In this document: positions 1 to 64,000 of the stretch, piece by piece | Numbering within the stretch: the stretch's first letter is position 1 | Layout: every line of letters starts with the position of its first letter | Origin: an uncultured Bacteroidales bacterium | GTDB lineage: Bacteria > Bacteroidota > Bacteroidia > Bacteroidales > Paludibacteraceae | Assembly: GCA_903901975.1 (NCBI GenBank) | Contig: CAIUTB010000146.1 | Span: forward strand, 1 to 64,000 | Length of the DNA: 64,000 bases | Reading direction: 5' to 3' | Translations under genes and position numbers: made by a program | The notes under the pieces: generated by a model | Seen by the model: the letters and a program-made list of their open reading frames with translations, nothing else | Databases searched by the model: none | What the model was told of the DNA's origin: nothing

Positions 1-33
1 AACCTGATAATCATTCGATTATCAGGTTTTTTG
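1..33. terminator. Hairpin terminator
   Basis: AACCTGATAATC-ATTC-GATTATCAGGTT, 12 bp perfect stem followed by a T run. Confidence 0.8.
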
Positions 34-47
34 TATTAATTTATTAG

Positions 48-1409
48 TTATTTCAAAGCCTCGGTTATTTCGTCAGCCGACAGTAGTTTTTGATCACCGG
101 TCTTCATGTTTTTCAGCATCACTTTGCCTTCGTTCATTTCTGTTTCACCTACAATCGCCACAAACGGAATACGCTTATTATCGGCATAACTCATTTGCTT
201 TTTCATTTTGGCTGGTTCGGGATAAATCTCGGCATTAATTCCTTTCGCCCTTAACGCGCTGAGCCACGGTAGGCAGTACAGCAATTCCTTTTCACCAAAA
301 CTGACAAACAAAATCCGGGTTTGTTCCCCTGAAGTTTCAGGATAAAGATTCAGTTGATTTAGCACATCGTAAATGCGATCGGCACCAAATGAAATACCGA
401 CACCCGAAATGCCTTCCATGCCAAATACACTGGTCAGATTATCGTAACGTCCACCTCCGGTAATGCTTCCTATTTCTACATCTAATGCTTTGACTTCGAA
501 AATTGCTCCGGTATAATAATTCAGTCCGCGCGCCAGCGTCAAATCCAGATCAATTTTCGTTTCAACCTTCATGGTTTCACAAAGCCCGAAAATGGTTTCA
601 AGTTCCGAAACACCTTTCAAACCTATTTCAGAAGAAGCCAACACGGTTTTAAGTTGTGAAAGTTTTTCAGAATTTGTTCCACTGAGTTTCAAGATGGGTT
701 GCAGTTTGGCAATAGCTTCATCCGAAATACCTTTGGAGGCAATTTCTTCATTTACCTTTTCCAAGCCAATTTTGTCCATCTTATCAATGGCAACTGTTAT
801 ATCGGTGATTTTTTCAGCTTCGCCAATGATTTCAGCAATGCCAGAAAGAATTTTCCGGTTATTTAATTTGATTACTACATTGATTTTCAACCGACGATAC
901 ACTTCGTCCACTATCTGAATCAGTTCGAGTTCATTCAACAACGAATCGCTTCCCACCACGTCTACATCGCATTGGTAAAACTCACGGTATCTTCCTCGTT
1001 GTGGTCGATCGGCACGCCAAACGGGTTGAATTTGGTAGCGTTTAAAGGGAAAGGAAATTGCATTCTGATGTTGCACCACGAAGCGCGCAAAAGGCACGGT
1101 CAGGTCGTAACGAAGTCCTTTTTCGGAAATTCGGTTAGTAAGTCTTGGACTATCTTTCCATAACAATTCTTCAATAGTTAACTCCGAAAGATAATCACCA
1201 GAATTCAGAATTTTAAACAGCAATTTATCGCCTTCTTCACCATATTTTCCCATCAAAGTCGATAGGTTTTCCATGGCAGGTGTTTCAATCTGCTGAAAAC
1301 CATACAGACGAAAAACGTCCTTAATGGTATTAAATATGTAATTGCGATTCGCCATTTCTTGTGGCGTAAAGTCGCGTGTTCCTTTTGGAATGGAAGGTTT
1401 TTGTGCCAT
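48..1409 (-). CDS. hisS: Histidine--tRNA ligase
   Basis: KGTRDFTP N-terminus, class II aaRS motifs ([29 protein letters not shown]). ORF track begins at a GTG at 1421; ATG of [10 protein letters not shown] is at 1409. Confidence 0.95.
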
Positions 1410-1497
1410 AATGTTGCCCACAATCCCCGTAAAAGGGGTTTAAGAATTAGTATTTAGCTGTTATTTTTACTTATACTATAGAGAAAAAGTCTTTAAG

Positions 1498-2733
1498 TCA
1501 CCCTTTAGGGGGATTTAGGGGGATTATCTCTTGTATAATCAAGTCGGTTGCACCGGTATTATTCTTCACATAGTCACCGGCAATTTTTCCGGATTTATTA
1601 TCTTTAAGCAGCAAGTCAAATTGCGCTTCAAGCAATTCGTAGTGGCCAATCGAAAAAGCTCCGCCAATCGCAATCAAGTCGCGGGCTTCACGGAATTTTT
1701 TATAATTCGGTCCGAAAACCACCGGAACATTCCAAACTGCTGCTTCAAGCGTATTGTGAATACCAACCCCAAAACCGCCACCAATGTAAGCCACATTGGC
1801 ATATCGATAAATTGATGAAAGTAACCCGATGGTATCAACCACAATGCAGTTGGTTGTCAACACGTTTTGTTCATTCAGGTCGGTATAGCGAACAAAATTG
1901 CCGTCCAACAACTTCGAAATTCCCAGAATATGCGCCTGATGAATTTCGTGTGGAACAAGAATCAGCTTTATATCCGGATGTAATTTCAAATACCGAACAA
2001 GCAATTCTTCATCCTTAGGCCAGGTACTACCGGCAACAATAACTTTTTTGGCAGCCTTTACAAATGTTTCAATCAGTGGAATCACTTTAGCTTGTTGAGC
2101 CAAATCAGCTACCCGGTCGAAGCGCGTATCTCCCGCTACTGAAACATTCGTGAAACCATTATCAGCAAGCAGTTTGAGGGAATTCTTATCTTGCACAAAA
2201 ATATGAGCAAATGATTTCAATAAATTGCGATACCAACCTCCATATACTTTGAAGAAAACCTGCGACGGACGGAAAATAGCTGAAATGCTGTAAACCGGTA
2301 CATTTGCTTTTTGAAGTTCAAGGATATAATTCGGCCAAAACTCGTACTTGATAAACACAGCTTTCGACGGATTGACCAGTTTCACAAACCTGCGTGCCGC
2401 AGCTTTGGTATCGAGTGGCAAATACGAAATCACATCTGCTCCTGTATAATTTTTACGGATTTCATAGCCCGAAGGCGAAAAGAAAGTCAGTAGAATTTTG
2501 GTCTCAGGATTATCATTTTTCAGTTGCTCCATCACCGGACGTCCCTGTTCAAATTCGCCAAGCGAAGCCGCATGAAACCAAATATAACGGGCATTCAAAT
2601 CGAGTGTTCTTTTCAGAAGACTCAAAGCTCCTGCCTGTCCGGTCCACAGTTTCTGTGCTTTTTGATTAAAAAAAGAAGCAATGTAAACTGCTAATTTATA
2701 GATGTATATACTGAAATTATAGATTAACCGCAT
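1498..2733 (-). CDS. waaA: 3-deoxy-D-manno-octulosonic acid (Kdo) transferase
   Basis: IWFHAASLGEFEQGRPVMEQLK, FVKYEFWPNY-like and GGGFGVGIHNTLEAAVWNVPVVFGPNY motifs of KdtA. Start placed at MRLIYNFSIY (2733), not at the ORF-track start, which overlaps rpsO. Confidence 0.92.
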   Translation of the reverse strand: MRLIYNFSIYIYKLAVYIASFFNQKAQKLWTGQAGALSLLKRTLDLNARYIWFHAASLGEFEQGRPVMEQLKNDNPETKILLTFFSPSGYEIRKNYTGADVISYLPLDTKAAARRFVKLVNPSKAVFIKYEFWPNYILELQKANVPVYSISAIFRPSQVFFKVYGGWYRNLLKSFAHIFVQDKNSLKLLADNGFTNVSVAGDTRFDRVADLAQQAKVIPLIETFVKAAKKVIVAGSTWPKDEELLVRYLKLHPDIKLILVPHEIHQAHILGISKLLDGNFVRYTDLNEQNVLTTNCIVVDTIGLLSSIYRYANVAYIGGGFGVGIHNTLEAAVWNVPVVFGPNYKKFREARDLIAIGGAFSIGHYELLEAQFDLLLKDNKSGKIAGDYVKNNTGATDLIIQEIIPLNPPKG

Positions 2734-2783
2734 GATTAATTCCGTTTTTTCTTCTATAGTGATTATGAAAAAGAATGAAAAAA

Positions 2784-2822
2784 GGCATTTCAAAATAGCT
2801 TTTGAAACGCCTTTTTTAAAGT
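2784..2822 (-). terminator. Terminator downstream of rpsO
   Basis: AAAAAAGGC(A/G)TTTCAAAA-TAGC-TTTTGAAACGCCTTTTTT inverted repeat. Confidence 0.75.
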
Positions 2823-2836
2823 TTTGAAAGCCAGAA

Positions 2837-3106
2837 TTACTTTCTGATACCCAATTCTTTGATAATGGCACGGTAACGTGAAATTTCGGTGTCTTTCAAA
2901 TAATTGAGAAGACGACGACGTTTTCCTACCAAAATTACAAGGGCGCGTTCTGTACTATAATCTTTTTTATTTGCCTTCAGATGTTCGGTCAAATGGTTAA
3001 TACGGTACGAAAACAATGCTATCTGACCCTCTGATGAGCCAGTATCAGTGTTAGACTTTCCGTGTTTAGCAAAGATTTCTTTTTTAATTTCAGACGTTAA
3101 ATACAT
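2837..3106 (-). CDS. rpsO: 30S ribosomal protein S15
   Basis: 89 aa; DTGSSEGQIALFSYRINHLTEHLKANKKDYSTERALVILVGKRRRLLNYLK. Confidence 0.97.
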   Translation of the reverse strand: MYLTSEIKKEIFAKHGKSNTDTGSSEGQIALFSYRINHLTEHLKANKKDYSTERALVILVGKRRRLLNYLKDTEISRYRAIIKELGIRK

Positions 3107-3274
3107 GATAACTAGTTGGAAATAAATGTTTTAAAATACAAACTTCGCAATGCACACATCACAAAACGACATATTTGATTTTGAGTGTGCAAAGATAATC
3201 TTTTAATTTTGAATGACAAAGCCATCAAAAACATTTTCTAAAAAAAATATAGATTTACCTACTCAACATGATAT

Positions 3275-3922
3275 TCATTTATTTAAAAGTCTAAAAAAAG
3301 AATTGTCAATCCATTTTATAGGGAATTTATCCACTATATATTTACAGCCGATAGTAACCAAAACGCCGACCAACGAACCAACCAACACATCAATCGCAAA
3401 ATGCTGTTGCAGGTAAATCCTTGAAAAGCCGACCAATAAAGCCAGAACAAAACAAAGAACCTGCCACAAACGGTTTTTGGTAAAAAAGGTCAATGCCATA
3501 AAGAACGCAAAAGCTGTAATCGTATGACCTGAAGGAAAACTATGCAACAAATTAATGTGTTCGCCAGCAACCTGATGTAACTGTATATTGGGATAATGTT
3601 CTTTAAAGTAAAGCAAAGGTCGTGGTTCATTCCACAACGATTTAATTAATCGGGAAAACATGCCCGAAACAAGTTGCGAAAGGACAATAAATCCCGCAGC
3701 CCGAAAACTCCAAAACAGCAATATTCCTGCGACAGCAAAAGGAATCCAGTCGCCAACATAGGTAAAATAATGAAAAAACGTGTCAGCAAAAACTGAGTTA
3801 TGCGAAGTCATCCACAACTGCAAATCAGCTTTATTGTTGACCGACACCAAAACAACCATTACGACGACAAAAATAGCATACAAGCTTAAGAACACTCCTG
3901 ATTTCTTCATTCTTTCATTCAT
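3275..3922 (-). CDS. PAP2-family phosphatase
   Basis: SFPSGHTITAFAFF and SRIYLQQHFAIDVLVGSLVG phosphatase signature, multiple TM segments. Confidence 0.88.
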   Translation of the reverse strand: MNERMKKSGVFLSLYAIFVVVMVVLVSVNNKADLQLWMTSHNSVFADTFFHYFTYVGDWIPFAVAGILLFWSFRAAGFIVLSQLVSGMFSRLIKSLWNEPRPLLYFKEHYPNIQLHQVAGEHINLLHSFPSGHTITAFAFFMALTFFTKNRLWQVLCFVLALLVGFSRIYLQQHFAIDVLVGSLVGVLVTIGCKYIVDKFPIKWIDNSFFRLLNK

Positions 3923-3929
3923 TTTGGGG

Positions 3930-4592
3930 TTACAACGTTTGCGAAGCTCTTAAAATTTCCCGCTTCCCTGGAGGTCCGGGCAGTCGCTCTACATCAAAAC
4001 CTGCCGATTCCAATGCTCTGCGAACAATTCCTTTGGCACAATAGGTAGTCAGAATTGCACCAGAATTACAACTTTTATACAACTTTTCAAATTGTTCCAG
4101 CGACCACATTTCGGATTGCTTTTCGGGTGAAAAAGCATCGAAAAATATCACATCATATTGTTGGTTATGAACAAATTGCGTAAAGTCTGTTTCTATTTTA
4201 TGAAGCGTAAAATAAGGCGTGATTTCTACCGGCTCATTCCAGATAGAAGAATGAAATAAATTAAAAATGTCCTGTTTATCTGAATCAATTTTTGCGGGGT
4301 AATTCAACAGAATCGCCTTTTCAATATCAACCGGATACTTTTCCAACGCCAAGTAATGAATCATTTTCCCACTCTGCTCGGCCTCTAGCAATGCCAAAAA
4401 TGCATTCAATCCAGTACCGAACCCAACTTCAAGAACATAAATTTCATCTTTAAGGCATTGTTTTAATCCCGCTTCGATAAAAATATGCCTCGATTCCTGA
4501 ATAGCACCGTGAGTCGAATGATAACACTCGTCAATATCAGGCACAAACAAGGTGTGTGAACCATCGGAAGTAATTAATAACTCAGAATGCAT
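3930..4592 (-). CDS. mnmD: tRNA (mnm5s2U34)-methyltransferase, MnmD family
   Basis: LEVGFGTGLNAFL SAM motif, DVIFFDAFSPEKQSEMWS, LTTYCAKGIVRRALESAGF. Confidence 0.85.
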   Translation of the reverse strand: MHSELLITSDGSHTLFVPDIDECYHSTHGAIQESRHIFIEAGLKQCLKDEIYVLEVGFGTGLNAFLALLEAEQSGKMIHYLALEKYPVDIEKAILLNYPAKIDSDKQDIFNLFHSSIWNEPVEITPYFTLHKIETDFTQFVHNQQYDVIFFDAFSPEKQSEMWSLEQFEKLYKSCNSGAILTTYCAKGIVRRALESAGFDVERLPGPPGKREILRASQTL

Positions 4593-4693
4593 AATTAGCT
4601 TGCGCTGAACTTTGTTTCATAATTAGGAAACAAAAGTACGTAAAAACTACTAACTATTGAACTTATTTAAAAGCATCGAAAGTTCAATTATTT

Positions 4694-6757
4694 TCAAAAT
4701 TCCCATTTCAACAAAAATCGTATATCCGTTTTTCGATTTCCTGAAATAGTTTCATTGCCACTACTGAGCGACTCCCGATCATCGGCATAAACAGTTTGGG
4801 CAATTTTAAACCAGATTGAAAACCGCTTAGTTATATCATATTGTAAATTAAGGTAATAGCGACTTCCCTGCCCATAATACATTGGAATTGAAAAAGCATA
4901 CAACACATCTTTTTCGTAAGAATAAAATCGGTTTTCATAATCCTGTGCATCAAAAAACTGAAAACGCACATCAATTTTCAATGGAAATTTTGGAAAAGAA
5001 TAACTCACATCCTGTGAGGCAATTACACCATAAGTCCAATCTGCTTGAGCCTGACGCGATAAATTTCCTTCAAACACATTTTTAAAACTGTAATTCCCAT
5101 AAGTATATGTCAACTGATACCTTAGCGACGTTTTTTGTAGTGCTACAATAACTGGCATCACTATACCAGTTGTTGAAAGATTCGTTTGCTTTTCTTCGTA
5201 CTTAAATCGCCAATACATAGCCATTGTTCGTTTCGCTGTAAAATCAGCCTGAAACAAATAATCATTCCCAACCGAAGGTGCATCAATACCATATTTTGGC
5301 CACGGAAAACGGTAACTATCGGCATAGGCAGCCAGTTTCCATTTACGAAACGGACGAAGCTCGGCACCTAGATATAAGCCTGATTCATTGTTAATTCGTG
5401 ACGTTTCGGAAAAAGAAGAAGCATAAAATGTATCATATTGTGGTGAATAATAGCGTTGCAAAACCACCAGACTAACCTGCGAAACCGGACTGAAATAACA
5501 ACCATTCAAAGTGGCTATTGATCCATTGTCTGTCATGGCTGTTTCGCCAAATAAATTTAGTTTTTTCCATCGATAACGATAAAAAATGCCAGCTGTAGTT
5601 TGCTTTTTTCCTGAAAAATAAAAATAATTATAGACTGATTTATCCGGTATCAGATTGTTATTCAATTCTGTATGTACAGCTGTAACACCAACCTGAAAAT
5701 TCATATTGGTATAAGTCACATTTCCACCAATAATTTGCTGATTTACAGTCTGTTTCTTGCTAAGTTCATCCAATGTTCTATGATACCCGGTTTTGATAAT
5801 GGTCGAAAAGCTGCCATTTACGGTATCTCCATCAATCATTTTATTGGAATAAAATGCCGAAACATCAAACTTTGCAAGTTTAAGCGTTACGCCTCCGCCA
5901 CGAAAAAAATTATATTCGTCAGTTGAACTGAATTTTTTTAATCCCGAACTGCGGGGAGTTACATTCAACACATAGGAGGATTTTCCCATGCCAAATTCGG
6001 GATGAAGTACCAGCCCTTGTCCAAAGTTAGCCCGAAAATCTCCAAGAACAATGGTTTTAAACTTCCCGAAGTTATTCAGCTGAGCATGAAACGAATAAAA
6101 ATCGAAGCCTTTGTTTGCCGTACCCCAAAACTGCTCACCGGCATCTTTCTCACCCGAAAAACCAAACTGAATTCTGTCTTTATAATGAAACCGGTATTTC
6201 AGCGAGTTATAAAGCTCATTACCCAAATAAAGTTTCGGATTTACAGCCCTTGCATTTACGTCTTCATTTGGCAAAAACTGATAACCTTCTTTGGTTTCAA
6301 GCCCTTTATCCAGTCGGAATAATAACTCATTTTTACCGTATTTAAGCAAGTCATTCCAATAAACCTTAGTTCTTGAGTCATCTGCCTCTCCAAGCTTCAC
6401 AAAAGGCAGCATACGCCTTATATCGGTCATGTCAAGCCCTTCAATTAGCTGAAGTTCGTACAAGGTTTTTAAATCTCCATTTTCATATACATAAGAAAGA
6501 ATATTCTCAATCTGAATTTCCGACAAAAACTGCAACTTTTCGAGTTCTTCCCTGTTAGTCTGATTCAGGTTAATCGGATTTTCGGCACAGAACATCAAAT
6601 CGTCATAAAACGACTCATAATCAATCGTTTCTTCACTTTCGGCTGTAAATTTTTCAAAAATATCTGCAATAATCTGTTCGGTAGTAGACGCAGCATCCTG
6701 AGCTCTTAATGCATAAGAACAACCAAACAGCATTATCAAACCAAATAGCTTTTTCAA
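4694..6757 (-). CDS. Secreted helix-hairpin-helix protein with long beta-rich (barrel-like) C-terminal part
   Basis: Signal peptide, then ComEA-like HhH units (NPINLNQTNREELEKLQFLSEIQIENILSYVYENGDLKTLYELQLIEGLDMTDIRRM), then ~500 aa aromatic/beta-rich sequence ending WEF. Confidence 0.75.
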   Translation of the reverse strand: MKKLFGLIMLFGCSYALRAQDAASTTEQIIADIFEKFTAESEETIDYESFYDDLMFCAENPINLNQTNREELEKLQFLSEIQIENILSYVYENGDLKTLYELQLIEGLDMTDIRRMLPFVKLGEADDSRTKVYWNDLLKYGKNELLFRLDKGLETKEGYQFLPNEDVNARAVNPKLYLGNELYNSLKYRFHYKDRIQFGFSGEKDAGEQFWGTANKGFDFYSFHAQLNNFGKFKTIVLGDFRANFGQGLVLHPEFGMGKSSYVLNVTPRSSGLKKFSSTDEYNFFRGGGVTLKLAKFDVSAFYSNKMIDGDTVNGSFSTIIKTGYHRTLDELSKKQTVNQQIIGGNVTYTNMNFQVGVTAVHTELNNNLIPDKSVYNYFYFSGKKQTTAGIFYRYRWKKLNLFGETAMTDNGSIATLNGCYFSPVSQVSLVVLQRYYSPQYDTFYASSFSETSRINNESGLYLGAELRPFRKWKLAAYADSYRFPWPKYGIDAPSVGNDYLFQADFTAKRTMAMYWRFKYEEKQTNLSTTGIVMPVIVALQKTSLRYQLTYTYGNYSFKNVFEGNLSRQAQADWTYGVIASQDVSYSFPKFPLKIDVRFQFFDAQDYENRFYSYEKDVLYAFSIPMYYGQGSRYYLNLQYDITKRFSIWFKIAQTVYADDRESLSSGNETISGNRKTDIRFLLKWEF

Positions 6758-6764
6758 GTAGAAT

Positions 6765-7580
6765 CTATCTGAAAGTATATTTTACTGATGTCAAAGGGTT
6801 TAATCCCAAAAGAGGATGAAGATTGCAATTCAAATCAATCCGGAAAAAACCTGTTTTAAATCCAAAACCAAGACATGAAACCAAATAATCTGAACAGTAT
6901 GCACCAAGTTTGACTGTGAATTGTTGGAGCATTTGGTACTCAAACCCTGTAGCAAAACGGTAATTGCTACTCACTTCTTTATCTATTTGTGCTCTCCATA
7001 CTAATTCAGGAGAAAAAAAGTATTCTGAACCTAAACTAAAAATAGATGGTAGTCTTTTGGTTACATATTCTGTTTGTATATTGGTCTGAAAAGGATTGAA
7101 CATAGTAAAACCGACATTCAAAACCGGTGAAAAATTTACAGACAAACCAACCTGTGGCAACAAAGCTCCACGGTACGAATTTGTAGGATTGAAGTAAGCC
7201 ATATAATAATTAAACTGCACTCCCAAAGCAAATTTATCAGAGAAATTACGAGCAAAACCAGCACCAATAATTAGTTCATGATAAAGCGAATACCCAAAGT
7301 GTGAGAATGAAAGTCCTATATTCACGAAGTTGGTAGGCAATTCAAATTGAACAGTTTTAGTAGAAAGTTGAGAAATAAGATAACGGTTTTCAAATTGAAG
7401 TCCAACTTCTGGTTTATCGGCATAGCCAAGTATGGCGGGGTTATTAAATGCTGTCCAGTGATGAGTATCTGAAACCGAAGTTTGGGCTATTGAGATGGAT
7501 GAAGCTAGAATATCGGAGATTTGTGAAAAACAATATACAGATAATGAGCATATTAAATATATTAAGATAAATTTTCTCAT
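6765..7580 (-). CDS. Outer-membrane-like conserved hypothetical protein
   Basis: Signal peptide; repeated amphipathic beta strands; 7 nt upstream of the HhH gene on the same strand. Confidence 0.6.
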   Translation of the reverse strand: MRKFILIYLICSLSVYCFSQISDILASSISIAQTSVSDTHHWTAFNNPAILGYADKPEVGLQFENRYLISQLSTKTVQFELPTNFVNIGLSFSHFGYSLYHELIIGAGFARNFSDKFALGVQFNYYMAYFNPTNSYRGALLPQVGLSVNFSPVLNVGFTMFNPFQTNIQTEYVTKRLPSIFSLGSEYFFSPELVWRAQIDKEVSSNYRFATGFEYQMLQQFTVKLGAYCSDYLVSCLGFGFKTGFFRIDLNCNLHPLLGLNPLTSVKYTFR

Positions 7581-7772
7581 ATATTCTCTGATTTCAAGTG
7601 AATAGATAATTTAACTTCAGCGGTCAAAAATACAAAATTTAATTGAATTAACAAATAGTGTTTAAATAAATGATGTTTATAAATAAGTTGCAGATATATT
7701 TGTAATTCTCCATTCATATTGCTATTTTTGCCACATCAAATAGTATTTTGTGTTAATAACGTAGTAATTATT

Positions 7773-8366
7773 ATGGGCGTCATAGATGTTTTATTTCCTT
7801 TCTTTTCAAATTCTTTTGAAATAGATGAAGAAAAAAAGCGAATCAGGTTCGATCTCAAACACATAAAAGAAGAATTGAGCGATGAAGAAAAGGAAATTGC
7901 GGCAGCAGCTGTTTTCAGCAAATTAGAATCTTTATCTGAATTTAAATCTGCTAAGTCAATTATGATTTATTGGTCTGTTCCCGATGAGTTACCAACTCAA
8001 ACATTTATTAAAAAATGGAAAGATGAAAAATTAATCATCTTACCATCCATTAAAGGTAGAAAACTGAGATTGAAACGTTACAGTTCAGATGTGAATTTGG
8101 TACAACGCGCTCTGGGAATCTGGGAGCCTGATTTAAAGGAAATATATGATGGTAAAGTTGATTTGGTAATTGTTCCGGGAGTGGCTTTTGATTCGAAAAA
8201 AAACCGACTTGGACGAGGGAAAGGATATTATGACCGATTTTTCAGAAAGCATAAGACACTTAAAATAGGAGTTGGATTTGATTTTCAGTTAATTGATTCT
8301 GTCCCATTAAATAACTGGGATAAACGCCTGGATCTGATAATAACACCGTCCAATACAATAGAATAG
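7773..8366 (+). CDS. 5-formyltetrahydrofolate cyclo-ligase
   Basis: YWSVPDELPTQTFIKKW, DLVIVPGVAFDSKKNRLGRGKGYYDRFF signature; ATG at 7773 preferred over the ORF-track start. Confidence 0.92.
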   Translation: MGVIDVLFPFFSNSFEIDEEKKRIRFDLKHIKEELSDEEKEIAAAAVFSKLESLSEFKSAKSIMIYWSVPDELPTQTFIKKWKDEKLIILPSIKGRKLRLKRYSSDVNLVQRALGIWEPDLKEIYDGKVDLVIVPGVAFDSKKNRLGRGKGYYDRFFRKHKTLKIGVGFDFQLIDSVPLNNWDKRLDLIITPSNTIE

Positions 8367-8370
8367 TTAA

Positions 8371-9096
8371 TTATTCGTCAGCGACCAAATCATCAACTTT
8401 TGAAAGTATTTTTTCGGCTTTGCGGTAGTAATAAATTAACCCGTAAGCTTGACATTTTATTAACCGGCTGTAAGGTTTTTCGTCTTTAAATTTAGATTCC
8501 ACCTGATTCCAGATATCCAGAATTATCTCATCACCTTTTTGCCTTAAATTAACCAATTCTTCCCAATTTCGGGTAGTCGTGTTTTGATGAATTTTCTGAG
8601 TTGATTTATATTCCTTGAAAACTTCGTAATGTACTTTTACTTTGGCAATTGTTGGATTGTAAATAGGAAGACCACCATTTCTAAGTCGCTCATTTTCTCC
8701 ATCTATCACACACTTTCCCCAATGGAGCAAAGCAGCTTCCGTGCTCAAATCAGGAACAGTATGCACGTTTGGATCAAGTTGATAAAAAATCTTATGCTCT
8801 TTTTTTATGTCTCCACGAATAATGGAAAGATTAAAGACCTGTATAAAATGTGAAATGTACAAGCGGGCATTGTGGACAATTTGCTGGTAACGTTTATTCG
8901 CAGAAACCTGACTTTCAAGTGTTTGCTGATATTGAACCAACTGTTTTTCGAAACCGTTAAGGTATGTTTTAGCTTCGTGAATGGTTTTATACAAAACAAC
9001 CTGCTCACCATAGTTTTGTTTATCGGCCAGTTGAATTGCAGTACGCAGAGCACGAAGGCGTGCCTGATCAGTATTTGGAAGTCGACGGTAAGGCAT
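8371..9096 (-). CDS. Conserved hypothetical protein
   Basis: 241 aa intact ORF with coding-like composition; no recognised domain. Confidence 0.6.
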   Translation of the reverse strand: MPYRRLPNTDQARLRALRTAIQLADKQNYGEQVVLYKTIHEAKTYLNGFEKQLVQYQQTLESQVSANKRYQQIVHNARLYISHFIQVFNLSIIRGDIKKEHKIFYQLDPNVHTVPDLSTEAALLHWGKCVIDGENERLRNGGLPIYNPTIAKVKVHYEVFKEYKSTQKIHQNTTTRNWEELVNLRQKGDEIILDIWNQVESKFKDEKPYSRLIKCQAYGLIYYYRKAEKILSKVDDLVADE

Positions 9097-9199
9097 ATAA
9101 TTTACAATTTACAATTTACAATATAAGACCGTATGTCCTTTATTGAAAATCAAGAATTATGAAATTGAAAATTCAATCATGCCCACAAAGATAAATAAA

Positions 9200-10177
9200 T
9201 TAATCGTTTCTCGACATCAATTTTGAAGCTAAATTTCTCAACTCCTGCTTTTTAATATCAGAAACTGATACTTTTTCAAGATTTGCGACTGCCATTGTAT
9301 AAAATTCAAGCATCTTGTCTTCGCAAATAGTCCTAACTCCCAGCTGATTATAAATTTTGGTTACAGAAGTAATTTTTTCATCTGAAAATTTCTCATCTGA
9401 AATATTTAACCAATTGTTTAACTCTTTTTTAGATTCAGTAGTTGCTTGTTCAAGCGCATGAATCAGAAGGTAGGTCTTTTTGTTGCAGAGTATATCGCCT
9501 CCAATTTTTTTACCGAATGAAGCTTCATCTCCATACACATCCAACAAATCGTCTTTCAATTGAAATGCCAGCCCTATATTGATTCCAAAGTCATACAGAT
9601 TTTGTGCATCTTCCTCTCCTGCTCCAGCAATCCTTGCTCCACATTTTAACGCACATCCCAGTAAAACTGCCGTTTTCAGACGAATCATTTCCAGATATTC
9701 TTCAGCCTTAACTACATCACGGGTTTCAAAATCCACATCATATTGCTGACCTTCACAAATTTCGGCTGCAGTTTGCGAAAATAAATCCAAAACATACTTT
9801 AAATAAGCAGCTGGAGTTTTGGCAATTAATTGATAGGAGGCTATTTGCATTACATCTCCTGACAGAATAGCCGTATTGTCATTCCATTTTTTATGAACGG
9901 TTGGCTTACTCCGACGAACATCGGCGCGATCCATAATATCGTCGTGCAGCAAAGTAAAATTATGAAATAGCTCTAATCCAAGAGCTGTATTCACGGCCGG
10001 CTGCACATCGTCCTGAAACAAATTACAAGCCATTAGGGTCAATGCCGGACGGATACGCTTTCCACCCATACTCAACACATAGCCTATTGGTTCATAAAGT
10101 CCCCGTGGCTCTTTGCTCCAGTTAATCTGGTCTAATTCCGAGCTGATAATTAGAGATATTTCTTCGAATGTTTTCAT
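9200..10177 (-). CDS. Polyprenyl synthetase (trans-prenyl diphosphate synthase)
   Basis: GGKRIRPAL, LLHDDIMDRADVRR (FARM), GLAFQLKDDLLDVYGD (SARM). Confidence 0.93.
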   Translation of the reverse strand: MKTFEEISLIISSELDQINWSKEPRGLYEPIGYVLSMGGKRIRPALTLMACNLFQDDVQPAVNTALGLELFHNFTLLHDDIMDRADVRRSKPTVHKKWNDNTAILSGDVMQIASYQLIAKTPAAYLKYVLDLFSQTAAEICEGQQYDVDFETRDVVKAEEYLEMIRLKTAVLLGCALKCGARIAGAGEEDAQNLYDFGINIGLAFQLKDDLLDVYGDEASFGKKIGGDILCNKKTYLLIHALEQATTESKKELNNWLNISDEKFSDEKITSVTKIYNQLGVRTICEDKMLEFYTMAVANLEKVSVSDIKKQELRNLASKLMSRND

Positions 10178-10186
10178 AATATTCTA

Positions 10187-10283
10187 GCAACAAGTTACAA
10201 GTTACGAGTTACAAGACATTTATTAGCAGCAAGTTATAAAAAATAAACTTATTACTCGTAACTTGTAACTATTATCTTGTAAC
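10187..10283. repeat. Heptad (7 bp-period) GTTACAA-type repeat in inverted arrangement
   Basis: AACAAGTTACAAGTTACGAGTTACAAG ... TTACTCGTAACTTGTAACTATTATCTTGTAAC. Confidence 0.7.
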
Positions 10284-11269
10284 TAAGATAATTCATTCTC
10301 AATAATTTCAGTCATTACGTTCTTAATATCAAGCCCTGCAGCGGCAATCTGTTGAGGAATAAAGCTGGTTGCGGTCATTCCGGGTGTGGTATTTACTTCC
10401 AGCAGATTTATCACATCTCCTTCTGAAATAATATAGTCAATGCGAACAATACCTTTGCAACCTAAAATATCATAAATTACCGAAGTCAGTTTTTGAACAC
10501 GTTCAGTCAACGGTGTGCTGATTCGGGCAGGTGTAATTTCCTCTACTTCACCTTTATATTTTGCATCAAAATCGAAGAATTCATTTTTTGGAACAACTTC
10601 TGTCACCGGTAAAACCTGTGCCTTACTTTTTGTCTTATAAATACCACAGGTAATCTCCGTTCCCGCTATAAAAGCTTCAATCATTACTTCGTCACCTTCT
10701 TCAAATGCGTTAACAATAGCGGGTTGAACCTGTTCAATAGTTTTCACTTTCGTTACACCAAAACTACTCCCTCCAACGTTTGGTTTTACGAAGCATGGAA
10801 AGCCGATTTTTTGAGCCACCTCTTCGTTAGAAACTAGTTGTCCTTTACGCAAGATCAGCGATTCTGAAACCTTTACCCCAAAGCCTTTCAGGTATTGATT
10901 GCAGGTAAATTTATTGAAGGTAACTGCGGCAGCCAACACGCCACAGCATGAATAGGGTAAACCGATTAATTCAAAATATCCTTGTAAAATTCCGTTTTCG
11001 CCCGGTGTGCCATGAATCGTGATATACGCAAAATCAAAGTTAATTCTTTTATCATCACGAATAAAACTGAAATCGTTTTTATCTATAGCAATTTTCTCAT
11101 TATCAGACCATTCGACCTGCCATATTTTCCCAACAATCGTTACAATATAAATATTATAACGCTCCTTGTCCATGAACGAATACAGTCCAGCTGCGCTTTT
11201 GAGCGAAACAACCACTTCCGATGAATCTCCACCCGCGACGATGGCAATATTTTTTTTCATAATAAACAA
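10283..11269 (-). CDS. ddl: D-alanine--D-alanine ligase
   Basis: ATP-grasp: GFPCFVKPNVGGSSFGVTKV, GCKGIVRIDYIISEGDVINLLEVNTTPGMTATSFIPQQ. Confidence 0.95.
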   Translation of the reverse strand: MFIMKKNIAIVAGGDSSEVVVSLKSAAGLYSFMDKERYNIYIVTIVGKIWQVEWSDNEKIAIDKNDFSFIRDDKRINFDFAYITIHGTPGENGILQGYFELIGLPYSCCGVLAAAVTFNKFTCNQYLKGFGVKVSESLILRKGQLVSNEEVAQKIGFPCFVKPNVGGSSFGVTKVKTIEQVQPAIVNAFEEGDEVMIEAFIAGTEITCGIYKTKSKAQVLPVTEVVPKNEFFDFDAKYKGEVEEITPARISTPLTERVQKLTSVIYDILGCKGIVRIDYIISEGDVINLLEVNTTPGMTATSFIPQQIAAAGLDIKNVMTEIIENELS

Positions 11270-11370
11270 CCCCTAACCCCAAAAGGGGAATTAAATTAGT
11301 ATATTTTTCTATAAACTTCTATAATTAAACACTATACCTCTTATTCCCCTTTAGGGGCTAAGGGTTTATT
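11266..11370. repeat. Paired inverted CCCC-AAA-GGGG arms between rluD-type gene and ddl
   Basis: AACCCCTAACCCCAAAAGGGGAA (11269-) and TTCCCCTTTAGGGGCTAAGGGTT (to ~11367) in inverted orientation around an AT-rich spacer. Confidence 0.8.
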
Positions 11371-12430
11371 CCATTGTTTTGACATAATTCCGCCATTTAT
11401 AAATCAACTGCTGTATATCATCAGGTAATTCACTTTCAAAATGCATCATTTCACCCGTCCGGGGATGTACAAAACCAAGTGTTTTGGCATGTAATGCTTG
11501 CCGTGGACATATTTCGAAACAGTTTTTTACAAATTGTTTGTATTTTGCTGCCGTTGTTCCTTTCAAAATGTCATGACCCCCATAACGCTCATCGTTGAAA
11601 ATTGTATGGCCAATATGCTTCATATGTACACGTATTTGATGCGTACGTCCAGTTTCAAGCCGGCATTCTACCAAGGTGACATATGCCAATCGTTCTATGA
11701 CTTTATAATGGGTTATTGCGTGTTTTGCAGCCGGATTTTCACCTTCAGGAAAAACGGTGAATAGCATGCGGTCGCGTGGATCACGGGCCAGATCACCGAT
11801 AATCGTTCCTTCAGGCTCTTTCACATTTCCCCAAACTAAAGCCTGATAGCGCCTTTGCGTTGTTTTATCAAAAAATTGTTTGCCTAGAAGTGTTTTAGCT
11901 TCGGGTGTTTTGGCAATCAGTATCAACCCAGAAGTATCTTTATCTATGCGGTGAACCAGTCCGATACGCGAATCATTGGCATCAAAACCAGGATTATCCT
12001 TCATGTGCCAGGCAATAGCATTCAGTAGCGTTCCGTCGAAATTACCAAAACCCGGATGAACCACTAAATCCGGTTGTTTATTGACCAACATTATGTCGTC
12101 ATCCTCATAAACAATATCGAGCGGAATATCCTGCGGAATAATTTCAAATTCGTTGGGAGGATAAGCCAGCACGATAGTAATTACATCGTTTGGTTTGGCC
12201 TTGTAACTGGATTTCACGGGTTTTCCGTTTACCAATATATTTCCTGCATCCGCTGCATCCTGAATTCGGTTTCTCGAAGTATTGGACATGCAGTTAACCA
12301 GGTATTTGTCGACTCGCGTAACTGCCTGACCTTTGTCCACCACAAAACGGAAATGCTCGTAAAGCTCTCGCTCCCCTCCTACTTCCTCAATTTCATCATC
12401 TTCAATTTCTTCAAAAAATTCTTCTGCCAC
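11366..12430 (-). CDS. RluA/RluD-family pseudouridine synthase
   Basis: S4 domain at N-terminus; GLVHRIDKDTSGLILIAKTPEAKTLL; LETGRTHQIRVHMKHIGH. Confidence 0.93.
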   Translation of the reverse strand: MAEEFFEEIEDDEIEEVGGERELYEHFRFVVDKGQAVTRVDKYLVNCMSNTSRNRIQDAADAGNILVNGKPVKSSYKAKPNDVITIVLAYPPNEFEIIPQDIPLDIVYEDDDIMLVNKQPDLVVHPGFGNFDGTLLNAIAWHMKDNPGFDANDSRIGLVHRIDKDTSGLILIAKTPEAKTLLGKQFFDKTTQRRYQALVWGNVKEPEGTIIGDLARDPRDRMLFTVFPEGENPAAKHAITHYKVIERLAYVTLVECRLETGRTHQIRVHMKHIGHTIFNDERYGGHDILKGTTAAKYKQFVKNCFEICPRQALHAKTLGFVHPRTGEMMHFESELPDDIQQLIYKWRNYVKTME

Positions 12431-12451
12431 AATTTGCTGATTTATTGAATA

Positions 12452-13285
12452 TTAGAAAAATTGTTCTTCAGTTTGGTCTTTTTTATCTTCTTCAAAGACT
12501 TCGTTTAGTCGGGCTTTATCAGTTGTAAGATATACATCAATTTTTCCACCTGCAGACAATGTAGATCCGGCAGCAGGATGTTGGCGATAAATGATATACC
12601 GCGCTTCATTACCCGAAGGAGGGACATCATATTCTACAGCACCAACCTGAAATGAAGCTCCATTTGCTTTCAGATTTGCTTCATCCATGCCAATTCCTTT
12701 CAACGATGGAACAACTTTTGATTCGGCAGTACCTGAACCATTTCCGACAACTAAAACTACCGCACTTCCCTCGGGAATACGCGTACCGGGAAAAACAGTT
12801 CTCCCATACAACTTAATTTCAATGACTAAATCCTTAAATTCTGACGAAGCATATTCCACATTCGCAACACTCAATCCAACCGATTGCAACATGGCATCAG
12901 CTTGACGATAAGACACTTCGTTTATTTCGGGTAACGCAACCTGACGGGCTTTTCGTGAATTAATAATAATATATACCGGGCGATTACTTTTGACTGTCGA
13001 ATTGGGAGATGGAATCTGTTCTATTATTGCACCCTGCTTTTTATTTCGAACATAAACAGAGTCGATAACCTGAACATACAAGCCTTTTTTGGCAAGAATC
13101 TGTTCCGCTTCTTCAATATTGGAGCCACGTAAATCAGGAATTACGAGCAACTCGCCATGATGTGTGTAAAAATCAACCCCTAAAAGAGCACCCCATGCCA
13201 ACACAACAACAATTCCCGAAGCAATCAGCACGTTTTTAAGTACAAATCCCCCGATAGTTTCTTTCCAAAATTTCTTTAATTCCAT
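12452..13285 (-). CDS. PASTA-domain membrane protein
   Basis: One N-terminal TM helix then three PASTA-like repeats (VIPDLRGSNIEEAEQILAKKGLYV..., ALPEINEVSYRQADAMLQSVGL..., VVPSLKGIGMDEANLKANG...). Confidence 0.88.
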   Translation of the reverse strand: MELKKFWKETIGGFVLKNVLIASGIVVVLAWGALLGVDFYTHHGELLVIPDLRGSNIEEAEQILAKKGLYVQVIDSVYVRNKKQGAIIEQIPSPNSTVKSNRPVYIIINSRKARQVALPEINEVSYRQADAMLQSVGLSVANVEYASSEFKDLVIEIKLYGRTVFPGTRIPEGSAVVLVVGNGSGTAESKVVPSLKGIGMDEANLKANGASFQVGAVEYDVPPSGNEARYIIYRQHPAAGSTLSAGGKIDVYLTTDKARLNEVFEEDKKDQTEEQFF

Positions 13286-13427
13286 TCGTTAGTGTAAAGT
13301 TAGAAAGTTGAAAGTAAAAAGTTTCGCGCAAAATTACTGAATTTATTGTTTCGGAAAGGTATAAAAACAAAAAAAGTAAAAACTTACCTGAAGTCTTTAC
13401 TTTCCTTATGCTGTTTTGGCAGATTGA

Positions 13428-13586
13428 TTAGTGCTTGTGACGACCTTCATCTGCAACCGTAAGTTTAGCTCTACCCTTAGCACGACGTGATGCTAATACC
13501 CGGCGGCCATTGGCTGTTGCCATTCTTTCACGGAATCCGTGTTTGTTCTTTCTTTTTCTAACAGAAGGTTGGAATGTCCTTTTCAT
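13428..13586 (-). CDS. rpmH: 50S ribosomal protein L34 (not in the supplied ORF track)
   Basis: Reverse-strand translation [52 protein letters not shown], 52 aa. Confidence 0.96.
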
Positions 13587-13736
13587 TGCTTATAGTATTT
13601 TTGCGTTATTATTCTACGTTTTCGAATTGGGACTGCAAAAATAGATGTTTTTTTCGGAACTGCAAACTGTTGATAACTTTTTTATCATGAATATTAAAAT
13701 ATTACTCATATATTTGAGAATTAGCCACTTTTTATT

Positions 13737-14633
13737 TCAATTTAACGACTTCAAATCCATAAAACTAAACGAAGTTTTTGTTGTTGATACTGTCAACTTC
13801 AAAATACTGGCATTAGGGTTGGCATCAAGTAAGGCATCCATGGTTATATATGTTGTAAATCCAAAGTAATTCAACGAACGAACATGATCGTGACCAGAAA
13901 TAACCAGATTAACACGGTTTGTTGCAAATAAATCCATTAGCACATAAAGTTCATCTACCAGTGGATTTGTAGAGCCTGTACGACGGTTTCGGAAAAAATT
14001 CACATGCGAAAACACAAAACAATTCCGATATTTTGCCCGTTCAGTTTCCAGTACATTTTTCAACCAGGCCAACTGACCCACACCTAAAGTTCCACTTCCA
14101 GAATCAAGACAAATATAAAGATCTGAAAATGTGGGAGTTTTGATGCTGAAATAATATGTAGAAGAACCGAAATAGTTGTAAAAAGTTTTCCAACCATCGA
14201 AATATAAATCATGATTTCCAACCAACAAAAAATAAGGATTGATATTATAATCGGGCAAATTAGCTTTCAACGAATCGAAATCTTCTTTCTGACCGGAAAC
14301 GATATCGCCAACTATTAAAAAGGCAGTATTTTCGGGCTTTTTAGCCTCAATTACCAACTTTGTAAAGTTTTTCAAGCCTTCTGAGTGACTAACTTCAGCA
14401 AAACCGCCAATGTGGCTATCACCGGCAACCAAAATCTGGTAATTTTCAGAACTAACAGTCAATTGCTTAAACAGATGGCTGTTATTCCATTGCTCCGATT
14501 GTTTAAAACGGGAATCAATTAAATCGGAAGGAAAGAAAAAACCTCCAATATCAACATTCAAAGAACATCCTGAAAAAAAGAATGTCATTAATACGAGGAA
14601 AATATGAATAGAACTTTTTAATTTATTTTCCAT
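13737..14633 (-). CDS. Metallophosphoesterase lipoprotein
   Basis: Lipobox FFFSGCS; VAGDSHIGG, IVGDIVSG, LLVGNHDLYFDGW, SGHDHVRS. Confidence 0.85.
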   Translation of the reverse strand: MENKLKSSIHIFLVLMTFFFSGCSLNVDIGGFFFPSDLIDSRFKQSEQWNNSHLFKQLTVSSENYQILVAGDSHIGGFAEVSHSEGLKNFTKLVIEAKKPENTAFLIVGDIVSGQKEDFDSLKANLPDYNINPYFLLVGNHDLYFDGWKTFYNYFGSSTYYFSIKTPTFSDLYICLDSGSGTLGVGQLAWLKNVLETERAKYRNCFVFSHVNFFRNRRTGSTNPLVDELYVLMDLFATNRVNLVISGHDHVRSLNYFGFTTYITMDALLDANPNASILKLTVSTTKTSFSFMDLKSLN

Positions 14634-15334
14634 AGTACAGCTCCTCTTAAAAACAAACCAAAGGTATTTACACGCATATTAAGCAGTCCGGCCTGCATAT
14701 ATCCTAAATCACTATAAAACAATAATTTATCATTAAGTTTATAGCTGAATTTTGCTTGTAGCAATGGGTTAGTTTCCTGCTCTATTATGTAGCGGTCGAA
14801 GTTTGTGACACAAGCTTCAAAATCCCATTTTTTGCCTAGTGATTGGTAATAACTGAGACGATACATAAGGTTGAAAGGTTCCCAAATGGAAGTTGCCACA
14901 GAATCAGCAAAATTATATTTCTGTCTGGCGGAATTTGTAAAATAATAAATCCGTGAATTGATACCCAATTGATACCCCCAATGTTTTGTGCGGAATTTTG
15001 CCAATAAACCGAAATCTGATTCCCTCAAATCTGCTGAAAATGGCTTCCATAAATAAAGTGCAGCTATATTGACCGGCAAGTTTAGAATTTTGAACTCGTT
15101 TGCAGCTTGTATTGAATAGGCCGAAAACACTGATGTATTCGCATTCGAAAAATTCAATAATCCGCCTGTTGAAACAGAAAAACTCCCAAACAGAGCGGAA
15201 ATCTGAGTCGAGAAATTCCCAAACAGTCCTGCAGAAACATTCGTGCTGCCGGTTTCGAGGTAGGTATCAACAGAAACCTGCGAATAAACTAGATTATGCC
15301 AACAAATGAAAAACAATAAAATACTGTATTTCAT
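14618..15334 (-). CDS. Secreted conserved hypothetical protein
   Basis: Signal peptide MKYSILLFFICWHNLVYSQ; start chosen at 15334 inside the ORF-track frame; 16 nt overlap with the downstream metallophosphoesterase gene. Confidence 0.6.
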   Translation of the reverse strand: MKYSILLFFICWHNLVYSQVSVDTYLETGSTNVSAGLFGNFSTQISALFGSFSVSTGGLLNFSNANTSVFSAYSIQAANEFKILNLPVNIAALYLWKPFSADLRESDFGLLAKFRTKHWGYQLGINSRIYYFTNSARQKYNFADSVATSIWEPFNLMYRLSYYQSLGKKWDFEACVTNFDRYIIEQETNPLLQAKFSYKLNDKLLFYSDLGYMQAGLLNMRVNTFGLFLRGAVLWKIN

Positions 15335-15374
15335 TAATTTAATTGAATTATTTTTGCTTTTTTGCATACATTGT

Positions 15375-16580
15375 TCAAATTTTATCCGACATATCAATGC
15401 TTACTGGAATTTCTTTTAATTCACGCATTAATATCAGTTTTAGAGCTAATTTTGAAGGGGTTTCAAAAATCTTTCTAATTTCATTTATTGACATAGATAT
15501 TGCTCGCTCTCCATTAATCTCGAGTATTTTATCTCCGGGAAAAACTCCCGCTAATGCTGCCGGAGAACCTGCCCAAACAGTCAACACTTCTGTTATTGGT
15601 AAAAAAAGGGTCAACTGTACAATTTCTATTCCAGCGATATTGTACGAATACCTTCTTTTGAAATTCTCGTTGGGTTTAAAATAAAGTTTTTTTTGATTGT
15701 AATCAAAAATCAGGTTAAACCGACTCAGCAACTGACTTCCAATCGTCCCATCCCGTTTCGAATTGTTTATTATCTGCGAAATTGAAGCAGAATCAGGAAA
15801 AGAAACAATCGGATTTTTCAAACTAAAATCACCTATTCTTATTTCAGGAATACGTCCGTATTTTCCGCTAATTATACCATTCAATCCTTCTCCAATCGTT
15901 CCGTAAATCCACTTCGAAGGTAGATGAACCGATTCGGATGTCATTGTTTGAAACCAGGCATTTAGTTCAGCACCTGTATCAATAAGCATTTTTACTTTTT
16001 GACGGCTGCTGTCAGTATTTAAAACAGCAAATTCTACAAAAAGTTTTTGTGCCTCAATGCTGATTGGTAATACCCCATAGCCTTTAGGAGGATCAAAAGG
16101 AGTGGGTTGATAAAAGCGGACCCGCCTGGCAGAATAATCAATTTCGACCGTATAATCCTGAAAAAAATCAGCTCCGATAAGCCCGTTTATCTTCGTTCCG
16201 GAATGTTTCGATAAATTGAAAACATTCTCCTGAAGCACATAAACGGTTTTATAATTCATCTTTAACCTGCCTATTTTCAATGTATTATAGTTGCTTATGT
16301 AGGCATCCAGATGGTTTCCGCCACCAAGTCCCATTAAATCTTTTACGTCCGAATAATTGAGGGTAATGCGGTCGCCTGCTTGCAATTCGGTGATAATTGT
16401 ATTTCTGACACCGGAATCCAGAATAAGATTAAGTGGAGATGAATCGTTTATTCGAAGAGTGATAACTACATAACTCCCGACCAATTCAAATGGAATGGAT
16501 TCGATCCGTTTAGGCTTGATGATGCCAAAAGCATCATAGCAAAACAAAAATGTTAAACAGAAAAGAACAACTCTTTTCAT
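15375..16580 (-). CDS. Retropepsin-like aspartyl protease with C-terminal PDZ domain
   Basis: Two aspartyl motifs (LILDSGVRNTIIT, MLIDTGAELNAW) and PDZ-like VWAGSPAALAGVFPGDKILEINGE. Confidence 0.85.
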   Translation of the reverse strand: MKRVVLFCLTFLFCYDAFGIIKPKRIESIPFELVGSYVVITLRINDSSPLNLILDSGVRNTIITELQAGDRITLNYSDVKDLMGLGGGNHLDAYISNYNTLKIGRLKMNYKTVYVLQENVFNLSKHSGTKINGLIGADFFQDYTVEIDYSARRVRFYQPTPFDPPKGYGVLPISIEAQKLFVEFAVLNTDSSRQKVKMLIDTGAELNAWFQTMTSESVHLPSKWIYGTIGEGLNGIISGKYGRIPEIRIGDFSLKNPIVSFPDSASISQIINNSKRDGTIGSQLLSRFNLIFDYNQKKLYFKPNENFKRRYSYNIAGIEIVQLTLFLPITEVLTVWAGSPAALAGVFPGDKILEINGERAISMSINEIRKIFETPSKLALKLILMRELKEIPVSIDMSDKI

Positions 16581-16598
16581 GGGTTTGGAATTATAACC

Positions 16599-17576
16599 TT
16601 AAATCATTTTATGCTCTTTAAACCAGTCAATAGTTTCTTTTATAGCTATTTTTAAAACACTTTCCGATAAATTTAGTTCGGTTTTTGCTTTTTCATTACG
16701 ATAGTATTCCCGGATCATTAACTGCCTGAAATTCATACTGCAAATTTCTGTTTTTATACCCAGCTTTCGAATCAAGTCACCTGTAAAACCGATTAATTTC
16801 AAGACAAAATCAGGAATATCAATCAGTAGCTGTGGGTATTTCCCTATTTGTTTCTGGATTGTATAAAACTCCCTGAATGAGAGATTTTCACCCGAAGCCA
16901 AATACTTCTCTCCACTCCTGCCCTGCTTAAGCGCATTGCAAATAGTTGAAGCTACAGCCGCGGCCGCCACAAAGTTTTTTCCTCCTTTTGGAGCAAACAT
17001 GATGCGTTTTTTATACGCCATTAGGATCATTTTTCCTGAACTAGGCTTTGTGTCGTAAGCGCCTATAATAAAAGTAGGATTGACAATGACAATATGTTTT
17101 TTGGGGTTTTTAGAGGCTTCAACAAAAATCAATTCAGCCTCCACTTTGCTTTGTGCATAAAGCGAGTTGGAAAAAGGAAATTTAATCGGATGTGTTTCGT
17201 CGGCTAATTGAATCTGATCCCCATAACCCACCGTGTTCGCGGTGCTGACAAAAACAAGCTTATTTATATTAAGTTCATCAGAAACTTGTACGATTAAACT
17301 CGCACCAGCCGAATTAATTTTTTGATAATCTTGATAATACAACAAATTGGTGGCTGTAATGGCGGCAATATGTATTATGGCGTCGCATCCCAATGCGGCC
17401 AATTTAAGTTGTTCATAATTCGTAAAATTTCCAATATGAACCTGAACAGCATTGAGGTCAAAAAATATATTCTGCTTACTTCGCACAATGATGTTAACAT
17501 TATGGTTTCGATTCAGAAGTTCGAACACAACACTGTGTCCTAATAAACCATTTGCACCAGTTACTAACACCTTCAT
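16599..17576 (-). CDS. NAD-dependent epimerase/dehydratase
   Basis: VTGANGLLGHSVVFELL Rossmann motif; YAQSKVEAE YxxxK. Confidence 0.85.
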   Translation of the reverse strand: MKVLVTGANGLLGHSVVFELLNRNHNVNIIVRSKQNIFFDLNAVQVHIGNFTNYEQLKLAALGCDAIIHIAAITATNLLYYQDYQKINSAGASLIVQVSDELNINKLVFVSTANTVGYGDQIQLADETHPIKFPFSNSLYAQSKVEAELIFVEASKNPKKHIVIVNPTFIIGAYDTKPSSGKMILMAYKKRIMFAPKGGKNFVAAAAVASTICNALKQGRSGEKYLASGENLSFREFYTIQKQIGKYPQLLIDIPDFVLKLIGFTGDLIRKLGIKTEICSMNFRQLMIREYYRNEKAKTELNLSESVLKIAIKETIDWFKEHKMI

Positions 17577-17664
17577 TTAAGTATCTTTAGCAGGATGAGT
17601 TGCAAATGTAGCAAATCTTTATTTAAATTCTGTAATCAAAAATAAGAATGAATTGAATATTCAG

Positions 17665-17672
17665 TATATTTG
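17665..17672 (+). promoter_or_regulatory. Bacteroidota -7 promoter element
   Basis: TATATTTG (consensus TAnnTTTG) just upstream of the SDR gene. Confidence 0.55.
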
Positions 17673-17689
17673 CAACCAAAATATTAACT

Positions 17690-18517
17690 GTGACAATGGA
17701 AACAAAAGTAGTTTTGATTACCGGAGCTAGTGCCGGAATTGGTCTTTCAGCTGCAGAACAACTTATAAATAAAGGAGTTAAGGTTTACGCAGCATCCCGT
17801 AGAGGGGGTAAATCATATAAAGCAGAGCTGGGTGAAGGGGAGCTAATTCATGTAAAAATGGATGTGACCAAAGAGGAAGAAATTGCTGTAGTCGTAGCAC
17901 AAATATTAAAAGAAAACAAGCGCTTAGATGCTGTGATAAGTAATGCCGGAAACGGTGTTGCCGGTTCTATTGAGGATACCTCTTCTGAAGAGATGTTGTA
18001 TCAGTTTGAGACGAATTTTTTTGGTGCGGTAAAAGTTATTCAGGCTTGCATACCGGTTTTTCGTGCTCAGGGTTACGGCAAAATCATTGCCACTTCGTCC
18101 GTTGCAGCTATTGTACCCATTCCCTTTCAGGCATTTTATTCTGCCGGAAAAGCAGCGTTGATGGTTTTTATGCAGGCGCTGGCGTTGGAATTGAAACCTT
18201 TTGGAATTCAATGTTGTTCAATACTTCCGGGCGATACGAAAACTGAATTTACAGCTGCCAGAAAATATACTGTTGCTTCCCGGTCAGCTGATTCTGCGTA
18301 TGCTGACAAGATGAAAAAATCGGTTGGTAAAATGGAAAAAGACGAACAAAACGGCGTGGAAGCAAAAGTTGTGGCTAAGAAAATTGTTACTCAGGTTTTG
18401 AAAAAGAAAATGAAGGTTTCAGTCGTTCCGGGTATCGATTATAAGCTTATTTGTTTTTTATTCAATCGTTTTCCTGTCAGTTTGCGTTTATGGGTGGTCG
18501 GCTTGATATATGGTTAA
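17690..18517 (+). CDS. Short-chain dehydrogenase/reductase
   Basis: VLITGASAGIGLSAAEQL; SNAGNG; YSAGKAAL. Confidence 0.9.
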   Translation: MTMETKVVLITGASAGIGLSAAEQLINKGVKVYAASRRGGKSYKAELGEGELIHVKMDVTKEEEIAVVVAQILKENKRLDAVISNAGNGVAGSIEDTSSEEMLYQFETNFFGAVKVIQACIPVFRAQGYGKIIATSSVAAIVPIPFQAFYSAGKAALMVFMQALALELKPFGIQCCSILPGDTKTEFTAARKYTVASRSADSAYADKMKKSVGKMEKDEQNGVEAKVVAKKIVTQVLKKKMKVSVVPGIDYKLICFLFNRFPVSLRLWVVGLIYG

Positions 18518-18542
18518 AAGTTAAATTATTAAATTATATAAT

Positions 18543-19532
18543 ATGAAATGTTTAGTTACAGGTGCCAGTGGGTTTTTAGGAACAAATTTGGTGCACGAAT
18601 TGGTTAAAGCAGGTTGGGAGGTAAAAGTAATTATCCGAGAAAACTCGAATACTAAATACATCAGCGCATTAGCTATCGAGATTATCACGGGCGATATTAG
18701 CGTTCAATCTGATTTAGATGCTGCCTGCATGGGTTGCGATTATGTGTTTCACGTGGCGGGTGATACTTCATTTTGGAAGAAAAGTTTTGAAAAACAACGA
18801 ATAATTAATGCCGAAGTTCCTTCTATGGTAGCCGAAGCTTGTTTGAAAAACAAGGTAAAACGCCTTATTCACACCAGCACAGTGGATGTTTTTGGCTGTA
18901 ACCCCAATGGTTTAGCAGATGAAAAATGGACAGACTATAATTTTGCAAATACCGGCTATAATTATTCCGACACGAAACGTGAAGGGGAGAAACGGGTATT
19001 GGAATACAATAAAAAAGGGCTCGAAGTAGTGGTGGTTTATCCAGGCAGCATGATAGGTCCTTATGACTTTACACTACAGTATGGACGGTTATTTTTTGAA
19101 CTTCGTGATGCTAAAGTTCCCTGTTGTCCGGCTGGTGGAGCAAGTTTCTGTCACGTAACCGAAGTGGCTAAAGCGGAAATTGCTGCTGCATTGAAAGGTA
19201 TTCCGGGCGAAGGATATATATGTGCAGGCGAAAATATTAGCTACAAGGCTTTATTCGATTTAATTGCCGGAAAGTTCAACAAAAAAGCTCCTGATTTAAT
19301 TTTAGGTCGAGCACTTTTTGTTTTTTATGGTTGGCTGATGCAGTTTATTTCAAGGTTCAGCGGACAAGCTCCGGAAATGGATCCCGGAAATGCCCGCTAT
19401 ATGTCGATTAATGCATGGTATGACAGTTCAAAAGCTATTAAAGATCTTGATTATAAGCTTGTTTCTGTTCCAAAAATGATTGACGATGCCTACGACTGGT
19501 ACAAGGCAAATGGGTTTTTTGAAACAAAATAA
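18543..19532 (+). CDS. NAD-dependent epimerase/dehydratase (dihydroflavonol reductase-like)
   Basis: CLVTGASGFLGTNLVHEL; YSDTKREGE. Confidence 0.87.
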   Translation: MKCLVTGASGFLGTNLVHELVKAGWEVKVIIRENSNTKYISALAIEIITGDISVQSDLDAACMGCDYVFHVAGDTSFWKKSFEKQRIINAEVPSMVAEACLKNKVKRLIHTSTVDVFGCNPNGLADEKWTDYNFANTGYNYSDTKREGEKRVLEYNKKGLEVVVVYPGSMIGPYDFTLQYGRLFFELRDAKVPCCPAGGASFCHVTEVAKAEIAAALKGIPGEGYICAGENISYKALFDLIAGKFNKKAPDLILGRALFVFYGWLMQFISRFSGQAPEMDPGNARYMSINAWYDSSKAIKDLDYKLVSVPKMIDDAYDWYKANGFFETK

Positions 19533-19556
19533 CCTAAAAAACTTATTAAACTATAT

Positions 19557-19598
19557 AAACCGAAAAGGATTGAATGTCTATTCCTTTTCGGTTTTTTC
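19557..19598 (+). terminator. Rho-independent terminator
   Basis: AACCGAAAAGGA...TCCTTTTCGGTTTTTT. Confidence 0.85.
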
Positions 19599-20044
19599 AT
19601 TTCTGCTTACCGCTTACTGTTTACTGTTGAATAATAACTTGTTGATAAGTGTTGCTAAACATCTGAAAGAAATATTAAAAATAAATTTGCTGGTTTCAAA
19701 AACACATTCTCTTATCGATTGTTTTAATATCACCAAATAAGTTAGCAGTTTTTTTACATCTATTTTTTAACCGGTTTTTTACTGTTATCAGCATTCGGGT
19801 TGACAAAAACTTTCTAACTTTGCGGTTACTAACAGGATGTTGATAAAGTATGTATTTTTCTGTTGTTCAAGTAAAAGAGTATCTTTTTTTTGTTGAAAGC
19901 TATACCCTAATTTTTAATAAAATAATATACAAATTTTTCTTAATATATTTATCAACCTTATCAACACCCTATTATTATCTTCATAAAGTTTTTTTTAAAA
20001 TTTAAAAGAATAATATTATAATGAATTGTTTGAAAACTTATTTG

Positions 20045-20140
20045 CCCTAACCCCCAAAGGGGAAAATTAAAGAAAATGAATAAAGAAAATATACAAAACG
20101 AAACTAACTTCAATTCCCCTTTAGGGGATAGGGGTTTTCT
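20045..20140 (+). repeat. Paired-arm CCCC/GGGG element containing the nadA start codon
   Basis: CCCTAACCCCCAAAGGGGAAAATTAAAGAAAATGAATAAAGAAAATATACAAAACGAAACTAACTTCAATTCCCCTTTAGGGGATAGGGG; near-identical to the reverse complement of 23777-23872. Confidence 0.88.
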
Positions 20141-21053
20141 TATATCGGAAATCAACCGACTCAAAATAGAAAAGAACGCTGTGATTATGGCTCACTACTA
20201 TCAGATGGGCGATATTCAGGACATTGCCGATGTGATTGGTGACAGTCTGGCACTGGCTCAGAAAGCTGCCAAAACTGATGCCGACATCATTGTAATTTGT
20301 GGTGTTCATTTTATGGGCGAAACAGCCAAAATTCTTTCTCCAACCAAAAAAGTACTGGTTCCCGATTTGAATGCAGGCTGCTCGCTGGCCGACAGCTGCC
20401 CTGCCGACGCGTTTGAAGCATTTACTAAGGCTCACCCTGACCATACGGTTATTTCTTACGTAAATACCACAGCGGCCGTAAAAGCGCTTACTGACGTGGT
20501 GGTAACTTCGACCAATGCAAAGAAAATTGTAGATAAGTTCCCCAACGATGCAAAATTAATTTTTGGACCGGATAGAAATCTCGGAAATTATATCAACAGC
20601 GTAACCGGACGCTCGATGTTATTATGGGACGGAGCATGCCATGTACACGAGCAATTCTCTGTTGAAAAACTGGTGAAACAAAAAGCTGAACATCCCGATT
20701 CACTTATTTTGGCTCACCCCGAATGTAAACGTCCATTACTGCTGATGGCCGATTTTATTGGAAGTACGCAGGCTTTGCTCAATTATGCCACCGAATCAGC
20801 TGCCACTTCATTTTTAGTAGCCACCGAAAGCGGAATTTTACACGAAATGCAGAAACATAACCCGCAAAAAGAGTTTATTCCCGTACCGCCCAATGACAGT
20901 ACCTGTGCCTGCAACGAATGTAATTTTATGCGCCTGAATACCCTCGAAAAGCTCTATAACTGCCTCTTAACGGAAACTCCCGAAATACAGGTGGATGAAG
21001 AAATACGCGAAAAAGCAGTAAAACCTATTTTGAAGATGTTAGAAATGAGTTAG
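20076..21053 (+). CDS. nadA: Quinolinate synthase
   Basis: [56 protein letters not shown]; conserved Cys residues. Confidence 0.95.
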
Positions 21054-21064
21054 GTTAATTAATT

Positions 21065-21354
21065 TAAATTTAAATGATTATCCGCAATTAACACATTGGT
21101 TAACTAATTTTCTCCATTTCAATTTTTTATTGATGTGATATTTAGGGGCGTAGCCCTGAAATCTTCGTAGCAGAATAATTGATACAAGTAAAGGGGCTTA
21201 AGCCCTGACATCTTAAACATTAGATTTCAGGGCTACGCCCCTCAATTTCTATTTTATATTTTTTTCTACGAAGATTTCAGGGCTACGCCCTTCTTTTTCA
21301 AATTTAAACATTTAATACTACTCTGTATATTTTGCGGATAATCATTTAAATTTA
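21065..21354. mobile_element. MITE-like non-coding element with perfect 23 bp terminal inverted repeats
   Basis: TAAATTTAAATGATTATCCGCAA (21065-21087) and TTGCGGATAATCATTTAAATTTA (21332-21354); internal inverted AGGGCGTAGCCCTGAAATCTTCGTAG copies; no ORF. Confidence 0.75.
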
Positions 21355-21443
21355 TATAGGGTTCAATTGATAAAATAAATCATATTGAACCTTTTTTATT
21401 TAAAAATGTAATTATATTTGCAGTAAAATTTCAATAAAAGCTT

Positions 21444-22052
21444 ATGAAAAAAAATAAATTTGGATTGATTATATTGGGAATATTTTGTACACTTTCAGGT
21501 TATGCTCAAGAAGAGTTTTTTGGAAACAAAAATGGTTTAACTCTTTCAGGTTCATTTAATTTAGATAATAGTGTACAAACTGAAATAAAAACAGGAGGAT
21601 TGAGTTTGTATTTAAAAAATGGTATAATTTTTTCGGGTTCTTACTCAAAAATGTATAATACTGATTATTCTCAAGTAAGTTTGAATTATCTTTTTAATAA
21701 TTCAAAACATACAGAAGGTATGAAAAGTATTTTAGGATTATCATTCGGAAGTATATATGATAGATATAATATTAATAAAAATAATTTTGTAGGTGTTAAT
21801 ATGGGTTTAATTAAAGTTTTTTTTTATAAATCAAACTTTCCATTTTCAATAGGAGGTAGTGCCTCTTTTGCATCTTATTTATATAATATGCATTATAAAA
21901 GTTCTAACCTTGGTTTGACAATTGGATATACACAATCTTTTTTTGCCAAAGGTTGGGTGTATCCGGTACTTGGTGTTTCAAAAAGTTTTATTATTGGACA
22001 AGATTCTTCTGATTGGTTTGTACATGCGGGTTTAAATATAAGATTATCATAA
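21444..22052 (+). CDS. Secreted/outer-membrane-like hypothetical protein
   Basis: Signal peptide, beta-rich; TATATTTG at 21413 upstream. Confidence 0.6.
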   Translation: MKKNKFGLIILGIFCTLSGYAQEEFFGNKNGLTLSGSFNLDNSVQTEIKTGGLSLYLKNGIIFSGSYSKMYNTDYSQVSLNYLFNNSKHTEGMKSILGLSFGSIYDRYNINKNNFVGVNMGLIKVFFYKSNFPFSIGGSASFASYLYNMHYKSSNLGLTIGYTQSFFAKGWVYPVLGVSKSFIIGQDSSDWFVHAGLNIRLS

Positions 22053-22096
22053 GCAAAATTATTTACATTGGAATTGAATTATAAATAACTACAAAT

Positions 22097-22507
22097 ATGA
22101 AAAAACTAACTTTTATCTTTTTTTTATTTATGCTGCCTTTCAGCATTTTTGCTCAGTTTACACTGACAGTAGAAATCACTGGTTTGCGAAACAATAATGG
22201 CAACTTACTTTACGAACTCTTTGACCCAAACCAAAAAAGTTTAAAAGTTGGTACTGAACTTATTGTGAATAATAAATGTGTGATTGTAATGGATAATATA
22301 AAACCCGGAAAATATGGTTTTAATTATATTCATGATGAGAATAAAAATAAAAAGTTGGATACCAAAATGCTGATTATCCCCAAAGAAGGCTATGGTTATT
22401 CCAATAATCCGGTAGCAAATTTTGGACCACCGGCATTTAAAAAGTGGATTTTTGAAGTGAAGGAAAATACGAAGTTAAGTTGTAAGGTTACCTATCTGAA
22501 TTATTAG
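22097..22507 (+). CDS. DUF2141-like secreted protein
   Basis: Signal peptide; NNNGNLLYELFD...IKPGKYGFNYIHDENKNKKLD...GYGYSNNPVANFGPPAF. Confidence 0.75.
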   Translation: MKKLTFIFFLFMLPFSIFAQFTLTVEITGLRNNNGNLLYELFDPNQKSLKVGTELIVNNKCVIVMDNIKPGKYGFNYIHDENKNKKLDTKMLIIPKEGYGYSNNPVANFGPPAFKKWIFEVKENTKLSCKVTYLNY

Positions 22508-22516
22508 CGAAGCAAT

Positions 22517-23836
22517 TTACTCCGCTTTTTCTTTAGCATGTTCCGTGGGTTCTATTTTAAACAACTTATCGTTTCGTCGTATCAACTCGTTGGTTTTCAA
22601 TGAGAAATACATTCCTTTTTCCACTCTATCCACCGGTTCCAACTTTACACGAATTTCATTTACGGTGTCTTCATACGCGCCTGTTGTTTCGCCGGTTATC
22701 AGAATTTCATCTCCCACCGAAAGGTATTGCGCTTCGAGTAGAAATTCTGCAACTCCCAGCTTTTGAAAGAAGTTTGTACATTTGCCCACATAAATCTTTT
22801 TGTGCGTGGCTTCCGAACCATAGTTTTTACTCCATTCACCAAGGCGTTGTCCAAGGTAATAGCCGTTCCAGAATCCACGATTAAAGACCTTGCTAAGTCG
22901 TTCATCCCATTCAGCCACTTTCGTGTCGGAAAACGTCCCGTTTAGCACTGATTCAATGGCTTCGTTATAACAACCAACTACCGCTTTTACGTATTCCGCT
23001 CCACGCGCTCGACCTTCAATTTTGAAAACACGCACACCGGCTTTCAGCATTTCGTCAACAAACCCGATTGTTTTCAGGTCTTTAGGCGACATAATGTATT
23101 CGTTTTCAATATCCAGTTCAATATCCGAATCCTTGTCCTTGACGGAATATCCACGGCGACAAATTTGATTGCAGGCACCCCGGTTGGCGGATACATTTTT
23201 CTCGTGCAGACTCAGGTAGCATTTACCCGAAACCGCCATACACAAGGCACCGTGGCAGAACATTTCAATACGAATCAACTCACCGCTTTTTCCACGGATA
23301 TTGTCGGTAATGATAGCCTGATAAATTTCAGCCACCTGCTCCATATTCAACTCACGAGCCAGTACCACTACATCGGCAAATTGAGCATAAAACTTCAACG
23401 ATTCCACATTGGAGATATTCAATTGGGTGGAAAGATGCACCTCCACTCCTATCGTGTTGGCATACATCAGCGCAGCCACATCAGCACATATCACTGCCGA
23501 AACCTGTGATTCTTTGGCTACATCAATGATTTCGCGCATCAAAGTTAGGTCACCGTCATACAAAATGGTATTGACGGTCAGGTAGCTTTTTAGCTTATTT
23601 TCGGTGCAAATGCGAACAATTTCGCGCAGGTCATCGGTCGTAAAGTTACTGCTCGACTTGCTGCGCATATTCAGTTTTTCAATACCAAAATATACTGAAT
23701 CAGCACCTGCTTTTATTGCAGCCGAAAGGCTTTCCCACGAACCCGCCGGGGCCATGATTTCAATTTCTTCACGAACAACCCCTAACCCCTGAAGGGGAAC
23801 TAAGTTAGTTTTGTTATGTATATTTTCTTTGTTCAT
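22517..23836 (-). CDS. Peptidase U32 family protein
   Basis: EIMAPAGSWESLSAAIKAGADSVYFGI; EMFCHGALCMAVSGKCYLS; GACNQICRRGY; start codon lies inside the repeat element. Confidence 0.93.
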   Translation of the reverse strand: MNKENIHNKTNLVPLQGLGVVREEIEIMAPAGSWESLSAAIKAGADSVYFGIEKLNMRSKSSSNFTTDDLREIVRICTENKLKSYLTVNTILYDGDLTLMREIIDVAKESQVSAVICADVAALMYANTIGVEVHLSTQLNISNVESLKFYAQFADVVVLARELNMEQVAEIYQAIITDNIRGKSGELIRIEMFCHGALCMAVSGKCYLSLHEKNVSANRGACNQICRRGYSVKDKDSDIELDIENEYIMSPKDLKTIGFVDEMLKAGVRVFKIEGRARGAEYVKAVVGCYNEAIESVLNGTFSDTKVAEWDERLSKVFNRGFWNGYYLGQRLGEWSKNYGSEATHKKIYVGKCTNFFQKLGVAEFLLEAQYLSVGDEILITGETTGAYEDTVNEIRVKLEPVDRVEKGMYFSLKTNELIRRNDKLFKIEPTEHAKEKAE

Positions 23837-23872
23837 TTTCTTTATTTTTCCCCTTTAGGGGTTAGGGGTTCT
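23777..23872 (-). repeat. Paired-arm CCCC/GGGG element containing the U32 peptidase start codon
   Basis: Reverse complement CCCCTAACCCCTAAAGGGGAAAAATAAAGAAAATGAACAAAGAAAATATACATAACAAAACTAACTTAGTTCCCCTTCAGGGGTTAGGGGTT. Confidence 0.88.
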
Positions 23873-24711
23873 ATTTCAAAACTAACTCCAACTCTGATTT
23901 GATGATACGGAAAATCTGTTATCCCGTACTGATATTGAGCAAAATAATCAATATTTTTATTCATTAAAGTGAATCTGGCAGCATAAACCATCGGTGTATC
24001 ACCATAATCGCTTGAATAATACCGATTGGAATGCATCCAACCTGCATAACCCGAAAGTGTATTCTCCAATTTCCAGCTGCTGTTTCCAATTATCAGTTTT
24101 CCGCCATACATAGTGGCATCATCCTGCGTGCTATTGGTAGTTTCCCAACACATAAATCCTACATTTCCAACCAATCGTATTTCGTTAATAAAATTACTCT
24201 TTGTATAAAACGATTTACCAATCTCCGCATCGAAATAATAACCCGGTGTATCAAAATAACGTCTTGTGGTCACTGTTTTAGCCGAAGCAGATTTCAACGT
24301 ACTGTTGAGTATAATTGTGGGAAGCGAATTTTGCTCTTTCAATAGTCTAATTCGGGTTTGGACATAAACATCACCACCTTCAAAACCAGAAGATTTAGAA
24401 GCACCACGCATCTGCATTACATTGCCGGAAGTATTAAAATTTTCCAGTACTGTAGACCATATTTTTAATGAAACCCGCTCGGGCAGGAGTGGAATCTCTA
24501 CTTTTACATAAGCGTTTGAGGTTTGGTCGCCATATCCAAAGTAATAATCACCCATCAAACTTATAGTAGTTTTAGCAGGAATGCGTGCATCTGTAAATTC
24601 AGGAACAGGATTGGCATTTGGACCAAACCAGGCCGTGGAGTATTTAATGCTTTGAGCATAAATACTTTGCAAACCAATACAAATGCAAATAATAAGAATT
24701 CCTTTTCTCAT
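23842..24711 (-). CDS. Secreted beta-rich hypothetical protein
   Basis: Signal peptide MRKGILIICICIGLQSIYAQ; C-terminal EIEPLTPKGEK partly encoded by the repeat arm. Confidence 0.65.
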   Translation of the reverse strand: MRKGILIICICIGLQSIYAQSIKYSTAWFGPNANPVPEFTDARIPAKTTISLMGDYYFGYGDQTSNAYVKVEIPLLPERVSLKIWSTVLENFNTSGNVMQMRGASKSSGFEGGDVYVQTRIRLLKEQNSLPTIILNSTLKSASAKTVTTRRYFDTPGYYFDAEIGKSFYTKSNFINEIRLVGNVGFMCWETTNSTQDDATMYGGKLIIGNSSWKLENTLSGYAGWMHSNRYYSSDYGDTPMVYAARFTLMNKNIDYFAQYQYGITDFPYHQIRVGVSFEIEPLTPKGEK

Positions 24712-24782
24712 TCCGGATTTACTAAAATTCAACTACAAAGATAGATAATACAATTCAAAATATAGAACTCTGAAAAATTTCC

Positions 24783-24790
24783 TACCTTTG
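24783..24790 (+). promoter_or_regulatory. Bacteroidota -7 promoter element
   Basis: TACCTTTG upstream of the Dus gene. Confidence 0.5.
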
Positions 24791-24811
24791 CACTCCGATT
24801 TTACCAGCTTA

Positions 24812-25882
24812 ATGAAGATAGCACACATAGATTTCTCCGATAAACCGTTGTTTTTAGCACCTATGGAGGATGTTACCGATCCTGCATTCCGCTTGCTTTG
24901 TAAGCGTTTTGGGGTTGATATGGTGTATACTGAATTTGTTTCGTCAGAAGCATTAATACGAAGCGTTAACCGTACTCAACAAAAACTGACTATATACGAG
25001 GAAGAACGTCCTGTAGTGATTCAGATTTATGGTCATGACCCGCAGTCAATGGCTGAAGCAGCACGCATTGCAGCTGAAGCAAATCCGGATATTATCGATA
25101 TTAATTTTGGTTGTCCGGTTAAGAAAGTGGCTGGTAAAGGGGCCGGAGCTGGGCTGTTACGTGATATCCCACGCATGCTCGAAATTACTTCGGAAGTGGT
25201 GAAGGCTGTCAATATTCCGGTTACTGCTAAAACCCGACTTGGTTGGGATGATGACAGTAAAATTATTGTTGTTTTAGCCGAACAGTTGCAGGATTGTGGC
25301 ATTGCAGCTTTGGCCATTCATGGTCGTACCCGCGCTCAAATGTACAAAGGCGATGCCGATTGGACTTTGATTGGCGAAGTAAAGAATAACCAGCGTATGC
25401 ATATCCCCATCATTGGAAATGGCGATGTGACTACTCCTGAACGCGCTTTGGAATGTTTCGACCGTTATGGCGTTGATGCTGTTATGGTTGGTCGGGCAGC
25501 TATTGGTCGCCCCTGGATTTTCGGTGAGATGAAACAGTTTTTTGCTACCGGCAATTCAGCTCCAATTCTATCTTTCGAAGAACAAAAAGCTATTTTGAAA
25601 CAACATATTATCGCTTCAGTTAAGTGGCTTGATATTGATGAATCAAATCCATCAAATACCGACCCTTTCACTTTGAGCGAAGGGGTCGAAAGTAATTTAT
25701 ATCATAAGCGTCTCAAAGGTATTATCCACAGCCGCCGTCACCTCGCTGCTACTCCCGTTTTCAAATCTATTCCAAATTTTAAAGATACCCGTATTGCCAT
25801 GCTTCGGGCTGAAAATCTCTGCGATTTGTTTCAAATTATCGATTCTGTGAACAAACCTGCAGGTACACCATGCAATATTTGA
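24812..25882 (+). CDS. tRNA-dihydrouridine synthase
   Basis: LAPMEDVTDPAFRLLCKRFG; INFGCPVKKVAGKGAGAGLL; IHGRTRAQMYKGDADW; GNGDVTTPERAL. Confidence 0.94.
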   Translation: MKIAHIDFSDKPLFLAPMEDVTDPAFRLLCKRFGVDMVYTEFVSSEALIRSVNRTQQKLTIYEEERPVVIQIYGHDPQSMAEAARIAAEANPDIIDINFGCPVKKVAGKGAGAGLLRDIPRMLEITSEVVKAVNIPVTAKTRLGWDDDSKIIVVLAEQLQDCGIAALAIHGRTRAQMYKGDADWTLIGEVKNNQRMHIPIIGNGDVTTPERALECFDRYGVDAVMVGRAAIGRPWIFGEMKQFFATGNSAPILSFEEQKAILKQHIIASVKWLDIDESNPSNTDPFTLSEGVESNLYHKRLKGIIHSRRHLAATPVFKSIPNFKDTRIAMLRAENLCDLFQIIDSVNKPAGTPCNI

Positions 25883-25999
25883 GCAAAATTCAGTTATTTT
25901 CAATAATTAATCTGAATTTTTGGTATTTAGAAGTAATAAATATTCTATTTTTGAGTCTTTATTTAATTGAAGTTTATACCAACCCAAAATTATTCATGT

Positions 26000-28027
26000 A
26001 TGAAACAAGTATTAATCCCAATTATTGCATTAGCGCTTATGACAACAGCTTGCAATTCGAACAAAAAAGCACTTAGTGCCGGTATTCAAAAAGAAAATCT
26101 GGATACCACAGCCTCACCCCATACCGATTTTTATCAGTATGCCTGCGGTGGATGGATGAAAAACAATCCCCTTACCGGTGAATATTCCCGTTTTGGCAGC
26201 TTTGATAAATTGGCTGAAAACAACCGTAAACAACTGCGTGGACTGATTGAAGAAATTGCTTCTAAAACTGCATCCAATGCTACGGTTGAACAAAAAATCG
26301 GTGATGTGTACAATCTGGCCATGGATAGCACCAAGCTTAATGCCGATGGTTACAAACCCATTGAAGCCGAATTGAAAAAAATAGGAGAATTGAAGACAAG
26401 CTCTGACATTTTGAAACTTATGCCGGAATTGGTTTTGTCCGGACTTGATCCTTATTTCAGCATTTATGTAGGTGCTGACCCTATGAACAGTTCCATGGAA
26501 ATGGTACAAACTTACCAGAGCGGTATCAGCCTCGGTCAACGAGATTATTATCTTGAAAATGATGCTCACACAAAGGCCATCCGTGATAAATACAAAGATC
26601 ATATTGTAAAGATGTTCGGATTGGTTGGTTTCACCCCGGCTCAGTCTAAAGCTAATATGGAAGCTGTGATGACTATTGAAACGCGTTTGGCTACCGTGGC
26701 TTTCGATAAGGTAAAACTACGCGACCCGCATACTAATTACAACAAAATGACTGTTGCGGATTTACAAAAATTAGTTCCTGAGTTGAACTGGATTGAATAT
26801 CTTAGTTCTTTAGGGCTGAAAGATATCAAAGATATCAACGCTTCCCAAAAAGAATCACTGGTGGAAGTTGGAAAAATTCTTAAATCAGAACCTGTTACTG
26901 CGCAAATTGCTTATTTGCAATGGAAACTGATTGATGAATCTGCATCGTATCTAAGTGATAAAATCTACGCTGAAAACTTTGATTTTTATGGAAAAATACT
27001 TTCCGGAAAGAAAGAACAATCACCTCGCTGGAAACGTGCTGTTGGAACTGTAGATGCTGTGTTGGGTGAAGCAGTTGGGCAAATGTATGTAAAGAAATAT
27101 TTCCCGGCAGAAGCAAAAGAACGTATGTTGAAACTGGTTCATAATCTACAGATTTCATTAGGTGATCGTATCAATGCATTGACCTGGATGGGTGATTCTA
27201 CTAAAGTAAAAGCCAATGAAAAACTGAAAGCATTTATTGTAAAAATTGGCTATCCTGACAAATGGAGAGATTATTCTAAACTGGATATTAGCAAAGATTC
27301 GTATTATGCCAATGTAAAACGGGCTAGTCGCTTCGAAACAGAATATCGTTATGCTAAAGCCGGCAAAAAAGTCGATAAATCGGAATGGCAAATGACACCT
27401 CAAACGGTAAATGCTTATTACGAACCGTCAACCAATGAAATATGTTTCCCTGCAGGTATTCTTCAATATCCATTTTTTGATATGACTGCCGACGATGCCT
27501 TCAATTATGGTGCTATTGGAGTCGTAATAGGACACGAAATGACCCACGGATTTGACGATCAGGGCTGTCAGTTCGATAAAGAAGGAAACCTGAAAAACTG
27601 GTGGACTTCCACGGATAAAAAGAACTTTGATAATCGCGCCAGTGGTTTAGCTGATTTTTTCAGTGCCATTGAAGTGGCTCCCGGAGTTCACGGAAACGGT
27701 AAGTTTACCCTGGGCGAAAACATTGCCGATCACGGCGGTTTACAGATATCATATCAGGCATTCAAGAAAACTACTGAAGCCGCTCCTTTGGCTGTGAAAG
27801 ATGGCTTTACACCCGAACAACGTTTCTTCTTTGCCTATGCTAATGTTTGGGCTGGTAATGTCCGTTCTGAGGAAATCCTTAAACGCACTAAATCCGACCC
27901 TCATGCGCTTGGAAAATGGCGTGTAAACGGTGCTTTGCCTCATATACAGGCATGGTATGATGCCTTTGGAATCAAAGCAGGAGATAAAATGTTTGTTTCG
28001 GTTGATAAACGCGTTTCTATCTGGTAA
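26000..28027 (+). CDS. M13 family (neprilysin-like) metallopeptidase, lipoprotein
   Basis: MKQVLIPIIALALMTTACNS lipobox; VIGHEMTHGFDDQGCQFD zinc motif; GENIADHGG; C-terminal VDKRVSIW. Confidence 0.93.
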   Translation: MKQVLIPIIALALMTTACNSNKKALSAGIQKENLDTTASPHTDFYQYACGGWMKNNPLTGEYSRFGSFDKLAENNRKQLRGLIEEIASKTASNATVEQKIGDVYNLAMDSTKLNADGYKPIEAELKKIGELKTSSDILKLMPELVLSGLDPYFSIYVGADPMNSSMEMVQTYQSGISLGQRDYYLENDAHTKAIRDKYKDHIVKMFGLVGFTPAQSKANMEAVMTIETRLATVAFDKVKLRDPHTNYNKMTVADLQKLVPELNWIEYLSSLGLKDIKDINASQKESLVEVGKILKSEPVTAQIAYLQWKLIDESASYLSDKIYAENFDFYGKILSGKKEQSPRWKRAVGTVDAVLGEAVGQMYVKKYFPAEAKERMLKLVHNLQISLGDRINALTWMGDSTKVKANEKLKAFIVKIGYPDKWRDYSKLDISKDSYYANVKRASRFETEYRYAKAGKKVDKSEWQMTPQTVNAYYEPSTNEICFPAGILQYPFFDMTADDAFNYGAIGVVIGHEMTHGFDDQGCQFDKEGNLKNWWTSTDKKNFDNRASGLADFFSAIEVAPGVHGNGKFTLGENIADHGGLQISYQAFKKTTEAAPLAVKDGFTPEQRFFFAYANVWAGNVRSEEILKRTKSDPHALGKWRVNGALPHIQAWYDAFGIKAGDKMFVSVDKRVSIW

Positions 28028-28248
28028 TCTAAACATGGGTCAAGCGACTTCCTGGTCGCTTGATTAAACAAATAAGGCAGAACCTCATCGTCTGCCTTAT
28101 TTTTTTTCCGGTTATATTGCTTTTTGCTTTCCATAACCTTTCGATAGTTAATCGATTTCCCATGTGTCTGAATTTCTTCTTCGCGGCTTTGCTTTCGCGC
28201 CGATTTAATCTGCTCCAGTACAGAATTCATTTTCTTCTTCGTATTCAT
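27940..28248 (-). CDS. Small basic protein of unknown function
   Basis: MNTKKKMNSVLEQIKSARKQSREEEIQTHGKSINYRKVMESKKQYNRKKNKADDEVLPYL looks like real protein sequence; the 3' end overlaps the M13 peptidase gene antisense. Confidence 0.5.
   Translation of the reverse strand: MNTKKKMNSVLEQIKSARKQSREEEIQTHGKSINYRKVMESKKQYNRKKNKADDEVLPYLFNQATRKSLDPCLDYQIETRLSTETNILSPALIPKASYHACI
28040..28063 (+). terminator. Hairpin after the M13 peptidase gene
   Basis: TCAAGCGAC-TTCCTG-GTCGCTTGA 9 bp perfect stem. Confidence 0.55.
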
Positions 28249-28295
28249 TTCTTTTTTTCTTTATTTGCAATTTATCTCATTGGCATATTGGCACA

Positions 28296-28709
28296 TTATC
28301 TCATTAGCACATTTCTTTTCCCATTTTCTCCTTCCTCAATATCCACATTTACCAACGAGTCGGGTAGGATAGGGGCTATGTTTTCCGACCATTCGATAAA
28401 GCATAGATTCCCTGAATAAAGATATTCTTCCGCTCCCAAATCAAGAGCTTCCTGAATCTTATTAATCCTGTAACAATCGAAATGATAAATTATCCGACCA
28501 TCGGCAGCTTCATATTCATTAACAATAGAAAAGGTAGGAGAGTTTACCGTTTCTTTCACACCCATCGTTTCGCAAATTGATTTTATGAAGGTAGTTTTTC
28601 CCGCACCCATTTTCCCGTTAAAGGCAAAAATGGTTCTGTTACCAATTTGATCAATAAATTTTTGTGCAGTTTGATGTATAGTTTTTAGTGATTCAATTTC
28701 TAATATCAT
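28296..28709 (-). CDS. tsaE: tRNA threonylcarbamoyladenosine biosynthesis ATPase TsaE
   Basis: FNGKMGAGKTTFIKSICETMG Walker A; NSPTFSIVNEYE; FDCYRI; CFIEWSE. Confidence 0.92.
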   Translation of the reverse strand: MILEIESLKTIHQTAQKFIDQIGNRTIFAFNGKMGAGKTTFIKSICETMGVKETVNSPTFSIVNEYEAADGRIIYHFDCYRINKIQEALDLGAEEYLYSGNLCFIEWSENIAPILPDSLVNVDIEEGENGKRNVLMR

Positions 28710-28806
28710 AAGTTATTTCTATTGGTGCTTTTTGAGTTTTAATTTTGAGCCGTTTGGGACACTGTATTTGTGTGCAAAGATACGGTAAAAAATAAATACA
28801 CAATTC

Positions 28807-30624
28807 TCAGACCTTCAAATCCCCTTTAAAATAGTTGTAAATAGTTGATGCTCTGCTACTTCCAACAACTTCCGTAAGGTCGCTCAATTCAGCACTTTTA
28901 ATTCGTTTTACGCTCTTGAAATGTTTAATAAGGTCGTTTTTTGTCTTTTCTCCAATTCCCGGTATCGTATCGAGTACCGAAGCCACTTGAGTCTTGCTTC
29001 GCTTGTCCCGATGGAAGGTGATGGCAAAACGGTGAACTTCGTCCTGCATCGAAGCAAGTAACTTAAATAATGGGTCGTTAATTTTTAACCCTATTTCTTT
29101 AGGAGGAAATCCGAACAATAATTCGCGTGTATGATGTTTACTGTCTTTTGCCAGTCCGGCAATTGGAATGTTAATCTGAAGTTCTTCTTCAATCACTTGC
29201 CTGATTACTTCCATTTGTCCAACTCCTCCATCGGCTATTATCAAATCGGGTAGAGGCGATTCATCGTTTAACATACGACTATAACGTCGCCTTACTACTT
29301 CTTTCATGGAGGCGTAATCGTCAGGACCAACAACAGTTTTGATATTATACTTCCGATAGTCTTTTTTTGAGGGCTTTCCTTTTTTGAAAACCACACAAGC
29401 TGCCACTGCATCAGCACCTGAAATGTTGGAGTTGTCAAAACATTCAATTGTTAGCGGTGGTTTGTCAAGGTGCAACAATTCCTGAATACTTTTCATCATT
29501 TGCATTGCCCGCTGATCAGGATTAAGCTTTTCTTCCTGCTTAAGTTTATCCAGTTTATATTGCCTAACATTCTGAATAGCAAGCTCTAAGAGTTTTTTTC
29601 GGTCACCGCGTTGAGGAATAATGACCGTTGCATCTTTCAATTGGTAATTTATTTCAAAAGGCACAACAATTTCCTTTGAATTGCTTTGAAGCCGTTCCCG
29701 GAGTTCAACTATAGCCATCGAGAGCAGGTCGGCTTTATCTTCATCAAGCCGTTTTTTATATTCAATGGTGTAACCCTGAATAATGCAGCCTTTCGAAATG
29801 CGCAGGATATTTACAAAGGCTGCGTTCTCATTTTCGTCGTACGCAAACACGTCCGTATTTTCAACAACTGTATTGGCAACAATTGATTTTGATTTATAGC
29901 TCTCTATCAAATCATATTTTAATTTCAACAGATGGGCTTCTTCAAATTTATATTCTTTTGCCAGTGCCTGCATTTGGTCGAGCAAGCGTTTGCTGATTTC
30001 ATTTGCATCACCCCGAATAATCTGACGAACCTGTTCAATGGTTTGCTTATATTCCGTTTCGGTTTCTTTTCCCTCACAGGCACCTTTGCATTTATGAATA
30101 TGGTATTGCAGACAAACTTTAAACTTTCCGGCATCGATATTTTCTTTTGTCAAAGGCAAGCGGCATGTACGGAGTGGAAATAATTCATGCACTATCTCTA
30201 AAATTGAATTGATGGTATAGTTAGAGCTATACGGACCAAAATACTGCGATCCGTTCTTGAAGATATTGCGTGTTTTGAAAATGCGCGGAAAGGTTTCGTT
30301 GGTTATGCAAATACTCGGATAGGTTTTGCCATCCTTCATTAATACATTGTACCGTGGCTGATATTGTTTAATCAGATTATTTTCGAGTAGGAGGGCATCT
30401 TCTTCAGTTTCTACAACTATATATTTTAAAGAAGCAATATTTTTTACCAACACATTGGTTTTACCCGAATCGTGTATCTTGTTGAAATAGGAGCTAACCC
30501 GTTTTTTGAGGTTTTTAGCTTTGCCAACATAAATTATTTCATCGTTTACATTATAATACTGGTAAACCCCCGGTTTGTCCGGCAGTGCGTTTACCTGTTC
30601 TTTTAATGAATTTGAAGTTTTCAT
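28807..30624 (-). CDS. uvrC: Excinuclease ABC subunit C
   Basis: GIY-YIG: LPDKPGVYQYYNVNDEIIYVGKAKNLKKRVSSYF; IECFDNSNISGADAVAACVVFKKGKPSKKDYRKYNIK; C-terminal HhH. Confidence 0.97.
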   Translation of the reverse strand: MKTSNSLKEQVNALPDKPGVYQYYNVNDEIIYVGKAKNLKKRVSSYFNKIHDSGKTNVLVKNIASLKYIVVETEEDALLLENNLIKQYQPRYNVLMKDGKTYPSICITNETFPRIFKTRNIFKNGSQYFGPYSSNYTINSILEIVHELFPLRTCRLPLTKENIDAGKFKVCLQYHIHKCKGACEGKETETEYKQTIEQVRQIIRGDANEISKRLLDQMQALAKEYKFEEAHLLKLKYDLIESYKSKSIVANTVVENTDVFAYDENENAAFVNILRISKGCIIQGYTIEYKKRLDEDKADLLSMAIVELRERLQSNSKEIVVPFEINYQLKDATVIIPQRGDRKKLLELAIQNVRQYKLDKLKQEEKLNPDQRAMQMMKSIQELLHLDKPPLTIECFDNSNISGADAVAACVVFKKGKPSKKDYRKYNIKTVVGPDDYASMKEVVRRRYSRMLNDESPLPDLIIADGGVGQMEVIRQVIEEELQINIPIAGLAKDSKHHTRELLFGFPPKEIGLKINDPLFKLLASMQDEVHRFAITFHRDKRSKTQVASVLDTIPGIGEKTKNDLIKHFKSVKRIKSAELSDLTEVVGSSRASTIYNYFKGDLKV

Positions 30625-30672
30625 ATTGGCCCCTAACCCCTAAAGGGGAATATTTGTTTTGTTAGTTTTTTT

Positions 30673-30688
30673 TGTTCCACGTGGAACA
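30673..30688. promoter_or_regulatory. parS-like palindrome (site 1)
   Basis: TGTTCCACGTGGAACA, perfect 16 bp palindrome with CACGTG core. Confidence 0.75.
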
Positions 30689-30712
30689 TATAACCCTTCT
30701 TGTTTTTTTTAT

Positions 30713-30728
30713 TGTTTCACGTGGAACA
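30713..30728. promoter_or_regulatory. parS-like palindrome (site 2)
   Basis: TGTTTCACGTGGAACA, one mismatch to TGTTTCACGTGAAACA; 40 bp from site 1. Confidence 0.75.
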
Positions 30729-30760
30729 TTCCTTTTCCCCTTTAGGGCTTAGGGGCATTC

Positions 30761-32635
30761 CTATCTGCCCAATAACACCAACAGTATATTCACGTCGCTG
30801 GGTGAAATGCCCGGAATGCGACTTGCCTGCCCAATGTTTTCAGGGTCAATCTTCGTTAGTTTCTGGCGTGCTTCGGTCGATAGTGATTGAATGCTATTGT
30901 AATCAATGCGTCCACGAATGTTGATATGCTCCAACCGTTGAAGCTTTTCAGCAATTAACTTCTCCCGTTGAATGTACCCCTCGTATTTTAAAAGCACTTC
31001 AGTTGCTTCAATTATTTCTTCTTTTCGACTGCCGATTTCATTGATTTTGGTCTTCAAAGCGGGAACCGCTTCAGCCAGCATTTCAATTCCAAGTTGTGGA
31101 CGTAATACCAAATCGCTCAATTTGCAGCCATGCTTTAATTCGGAAGATTCATTTTCAGCCAGAAAATCATTGATTGCAGCAGGTTTAATTGATTCGGATT
31201 TGATGAAATCAGTCAGAATAGCCTGTGCTTCTTTTTTTGTCTGCAACTGATTATGGCGGTTTTGAGTCGCTAAACCAATGGCGTATCCTTTTTCGGTCAG
31301 GCGCATATCGGCATCATCTTGTCGAAGAATCAGGCGGTATTCAGCGCGTGAAGTAAACATTCGGTAGGGTTCATCAACTCCTTTGGTTACCAAATCGTCA
31401 ATCAGTACGCCAATATAGGCTTCATTACGCGCGAGGGTAAATTCAGTTCCTCCGTGACAATTAATATGGGCATTTATACCGGCAATCAATCCTTGTCCGC
31501 CGGCTTCTTCATAACCGGTGGTTCCGTTTATTTGTCCTGCAAAGAAAAGATTCTTTATTTTCTTCGTCTCCAGGGTGTGTTTTAATTGAGTAGGATCGAA
31601 GAAATCATATTCAATGGCATAACCGGGGCGATAAAGCTGTGCATTTTCCAATCCAACTACTGTATGAATAGCATCAATCTGAACCTGAAGTGGGAGCGAG
31701 GACGAAAAACCATTCAAATAGTATTCCTGCGAGTCGACTCCTTCGGGTTCGAGGAATAGTTGGTGTGATAGTTTATCGGCAAATGTGATAATTTTTGTTT
31801 CAATACTGGGGCAATATCGTGGGCCAATACTTTGAATTTGTCCGTTGTAAAGAGGAGAATCTGCTAATCCTTTCCGCAATTCTTCGTGCGTTGTTTCATT
31901 GGTATAAGTTATCCAGCAACTGCGTTGTGTAAGTTCCCGTTTGGCTTCTTCCAGAAATGAGAATTTATGAAAGTCATTTTCTCCGATTTGCTCGGCCATT
32001 TTTGTGAAATCAATGGTGCGACCATCTATACGGCAGGGTGTACCTGTTTTCATTCTATCCGTGTTGAAACCGATAGATTTTAGTTGTTCGGTAATGCCAA
32101 ACGATGCCGGTTCTGAAACCCGACCACCACTTAATTGATTTTTTCCGAAATGCATCAGTCCTCCCAGGAAAGTTCCTGCGGTGAGGACAACAGATTTGGC
32201 TTTCATTTCTACACCTAAAGCGGTGATAACTCCGGTAACTGCTCCGTTTTCGAAAGTCAGTTGTTTGACCGTGTCCTGCCAGATATAGAGATTGGGTGTG
32301 TTCGATACGGTAAGTACCCATTGTTTGATAAATTCCTGACGGTCGCTTTGGGAGCGCGGACTCCACATGGCCGGTCCTTTGGAGCGATTGAGCATGCGGA
32401 ATTGTATGGCAGAGCGGTCGGTAATAATACCCATTTGTCCACCAAGAGCATCAATTTCGCGTACAATCTGGCCTTTGGCAATGCCACCCACAGCAGGGTT
32501 ACAGCTCATCTGGCCTATTTTATTCATGTCCATGGTGATGAGCAGGGTTTTTGAACCCATATTAGCGGCAGCACAAGCAGCTTCATTGCCTGCATGACCG
32601 GCACCTATCACAATTATATCGTAGTTGAAATCCAT
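30761..32635 (-). CDS. mnmG: tRNA uridine-5-carboxymethylaminomethyl modification enzyme MnmG (GidA)
   Basis: DIIVIGAGHAGNEAACAAANMGSKTLLIT; CNPAVGGIAKGQIVREIDALGG; GQINGTTGYEEAGGQGLIAGINA. Confidence 0.97.
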   Translation of the reverse strand: MDFNYDIIVIGAGHAGNEAACAAANMGSKTLLITMDMNKIGQMSCNPAVGGIAKGQIVREIDALGGQMGIITDRSAIQFRMLNRSKGPAMWSPRSQSDRQEFIKQWVLTVSNTPNLYIWQDTVKQLTFENGAVTGVITALGVEMKAKSVVLTAGTFLGGLMHFGKNQLSGGRVSEPASFGITEQLKSIGFNTDRMKTGTPCRIDGRTIDFTKMAEQIGENDFHKFSFLEEAKRELTQRSCWITYTNETTHEELRKGLADSPLYNGQIQSIGPRYCPSIETKIITFADKLSHQLFLEPEGVDSQEYYLNGFSSSLPLQVQIDAIHTVVGLENAQLYRPGYAIEYDFFDPTQLKHTLETKKIKNLFFAGQINGTTGYEEAGGQGLIAGINAHINCHGGTEFTLARNEAYIGVLIDDLVTKGVDEPYRMFTSRAEYRLILRQDDADMRLTEKGYAIGLATQNRHNQLQTKKEAQAILTDFIKSESIKPAAINDFLAENESSELKHGCKLSDLVLRPQLGIEMLAEAVPALKTKINEIGSRKEEIIEATEVLLKYEGYIQREKLIAEKLQRLEHINIRGRIDYNSIQSLSTEARQKLTKIDPENIGQASRIPGISPSDVNILLVLLGR

Positions 32636-33057
32636 TATTTTGATTTACAATTTAAAAATTTACGATTTACGATTGGGTAAACCGACCTTAAATAACACAC
32701 ACTATTAAACTAATGTTTTGGACTGCAAAGTTATAAAAATGTGAGCATTTATTGCTTAGAAATTTTTTAGAATATGTATTTATTCAGATTTGAATACCTA
32801 ATAGATTTCAAAACATGTTAGGTATAGAATTTACTGTTGCTATCCCCAGCCTATGAGTTAGGAAATCAAGGTGCCGTTTGTAAGCCAGAGACTCTTATAT
32901 ATTACCGATATGCTTTTATTTTGAGCGTGGAATTGTATAGTAAGTTGTTGGCAGTTTTTAGTAGAGATTAAAAGAATTTTGCATGTAATTGAAAATTGAT
33001 ATAGCAGTTATTGTAAATGTGAAAATGAATTTGTAGTTTTGTTGAAATTTGAAATTA

Positions 33058-36000
33058 ATGGAAACAAATAGATTTGCAACAGGGCTCTATGAAGAACTAA
33101 TAAATAAGTTAGTTCTATCCAAACTGAATAAAATAGATAGAGATACTTACTTTGTAAAAGAAACAGCTTTAGATAAAGCAGAAGCCGCTAAAGTGCTATC
33201 ATTGTATCTTGTAAGTGTTATTCAATTGGCATTAAGTTCAATAAATGGTGACAATAGTATTGAAAAACAAATTGATGTTTCAAACAAAATCATAAAACTT
33301 CTTAGAGATGAAATAAATGATGATGATTTTAATGAGAATATAATTGATACTCAGGCTAAAATTCTTTCTGCAGTAGTCAATAAAATAGACTCAGGAATTA
33401 TTGACTTTGACAAACATTTAAAAGAAATTACTCCCTATACCCGCTTAACCCAAAGTGAGCTTTTTACAGGTAACAATGCTGGAATTTCAATTGATAGTGA
33501 AATTAGAAAAGAGATACTTTCTTCTGATAAAATATGTTTCTTAGTTTCCTTTATTAAATGGTCAGGAATAGTAATCTTTCAAAAGGAATTAATTGAATTC
33601 ACAGAGAAAGGTGGTCATTTGCAAGTGATAACTACATCCTACATGGGTGCAACTGATTTAAAAGCAGTTGAATTTTTATCAAGTTTGAAAAACACAGAAA
33701 TAAAGGTTTCATACAACACTGAAAGTGAAAGGTTACACGCAAAAGCGTATTTATTTATTCGAAATACGGGATTTGATACCGGCTATATTGGTTCTTCCAA
33801 CATGTCACGTTCGGCATTGACAAATGGATTGGAATGGAATTTGAAGGTAACTACAAAAGAAGTTGGGCATATAATAGATAAATTCAAAAAAACTTTTGAA
33901 ACATATTGGCAAGATAAAGAATTTGAATCCTTTGAAAAAGGAAAACATTCAGAGAAACTTAGAGTTGCATTAAAAAAGGAACGAAGTTTTGATCGAAATT
34001 CACCTTCAATGTTTTTTGATATAAAACCCTTTCCATTTCAAGAAGAAATACTTGAGAAGCTAGAAGTTGAAAGAAAGGTTCATGGTAGATATAGAAATTT
34101 AATCGTTGCAGCTACAGGAACGGGTAAGACAGTAATTTCAGGTTTTGATTTTAAAAATTTCCGCATTGAAAATCCGACTGCAAAACTATTATTTGTAGCA
34201 CACAGAAAAGAAATACTTCAACAAGCTCAAAGCACTTTTCAAGGCATATTGCGTGACAATAATTTTGGAGAATTATGGGTTGATGGTATAGAACCTGAAA
34301 AGTATAATAACGTTTTTGCTTCAGTTCAAACATTGAATAATAGAATTTCAGAATTGAGTCTTACTGAATCTTTCTTTGATTTTATAATAGTTGACGAGGT
34401 ACATCATATTGCCGCAAAAAGTTATCGCCCAATTCTGGATAAATTTAAGCCAAAGATTCTTTTAGGACTCACAGCAACACCTGAGCGAATGGATGGTGAA
34501 GATATTCTTAAAGATTTCTGTGATACTATTGCTGCCGAAATTAGATTACCTGAGGCATTGAATAGAAAATTGCTTTGCCCATTTCAATACTTTGGAATAA
34601 CAGATAGTATTGATTTATCAAATGTAACATGGCAAAATGGTCGATATTTGCCAAGCGAATTAAGTAAGATTTATACTCAGAGTGATAATCGTGTCGGTGA
34701 GATATTATCAAACTTAAATAAATACTTAAACGATATAAATACCGTCAGAGCATTGTGTTTTTGTGTAACACAGGAACATGCTCAATATATGGCAGAGAAG
34801 TTTATCCTTTCAGGACTAAATTCAGATTATTTGGTCAGCAAAAGAGGTGATTTGAGAGAAGATATAAGATTAAAGTTTCAAAACAAAGAAATAAATTACC
34901 TATTTGTAGTTGACATTTTTAATGAAGGTGTCGATATTCCAGAAATTGATACAGTACTCTTTCTTCGACCAACAGAGAGCTTAACTGTTTTTTTACAACA
35001 ACTTGGTCGTGGACTTCGATTAGCTGATGGCAAAGAATGTCTTACGGTATTGGACTTTGTTGGAAATTCAAGACCAGAGTATGACTTTGAAGGTAAATTT
35101 CGTGCATTAGTAGGTAAAACAAATACTTCGATTAGCAAAGAAATTGAAGATGATTTTCCACACCTACCGCTAGGCTGTTCAATAATTCTTGAAAAGAAAG
35201 CTAAACGATTTATACTTGAAAATATTCAAAAAGCCACTGCATTCAATATCAATCAATTATTGAATAAAATTCGTAATTATCGGCATCAAACAACATTGCC
35301 GTTAAATCTGAAAAACTTCTCAAACTTCTATCATATCCCATTAGAACTGATATACAAGAAAGGTAATTGGAAAAGACTATGTGTAAAAGCAGAACAAATT
35401 GATGATTATCCGTCTACCAATGAAAACGAAATATATAGAGCTATTAGTAAAAAATGGCTATCATGCAGTTCAACCACTTATTTTGAGTTTATTCTATCAT
35501 TAGCCAAAAAGAATTTTAAAGTAAATTTAGACAGCTTAAATGAAATTGAGAAAACTATGTGTCTGATGCTATATTATGATGTTTGGCAAAATCCGGGACA
35601 ATTCGATTCACTCGAAGATAGCTTATTTGCAATTGGTAAGAATCCAAAACTAGTTGATGAAATTATCGAAGTGCTTGAAATTTTAATAGATAGAATTGAT
35701 TATCTTGAGAAAGAAATTGAATTGCCATATTTACAACCATTAAAATTACATAGCAGGTATACAAGAGATCAAATACTAGTTGCATTTCAAATGTCAACTT
35801 TTGAGCGTGCATCTTCGAATAAAATTGGTGTTGGTGTAGCTGAGAACAAAGATATTAATACAGAAATACTTTTTATAGATTTAATTAAATCAGAAAAAGA
35901 TTTTTCTCCTACAACACTTTACCAAGATTATGCAATAAGTGAAACATTATTTCATTGGCAGTCTCAAAATGCTTCACGACCTGATAAAGGGAAAGGCCTT

Positions 36001-36216
36001 TCCTATATAGAACATAAAAAACATGGTAAAATCATTTTACTATTTGTGAGAGAATGCAATGAAAATGAATTTAAAAATACAATGTCTTATGTTTTTATCG
36101 GCGAAGCTAATTTAAATGACTATTATGGCTCAAAACCAATGAGCATTACATGGGAACTTGCTGAACCACTACCACCATATATCTGGAAAGAAACTGTCAA
36201 AATGGCTGTAGGATAA
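33058..36216 (+). CDS. PLD-like nuclease plus SF2 DEAD/DEAH helicase, C-terminal region resembling DUF3427 proteins
   Basis: PLD-like ERLHAKAYLFIRNTGFDTGYIGSSNMSRSAL; AATGTGKTVIS; IVDEVHHI; LGLTATPERMDG; QQLGRGLRLADGK; C-terminal EHKKHGKIILLFVRE. ATG at 33058; ORF-track start 33049 is TTG. Confidence 0.88.
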   Translation: METNRFATGLYEELINKLVLSKLNKIDRDTYFVKETALDKAEAAKVLSLYLVSVIQLALSSINGDNSIEKQIDVSNKIIKLLRDEINDDDFNENIIDTQAKILSAVVNKIDSGIIDFDKHLKEITPYTRLTQSELFTGNNAGISIDSEIRKEILSSDKICFLVSFIKWSGIVIFQKELIEFTEKGGHLQVITTSYMGATDLKAVEFLSSLKNTEIKVSYNTESERLHAKAYLFIRNTGFDTGYIGSSNMSRSALTNGLEWNLKVTTKEVGHIIDKFKKTFETYWQDKEFESFEKGKHSEKLRVALKKERSFDRNSPSMFFDIKPFPFQEEILEKLEVERKVHGRYRNLIVAATGTGKTVISGFDFKNFRIENPTAKLLFVAHRKEILQQAQSTFQGILRDNNFGELWVDGIEPEKYNNVFASVQTLNNRISELSLTESFFDFIIVDEVHHIAAKSYRPILDKFKPKILLGLTATPERMDGEDILKDFCDTIAAEIRLPEALNRKLLCPFQYFGITDSIDLSNVTWQNGRYLPSELSKIYTQSDNRVGEILSNLNKYLNDINTVRALCFCVTQEHAQYMAEKFILSGLNSDYLVSKRGDLREDIRLKFQNKEINYLFVVDIFNEGVDIPEIDTVLFLRPTESLTVFLQQLGRGLRLADGKECLTVLDFVGNSRPEYDFEGKFRALVGKTNTSISKEIEDDFPHLPLGCSIILEKKAKRFILENIQKATAFNINQLLNKIRNYRHQTTLPLNLKNFSNFYHIPLELIYKKGNWKRLCVKAEQIDDYPSTNENEIYRAISKKWLSCSSTTYFEFILSLAKKNFKVNLDSLNEIEKTMCLMLYYDVWQNPGQFDSLEDSLFAIGKNPKLVDEIIEVLEILIDRIDYLEKEIELPYLQPLKLHSRYTRDQILVAFQMSTFERASSNKIGVGVAENKDINTEILFIDLIKSEKDFSPTTLYQDYAISETLFHWQSQNASRPDKGKGLSYIEHKKHGKIILLFVRECNENEFKNTMSYVFIGEANLNDYYGSKPMSITWELAEPLPPYIWKETVKMAVG

Positions 36217-36233
36217 TAAATTACAAATTTCAT

Positions 36234-36488
36234 ATGCTTAACCTCAGTGAAAAAATACAACATCTGGAAAACTGCCTAAGTAACTCAAATGGTAGTTATA
36301 CAGATAGTTTTAAGTTTGATATTTTGTTGTTGATTAAAGAATCCAATTTAAAGTTTATAGATAATTTAAACACTAAAGAAGATATTGAGTCTTGGATTAA
36401 AAAATTAACGTCAAGAATTGTTTTGAAATTTGATGAGGAGAACGAGCAACTTTCTGATTTTATTTCTGATTATATTGAATTCGGTTAA
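36234..36488 (+). CDS. Small hypothetical protein next to the helicase
   Basis: 84 aa ORF starting 17 nt after the helicase stop, same strand. Confidence 0.5.
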   Translation: MLNLSEKIQHLENCLSNSNGSYTDSFKFDILLLIKESNLKFIDNLNTKEDIESWIKKLTSRIVLKFDEENEQLSDFISDYIEFG

Positions 36489-36577
36489 TTGTTCATTGTA
36501 CCCCTATCATAAAGATTAAACAATATAGGTCTAACTAACAATATTAGAGCATCAAAGTTTCAACAATCCCACTTTTT

Positions 36578-37284
36578 ATGTCTAATACCACTGCCTTACC
36601 AAATCGTCGATCCATTCGCCTGAAAGGATATGATTACAGCAGCGAAGGATTGTATTTTGTAACCCTTTGCGTTCAGGATAGGGTGTGTTTGTTTGGGAAT
36701 ATTGTAGATGGAAAAATGATTTTGAATGATTTTGGACAAATTGCCGAACGAGAATTGATAAAGACCACCGAAATTAGGCAAAATGTTGAAATAGATTCGT
36801 TTGTGATAATGCCAAACCACATACATTTTATTGTCCATATTACACGTGATAATGCCCGTAGGGGCGAATTGCATTCGCCCGATTTAGAGAAAGTAATGGG
36901 CGAATTCAATTCGCCCCAACCGATTGGCGAAATAATTTTATTAAACCCAGAGGGCGAATTCAATTCGCCCGTACGTTTTGATGAAAATGGCAAAATTAGG
37001 GATGGCGAATGCGATACGATGAATAAAATGGGTGAATTCAATTCAAATATTCAAATGGGCGAATGCAATTCGCCCCTACGGGGCCAACGGGAACGGTGGG
37101 TGCGATTATTCGGGGTTATAAATCGGCCGTAACGAAACAATTGTATGCGTTGGGATTTGTGGGGAAATTATGGCAACGAAATTATTATGAACATATTATC
37201 CGTAATCCCGAATCGTATGAACAAATTGCGAATTATATCGAAAATAATCCATTGAAGTGGGTTGATGATAGATTTCATTTCTGA
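36578..37284 (+). pseudogene. REP-associated tyrosine transposase (RAYT, IS200-like Y1), frame-disrupted and carrying intragenic REP palindromes
   Basis: First part 36578-37132 (NRRSIRLKGYDYSSEGLYFVTLCVQDRVCLFG...FVIMPNHIHFIVHI, HxH motif); C-terminal part in another frame 37063-37284 (GTVGAIIRGYKSAVTKQL...LWQRNYYEHIIRNPESYEQIANYIENNPLKW). Confidence 0.85.
36854..37083. repeat. REP palindrome cluster inside the RAYT gene
   Basis: CCCGTAGGGGCGAATTGCATTCGCCC at 36855-36880 is the exact reverse complement of GGGCGAATGCAATTCGCCCCTACGGG near 37057-37082; GGGCGAATTCAATTCGCCC at 36898 and 36952; degenerate copies near 37004 and 37030. Confidence 0.9.
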
Positions 37285-37641
37285 GTTTTTTACTCTAATA
37301 ATCGTTGTAATTAAATATTCAGCGTTAGTCTTCAGACGGCCTCGTTTTAAACTTGTCCTGACATAGCGGGAATGTACAACATGTTTTAACTGCTATAAAA
37401 ATTGCCTACCCCCAAAAACGATATTTCTTAGCTTATTGCACCTTTCCGAAAGTTGTTTTATGGCTTCAAACGCGACTTTGGCCAAAACGTTGCTGTAAAT
37501 TTCCCCCTTTATTTTATGACAATAATATTACAATTTCTCTAATTAAATTGCTATTTGATTTTGGAGTGCAACAAAAAAGCAGTATTTTTGGCCGAATTAT
37601 CATAAAATTGATAAAAGCACGAAACAATAAGAGGAGTTTTT

Positions 37642-39453
37642 TTGAATATGCAGACAGAAAATAAGATTAGCACACTGAAAATGATGAATGGCAACGAAGC
37701 AGTTGCCAGAGGTGCCTTTGAAGCAGGCGTAAAAGTTGCTTCCGGTTTCCCGGGCACACCTTCCACCGAAGTAATGGATTATACCCAACAGCGTTACCCT
37801 GATATCTATTGTGAATGGTCGACGAATGAGAAAGTGGGTTTAGAAGTAGCCATTGGAGCTTCATTTGCAGGTTATCGCAGTCTGGCAGTAATGAAAACAG
37901 TGGGTTTACATGTGGCAGCCGATGCATTGGGTGGAGCTGCGGGCAGTCAGATAAACGGTGGTCTGGTATTGGTGGTTGGCGATGATGTAGGCCGTATTGC
38001 GGGCGATGACTATAATGATGTTCGCCATTATGGGAACATGTTCAATATCCCTGTATTGGAACCAAGTGACAGTCAGGAGGCCAAGGACCTTATGATTAGA
38101 GCATTCGAGATTAGCGAAGAATACAGTACTCCGGTTATTCTTAAAATTACATCAGTAATATGCAAAACAACCAGTGGAGTTGCCATTGATGAAAATTACA
38201 CTTACGAAGTAAAAAACAGAGTTAAATATCCCGTAAGTTTCAGTAAAGTTATCATGACCACCATGATGATGAATGCCAAAGGCTCGGAGCATCCTAAGCT
38301 AACCAAATGCTTTAATGATTTTCCGGCACATATGAAGCGCCTGGCATCTGACAGCAACGACTTCGATATTAATAAACTGGAATTGAAGGGTAAAAAAATC
38401 GGAGTAATTACAGCAGGAACTCCTTACTTTTACACAAAAGAAGTGTTACCCGATGCCTCGATTTTAAAACTAGGTATGGTTATGCCGCTTCCAGAAAAGT
38501 TGATTCGGGAATTGGCCGGACACGTGGAGAAACTCTATGTGATTGAAGATGGTCATGATATTATGGAAAAGAATATCAAGGATTTGGGAATTGCGGTCAT
38601 AGGAAAAGAATTATTCCCTAAATTCCCCGAAATGATGCGTTTTACTCCGGATATCATTGAGGAAAAACTCGTTCCCGACGCACCAAAAAGAATGCTTATG
38701 GAAGGTATTCCTTTCCGACTGCCGGTTAGTTGTGCCGGATGTTCGCACCTCTTCATATCACAAATACTACGCAAACATAAAATCAAAGCTTCGGCCGATG
38801 TTACCTGTGGTTTAATCGGGTGCTTTCCGCATATGGAATCCTATTCGCTGCAAAAATGTATGGGATCGAGCATTGCGCTGGCACATGGTTACAACGTGGC
38901 AACCGATCACAAAGAAAAATTTGTGGGTATGATAGGCGATGGTGGTTTTTGGGCAACCGGAATCAACGGACTGATGAATCTGATTTTCAACGACAGTCAG
39001 TCAACCACGATTATTGTCGACAATAGCTGTCTTGCAATGACCGGTGGTCAGCATGTTGCCTCCAGTGAGTTTGGGTTTAATTACAAACCGGAAAATAAAC
39101 TGGAAATTGCCAAAGTATGCGAAGCCATTGGGGTGAAAGATATTGTAACCGTGGATGCCTACGAATTTGAAAATCTCGAAAAAGCTATTCTGAATGCAGT
39201 AAAAGCGGATACTAATTCGGTGGTTATTGTAGAAAAACCCTGTGTAACCAAGTTTAAGCTGCCTAAAGGTCCGCTTTATTCTATTGATCAGGATCTTTGT
39301 ACGCAATGCCGGAAGTGTATCAATATCGGATGTTTAGCCATAGAGAGTAAAAAAGGCAAGGACGGAAAAGTTGAAATAGTTATTAACGAGGATCTTTGTG
39401 TAGGCTGTGGATTATGTTCTACAGCTTGTAAGTTTGACGCCATAAATTCATAA
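37642..39453 (+). CDS. iorA: Indolepyruvate ferredoxin oxidoreductase, alpha subunit
   Basis: GNEAVARGAFEAGVKVASGFPGTPSTEVM; TPP region MIGDGGFWATGINGLMNLIFN; two 4Fe-4S motifs CTQCRKCINIGCLA and CVGCGLCSTAC. Confidence 0.93.
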   Translation: MNMQTENKISTLKMMNGNEAVARGAFEAGVKVASGFPGTPSTEVMDYTQQRYPDIYCEWSTNEKVGLEVAIGASFAGYRSLAVMKTVGLHVAADALGGAAGSQINGGLVLVVGDDVGRIAGDDYNDVRHYGNMFNIPVLEPSDSQEAKDLMIRAFEISEEYSTPVILKITSVICKTTSGVAIDENYTYEVKNRVKYPVSFSKVIMTTMMMNAKGSEHPKLTKCFNDFPAHMKRLASDSNDFDINKLELKGKKIGVITAGTPYFYTKEVLPDASILKLGMVMPLPEKLIRELAGHVEKLYVIEDGHDIMEKNIKDLGIAVIGKELFPKFPEMMRFTPDIIEEKLVPDAPKRMLMEGIPFRLPVSCAGCSHLFISQILRKHKIKASADVTCGLIGCFPHMESYSLQKCMGSSIALAHGYNVATDHKEKFVGMIGDGGFWATGINGLMNLIFNDSQSTTIIVDNSCLAMTGGQHVASSEFGFNYKPENKLEIAKVCEAIGVKDIVTVDAYEFENLEKAILNAVKADTNSVVIVEKPCVTKFKLPKGPLYSIDQDLCTQCRKCINIGCLAIESKKGKDGKVEIVINEDLCVGCGLCSTACKFDAINS

Positions 39454-39455
39454 AA

Positions 39456-40067
39456 ATGCAGGATACAGGAAAAAATATTATCATAGCTGGTGTGGGAGGA
39501 CAAGGAATTCTCCTTTTCAGCAACCTCTTAAGCAAGTATTACATGAAACTTGGTTATGAGTTGAAAATATCGGATGTAATTGGGTTAGGACAACGTGGTG
39601 GAGGTGTCGAAAGTCATTTCCGCTATTCAACCAAGCCGGTGTTATCGCCTTTTATCAAATCGGGTGATGTGGATTACCTGTTGTCATTCGAGCAAACGGA
39701 AACACTGCGGTATTTGCATTGCCTGAAAGATGATGGCATTGTATTCTCAAGTACTTTTGAGTTATCCACTTCCAGCGTAAATACCAAACTGGAAAAAGAT
39801 ATGCCTGAATCTAAAACCGAATTGATAAAGCGATCGGGAAAGAAGACCTTTATTATTGATCCCGATGAATATAAAAGTGCGGATTTTGATATCAGCAAAA
39901 TGATGAATATCGTTATGCTTGCCATCTATGCCGAATTCAGAGGTTATGCGCATGAGGAGATGATTCAGATAGTAAAGGAAAATGTTCCTGAAAAGTTTGT
40001 TGCAGGAAATATAAAAGCATACGAAAAGGGAATTGAGATTGCCCAAGCCTGCCCCCCAACCCCCTAA
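39456..40067 (+). CDS. iorB: Indolepyruvate oxidoreductase, beta subunit
   Basis: NIIIAGVGGQGILLFSNLLS; DVIGLGQRGGGVESHFRY; 2 nt after iorA; C-terminal CPPTP encoded by the repeat. Confidence 0.92.
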   Translation: MQDTGKNIIIAGVGGQGILLFSNLLSKYYMKLGYELKISDVIGLGQRGGGVESHFRYSTKPVLSPFIKSGDVDYLLSFEQTETLRYLHCLKDDGIVFSSTFELSTSSVNTKLEKDMPESKTELIKRSGKKTFIIDPDEYKSADFDISKMMNIVMLAIYAEFRGYAHEEMIQIVKENVPEKFVAGNIKAYEKGIEIAQACPPTP

Positions 40068-40139
40068 AGGGGGAGTTGGAAAAGAACCCCCGACCCCTGA
40101 AGGGGAGTAAGAAAAGAACCCCCGACCCCTAAAGGGGAG
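40052..40139. repeat. Three tandem CCCC-AAA-GGGG arms after iorB
   Basis: CCCCCCAACCCCCTAAAGGGGG; CCCCCGACCCCTGAAGGGG; CCCCCGACCCCTAAAGGGG. Confidence 0.85.
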
Positions 40140-40181
40140 GAAGAGATAATACTATTGATAATTACAAACTGTATAGGTAAA

Positions 40182-40280
40182 ATGACCAAAAAGAAAAATA
40201 TTGGAGACGAAAGTGACTTAGTTCCCCTTCAGGGGCTAGGGGTTAGTTCCCCCTTCAGGGGGTTAGGGGGCCCTTCATGA
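40182..40280 (+). CDS. 32-codon leader-like ORF ending on the start of the following gene
   Basis: MTKKKNIGDESDLVPLQGLGVSSPFRGLGGPS*; its TGA overlaps the ATG at 40277 (ATGA). Resembles the repeat-encoded N-termini of nadA and the U32 gene. Confidence 0.4.
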   Translation: MTKKKNIGDESDLVPLQGLGVSSPFRGLGGPS

Positions 40281-41125
40281 ATTTACCTGAATCTGTAATA
40301 TTGCTGGATAGTTTAGGTGATGTACAACCCGATAATACCCGACCGATTCTTGTGTGTGCATCACATTGCGGTGACAATGGCACTTTTGCACGAAAGCTAA
40401 AAAACTGTCACGTAAAAGCTGTTTTTCTAAACAATGCCGGTATAGGCAAAAATCAGGCAGGTATCAGTGGGCTCTCACATTATCAGGCTGAGAATATTCT
40501 GGCTTGTGCTGTTGATCATAACAGTGCTGAAATTGGTATTTCGCGAGATACCTGGGAAAGTGGCATCATAAGTCATACTAATACCTTAGCCGAAAAAGCA
40601 GGTATCCAAACCGGCGATTCAGTGCAGGAGGCTGTTGCCAACATAATCAATCGGATTGATTTCTATTCTTCGACTCCAGAAAATAAGAATGTTGAGTCTA
40701 TTATTGATGAAAAGAAAGATAATAGCAGCAAGGTTGACCTGAAAAAACAAACTCAAACGCAAATAGATGGAGTGAGCATTACTGTAACAGACAGCATCAC
40801 TTTCTTAAACGAAAAAAATGCCGGCGATATTGTTGTATGTGGCTCGCATGGTGGTGTAAGTGCAGGACATTATGCTCAGAAACATCGCCTAAAAGCCGTG
40901 TTTTTTAACGATGCCGGTATCGGTAAAAATAATGCAGGCATAAAAAGTCTTGAATCGCTGAGTGATGCCGGGATTCTTGCCTGCACGGTGGACTGCATGA
41001 GTGCAGAGATTTTTAATGGCCTCGATGTGCTTGATAATGGCATTATTTCCGTTTGTAATCAACTGGCAAAGAGCAGAAACATCAACGTAAAAATGACGGT
41101 TAAAGAGGCCATTCAATATATTTAA
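40277..41125 (+). CDS. Internally duplicated protein of unknown family
   Basis: Two halves share V(C/G)xSHxG...KAVFxNxAGIGKNxAGIxxL...ILACxVDxxSAEI...GIIS..N.LA. Confidence 0.7.
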   Translation: MNLPESVILLDSLGDVQPDNTRPILVCASHCGDNGTFARKLKNCHVKAVFLNNAGIGKNQAGISGLSHYQAENILACAVDHNSAEIGISRDTWESGIISHTNTLAEKAGIQTGDSVQEAVANIINRIDFYSSTPENKNVESIIDEKKDNSSKVDLKKQTQTQIDGVSITVTDSITFLNEKNAGDIVVCGSHGGVSAGHYAQKHRLKAVFFNDAGIGKNNAGIKSLESLSDAGILACTVDCMSAEIFNGLDVLDNGIISVCNQLAKSRNINVKMTVKEAIQYI

Positions 41126-41691
41126 CCAGTAGTGTAATTGGGAAAAAAGTTGTATTAATTTCCCGGGGCTTCCGCCCCTAAAAACCCGACTTCCTTTTTG
41201 CCTCCGGAGAGTTTATTTATTTTGGTGTCGGCGATTTCCGCTTCGCTCCAATTGTCTTAACACAAAAAGGAAGCAAAAAACACCTCACCCGTCCTTCGGA
41301 CACCCTCTCCAAAGGGAGAGGGAAAGTGGAATAAGGTATTTGACTGCGCCCGCTTCACTCGAAAAACTTACGCTCAGTTGGCTGAAACCGTCCAAACTCG
41401 CTCCTTCGTCGCTCAAACAGGACAGTTTCTTGTGCCAACTTCACTTGTTTTTCGGTTCACCGGACGAGGTCACTCGTTAGCAAACTGTGTGCAATTCAAT
41501 ATCTTTTATCTTTTTATTGATAATATTTATCAAATGCACTAAGGTTAATATAATCTTTAGACTATACTGATGAACACAATTGTTTTAAAAAAATAGTTGA
41601 TTCAATGAACAATAATGGTTTAAAATGTATTGTATAATTTGGAATTTATTTTAAACGACAATTGTTGAACCACAAATAACCTCAAAAAAAT

Positions 41692-42057
41692 ATGGACGGA
41701 TACGAATCGAACAGACGGGATTTTCTGAAAAAGTTAGGGCTTATTGCCGGCGGTGCAGCACTTTCAGCTACTGGTGTAAATGGTGTTGCGGAGTTAATTG
41801 CCGAGAAAAAGGATAGTTTTACGCTTACGAAGGAGCAGCGTGTGTTTGCCAAAAAGTATGAGAAATGGCTGAAAGAATTTCATGCTATGGCTAAGTTTCA
41901 GGTGACAGACCGTGACCATATTGAAAATAACAAGAAACTGGTAGCACTATCTGAAGAAGCTAAAGTATGGCAAAAGGAGTTGATAGAACACATGAAGGAT
42001 GAGAATTTTGCCCGGTATTTTATGGTGCTGACTGAGAAGGTAACCAAAACCATCTAA
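41692..42057 (+). CDS. Small protein with twin-arginine signal
   Basis: NRRDFLKKLGLIAGGAALSATGVNG Tat-like N-terminus; 121 aa. Confidence 0.7.
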   Translation: MDGYESNRRDFLKKLGLIAGGAALSATGVNGVAELIAEKKDSFTLTKEQRVFAKKYEKWLKEFHAMAKFQVTDRDHIENNKKLVALSEEAKVWQKELIEHMKDENFARYFMVLTEKVTKTI

Positions 42058-42097
42058 ATCATTTACAATTGTTTCATTTACAATTTACAATTTAATT

Positions 42098-42136
42098 AAA
42101 AAAACCCTGATTTCGAGTTGGAAATCAGGGTTTTTT
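42098..42136. terminator. Bidirectional terminator between convergent genes
   Basis: AAAAACCCTGATTTC-GAGTTG-GAAATCAGGGTTTTTT. Confidence 0.88.
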
Positions 42137-42168
42137 AATGGTAATTGGTAAATAATCAAATGCAAATT

Positions 42169-43179
42169 TTACTTGATATCGCCTTCGGCAATCAGGTATT
42201 CAGCTATCTGAACTGCATTCAGGGCAGCACCTTTTTTGATTTGATCGCTTACACACCAGAAAGTAAGTCCGTTAGGGTTTGAAATGTCTTTGCGGAGACG
42301 GCCTACGTGTACAGGATCTTTTCCTGAAAGGAACAAGGGCATTGGGTATTTCTTTTCAGCCGGATTGTCAATCATTTCCACACCCGGAGCAACTGCAAAA
42401 GCAGCGCGAGCTTCTTCCACGCTTACCGGACGTTCAGTTTCGAGCCAAATGCTTTCGGAGTGAGCGCGGAGTGCCGGAACACGAACACACATGGCACTTA
42501 CTTCCACATCGGAATGCATGATTTTGCGCGTTTCGTGGTACATTTTCATTTCTTCCTTGGTATAACCATTGTCGGTAAATACATCCACCTGCGGAATCAG
42601 GTTATAAGCCAGCTGATAAGCAAATTTGCTTACTGTTACTTCTTCGCTTGCCAATACTTGTTTGTATTGCAATTCCAGTTCGTCCATAGCTGCAGCACCG
42701 GCACCCGAAGCTGCCTGATAAGTTGATACGTGAACACGTTTGATATGCGACAGATTTTCAATGGCTTTCAATGCTACAACCATTTGAATGGTGGTACAGT
42801 TTGGATTGGCAATTATGCCACGTGGACGATCTTTGGCATCGGCTGCATTTACTTCAGGCACGACCAACGGAATATCCGTATCCATGCGGAAAGCTGATGA
42901 ATTATCAATCATTACAGCGCCAAATTTGGTAATATCTTCGGCAAATTCTTTGGATATACTTGCACCTGCAGAGGTGAATACTAAATCGAAGGGTTTAAAA
43001 TCGTCGCCGTGTTTAAGCTCTTTCACGGTGAGTTTTTCAGCTTTGAACTCATATACACTACCCGCACTGCGACTCGAACCAAAAAGGCTCAGCTCTGTCA
43101 ATGGGAAATTGCGTTCGGCCAACACACGCAAAAATTCCTGGCCTACGGCGCCACTGGCACCTACAATTGCTACTCTCAT
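42169..43179 (-). CDS. asd: Aspartate-semialdehyde dehydrogenase
   Basis: [54 protein letters not shown]-track extension [13 protein letters not shown] is repeat-derived. Confidence 0.94.
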
Positions 43180-43192
43180 TGTTTTAAAAAAT

Positions 43193-43360
43193 GACCCCCG
43201 ACCCCTAAAGGGGAGCAAGAGTGAGGTTTAAAAAAATTATTGTTGGTAAAAAGTATTTTTTTGAAAAAGCAATAACTATGTTAATGGTTTTCTCAAAAAT
43301 TTCATATATTTGTACTCAAATATTAGATTCTCCCATTATTCCCCTTTAGGGGTTAGGGGT
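43193..43360. repeat. Paired inverted CCCC/GGGG arms between asd and the LTD gene
   Basis: GACCCCCGACCCCTAAAGGGG ... TTCCCCTTTAGGGGTTAGGGGT. Confidence 0.8.
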
Positions 43361-43410
43361 AACCAAATTGACTGCAAAAGTAATTCATTTTTATATATTT
43401 AGCAACGACT

Positions 43411-45195
43411 ATGAAGAAATCAGGTTTGATTTTAATGATTTACCTGCCATTTTTTTGTTTCGGACAGGTGAATGAAAGTTTTCTGGATGGAAACTTTATA
43501 AATAACCCAATTTGGACAGGTACAACGGCGAATTTTACAGTGAATACCGCTTTACAGCTACAGTCAAAAGCTACAACGGCTTCGACCTCCTATTTGTTTA
43601 CAGCATCCGAAGCTTTTGACGATGCAGTTTGGGAATGTTGGGTAAAAATTAATTATAATCCTTCGTCGGCAAATTATACGGCGCTGTATATTGCTTCCGA
43701 TACTGATGATTTAAGCCTGGGCTGTTACGGATACTTTGTCAAAATTGGTGATACGCAGGACGATGTTTCACTCTGGCTTCAGGAAGGAACAAAGAAAACC
43801 AAAATTATTGACGGAACAGATAAACGAACCGACCGTAGTCCGTGTGAACTGAAAATAAAAGTTATCCGTGATGCTCAGGGTAATTTCAAATTATACTGCA
43901 AGTTGGCTACAGATATAGATTATGTGTTGGAAGGAGCAGTACAGAATACTATAGTAAAAAAGAGCAGTTATGTTGGATTACTGTATGTCAACTCCTCGAC
44001 CACCGGTTCTGATTATTATTTTGACGATATTCTTGTTACAGGTACTAAAGCTCCCGATCGGGATGCTCCGTTATGGTCTTCATTCAGCTTAGTTCAACCC
44101 AATCAATTGAATCTTGGATTTTCGGAAGCAATGGATTATTCAAAGGCTGCTTTTAGTCTCGACCAGGGAATCGGAAGCCCGACTTCACAAGCTATTTCAA
44201 CCGACTTGAAGTCGATAGTTCTGAATTTCGGTACTGATTTTGAACTTGGAAAGTTATATAATCTGCAGCTTTCGGGACTTACAGATTTAGCCGGAAATAA
44301 GTTAGATGAAACCACGCGTACCATAGGGATTTCTGAACCTGTTGAGCAAGGTGATTTGATTTTCAACGAGGTTATGTTTGAGAATCCGGATAGCTCGGCA
44401 GAGTATATTGAGATTTACAATAAGTCGGATAAACTGCTTGATGTATCAGGTTTGGTGTTTACAAACCGAAAAACAGATGGCAGCTTGAATACAGGGAATA
44501 AAATTCCGGATAAAACCCAATTATTGCCGAAAAGCTATCTCGCCATGACTTCTGATGCAGAAACAGTGCGAAAATACCACAATTGCCCACCCGAAAGCAC
44601 TATAATCAGCACCGAATGGAGTACGTTGAACAATGAAAGTACCACACTCGTGCTTTGTAATGCCACGAAAGATACTATTTATGACGAGTTGACTTACAAT
44701 ACGAACTGGCATCACGCACTTGTGAAGAATCCGAAAGGTGTTGCTTTGGAGCGCATTAACCCAAATTTACCCACACAGGATAAGAATTCCTGGCATTCGG
44801 CCGCCTCAGAAGTAAACTACGGAACGCCGGGCTATAAAAATTCTCAATTCAGGGAAATAGATGTTGTGGCTAAAGATCCGAAATTTGTTTGGACAGACCC
44901 CGAAGCCTTTTCACCCGATAATGATGGAGTGGACGATATCTGTTTTATCCGCTACCATACAGATACAAACGGATATGTGGCTAATGCTATTATTTTCAAT
45001 GCAGTAGGCCTTAAAGTGTATCAGTTAGCAGCCAATGTTTTATTGGCAAATGATGGGTTTTTGACCTGGGATGGAAAAACAGACCCAGGAAAGAATGCTA
45101 ATGTGGGTGTGTATGTGCTTTATTTTGAAATGTTTAATCCGCAAACAGGCTCCCGAAAACAGCAAAAACTTCCAATTGTGGTATCTTCCCGATAA
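43411..45195 (+). CDS. Secreted lamin-tail-domain (LTD) protein with a gliding-motility/T9SS-type C-terminal region
   Basis: Signal peptide; LIFNEVMFENPDSSAEYIEIYNKSDKLLDVSG; AFSPDNDGVDDICFIRY...WDGKTDPGKNANVGVYVLYFE. Confidence 0.82.
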   Translation: MKKSGLILMIYLPFFCFGQVNESFLDGNFINNPIWTGTTANFTVNTALQLQSKATTASTSYLFTASEAFDDAVWECWVKINYNPSSANYTALYIASDTDDLSLGCYGYFVKIGDTQDDVSLWLQEGTKKTKIIDGTDKRTDRSPCELKIKVIRDAQGNFKLYCKLATDIDYVLEGAVQNTIVKKSSYVGLLYVNSSTTGSDYYFDDILVTGTKAPDRDAPLWSSFSLVQPNQLNLGFSEAMDYSKAAFSLDQGIGSPTSQAISTDLKSIVLNFGTDFELGKLYNLQLSGLTDLAGNKLDETTRTIGISEPVEQGDLIFNEVMFENPDSSAEYIEIYNKSDKLLDVSGLVFTNRKTDGSLNTGNKIPDKTQLLPKSYLAMTSDAETVRKYHNCPPESTIISTEWSTLNNESTTLVLCNATKDTIYDELTYNTNWHHALVKNPKGVALERINPNLPTQDKNSWHSAASEVNYGTPGYKNSQFREIDVVAKDPKFVWTDPEAFSPDNDGVDDICFIRYHTDTNGYVANAIIFNAVGLKVYQLAANVLLANDGFLTWDGKTDPGKNANVGVYVLYFEMFNPQTGSRKQQKLPIVVSSR

Positions 45196-45358
45196 TTTTG
45201 AATTATTAACACGCTATTTTTCAACAAATCAGCTATCTTTGCAACGTTTTTTTGAATTTCTAGTTCAATCCTAAGGTCAAAGGGGAATTTTAGTAGTAAT
45301 TCAGCAATCTGAAATTGTAATTTAATTTCCCATTAGGGGTTAGGACTTTTTAAAATAT

Positions 45359-45943
45359 ATGGATAAAGTTAGTTATGCGTTGGGTTTAAGTTTGGGAAAT
45401 AACCTGTTAAGCAGTGGAGTTACAGCATTAAATTATGCTAAGTTTGCAAAAGGAATTCAGGATGTGATGGAACAAAAAGCTCCTGAAATAAGTTATGAGG
45501 ATGCTCAAACTGTAATCAACGATTTTTTTCAGGAATTGCAATCCAAAGTAGGTGAAATAGCCCTGAGTCATGGAAAAGCTTTTTTAGCCGAAAATGCCAA
45601 ACGCTCTGAAGTGCTTACACTTGCAAGTGGTTTACAATACGAAGTAATTACCGAAGGAGCAGGGGTAAAACCAAAAGCTTCGGACTCAGTAAAAGTACAT
45701 TATCACGGTTCGTTACTCGACGGAACGGTATTCGACAGTTCAGTCAGTCGCGGTGAGCCTGCCACATTTGGTGTAACTCAGGTTATCAGTGGTTGGGTTG
45801 AAGCTTTGCAATTGATGCCGGTAGGTTCGAAATGGAGATTATTTATTCCTTCCGAACTGGCTTATGGTGCTCAGGGTGCTGGTCAGTCTATCGTACCACA
45901 TTCGACTTTGATATTTGAAGTAGAATTATTGGAGATCGTTTAG
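45359..45943 (+). CDS. FKBP-type peptidyl-prolyl isomerase
   Basis: VKVHYHGSLLDGTVFDSSVSRGEPATFGVTQVISGWVEALQLMPVGSKWRLFIPSELAYG. Confidence 0.95.
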   Translation: MDKVSYALGLSLGNNLLSSGVTALNYAKFAKGIQDVMEQKAPEISYEDAQTVINDFFQELQSKVGEIALSHGKAFLAENAKRSEVLTLASGLQYEVITEGAGVKPKASDSVKVHYHGSLLDGTVFDSSVSRGEPATFGVTQVISGWVEALQLMPVGSKWRLFIPSELAYGAQGAGQSIVPHSTLIFEVELLEIV

Positions 45944-46013
45944 TTTATAATAAACGGTAAGCAGTAATCGGTAAACAGTAAGTAAAAATTTAAAAAATCA
46001 ATTATACAAAACA

Positions 46014-46826
46014 ATGAAAAAGACAATTTTAATTCTTGCAGCTGTGGGCATGGTGTTTGCTTCGGCTGATGCACAGTTATTTAAAGCTAAAGCAAAAAAA
46101 GCAGATGTTGTAATAGCACCTGTAAAAGTGTTTAACAATGATGTTGATTCTATGAGTTATGCTTTGGGGATTAATGTTGGAACAGATTTTGCCAAAAATC
46201 TGAAAGGCATTCCCGGTGGAAAATCAACGATAGATCTGATCATTAAAGGTTTTACTACTGCAATGAAAGGCGATTCAGCTTTAATGAAACCAGAAGTAGC
46301 AACTGAAATCTTTAAAAACTACATTTCTAAAGCTCAGGCTAAAGATGTAGAACTGAAAAAGGGAGCAGGCGAAAAATTCTTAGCTGAAAACAAAACAAAA
46401 GCGGGTGTAACTACTACAGCAAGCGGATTGCAATATCAGGTTCTGGTGCCTAAAGATGGTCCTAAACCAGCAGCAACTGATACAGTAAAAGTACATTATA
46501 CCGGAACTTTGCTTGATGGCACAAAATTTGATAGCTCTGTTGATCGTGGCGAGCCGGTTTCATTCCCATTAAATCAGGTAATAAAAGGCTGGACTGAAGG
46601 CGTTCAATTGATGTCAGTTGGTTCTAAGTATAAATTCTTTATTCCTTACGACTTGGGTTATGGTACACAAGCACCTCAGGGTAGTCCGATTCCGGCTTAT
46701 GCAACCCTTATTTTCGAAGTTGAATTATTGGATATCAAACCACTAAAACAAATTACTCCAAAAGTTGAAGTGAAAGAAGTAGTCCAACCGAAAGCAAAAA
46801 AAGGCTCTAAAAAATCAAAGAAATAA
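46014..46826 (+). CDS. FKBP-type peptidyl-prolyl isomerase, secreted
   Basis: Signal peptide; VKVHYTGTLLDGTKFDSSVDRGEPVSFPLNQVIKGWTEGVQLM; Lys-rich C-terminus. Confidence 0.94.
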   Translation: MKKTILILAAVGMVFASADAQLFKAKAKKADVVIAPVKVFNNDVDSMSYALGINVGTDFAKNLKGIPGGKSTIDLIIKGFTTAMKGDSALMKPEVATEIFKNYISKAQAKDVELKKGAGEKFLAENKTKAGVTTTASGLQYQVLVPKDGPKPAATDTVKVHYTGTLLDGTKFDSSVDRGEPVSFPLNQVIKGWTEGVQLMSVGSKYKFFIPYDLGYGTQAPQGSPIPAYATLIFEVELLDIKPLKQITPKVEVKEVVQPKAKKGSKKSKK

Positions 46827-46870
46827 TTTCATTACAAGAAAAAAATAGAAATTTATAAATTGAAAATCAA

Positions 46871-47395
46871 ATGAAAAAACAAAGTATTTTCTCGTTGGTA
46901 GCATTGGTTGCCATTTTTATGCTTGCCTCGTGCAACAAATACGAAGCAAAAACAGCTACTCTGAAAACTCAGAATGACAGTTTGAACTACACACTTGGTT
47001 TAGCCAATGGTGATGGTATCAAAAACTATTACATGAAAACCGATTCGTCAAGCAAACCAATCATCGCCCTAATGAAAGCGTTGGATAAAGCTTACTCAAC
47101 CGGAGCCAACAAAGGTGAAATGTACAAATTGGGTCTTGAAATCGGAAACTCATTGAAACAACAAAAAGCCAAAGGCTTAATGGGTGACTCAACCCTTAAA
47201 TTCAATGAAAAATTGGTAAAACAAGGATTGGTAAACGCATTGAATGGTTATGACAAAGGAATGACAGCAAAACAGGCTCAGGAATTTATTCAGAAAACCA
47301 TGATGAAAATTCAACAACAAAAAATGCCAATGCCTCAACAACAAGATCCGGCTCAATCTTCAGCTCCACAACAAGCACCACAACCAGTTAGATAA
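46871..47395 (+). CDS. Lipoprotein with FKBP-type N-terminal domain but no catalytic domain
   Basis: FMLASCNK lipobox; DSLNYTLGLANGDGIKNYYMK homologous to the N-terminus of the next gene; ends in a Gln/Pro-rich tail. Confidence 0.85.
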   Translation: MKKQSIFSLVALVAIFMLASCNKYEAKTATLKTQNDSLNYTLGLANGDGIKNYYMKTDSSSKPIIALMKALDKAYSTGANKGEMYKLGLEIGNSLKQQKAKGLMGDSTLKFNEKLVKQGLVNALNGYDKGMTAKQAQEFIQKTMMKIQQQKMPMPQQQDPAQSSAPQQAPQPVR

Positions 47396-47425
47396 TAGTT
47401 CAACTAATTTATAATAAACAGAAAA

Positions 47426-48358
47426 ATGAAAAAACTTAATATAATTATGGCGGTGGTTTTGGTAGCCGCAGTAGCGTTTACTTCGTGCAACAGCAACAAG
47501 ACAAGTTTGCCTACATTGAAAACTCAGCTTGATAGCTTGAACTATGCTTTTGGTCTTGCTAACGGCGACGGTGTGAAAAACTATTACATCAAAGGTGATT
47601 CTGCTCAAAAAGCAATTAAATCACTTATGGAAGGTGTAAACGAAGGAATGAAAGGTAAAGTTGAAAAAGAAAACACTGAACTGACTGACCTTGGAACTAA
47701 AATTGGAACTGCTTTAAAAGAACAAAAGAAAACCGGTTTAATGGGTGATTCTTCATTGAAAGTAGATATCAAACTGATTAAACAAGGATTGGTAAACGGT
47801 TTGAGAGGCTCTAAAGTACTGATGGATGCTAAAACGGCTCAGGAATATCTTCAAAAAACCATGAGCGGTTTACAGGCTAAAAAAATGGAGAAATTGTATG
47901 GTCCAAACAAAACAGCCGGTATAAAATTCTTAGAAGAAAATGCTAAAAAACCGGGTATTGTAACTACTCCAAGTGGTCTTCAATACGAAGTGGTTAAAAA
48001 AGGAAACGGTGCACTCCCAACCGATAACGATAAAGTAAAAGTAAACTACAAAGGAACATTGATTGATGGTACTGAGTTTGATAGCAACACCGGTAAAGAC
48101 CCAATCGTATTCCAGGCTAATCAGGTAATTAAAGGTTGGACAGAAGCGTTAAAACTAATGCCTGTAGGTTCAAAATACAAATTATATATTCCTCAGGAAT
48201 TGGCTTATGCCTCAGCCGATCGTGGTAAAATCAAACCTTTCTCGGCATTGATTTTCGAAGTGGAATTGATTTCAATTGAAAAACAAGCTGCACAACAACA
48301 GTTGACTCCAGAGCAAATGCAACAGGTTCAACAACAAATGCAACAACAGAGACGATAG
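47426..48358 (+). CDS. FKBP-type peptidyl-prolyl isomerase, lipoprotein
   Basis: VAFTSCNS lipobox; VKVNYKGTLIDGTEFDSNTGKDPIVFQANQVIKGWTEALKLM; Gln-rich C-terminus. Confidence 0.94.
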   Translation: MKKLNIIMAVVLVAAVAFTSCNSNKTSLPTLKTQLDSLNYAFGLANGDGVKNYYIKGDSAQKAIKSLMEGVNEGMKGKVEKENTELTDLGTKIGTALKEQKKTGLMGDSSLKVDIKLIKQGLVNGLRGSKVLMDAKTAQEYLQKTMSGLQAKKMEKLYGPNKTAGIKFLEENAKKPGIVTTPSGLQYEVVKKGNGALPTDNDKVKVNYKGTLIDGTEFDSNTGKDPIVFQANQVIKGWTEALKLMPVGSKYKLYIPQELAYASADRGKIKPFSALIFEVELISIEKQAAQQQLTPEQMQQVQQQMQQQRR

Positions 48359-48380
48359 TTTTTGTTCGATAAATAATTAT

Positions 48381-48415
48381 AAGCCGGAGTGATTTTCACC
48401 CCGGCTTTTATTTTG
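48381..48415 (+). terminator. Rho-independent terminator
   Basis: AAGCCGGAGTGA-TT-TTCACCCCGGCTTTTATTTT. Confidence 0.8.
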
Positions 48416-48525
48416 TCAAAAAGCGAAGCGATATAAACAAATCTCTATCGAATATTCCTGTTTATTCAACAATAAATATAAATATCTTTCAATTTCCATT
48501 TATATTATGTAATTTTGCTGCCTAA

Positions 48526-49005
48526 ATGATAAACACAAATCAAGGTATTATGGAAAAAATAGATCAATTAGACCGCAAGATTTTGCAGATTATTACTCAG
48601 AATGCGCGTATGCCATTTAAAGATGTGGCCGAATTATGTGGTGTGTCACGCGCTGCCATTCATCAACGTGTTCAACGCTTAATTGATATTGATGTAATTA
48701 CCGGTTCAGGCTATACTGTAAACCCCAAAATGCTGGGTTTCCAAATGTGTGCCTACATTGGTATCACGCTCGAACGTGGCTCTATGTACAAGGAAGTGGT
48801 TAAGGAACTGGAAAAAATCCCTGAAATTGTTGAATCTCAGTATACGCTTGGCTCGTATACCATTCTGATAAAACTTTATGCTAAAAATGACGAGCATTTG
48901 ATGGAATTGTTGAACGGAAAAATTCAGGAAATACCTGGTGTGGCTACCACCGAAACACTTACTTCGCTGGATCAGCGGATTAAAAGAACTATTCCGATAG
49001 AATAG
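48526..49005 (+). CDS. Lrp/AsnC family transcriptional regulator
   Basis: IDQLDRKILQIITQNARMPFKDVAELCGVSRAAIHQRVQRL. Confidence 0.93.
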   Translation: MINTNQGIMEKIDQLDRKILQIITQNARMPFKDVAELCGVSRAAIHQRVQRLIDIDVITGSGYTVNPKMLGFQMCAYIGITLERGSMYKEVVKELEKIPEIVESQYTLGSYTILIKLYAKNDEHLMELLNGKIQEIPGVATTETLTSLDQRIKRTIPIE

Positions 49006-49082
49006 ACCTTAAGCCTAAAGCCGGATAAGAAGTATTATTGAAAATATTTATCATAAACAAACTCAAGCTCCTCCTGTTGGAT

Positions 49083-49577
49083 TTAGGGGTTTGTTTTTAT
49101 TATTTCTTGCAATACTTCATACACTATCGGACAAGTGTAGGCATTTTTAATGGACAAATTGTAAAGTTGGAAAAACCGTTTCCGGTCAGTATGTGGATAT
49201 TCACGACAGGCTTTTGGGCGATTTTCGTAGATACTGCAATAATTATCATCGCCCAGAAACGGACAGGGCATTGATTGAAAAACCAACTCATTGTCTTCGT
49301 CAACCCGAAGATATTTTGAAATAACATCAACCGGTTTCATTCGTAGTGCTTTAGCCATTTTCTCCACATCCTTATCGGTAATACGTGGTCCTAACGAGCG
49401 ACAACAATTGGCACAGAGCAAACAATCGGTTTGATCCGAAATTTTATCGTGCATAGCGTGAATCTGCAAGTCCATGCTTTCAAGCTTTTTCTTGTTTTTA
49501 GAAAAAAAACGCTTCCAGTCAGGTTCTGATTTGATAGCCAAAGCTGGCAATAATTTAAAATCTGTTTGCTTGTTCAC
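49083..49577 (-). CDS. YkgJ-type Cys-cluster protein
   Basis: CLLCANCCRSLGPRIT; CPFLGDDNYCSIYENRPKACREYPH. Confidence 0.88.
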   Translation of the reverse strand: MNKQTDFKLLPALAIKSEPDWKRFFSKNKKKLESMDLQIHAMHDKISDQTDCLLCANCCRSLGPRITDKDVEKMAKALRMKPVDVISKYLRVDEDNELVFQSMPCPFLGDDNYCSIYENRPKACREYPHTDRKRFFQLYNLSIKNAYTCPIVYEVLQEIIKTNP

Positions 49578-49666
49578 AGGCTATTATATAGTAATTTTCA
49601 AGGCACAAAGGTATTCAATTATCAGTTAAGTTACAAAAAAAATGCTTGGTTTAGGGATTTTATTTG

Positions 49667-49674
49667 TATCTTTG
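49667..49674 (+). promoter_or_regulatory. Bacteroidota -7 promoter element
   Basis: TATCTTTG with an upstream TTGG at about the expected spacing. Confidence 0.6.
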
Positions 49675-49706
49675 CAGCCGTTTTATTTACAAACACACAA
49701 AAATTT

Positions 49707-50894
49707 ATGAGTCTATTAAGTGATGTGCTGGGACAATTCGATGCGCCCCAGAAAGTAAAAGCAATGGGTGTTTATCCTTACTTCCGCCCAATCGAATCCG
49801 ATCAGGATACAGTTGTTACAATTAATGGCAAAAGAGTATTAATGTTTGGTTCTAACAGCTATCTGGGACTTACCAATCACCCTCGTTTGAAAGAAGCATC
49901 TATTAAAGCGATTGAGAAATATGGAACAGGTTGTGCCGGATCACGGTTTTTAAATGGCACCCTGGATATTCATATTGAATTGGAAGAACGTCTGGCCAAA
50001 CTGGTTCACAAAGAAGCTGCATTGGTTTATGCTACAGGTTTTACCGTAAATTCGGGTGTTGTACCTTGTGTTACCGGTCGCGAAGATTACCTTATTTTTG
50101 ATGAATTAGATCATGCTTCCATTATTGAAGGCAAAAGATTGTCTTTTTCCAAACAATTGAAATATCGTCACAATGATATGGATGCATTGGAAAAACTACT
50201 TAAAAAATGCGAACCCGACAAATTGAAACTTATCGTTGTTGATGGAGTTTTCAGTATGGAAGGTGATGTGGTTAAGCTTCCTGAAATTGTTGCACTTTCA
50301 AAAAAATATAATGCTTCTATTTATGTTGACGAAGCACATTCATTAGGAGTTTTCGGAAAAACGGGTGCAGGAGTTTGTGAACATTTCGGTGTGTCGAATG
50401 ATGTGGACCTGATCATGGGAACTTTCAGCAAATCCTTGGGAACTATTGGTGGTTTTGTTGCTGCCGATGAAAATATAATCAATTACCTGAAGCATAATTC
50501 ACGCACACTTATTTTCAGTGCTTCTATTACGCCAGCCTCAACAGGTTGTGTGTTAGCGGCTTTGGATGTTATGGCTGAAGAGCCCTGGAGAAAAGATCAA
50601 TTGTGGGCTAATACAAACCGTGCAAAAGCAGGTTTTTTGAAAGCAGGATTTGAAATCGGTCATACACAAACGCCAATTATTCCGCTTTATGTTCGAGATA
50701 ACATGAAAACCTTCCAGATTACGAAAATGTTGATGGATGACGGTGTATTTGTGAATCCGGTTGTTTCGCCTGCCGTACCTTCCGAAGATTCGCTGATTCG
50801 CTACTCTTTAATGGCAACACATACTTTTGACCAGATTGACGAATCAATTGAAAAAATATCACGTGATGCCCGTAAACTGGGAATTATCAAATAA
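49707..50894 (+). CDS. Serine palmitoyltransferase / alpha-oxoamine synthase family
   Basis: SNSYLGLTNHPRLKEA; GTGCAGSRFLNGT; YVDEAHSLGVFGKTGAGVCEHF; MGTFSKSLGTIGGF. Start at MSLLSDVLGQ. Confidence 0.9.
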   Translation: MSLLSDVLGQFDAPQKVKAMGVYPYFRPIESDQDTVVTINGKRVLMFGSNSYLGLTNHPRLKEASIKAIEKYGTGCAGSRFLNGTLDIHIELEERLAKLVHKEAALVYATGFTVNSGVVPCVTGREDYLIFDELDHASIIEGKRLSFSKQLKYRHNDMDALEKLLKKCEPDKLKLIVVDGVFSMEGDVVKLPEIVALSKKYNASIYVDEAHSLGVFGKTGAGVCEHFGVSNDVDLIMGTFSKSLGTIGGFVAADENIINYLKHNSRTLIFSASITPASTGCVLAALDVMAEEPWRKDQLWANTNRAKAGFLKAGFEIGHTQTPIIPLYVRDNMKTFQITKMLMDDGVFVNPVVSPAVPSEDSLIRYSLMATHTFDQIDESIEKISRDARKLGIIK

Positions 50895-50908
50895 ATAACT
50901 GCCTCTAT

Positions 50909-52699
<1,791 letters not shown>

Positions 52700-52767
52700 A
52701 ATTCAGTTTCAAATTCAGATTTAGTAGAAATTATTTATCTTTGCCCTACATCTTAAATTAATCTGAT

Positions 52768-52983
52768 ATGGAAGAAGAAAAAAAATGTGATTGCAACTGC
52801 AAAAACTACCACCGTCAAGCTAATGCAACAGGTGGAGCAGTTTACGGATTAGGATTTATTGGTGCTGCAGTTTTTTTTATTGCACGTGCCACCACATTCT
52901 GGTTAGGAGTCATTGGCTTAGGTAAAGCCATTGCCTGGCCTGCATTTTTGGTTTATTATGTACTGAAAATGCTTTACAAATGA
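52768..52983 (+). CDS. Small membrane protein
   Basis: 71 aa with TM segments; TATCTTTG at 52736 upstream; terminator after. Confidence 0.7.
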   Translation: MEEEKKCDCNCKNYHRQANATGGAVYGLGFIGAAVFFIARATTFWLGVIGLGKAIAWPAFLVYYVLKMLYK

Positions 52984-52997
52984 CACACAAAACTATA

Positions 52998-53040
52998 AAA
53001 ATAAATGCTTTTCTCAGTCAGGAGAAAAGCATTTATTTTA
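52998..53040. terminator. Bidirectional terminator
   Basis: AAAATAAATGCTTTTCTC-AGTCAG-GAGAAAAGCATTTATTTT, ~18 bp stem. Confidence 0.9.
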
Positions 53041-53045
53041 TGTGA

Positions 53046-53402
53046 TTAACGTTTCATGTGAAGCTCAATCGTCACCCGATCCACTTTTCCACCAAGCGGT
53101 GGATTCAGCTTCGAAAGTTTTAGGTTAACTTCCAAAATTTGCGGAAATGAATTGAAAACGCTATCCAACATGCGTTTGCCAATGTGCTCAATCAGTTTCG
53201 ACGGAATTTCCATTTCAGTCTTCAGCACATCATAAACCAATTGATAATTAAGCGTATGCCCTAAATTGTCTGTTTGTCCTGCTAAAGCAGTGTCCAACTC
53301 AAGGCTTAAACTAACAATAAATGTATTTCCAAGTGTTTGTTCGTGTTCCAGGCAGCCGTGAAAGGCGTGAAACTCCATATTTTCCAGTGTTATCTTACTC
53401 AT
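53046..53402 (-). CDS. folB: Dihydroneopterin aldolase
   Basis: ITLENMEFHAFHGCLEHEQTLGNTFIVSLSLELD. Confidence 0.92.
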   Translation of the reverse strand: MSKITLENMEFHAFHGCLEHEQTLGNTFIVSLSLELDTALAGQTDNLGHTLNYQLVYDVLKTEMEIPSKLIEHIGKRMLDSVFNSFPQILEVNLKLSKLNPPLGGKVDRVTIELHMKR

Positions 53403-53698
53403 AATATAGTTCTATACCCCTAAAATGGGAATTATTATTTAAAAACTCTTGTTGTCTTTGCTCAAGTTCCAATTCAATTTCTAATCAAGGCAAAGTTAAT
53501 CTTTTTTTTGAAACCTATCAACCGGAATTCAAAAATACAGAAAGCCTGAAATTGCCGGTAACTATGGAAGGACTTTTCTATTGCTCAGAATGTCTGAAGA
53601 ACTCATTCATTCACACAAACTGCCTTTTGAATAAAACTCCATTTGCTTAGAAAGTGGCTTTTCAGTAAATACATATCACATATTTCCTTCAAATGTTA

Positions 53699-53706
53699 TA
53701 TCTTTG
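53699..53706 (+). promoter_or_regulatory. Bacteroidota -7 promoter element upstream of trpS
   Basis: TATCTTTG. Confidence 0.55.
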
Positions 53707-53852
53707 CATCCGTTTATTAAAAAGTAAGTTCGTACCTAAAGTGTATGTAAATTTAATGACTCTCAGCTTTTTAAAATTTTTTTATTATCAGACAAATAAC
53801 ATACCCAATTCAAACTTTTAATTTATTGTCCCTTTAGGGGCAGGCTGTCATT

Positions 53853-54848
53853 ATGGAAACAGTAGTTAGCGGCATACGCCCAACCGGAAACCTTCACTTA
53901 GGAAATTACTTTGGCGCATTGCGCAATTTCATAAGCATGCAGAATGAGCACAATTGTTATTTCTTCATTGCTGATTATCATTCACTTACAACACACCCAA
54001 CTCCCGGAGACCTGTACGGAAATGTGCGTCAGGTAATGGTGGAATATTTGGCTGCCGGTCTCGATCCCGAAAAATGCACGCTGTATATTCAAAGCGATGT
54101 GCCTGAAACAGCCGAACTTTATCTGTTTCTGAACATGAATGCCTATATCGGCGAATTGGAACGTTGTACTTCGTTTAAAGATAAAATCCGTCAACAACCC
54201 CAAAACGTGAATGCCGGATTGCTGACTTATCCTACGCTAATGGCGGCAGATATTCTGATTCACAAAGCCACCAAAGTGCCGGTTGGAAAAGATCAGGAAC
54301 AACATCTGGAAATGACTCGTCAGTTTAGCAACCGCTTCAACCGTCTGTATAATGTGGAATATTTCCCTGAACCAAAAGCATTTAACTTCGGTAATGAATT
54401 GGTGAAAATTCCCGGACTGAACGGAACAGGCAAAATGGGTAAATCGGAGGGCGAGGGAAATGCTATTTTCTTAGCTGATGAACCGGAAGCTATCCGCAAA
54501 AAAGTAATGAAAGCTGTTACCGATAGCGGCCCAACTGAACCGAATCAAGCCAAACCTGAACCCATTCAGAATATTTTCCAATTGATGAAAGTGGTTTCAG
54601 CTCCTGAAACGCTTAGTTTTTTCGAAGATCAATATAATAGCTGCAATATTCGCTACGGTGATATGAAAAAACAACTGGCCGTCGATATGGTTACTTTTAC
54701 AGAGCCTTTCAGAGATAAAATTAAAGCCATTTCAGCGGATAACGACTACGTGGCTAAGGTAATGCGACTTGGCAAGGAAAAAGCTCACGAAAGTGCCGCC
54801 AAAACCATTCGCGAAGTGCGGGAAATTATCGGATTTAAGTCCTTTTGA
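53853..54848 (+). CDS. trpS: Tryptophan--tRNA ligase
   Basis: SGIRPTGNLHLGNYFGALRNF; GTGKMGKSEGEGNAIFL (KMSKS variant). Confidence 0.96.
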   Translation: METVVSGIRPTGNLHLGNYFGALRNFISMQNEHNCYFFIADYHSLTTHPTPGDLYGNVRQVMVEYLAAGLDPEKCTLYIQSDVPETAELYLFLNMNAYIGELERCTSFKDKIRQQPQNVNAGLLTYPTLMAADILIHKATKVPVGKDQEQHLEMTRQFSNRFNRLYNVEYFPEPKAFNFGNELVKIPGLNGTGKMGKSEGEGNAIFLADEPEAIRKKVMKAVTDSGPTEPNQAKPEPIQNIFQLMKVVSAPETLSFFEDQYNSCNIRYGDMKKQLAVDMVTFTEPFRDKIKAISADNDYVAKVMRLGKEKAHESAAKTIREVREIIGFKSF

Positions 54849-54909
54849 TTAGTTTATAGTTAATAGCCGGCAGTAAGCAGTTTGTAGCCGGCAGTAAGTG
54901 TATAAAATT

Positions 54910-54945
54910 TGAAAGTCTGTTCCTTTAAGGGACAGGCTTTTTTGT
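54910..54945 (+). terminator. Hairpin terminator
   Basis: AGTCTGTTCCTT-TAAGGGACAGGCTTTTTT. Confidence 0.65.
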
Positions 54946-54964
54946 TCTAAATATTGCAGGCTAT

Positions 54965-56536
54965 TTATTTGGAAATGAACCCTTTGTATAGTTTTTCCAT
55001 TTGTATAATTTTTTGTTTAATAAGTTGTGACCGAACCGGAGTATATCCAAGAATTAAGCCCTGAGTAGGATTCTCAGTAACAAAACACTTGCTATAAGGA
55101 TGAGCTATGATATTATTTTTTGCAAAATGATCGACAAGTTCTTTGTCTTTTATTCCTACATTGAGTTTTGCTAAAACATGAAGACTCCTAATATCGCTTT
55201 TTTCAAGTAAAACAGCATCTCCAAAACTATTTTCAAAGGTTTCACAAAACAGTTTTTTACGTTCCTCTGCTATTTCAATAACGTTCTTAACGTGGTTATA
55301 TAAATAATTTCGCTCAATAAACTGGCTCAAAACTACCTGAATGGAAGAAGGAACAAAGCGATGTGAATGTTTGAGTAATGCTTCCACAGAATCGAGCAAA
55401 TAAAAAGGAACAACCATATAACCTACCCGAATGGAAGGATGTAACAGCCGATTAAATGTGCCAAAAAAAGCGACTCTTTGCTGCGTGTCCAAACTAAATA
55501 AGGAGGGTATAAAATCTTTGTAATTATTTACTTCGTGTTCATAATCATTCTCAATAATAATAGTATTGTGCTCGTTGGCCCATTTAAGGAGTTCCAGCCT
55601 TCTATTTAGCGTCATTCTCACTCCGGTAGGATAATGACAGGAGGGAACTGTATGAATCAGTTTGGATTGGATATGACCGGGTTGAGTCAATTCACTCACT
55701 TTTAACCCATCCTCATCTATTGATACTGTTTGAATATTGGATTGTAATCCTTTGAAAATTGAAATAACATTGGGAAAAGTTGGATTTTCCATGGTCATAC
55801 AATCACCCGGATTTAGTAGTACGTTTCCTATGATGTAAAGCGATTGCAAAGAGCCGGAAACAATGATGATCTGACGAGGGTCGCATTTAATATTGCGACT
55901 AAAATTCAAATAATTGGCCAGCGATTTTTTTAATTGGTCGGTGCCGGATGATGCGGAATACGACAGACCTGATGATTTGATATTTCTCCAGTAAAGATTA
56001 CTGAGATTTTTCCATTGATTAACCGGAAAAATATCAAGGGGCGGCAAGCCCGGACGAAATGCTATATCCGTGTCGTCGGTACTATTTATTAAAGTTATGT
56101 TTTTCTGAAATGATTTACCCGTCTCAGATAAATCAGGATACCCAAACTGACTGAAATTATGGCTTTTGGGTGGTGAAATTTCCAGAACAACTCCTTTTAC
56201 TTTATGCCCTGAACCAGTAGTTGATTCGATAAAGTTTTCATACAGGAGCAATTCGTATGTTTTAATAATTGTGCTTCGTGAAACTTTTAATTTTGCAGCA
56301 AGTTGACGGGTAGAAGGTAAAATACTGCCTTCGGGAATATCATTATTCAAAATTGCTTCTTTTATGAGTCCGTGAATACGTTGATAAAGCCCTATTTTAT
56401 AGCCTTTTGAGACTTTTCTCAAATTCATTTCATTATATGCATTGGAAATTCTGGTCAATATATCTTCCATATTGGTATGTATAAATAAATATAATTGGTA
56501 TGGCAAAGATAATAATAAATCGGGTTTCTTTGCCAT
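54965..56536 (-). CDS. MocR-type regulator (GntR wHTH plus PLP aminotransferase-like domain)
   Basis: PEGSILPSTRQLAAKLKVSRSTIIKTYELL wHTH; IIENDYEHEVNNY...FGTFNRLLHPSIRVGYM aminotransferase fold. A later ATG (MEDILTRISNAY) is an alternative start. Confidence 0.88.
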   Translation of the reverse strand: MAKKPDLLLSLPYQLYLFIHTNMEDILTRISNAYNEMNLRKVSKGYKIGLYQRIHGLIKEAILNNDIPEGSILPSTRQLAAKLKVSRSTIIKTYELLLYENFIESTTGSGHKVKGVVLEISPPKSHNFSQFGYPDLSETGKSFQKNITLINSTDDTDIAFRPGLPPLDIFPVNQWKNLSNLYWRNIKSSGLSYSASSGTDQLKKSLANYLNFSRNIKCDPRQIIIVSGSLQSLYIIGNVLLNPGDCMTMENPTFPNVISIFKGLQSNIQTVSIDEDGLKVSELTQPGHIQSKLIHTVPSCHYPTGVRMTLNRRLELLKWANEHNTIIIENDYEHEVNNYKDFIPSLFSLDTQQRVAFFGTFNRLLHPSIRVGYMVVPFYLLDSVEALLKHSHRFVPSSIQVVLSQFIERNYLYNHVKNVIEIAEERKKLFCETFENSFGDAVLLEKSDIRSLHVLAKLNVGIKDKELVDHFAKNNIIAHPYSKCFVTENPTQGLILGYTPVRSQLIKQKIIQMEKLYKGFISK

Positions 56537-56646
56537 AGTTATATACCCGAACTTTCAAAAATGTATATTTTTCACATCACGTTGATTATATAGATAATGA
56601 AATTTGGAGTCGATAACTAATCTTTTTTAACCTTGGATTAATCATT

Positions 56647-58011
56647 ATGGAAGTAATCGGAACTATCATTAGTTTGATATTCATTGTTATAGTAGCATTT
56701 TTGCTCTATAAAAAATACAATGCTCAAGCTGTATTGCTTTTTAGTGGATTAGTCATGATGGCTTTTGCATTGATTATGGGCTTTAAGTTGCCGGGATTGA
56801 AAGACCCAACTAACCTTAAGTTTTTTGATCTTTTCGAACTGATTAAAGAATCATTGAGTTCGAAGGGAGCTGATGTCGGACTTATGATTATGACTATTGG
56901 CGGTTACGTAGCTTATATGAAAAAAATCGGAGCAAGCGATACACTCGTTTATCTTGCGATGAAACCACTCTCTATTTTCAAAAAAACACCTTATCTGGCG
57001 GCATCATTAGTTATTCCAATCGGACAACTTTTATTTATTACCACACCTTCTGCTGCAGGATTGGGACTGCTATTAGTTGCTTCAATTTTTCCTGTATTAG
57101 TAAGTCTGGGCGTTAGTAAAACGTCGGCTGTTTCGGTAATTGTTGCCTGTACAGTATTTGATATGGGACCGGCGTCGGCAAATACAGCATTGGCTTCCAA
57201 ATTAATCAGCAAATCAAATGTTCAGTATTTTATTGAAAATCAATTGCCACTGGCAATTCCCTTGACCATTTTAATGGCCGTTGTATATTTCTTTGTCAAC
57301 CGCTATTACGATAAGAAGGAAAATCACGTGGCTGAAGTTGTTGATACTGCCAGTCTGAAAACGAAAGCTCCTTTAATTTATAGTTTACTTCCGATACTTC
57401 CATTGATATTGTTGATTACCTTCTCTAAGTTCTTCACTATCTTTCATCCGGCAATCAATTTAGACACTACAACCGCCATGATTTTATCATTGTTTGTGGC
57501 TTTGATATTTGAAATGATTCACAAAAAAAACGTGAGCGAAGTTTTCAGTTCACTGAAAACATTCTGGGAAGCAATGGGGAAAGTATTTGCAACCGTTATC
57601 AGCCTTATTATTACAGCAGAAATATTTTCATACGGACTTATCAGCCTGGGCTTTATCAATAGTCTGGTGGGTATTTCGCAGGATTTCGGACTTGGTGCTG
57701 TTGGAATTGGCATAGTTATGACCGTAATGATTTTCGGAGCATCCATGTTAATGGGCAGCGGAAATGCTTCATTCTTTTCCTTTGGTCCTTTGGTCCCCGG
57801 AATTGCCTTGAAAATGGGCGTGGATGGTGCCGGAATTATACTTCCTATGCAATTGGCTTCAAGTCTCGGTAGAGCTACTTCACCCATTGCCGGAGTTGTT
57901 ATTGCCACGGCTGAAATTGCCGGAGTTACACCCTATCAGGTGGCCAAACGAAACCTGATTCCGTTAACAACAGTTTTGGTTGGAATGCTTATTTATCACT
58001 TTATTTTTTAA
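56647..58011 (+). CDS. C4-dicarboxylate transporter, DcuC-like
   Basis: Hydrophobic, >=10 predicted TM segments; LGRATSPIAGVVIATAEIAGVTPYQVAKRN. Confidence 0.82.
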   Translation: MEVIGTIISLIFIVIVAFLLYKKYNAQAVLLFSGLVMMAFALIMGFKLPGLKDPTNLKFFDLFELIKESLSSKGADVGLMIMTIGGYVAYMKKIGASDTLVYLAMKPLSIFKKTPYLAASLVIPIGQLLFITTPSAAGLGLLLVASIFPVLVSLGVSKTSAVSVIVACTVFDMGPASANTALASKLISKSNVQYFIENQLPLAIPLTILMAVVYFFVNRYYDKKENHVAEVVDTASLKTKAPLIYSLLPILPLILLITFSKFFTIFHPAINLDTTTAMILSLFVALIFEMIHKKNVSEVFSSLKTFWEAMGKVFATVISLIITAEIFSYGLISLGFINSLVGISQDFGLGAVGIGIVMTVMIFGASMLMGSGNASFFSFGPLVPGIALKMGVDGAGIILPMQLASSLGRATSPIAGVVIATAEIAGVTPYQVAKRNLIPLTTVLVGMLIYHFIF

Positions 58012-58022
58012 TTACAGGTACT

Positions 58023-59180
58023 ATGATGAAAATTATCAAAAACGCTGAAGTCTATTCACCGGAATATCTTGGAAGAAAAGATATTCTTATTGGTGGGGAG
58101 AAAATTCTTGCTATCGGGGAAAATATTGAAACCAGCAATATAGCTGTTGAAGTGATTGATGCAAAAGGGAAAATCGTTACTCCGGGATTTATCGATCAGC
58201 ATATTCACTTAACAGGTGCCGGTGGGAAACAGGCTTTTTCGTCCATGACACCCGAAATAAGTATCTCAGAATTGATTCAATGCGGAACAACCACTGTTAT
58301 GGGAATGCTCGGAACTGATGGTATTACCCGTTCTCTTCAGGGTTTGTATGCCAAGGTAAAAGGACTGGAACAGGAAGGAATCAGTGCTTATATGCTTACC
58401 AGCTTTTTTGGTTATCCAACCAAAACGATGCTGGGCAGTGTACTGGAAGATATGGTTTTTATTGATAAAGTGATTGGCTGTAAAATAGCTATCAGCGATG
58501 AACGTGCATCATTCCCCACTGAAAACGAACTCCTTAAACTGTTACGTGAAGTGCATGTAGGCGGGTTAACTTCAGGAAAAGGTGGCATATTGCATATTCA
58601 TTTAGGAGCACTTGAAAGCAAAATGGATATTTTACTCGATTTGGTAAAGAAATATCATTTCCCAATCCGCCACATATCCCCAACCCATGTTGGACGAACA
58701 AAAGAACTATTCGATCAGGCAATAGAATTTGCTAAACTGGGTGGAATGATTGATATATCGACCGGTGGAACAAAATTTGATTTGCCCTACAAACAGGTAT
58801 TGTATGCATTAGAGAAGGGTGCTTCGATTGATAATATGACTTTTAGTAGTGATGGAAATGCCGGTATGGCCAAGAAAGATGAAAATGGTAAAATTGTAAA
58901 ACTATATAAAGCCCCGGTTGACTTGAATCTCAAGCAAGTCATTATTTTAATTCAGGAAGCCGGAATGTCAATTAGCGATGCGTTCAAATTAATAACCACT
59001 AATCCGGCCAGAAACCTATCATTATTCCACAAAGGAAAAATAGCATTAGGGTGTGATGCGGATTTATGCTTTTTCGATTCGGACTTTAATTTGACTGATG
59101 TGATTTCAAGAGGACATAAAATGATGAAAGACAAAGAAATAGTAAAATGTAATTGTTACGAAAACTGCAGCAACAAATGA
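58023..59180 (+). CDS. iadA: Isoaspartyl (beta-aspartyl) dipeptidase
   Basis: GFIDQHIHLTGAGGKQAFSSMTPEI; LHIHLGALESKMDIL; HISPTHVGRTKELF; FSSDGNAG. Confidence 0.88.
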   Translation: MMKIIKNAEVYSPEYLGRKDILIGGEKILAIGENIETSNIAVEVIDAKGKIVTPGFIDQHIHLTGAGGKQAFSSMTPEISISELIQCGTTTVMGMLGTDGITRSLQGLYAKVKGLEQEGISAYMLTSFFGYPTKTMLGSVLEDMVFIDKVIGCKIAISDERASFPTENELLKLLREVHVGGLTSGKGGILHIHLGALESKMDILLDLVKKYHFPIRHISPTHVGRTKELFDQAIEFAKLGGMIDISTGGTKFDLPYKQVLYALEKGASIDNMTFSSDGNAGMAKKDENGKIVKLYKAPVDLNLKQVIILIQEAGMSISDAFKLITTNPARNLSLFHKGKIALGCDADLCFFDSDFNLTDVISRGHKMMKDKEIVKCNCYENCSNK

Positions 59181-59977
59181 AAATTAAAAGTTACATAGTA
59201 TCTTTCTTTCTTTTACTTGCTAATGTTTTGACTTTTAGTCAGACAACATTATTGACTGAAGATTTTAATTATTCGGCCGGTGATTTACTTACAAATCATG
59301 GTTGGAATGAAACTCCTGCTGTTAGTGTTGAATCAAAAGTCCTTTTTGTGGGGAATAGCTTTACATTCTATAATGATGGTGTAGATATTCATTTGCAAAA
59401 ATTGATTCAATACGATACCTCGTTCGAAGGAGTTAGTTTCGATATTCAGAAAATTGCTGTGAGTTCATATACTTTGGAGGGACATTATAACGATCCGTTG
59501 ACAATGGCAAAAATCAGAAGCAATAACTGGAACATAGTCGTTTTACAGGAACAGAGTACCAGACCGATAAACAGCCCTGATTTATTTTTACAATATGCCA
59601 CCTTGCTCGATACTGAAATAAAAAAAATGAATGCCCGAACAGTTTTATACATGACCTGGGCACCAAAAGCAACACTAACTGACATAGATCAACTGGCAGC
59701 ATCCTATATTTCTGTTGGCAAACAACTTAATGTGCCGGTGGTTCCGGTAGGGAAAGTATGGGATTCTTTTGTAAGCAAATATCCGAGCATTAATATCTAT
59801 TATACTGACAATAAACATCCTTCGCTTGCCGGAACATATTTGATAGCATGTACTTTCTATTATTCATTATATGGACGAAATCCGGTTTTGAATACTTATG
59901 TTCCTGTTGGACTAAGTTCGGCAAATGCCGTTACTATCCGGAAGGCAGTATATGATTATATGCAATTAAATAAATAA
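59177..59977 (+). CDS. Secreted SGNH-hydrolase-like protein with N-terminal fragment of the LL-EDFNY family
   Basis: MKIKSYIVSFFLLLANVLTFSQ signal; TTLLTEDFNYSAGDLLTNHGWNE; KVLFVGNSFTFYNDG...LQEQSTRP...DNKHPSLAGTYLIA. ATG overlaps iadA stop (ATGA). Confidence 0.8.
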   Translation: MKIKSYIVSFFLLLANVLTFSQTTLLTEDFNYSAGDLLTNHGWNETPAVSVESKVLFVGNSFTFYNDGVDIHLQKLIQYDTSFEGVSFDIQKIAVSSYTLEGHYNDPLTMAKIRSNNWNIVVLQEQSTRPINSPDLFLQYATLLDTEIKKMNARTVLYMTWAPKATLTDIDQLAASYISVGKQLNVPVVPVGKVWDSFVSKYPSINIYYTDNKHPSLAGTYLIACTFYYSLYGRNPVLNTYVPVGLSSANAVTIRKAVYDYMQLNK

Positions 59978-60032
59978 ATTACGATACTTTTTTTAAAACC
60001 AATTAATTATTAATCATTAAAATTTAAATGTC

Positions 60033-61034
60033 ATGAAAAAAATTTACTTATTCGTATTCTTGGGCATTAGCAGTTTAGCTTTTGCAGGTTCTCCTTTATT
60101 GATTGAAGATTTTAATTACACAGCAGGTGACTTAATAACTGCACATGGTTGGAGTAATCATAGCGGTACAACAAGTCCAATTTTAGTTACTTCGCCCGGA
60201 TTGACTTTTACAGGCTATGTAGGTTCAGGAATAGGACTGGCTGCTGGTTTAAACAATACTAGCGAAAAGGATAATAAACAATTTGGAGCTCAAACTTCAG
60301 CATGTATTATTTATGCTTCGTTTTTAGTGAACTGTACAGTTACAGTTGCTGCAGGAGATTGTTTCTTTCATATATGGGATAATACTCTTAATTCACCTAC
60401 CCAATTCAGAGGCAAGGTTTACCTTGGAAACCACGCTACTGCAGGAAAAATGAAAGTTGGCTTAGCATATAGTACAACATCACCAACTTATTCTGCCACC
60501 GAATTCAATTTTGGTGAAACCTATTTGTTTGTATTAAAATATAATATTATTGATGGTGCATTAAACGATCAGGTTAGTTTATATGTGTTTAAAGCCGGAG
60601 ATTCTTTCATAACAGAACCATCAACTACTACTCTTGGTCCATTATCAGATGGAGCTGTAGCTGATTTTGCAAATCCTTCCAGTGTAGCTCTTCGTCAATT
60701 TAATGCAGCTCAACGTATTACAGTTGATGGAATTCGTGTCAGAAAAGAATGGGATATGATAGATGATTCTAATGTTGTTACAGGAATGAGTCCCTTAAAT
60801 GAAAATCAAACCTTGGTTTGTTATCCGAATCCGGTAACCGATGGATTTGTGAATTTGGGCAATATAGCTTCTACAATGAAGGATGTACAGATATTTGATG
60901 TGGTGGGTAAAAAAGTATTAACCCAACAAAGCATTTCAAACAGACTGGATGTATCCGCTTTAAATTCAGGAATTTATGTATTAAAAGTTTCGGCTGATAA
61001 TCATACCAGTTCTTCCAGATTAGTGATTAAATAA
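60033..61034 (+). CDS. Secreted LL-EDFNY family protein with T9SS C-terminal sorting domain
   Basis: Signal peptide; CYPNPVTDGFVNLGN...VQIFDVVGKKVLTQQ...LNSGIYVLKVSADNHTSSSRLVIK. Confidence 0.85.
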   Translation: MKKIYLFVFLGISSLAFAGSPLLIEDFNYTAGDLITAHGWSNHSGTTSPILVTSPGLTFTGYVGSGIGLAAGLNNTSEKDNKQFGAQTSACIIYASFLVNCTVTVAAGDCFFHIWDNTLNSPTQFRGKVYLGNHATAGKMKVGLAYSTTSPTYSATEFNFGETYLFVLKYNIIDGALNDQVSLYVFKAGDSFITEPSTTTLGPLSDGAVADFANPSSVALRQFNAAQRITVDGIRVRKEWDMIDDSNVVTGMSPLNENQTLVCYPNPVTDGFVNLGNIASTMKDVQIFDVVGKKVLTQQSISNRLDVSALNSGIYVLKVSADNHTSSSRLVIK

Positions 61035-61063
61035 AGCAACTATAAATTTTAAACAGAACTATA

Positions 61064-62065
61064 ATGAAAAAGATATATTTATTCATATTGCTCTGCATGA
61101 GCAGTTTTACTTTTGCAAGTTCTCCATTATTGGTTGAAGATTTTAATTACAAAGCAGGTGATTCGATAACGAATCATGGTTGGAATGGTCACAGTTCAGC
61201 CGGAACAAATCCAATTCTGGTTACTTCGCCCGGATTAACGTTTGCAGGTTATGTAGGTTCAAATGTTGATCCCAGTCTGGCTGCCGGAGTAAACAATACT
61301 GGTGAAAAGGATGATAAATACTTTGGTGAACAAACAGCTGCAGGTCCTATTTATTCCTCGTTTTTAGTAAACGCTACTGCTACATCGACTAGTGCAAACG
61401 GCGATTGCTTCTTTCATATATGGGATCCTACTCAAGGACCAACAGTTATGAGATGCAAGGTTTACATGGCAAACGGTTTGACAGCAGACAAAATGAAACT
61501 TGGTCTATCATATAGTACGACAACTCCAACTTTTTATTCAACTGAATTAAACTTTGGTGAAACCTATTTGTGTGTAATAAAATATATGGTTGTTGATGGA
61601 CTGTTAAACGATCAAACAAGTTTATATGTGTTTAAAACGGGAGATGATTTAAGCACAGAACCACTAACTCCCGCTGTTGGTCCTTTAACCGGGACTGCAG
61701 CTGATATTGTTCCAACCAGCGTTTCACTTCGTCAAGGTAATGCAACTGAACGGATTACGATTGATGGAATCCGGGTTAAAACATTTTGGCAATTAAACAA
61801 AGATGATGCTACAAGTATAAATTCAATAAATGCCAATAATATACTTGAATTTTATCCAAATCCGGTTACTGATGGTTATTTGAATCTTACTAATTCAGGC
61901 AACTCAACTAAATCGGTTGAGATATTTGATGTAGTTGGGAAAAAAGTGCTGAGCCAACTAACACTTTTAAGCAGAGTGGATGTGTCAGCATTAAATGCAG
62001 GAATTTATGTATTAAACGTTACTGCAGATAATCAGACACGATCTTCGAGATTTGTTGTAAAATAA
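61064..62065 (+). CDS. Secreted LL-EDFNY family protein with T9SS C-terminal sorting domain (paralogue, same length)
   Basis: 333 aa as its neighbour; FYPNPVTDGYLNLTN...VEIFDVVGKKVLSQ...LNAGIYVLNVTADNQTRSSRFVVK. Confidence 0.85.
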   Translation: MKKIYLFILLCMSSFTFASSPLLVEDFNYKAGDSITNHGWNGHSSAGTNPILVTSPGLTFAGYVGSNVDPSLAAGVNNTGEKDDKYFGEQTAAGPIYSSFLVNATATSTSANGDCFFHIWDPTQGPTVMRCKVYMANGLTADKMKLGLSYSTTTPTFYSTELNFGETYLCVIKYMVVDGLLNDQTSLYVFKTGDDLSTEPLTPAVGPLTGTAADIVPTSVSLRQGNATERITIDGIRVKTFWQLNKDDATSINSINANNILEFYPNPVTDGYLNLTNSGNSTKSVEIFDVVGKKVLSQLTLLSRVDVSALNAGIYVLNVTADNQTRSSRFVVK

Positions 62066-62103
62066 ATTTTAAGAATTAGTTCAATTGTAAAATTGATATT
62101 TCA

Positions 62104-62136
62104 AAACACAGAGAGTATGATATATTCTCTGTGTTT
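62104..62136 (+). terminator. Hairpin terminator
   Basis: AAACACAGAGA-GTATGATATAT-TCTCTGTGTTT. Confidence 0.65.
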
Positions 62137-62201
62137 CTCTTACTTTCAGACAATTTGAGTATTATATTTTTTTGTCTTCAATATTTATTAGTTTAATTAC
62201 C

Positions 62202-63302
62202 ATGAACAAAAGCAAGTTATTTCTAGGATTATTGTTTATGATGGCAATCATGTTGTCATGTAAAACAGATGATGTAAAGCCTTTCGTTACCCTTTCATCC
62301 AATGTGACCAGCATTTCTGAAAATGACAGCGTAGCAACAATTACTGCATCCATTGTAGTGACGTCGCAGAATGATATAGTTGTAACCCTTGACACTATTG
62401 GCAGTACGGCAAAAGGCGATAGCGTTGATTTTGTTCTCAAACCAAGCATAATTATCATTCCTGCCGGAAGTTTATCGGGAACTGCTAAATTAACTGCCAT
62501 TCCGGATAATTTAAAACAAGGAAATCAGACAGTGCTAATAACTCTAAAATCAATAGTAGGTGGAAGCTCGAACGATAATCAGAAGCTTACTATCACCATC
62601 TTAGATGATGATATCCCGGTAAAAAAGCCACCAATATTAGTTGAAGACTTTGATTACACTGCCGGTGATGCACTTACGCTTCATGGCTGGGTTATTCATA
62701 GTGCTACAACGAATCCTCTTGTGGTTACTTCTCCGGGATTGACATTTGCCGGTTATGTAGGGTCAGGCATAGGCAATGCAGCCGGAGTCAATAATACAGG
62801 CATTGATGAAAATAAACTTTTCGGAGCTCAAACAAAAGATTCCATTTATGCATCATTCATGGTGAATGCCACAGCAACTTCGGCTGCCAGTGATTACTTC
62901 TTCCATATATATGATCCTATACCAACTGGGAGTCTGGCTCATAGAGGAAGAGTTTTCATTATACCAGTATCGGGTGCACCGGGAAAAATGACTATAGGCT
63001 TCTCGTTTGGTATTTCTCCTGCACAAGCAACAATGACAACGCAATTAAATTTTGGTCAAACTTATTTGATGGTTGTTAAGTATACGGTAGTTGATGGTGC
63101 TGCCAATGATAAAGTTAGTTTGTATGTATTTGCAGATGGAGATGATTTTACAAACGAACCTACAACGCCAACTTTAGGCCCATTGACAGGAACACAGGGT
63201 GATATTGTTCCTACCGGTCTAGCGCTTCGTCAGTTTGATGCTGCTCAACGAATCACAGTCGATGGAATCAGGGTGAACACTGAATGGAATTTGAAACCAT
63301 AG
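62202..63302 (+). CDS. Lipoprotein with Calx-beta-like domain and LL-EDFNY family domain
   Basis: MNKSKLFLGLLFMMAIMLSCKTDD lipobox; SENDSVATITASIVVTSQ...LTITILDDD; LVEDFDYTAGDALTLHGWVIHSATTNPLVVTSPGLTFAGYVGSG. Confidence 0.82.
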   Translation: MNKSKLFLGLLFMMAIMLSCKTDDVKPFVTLSSNVTSISENDSVATITASIVVTSQNDIVVTLDTIGSTAKGDSVDFVLKPSIIIIPAGSLSGTAKLTAIPDNLKQGNQTVLITLKSIVGGSSNDNQKLTITILDDDIPVKKPPILVEDFDYTAGDALTLHGWVIHSATTNPLVVTSPGLTFAGYVGSGIGNAAGVNNTGIDENKLFGAQTKDSIYASFMVNATATSAASDYFFHIYDPIPTGSLAHRGRVFIIPVSGAPGKMTIGFSFGISPAQATMTTQLNFGQTYLMVVKYTVVDGAANDKVSLYVFADGDDFTNEPTTPTLGPLTGTQGDIVPTGLALRQFDAAQRITVDGIRVNTEWNLKP

Positions 63303-63349
63303 AAATTTAAACTGACTCAGTAGGTACATACATTGAAAATTTAAATTTC

Positions 63350-64000
63350 ATGAAAAAAATTCTAATTAAATTACTAATAATAAGTATTTTGGTTCCTGTG
63401 TATGTTAATGCACAGGAGTCAAAATTGCACTCCTATTCTTTTGGCGAAGGATTGACCTTTACCGATGGGAAAGATTATACAATCGACTTAGATGGTTTTG
63501 TTCAACCTTCTTACCAGGGAACACTTTTTTTAGATCCCAATCATAAAGATGTATTTAATCGTTTCCGCTTACGCAGATTAAATATGAAACTTTCGGGTGA
63601 TGTAGATCACAAAAAAATTGAATATGGTCTGCAAATTGATTTAAGCGGTACCTCTGAGACAGGGAATGCATCCAGCAGCATATTGATGGATGCCTGGGTA
63701 GCTTATAATGTAAATAAACAGTTACAAATCACCTTTGGACAGCGAAGTACACCGACTGACAACCGGGAATTAATGATGGCTTCTCAGACTTTACAATTGG
63801 TAGAAAGAAGTAAAGTTACTTCAGCTTTCGCTACGATTCGTGAATTCGGTTTGTTTTTGGATGGTACCTATAAAATTGGAAAAATGTCTTATTTGAAACC
63901 CTATCTGAATGTAACTAATGGTGATGGAATAAATGTATCCTTAAAAGATCACGGTGGATTGAAATTTGGTGGTCGATTGGATTTTCTGCCATTTGGATTA
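63350..64000 (+). CDS. Phosphate-selective porin O/P-like outer membrane protein (truncated by window end)
   Basis: MKKILIKLLIISILVPVYVNAQESKLHSYSFGEGLTFTDGKDYTIDLDGFVQPSYQG...RFRLRRLNMKLSGDV...FGQRSTPTDNRELM; open at 64000. Confidence 0.75.
   Translation, partial: MKKILIKLLIISILVPVYVNAQESKLHSYSFGEGLTFTDGKDYTIDLDGFVQPSYQGTLFLDPNHKDVFNRFRLRRLNMKLSGDVDHKKIEYGLQIDLSGTSETGNASSSILMDAWVAYNVNKQLQITFGQRSTPTDNRELMMASQTLQLVERSKVTSAFATIREFGLFLDGTYKIGKMSYLKPYLNVTNGDGINVSLKDHGGLKFGGRLDFLPFGL

Follow-up and report, generated by a model that had tools for sequence, protein, structure and literature searches.

An SGNH-hydrolase gene behind iadA in an uncultured Bacteroidales bacterium, with a 5' end probably captured from a neighbouring EDFNY-family gene

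The window analysed here, 64,000 nucleotides from the start of contig CAIUTB010000146.1 (C146) of an uncultured Bacteroidales bacterium, contains a gene (59177-59977, + strand, 266 aa) in which the leader of one protein family stands in front of the hydrolase domain of another. How was this chimera formed, and did the new leader change the destination of the enzyme? The product was divided into a predicted Sec signal peptide without a lipobox cysteine (MKIKSYIVSFFLLLANVLTFSQ; residues 1-22, 59177-59242), a borrowed EDFNY segment (TTLLTEDFNYSAGDLLTNHGW; residues 23-43, 59243-59305, dN/dS 0.08), a fast-changing linker of eleven residues (NETPAVSVESK; residues 44-54, 59306-59338) that brackets the fusion point, and an SGNH hydrolase (DUF4886) domain beginning VLFVGNSFTFYNDG (residues 55-266, 59339-59974). 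All four parts lie on the + strand.

The initial annotation had described a signal peptide followed by a segment like that of the next two genes and then by an SGNH domain, and this order was borne out. Behind its signal peptide the chimera carries the EDFNY-family pattern EDFxYxxGDxLTxHGW. Its N-terminal ~60 residues matched the two following genes, j2 (61064-62065, +) with an E-value of 2.6e-9 and j1 (60033-61034, +) with 6.3e-8, as well as a third EDFNY gene at C146:74497 (1.9e-7); with the first 76 residues as the sole query the top match reached 7.9e-11. On account of these values the resemblance of the leader to the EDFNY genes is far above chance. The secreted proteins encoded by j1 and j2 have the style of signal peptide and the first 21 mature residues in common with the chimera, and differ from it in having the remaining beta-rich domain and a T9SS sorting tail. 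Past residue 43 the rest of that domain (VTSPGLTF...YFFH...RITVDGxRV) is absent from the chimera, which is therefore a carrier of the segment and not a member of the EDFNY family; likewise, the T9SS C-terminal sorting domain (PF18962 / TIGR04183) gave clear matches in j1 and j2 and none in the chimera. The EDFNY fold is named only as beta-rich, since its model was poor (pLDDT 55) and a solved relative was found only for the T9SS tail.

The body of the chimera was assigned to Pfam DUF4886 (PF16227) with an E-value of 2.2e-8 and 33.9 bits against a curated cut-off of 26.7. An AlphaFold2 model had a pLDDT of 81.8 overall and mostly above 90 in the SGNH fold, and a fold search with it returned 4i8i (DUF4886, Bacteroides uniformis) as the best PDB match (E 3.5e-11, TM 0.65), together with 4s1p, a putative SGNH hydrolase. 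The chimera shares with this family the fold, the GNS block and the DxxHP block; the other DUF4886 members examined have leaders of their own, none of them with the EDFNY segment, and the chimera differs in both respects. Ser61 (block I) and Asp211 and His214 (block V) were invariant across 14 aligned relatives, and judged from this alignment the serine, aspartate and histidine of the SGNH active site are intact. DUF4886 has no member with known activity (PMC9487903).

An SGNH gene without the segment, which had been proposed as the ancestral form to look for, was found in other genomes and in the same genome, 14.4 kb downstream of the chimera and in the same locus (C146:73606-74346, on the part of the contig that extends beyond the window to 86,753 bases). 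It begins as a lipoprotein (MMRFIKYLYICVLIIGFNAC; ..LIIGFNAC..) and is followed by the third EDFNY gene. It could be aligned to the chimera only from residue 51, where the two are 62% identical; the SGNH domain of the chimera is 62-64% identical to those of the unfused paralogs. Orthologs of this lipoprotein were present in five other genomes, here called G182, G192, G024, G426 and G520, the last with a shorter version of the locus. They share the locus with the chimera, and an SGNH domain at 63% identity, and differ from it in the lipobox cysteine, in the missing EDFNY segment and in their place on the 3' side. A lipobox-like cysteine was seen in all six unfused homologs and in neither of two chimeras, both of which have no cysteine in the first 60 residues. 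The likeness extends to the start codon, which in the two chimera-bearing genomes lies at or near the upstream gene's stop. In the genome of the window each SGNH copy starts on such a stop, that of iadA or that of an SDF-type transporter. For the chimera the initial annotation had read the overlap correctly: its ATG (59177-59179) overlaps the iadA stop TGA (59178-59180), and the same overlap is present in the second chimera species.

This second species is represented by the MAG of uncultured Bacteroidales Umea2_bin-1854 (G182; CAIYTJ010000335.1), in which the orthologous chimera is 77% identical over all 266 residues. Gene order there is DcuC, iadA, chimera, EDFNY, EDFNY, lipoprotein, porin, M14 peptidase, porin, transporter, unfused SGNH, EDFNY. 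The window comes from a draft genome of 170 contigs, and a fusion made by the assembly, or a broken gene, might be suspected. Misassembly is very unlikely, to the point of being negligible, because the fusion and the gene order around it recur in a second species whose genome was assembled independently; the reading frame is also intact, with a dN/dS of 0.12 for the whole gene.

Three relatives have only the unfused SGNH gene at the 3' end. In G024 (another genus, one contig) and G426 (another family) the order is DcuC, iadA, one EDFNY gene, lipoprotein, porin, M14, porin, SGNH lipoprotein; the EDFNY gene directly follows iadA, with no SGNH gene between them. G192, of the same genus as the window, has the 3' part of this order on a short contig and no chimera elsewhere, so that the junction of iadA and EDFNY can be read in two of the three. 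From these orders the ancestral locus had one SGNH lipoprotein near its 3' end, and an EDFNY gene directly after iadA. The chimera occupies the place where that EDFNY gene formerly started. Searches at the level of the genus (48 genomes), the family (300) and the order (about 390), and a wider contig scan, turned up no further chimera. Among roughly 80 SGNH open reading frames in the examined loci (98 by an automated count, in which some frames appear twice and truncated copies are included), the segment is confined to the two orthologous chimeras; it is thus not a widespread part of the SGNH family, as the initial annotation had allowed that it might be. In a tree of the SGNH domains the two chimeras grouped together (support 87/96); four of its five inner branches were open, the tree is too short to date the duplication, and the duplication has no fixed place relative to the other unfused genes. 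The EDFNY gene that follows the unfused SGNH gene in G182 (L061, G182:C335:12000-31000; reverse-strand ORF 14748-15683 in reversed coordinates) has no EDFNY segment (QAGLGPVRINAATNPV in place of QAPLATEDFSYTAGDALTAHGWNAHSGGTTNPV) and a GTG or TTG start, and is possibly decaying.

The most probable explanation, to which we give a probability of about 0.7, is that a lineage-specific duplicate of the SGNH lipoprotein gene captured its 5' end from the EDFNY gene beside iadA, and so gave rise to a soluble exported enzyme. The SGNH (DUF4886) gene near the 3' end of the isoaspartyl-dipeptidase locus would have been duplicated, the copy would have landed between iadA and the EDFNY genes, and it would there have taken the signal peptide and the first 21 mature residues from the EDFNY gene at the landing place. 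Recombination between tandem genes, as proposed at first, would account for the leader, with an EDFNY gene at that place as its likely source; the SGNH body would come instead from a duplicate of the lipoprotein gene 14.4 kb downstream. Scored against both families, the signal peptide of the chimera was weakly nearer to those of the EDFNY genes than to those of the SGNH lipoproteins, and it is not certain that the first ~10 residues derive from an EDFNY gene. Nor could the breakpoint be placed by aligning DNA: synonymous sites are near saturation, and residues 44-54 serve as a bracket only.

The combination had been called new. It is absent from the other SGNH genes examined, as noted above, but it is not recent. 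Between the two species dS was 1.32 for the chimera and 1.25 for iadA (other genes of the locus range from 0.64 to 2.74), and the fusion therefore precedes the split of the two species. The dN/dS values for the parts of the two chimeras were 0.22 (signal peptide), 0.083 (segment), 1.4 (linker) and 0.092 (SGNH part). Nonsynonymous changes separated the segment from the linker (Fisher p = 2.7e-6) and did not separate it from the SGNH part (p = 0.82). All three differences in the 20 segment columns compared were at positions where a set of 20 EDFNY proteins is variable as well (permutation p = 0.03). Judged from one species pair, 21 codons and a near-saturated dS, the borrowed segment is kept as protein, under purifying selection, because its dN/dS is low, it contrasts with the linker and its changes are confined to EDFNY-variable columns.

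It might still be argued that the leader was captured to restore export of the duplicated SGNH gene and that the segment is a passive leftover, tolerated as a spacer. The segment is without the rest of its home domain, residues 20-47 of the chimera model are unstructured (pLDDT below 50, with just two sequences informing that stretch), and the adjoining residues 44-54 drift freely. A tolerated spacer is nevertheless rather unlikely, given that the segment has about 5 nonsynonymous differences in 49 sites while its synonymous sites are near saturation, that it is as slow as the enzyme (48% of the enzyme's 21-codon windows are equally or more conserved), and that all three differences fall at the EDFNY-variable positions. 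Repeated overwriting of the segment by gene conversion from the neighbouring EDFNY genes, which would explain the similarity with no need on the part of the chimera, is less probable again. Three similar copies do lie within 3.5 kb, and the segment DNA of the window's chimera agrees with its own j2 at 50 of 63 positions and with its own j1 at 48, compared with 47 for the chimera of the other species. Against this, dS between the chimeras is 1.40 in the segment, equal to the 1.46 of the SGNH part, with no sign of recent copying; no pair is joined by a long identical tract; and in G182 the chimera is no closer to its neighbours (41 and 46 of 63).

Under the usual rules of envelope targeting, a lipobox cysteine directs a protein to become a lipoprotein, and a cysteine-free signal yields a soluble exported protein. 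Judged from sequence, the unfused parent is most likely a lipoprotein, and the chimera is predicted to be soluble and exported, with the periplasm as its most likely location, because all six unfused homologs have the lipobox-like cysteine and the chimeras have neither a cysteine nor a T9SS domain. Under duplication and 5'-end capture, replacement of the lipobox-type signal by a cysteine-free one would have freed the enzyme from its lipid anchor and made it a soluble exported protein. As it has no T9SS tail, the chimera probably remains periplasmic and is produced in step with IadA, and the anchored paralog would stay in the membrane. The periplasmic enzyme would cleave an ester or acyl group from a substrate of the locus, although the reaction is a guess. 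The segment has probably been retained for docking or stability, as an N-terminal element exposed on the protein, and is probably more than a spacer. A more specific idea, that the orphan segment is a docking strand tethering the soluble hydrolase to the EDFNY-domain proteins encoded beside it (the secreted ones or the lipoprotein chimera), is speculative and improbable; were it true, contacts of the EDFNY domain would now be made between proteins, and a domain fragment would have been turned into an assembly tag.

The event belongs with gene chimeras formed by duplication and 5'-end capture, in which a duplicate is joined to a neighbour's leader and the destination of the protein is changed, as here. 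It is domain and leader shuffling of a known kind, with unusually complete before-and-after evidence; a small literature search found no precedent for such a chimera in this family. The locus amounts to a natural experiment: the parent gene without the fusion, the likely donor family, the fused descendant, retained in two species, and the ancestral gene order can all be compared. It suggests a simple route by which Bacteroidales may release an envelope enzyme from its membrane anchor into a soluble compartment, and raises the question why selection preserves 21 residues of an unrelated domain.

A second chimera was identified in the same locus. The initial annotation had spoken of four N-termini to be aligned; in the fourth of these proteins, the lipoprotein encoded at 62202-63302 (+), the segment, EDFDY, is internal, at about residue 147. 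The EDFNY domain of this lipoprotein is encoded from about 62631 onward and is preceded by a Calx-beta-like N-terminal half. The counterparts in G024 and G426 share the Calx-beta-like half and end in a C-terminal lamin-tail domain (LTD; E 5.8e-16 and 6.7e-17), and LTD-like sequence was read by eye at the same place in G192; the copies in the window and in G182 have the EDFNY domain where G024 and G426 have the LTD. The EDFNY family has therefore expanded within the locus, through duplication and no fewer than two captures, in the lineage to which both chimera-bearing species belong. With two such captures in a single locus, reuse of the domain looks like a local habit.

The locus opens with a DcuC-type C4-dicarboxylate carrier (56647-58011, +), followed by iadA for a beta-aspartyl (isoaspartyl) dipeptidase (58023-59180, +; NCBIfam TIGR01975, 375.9 bits against a cut-off of 331). 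After the second chimera comes a porin of the Porin_O_P family (63350-64000, +), which extends past the window end, and then an M14 peptidase, a porin, a SusC/SusD-like pair, an SDF transporter, the unfused SGNH lipoprotein and the third EDFNY gene. Because its members include the isoaspartyl dipeptidase, the carriers of C4-dicarboxylate and SDF type, the M14 peptidase, the porins and the SusC/SusD-like pair, the locus probably takes up and degrades peptides of the aspartate-rich or isoaspartyl kind, from which the SGNH enzymes would strip an ester or acyl group, as far as gene company can indicate. A cyanophycin utilisation locus was considered because of iadA, and no cyanophycinase (TIGR02069) match was obtained in the window's own genome.

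The SusC/SusD-like pair (L008:4545-9257; C146:67545-72257) is flanked by the second porin and the SDF transporter; it is absent from that place in G182 and G024, and the G520 version of the locus has such a pair. Divergent to the DcuC gene is one for a MocR/GntR-like protein (54965-56536, - strand, recognised by eye), which has the same place in G182, G024 and G426 and is likely to regulate the isoaspartyl-dipeptidase locus. Elsewhere in the window, at 45359-48358, is a run of four genes, three of them like FKBP-type peptidyl-prolyl isomerases with differing leaders; the gene at 46871-47395 in this run has no C-terminal FKBP half, and the run is another tandem family with leader differences.
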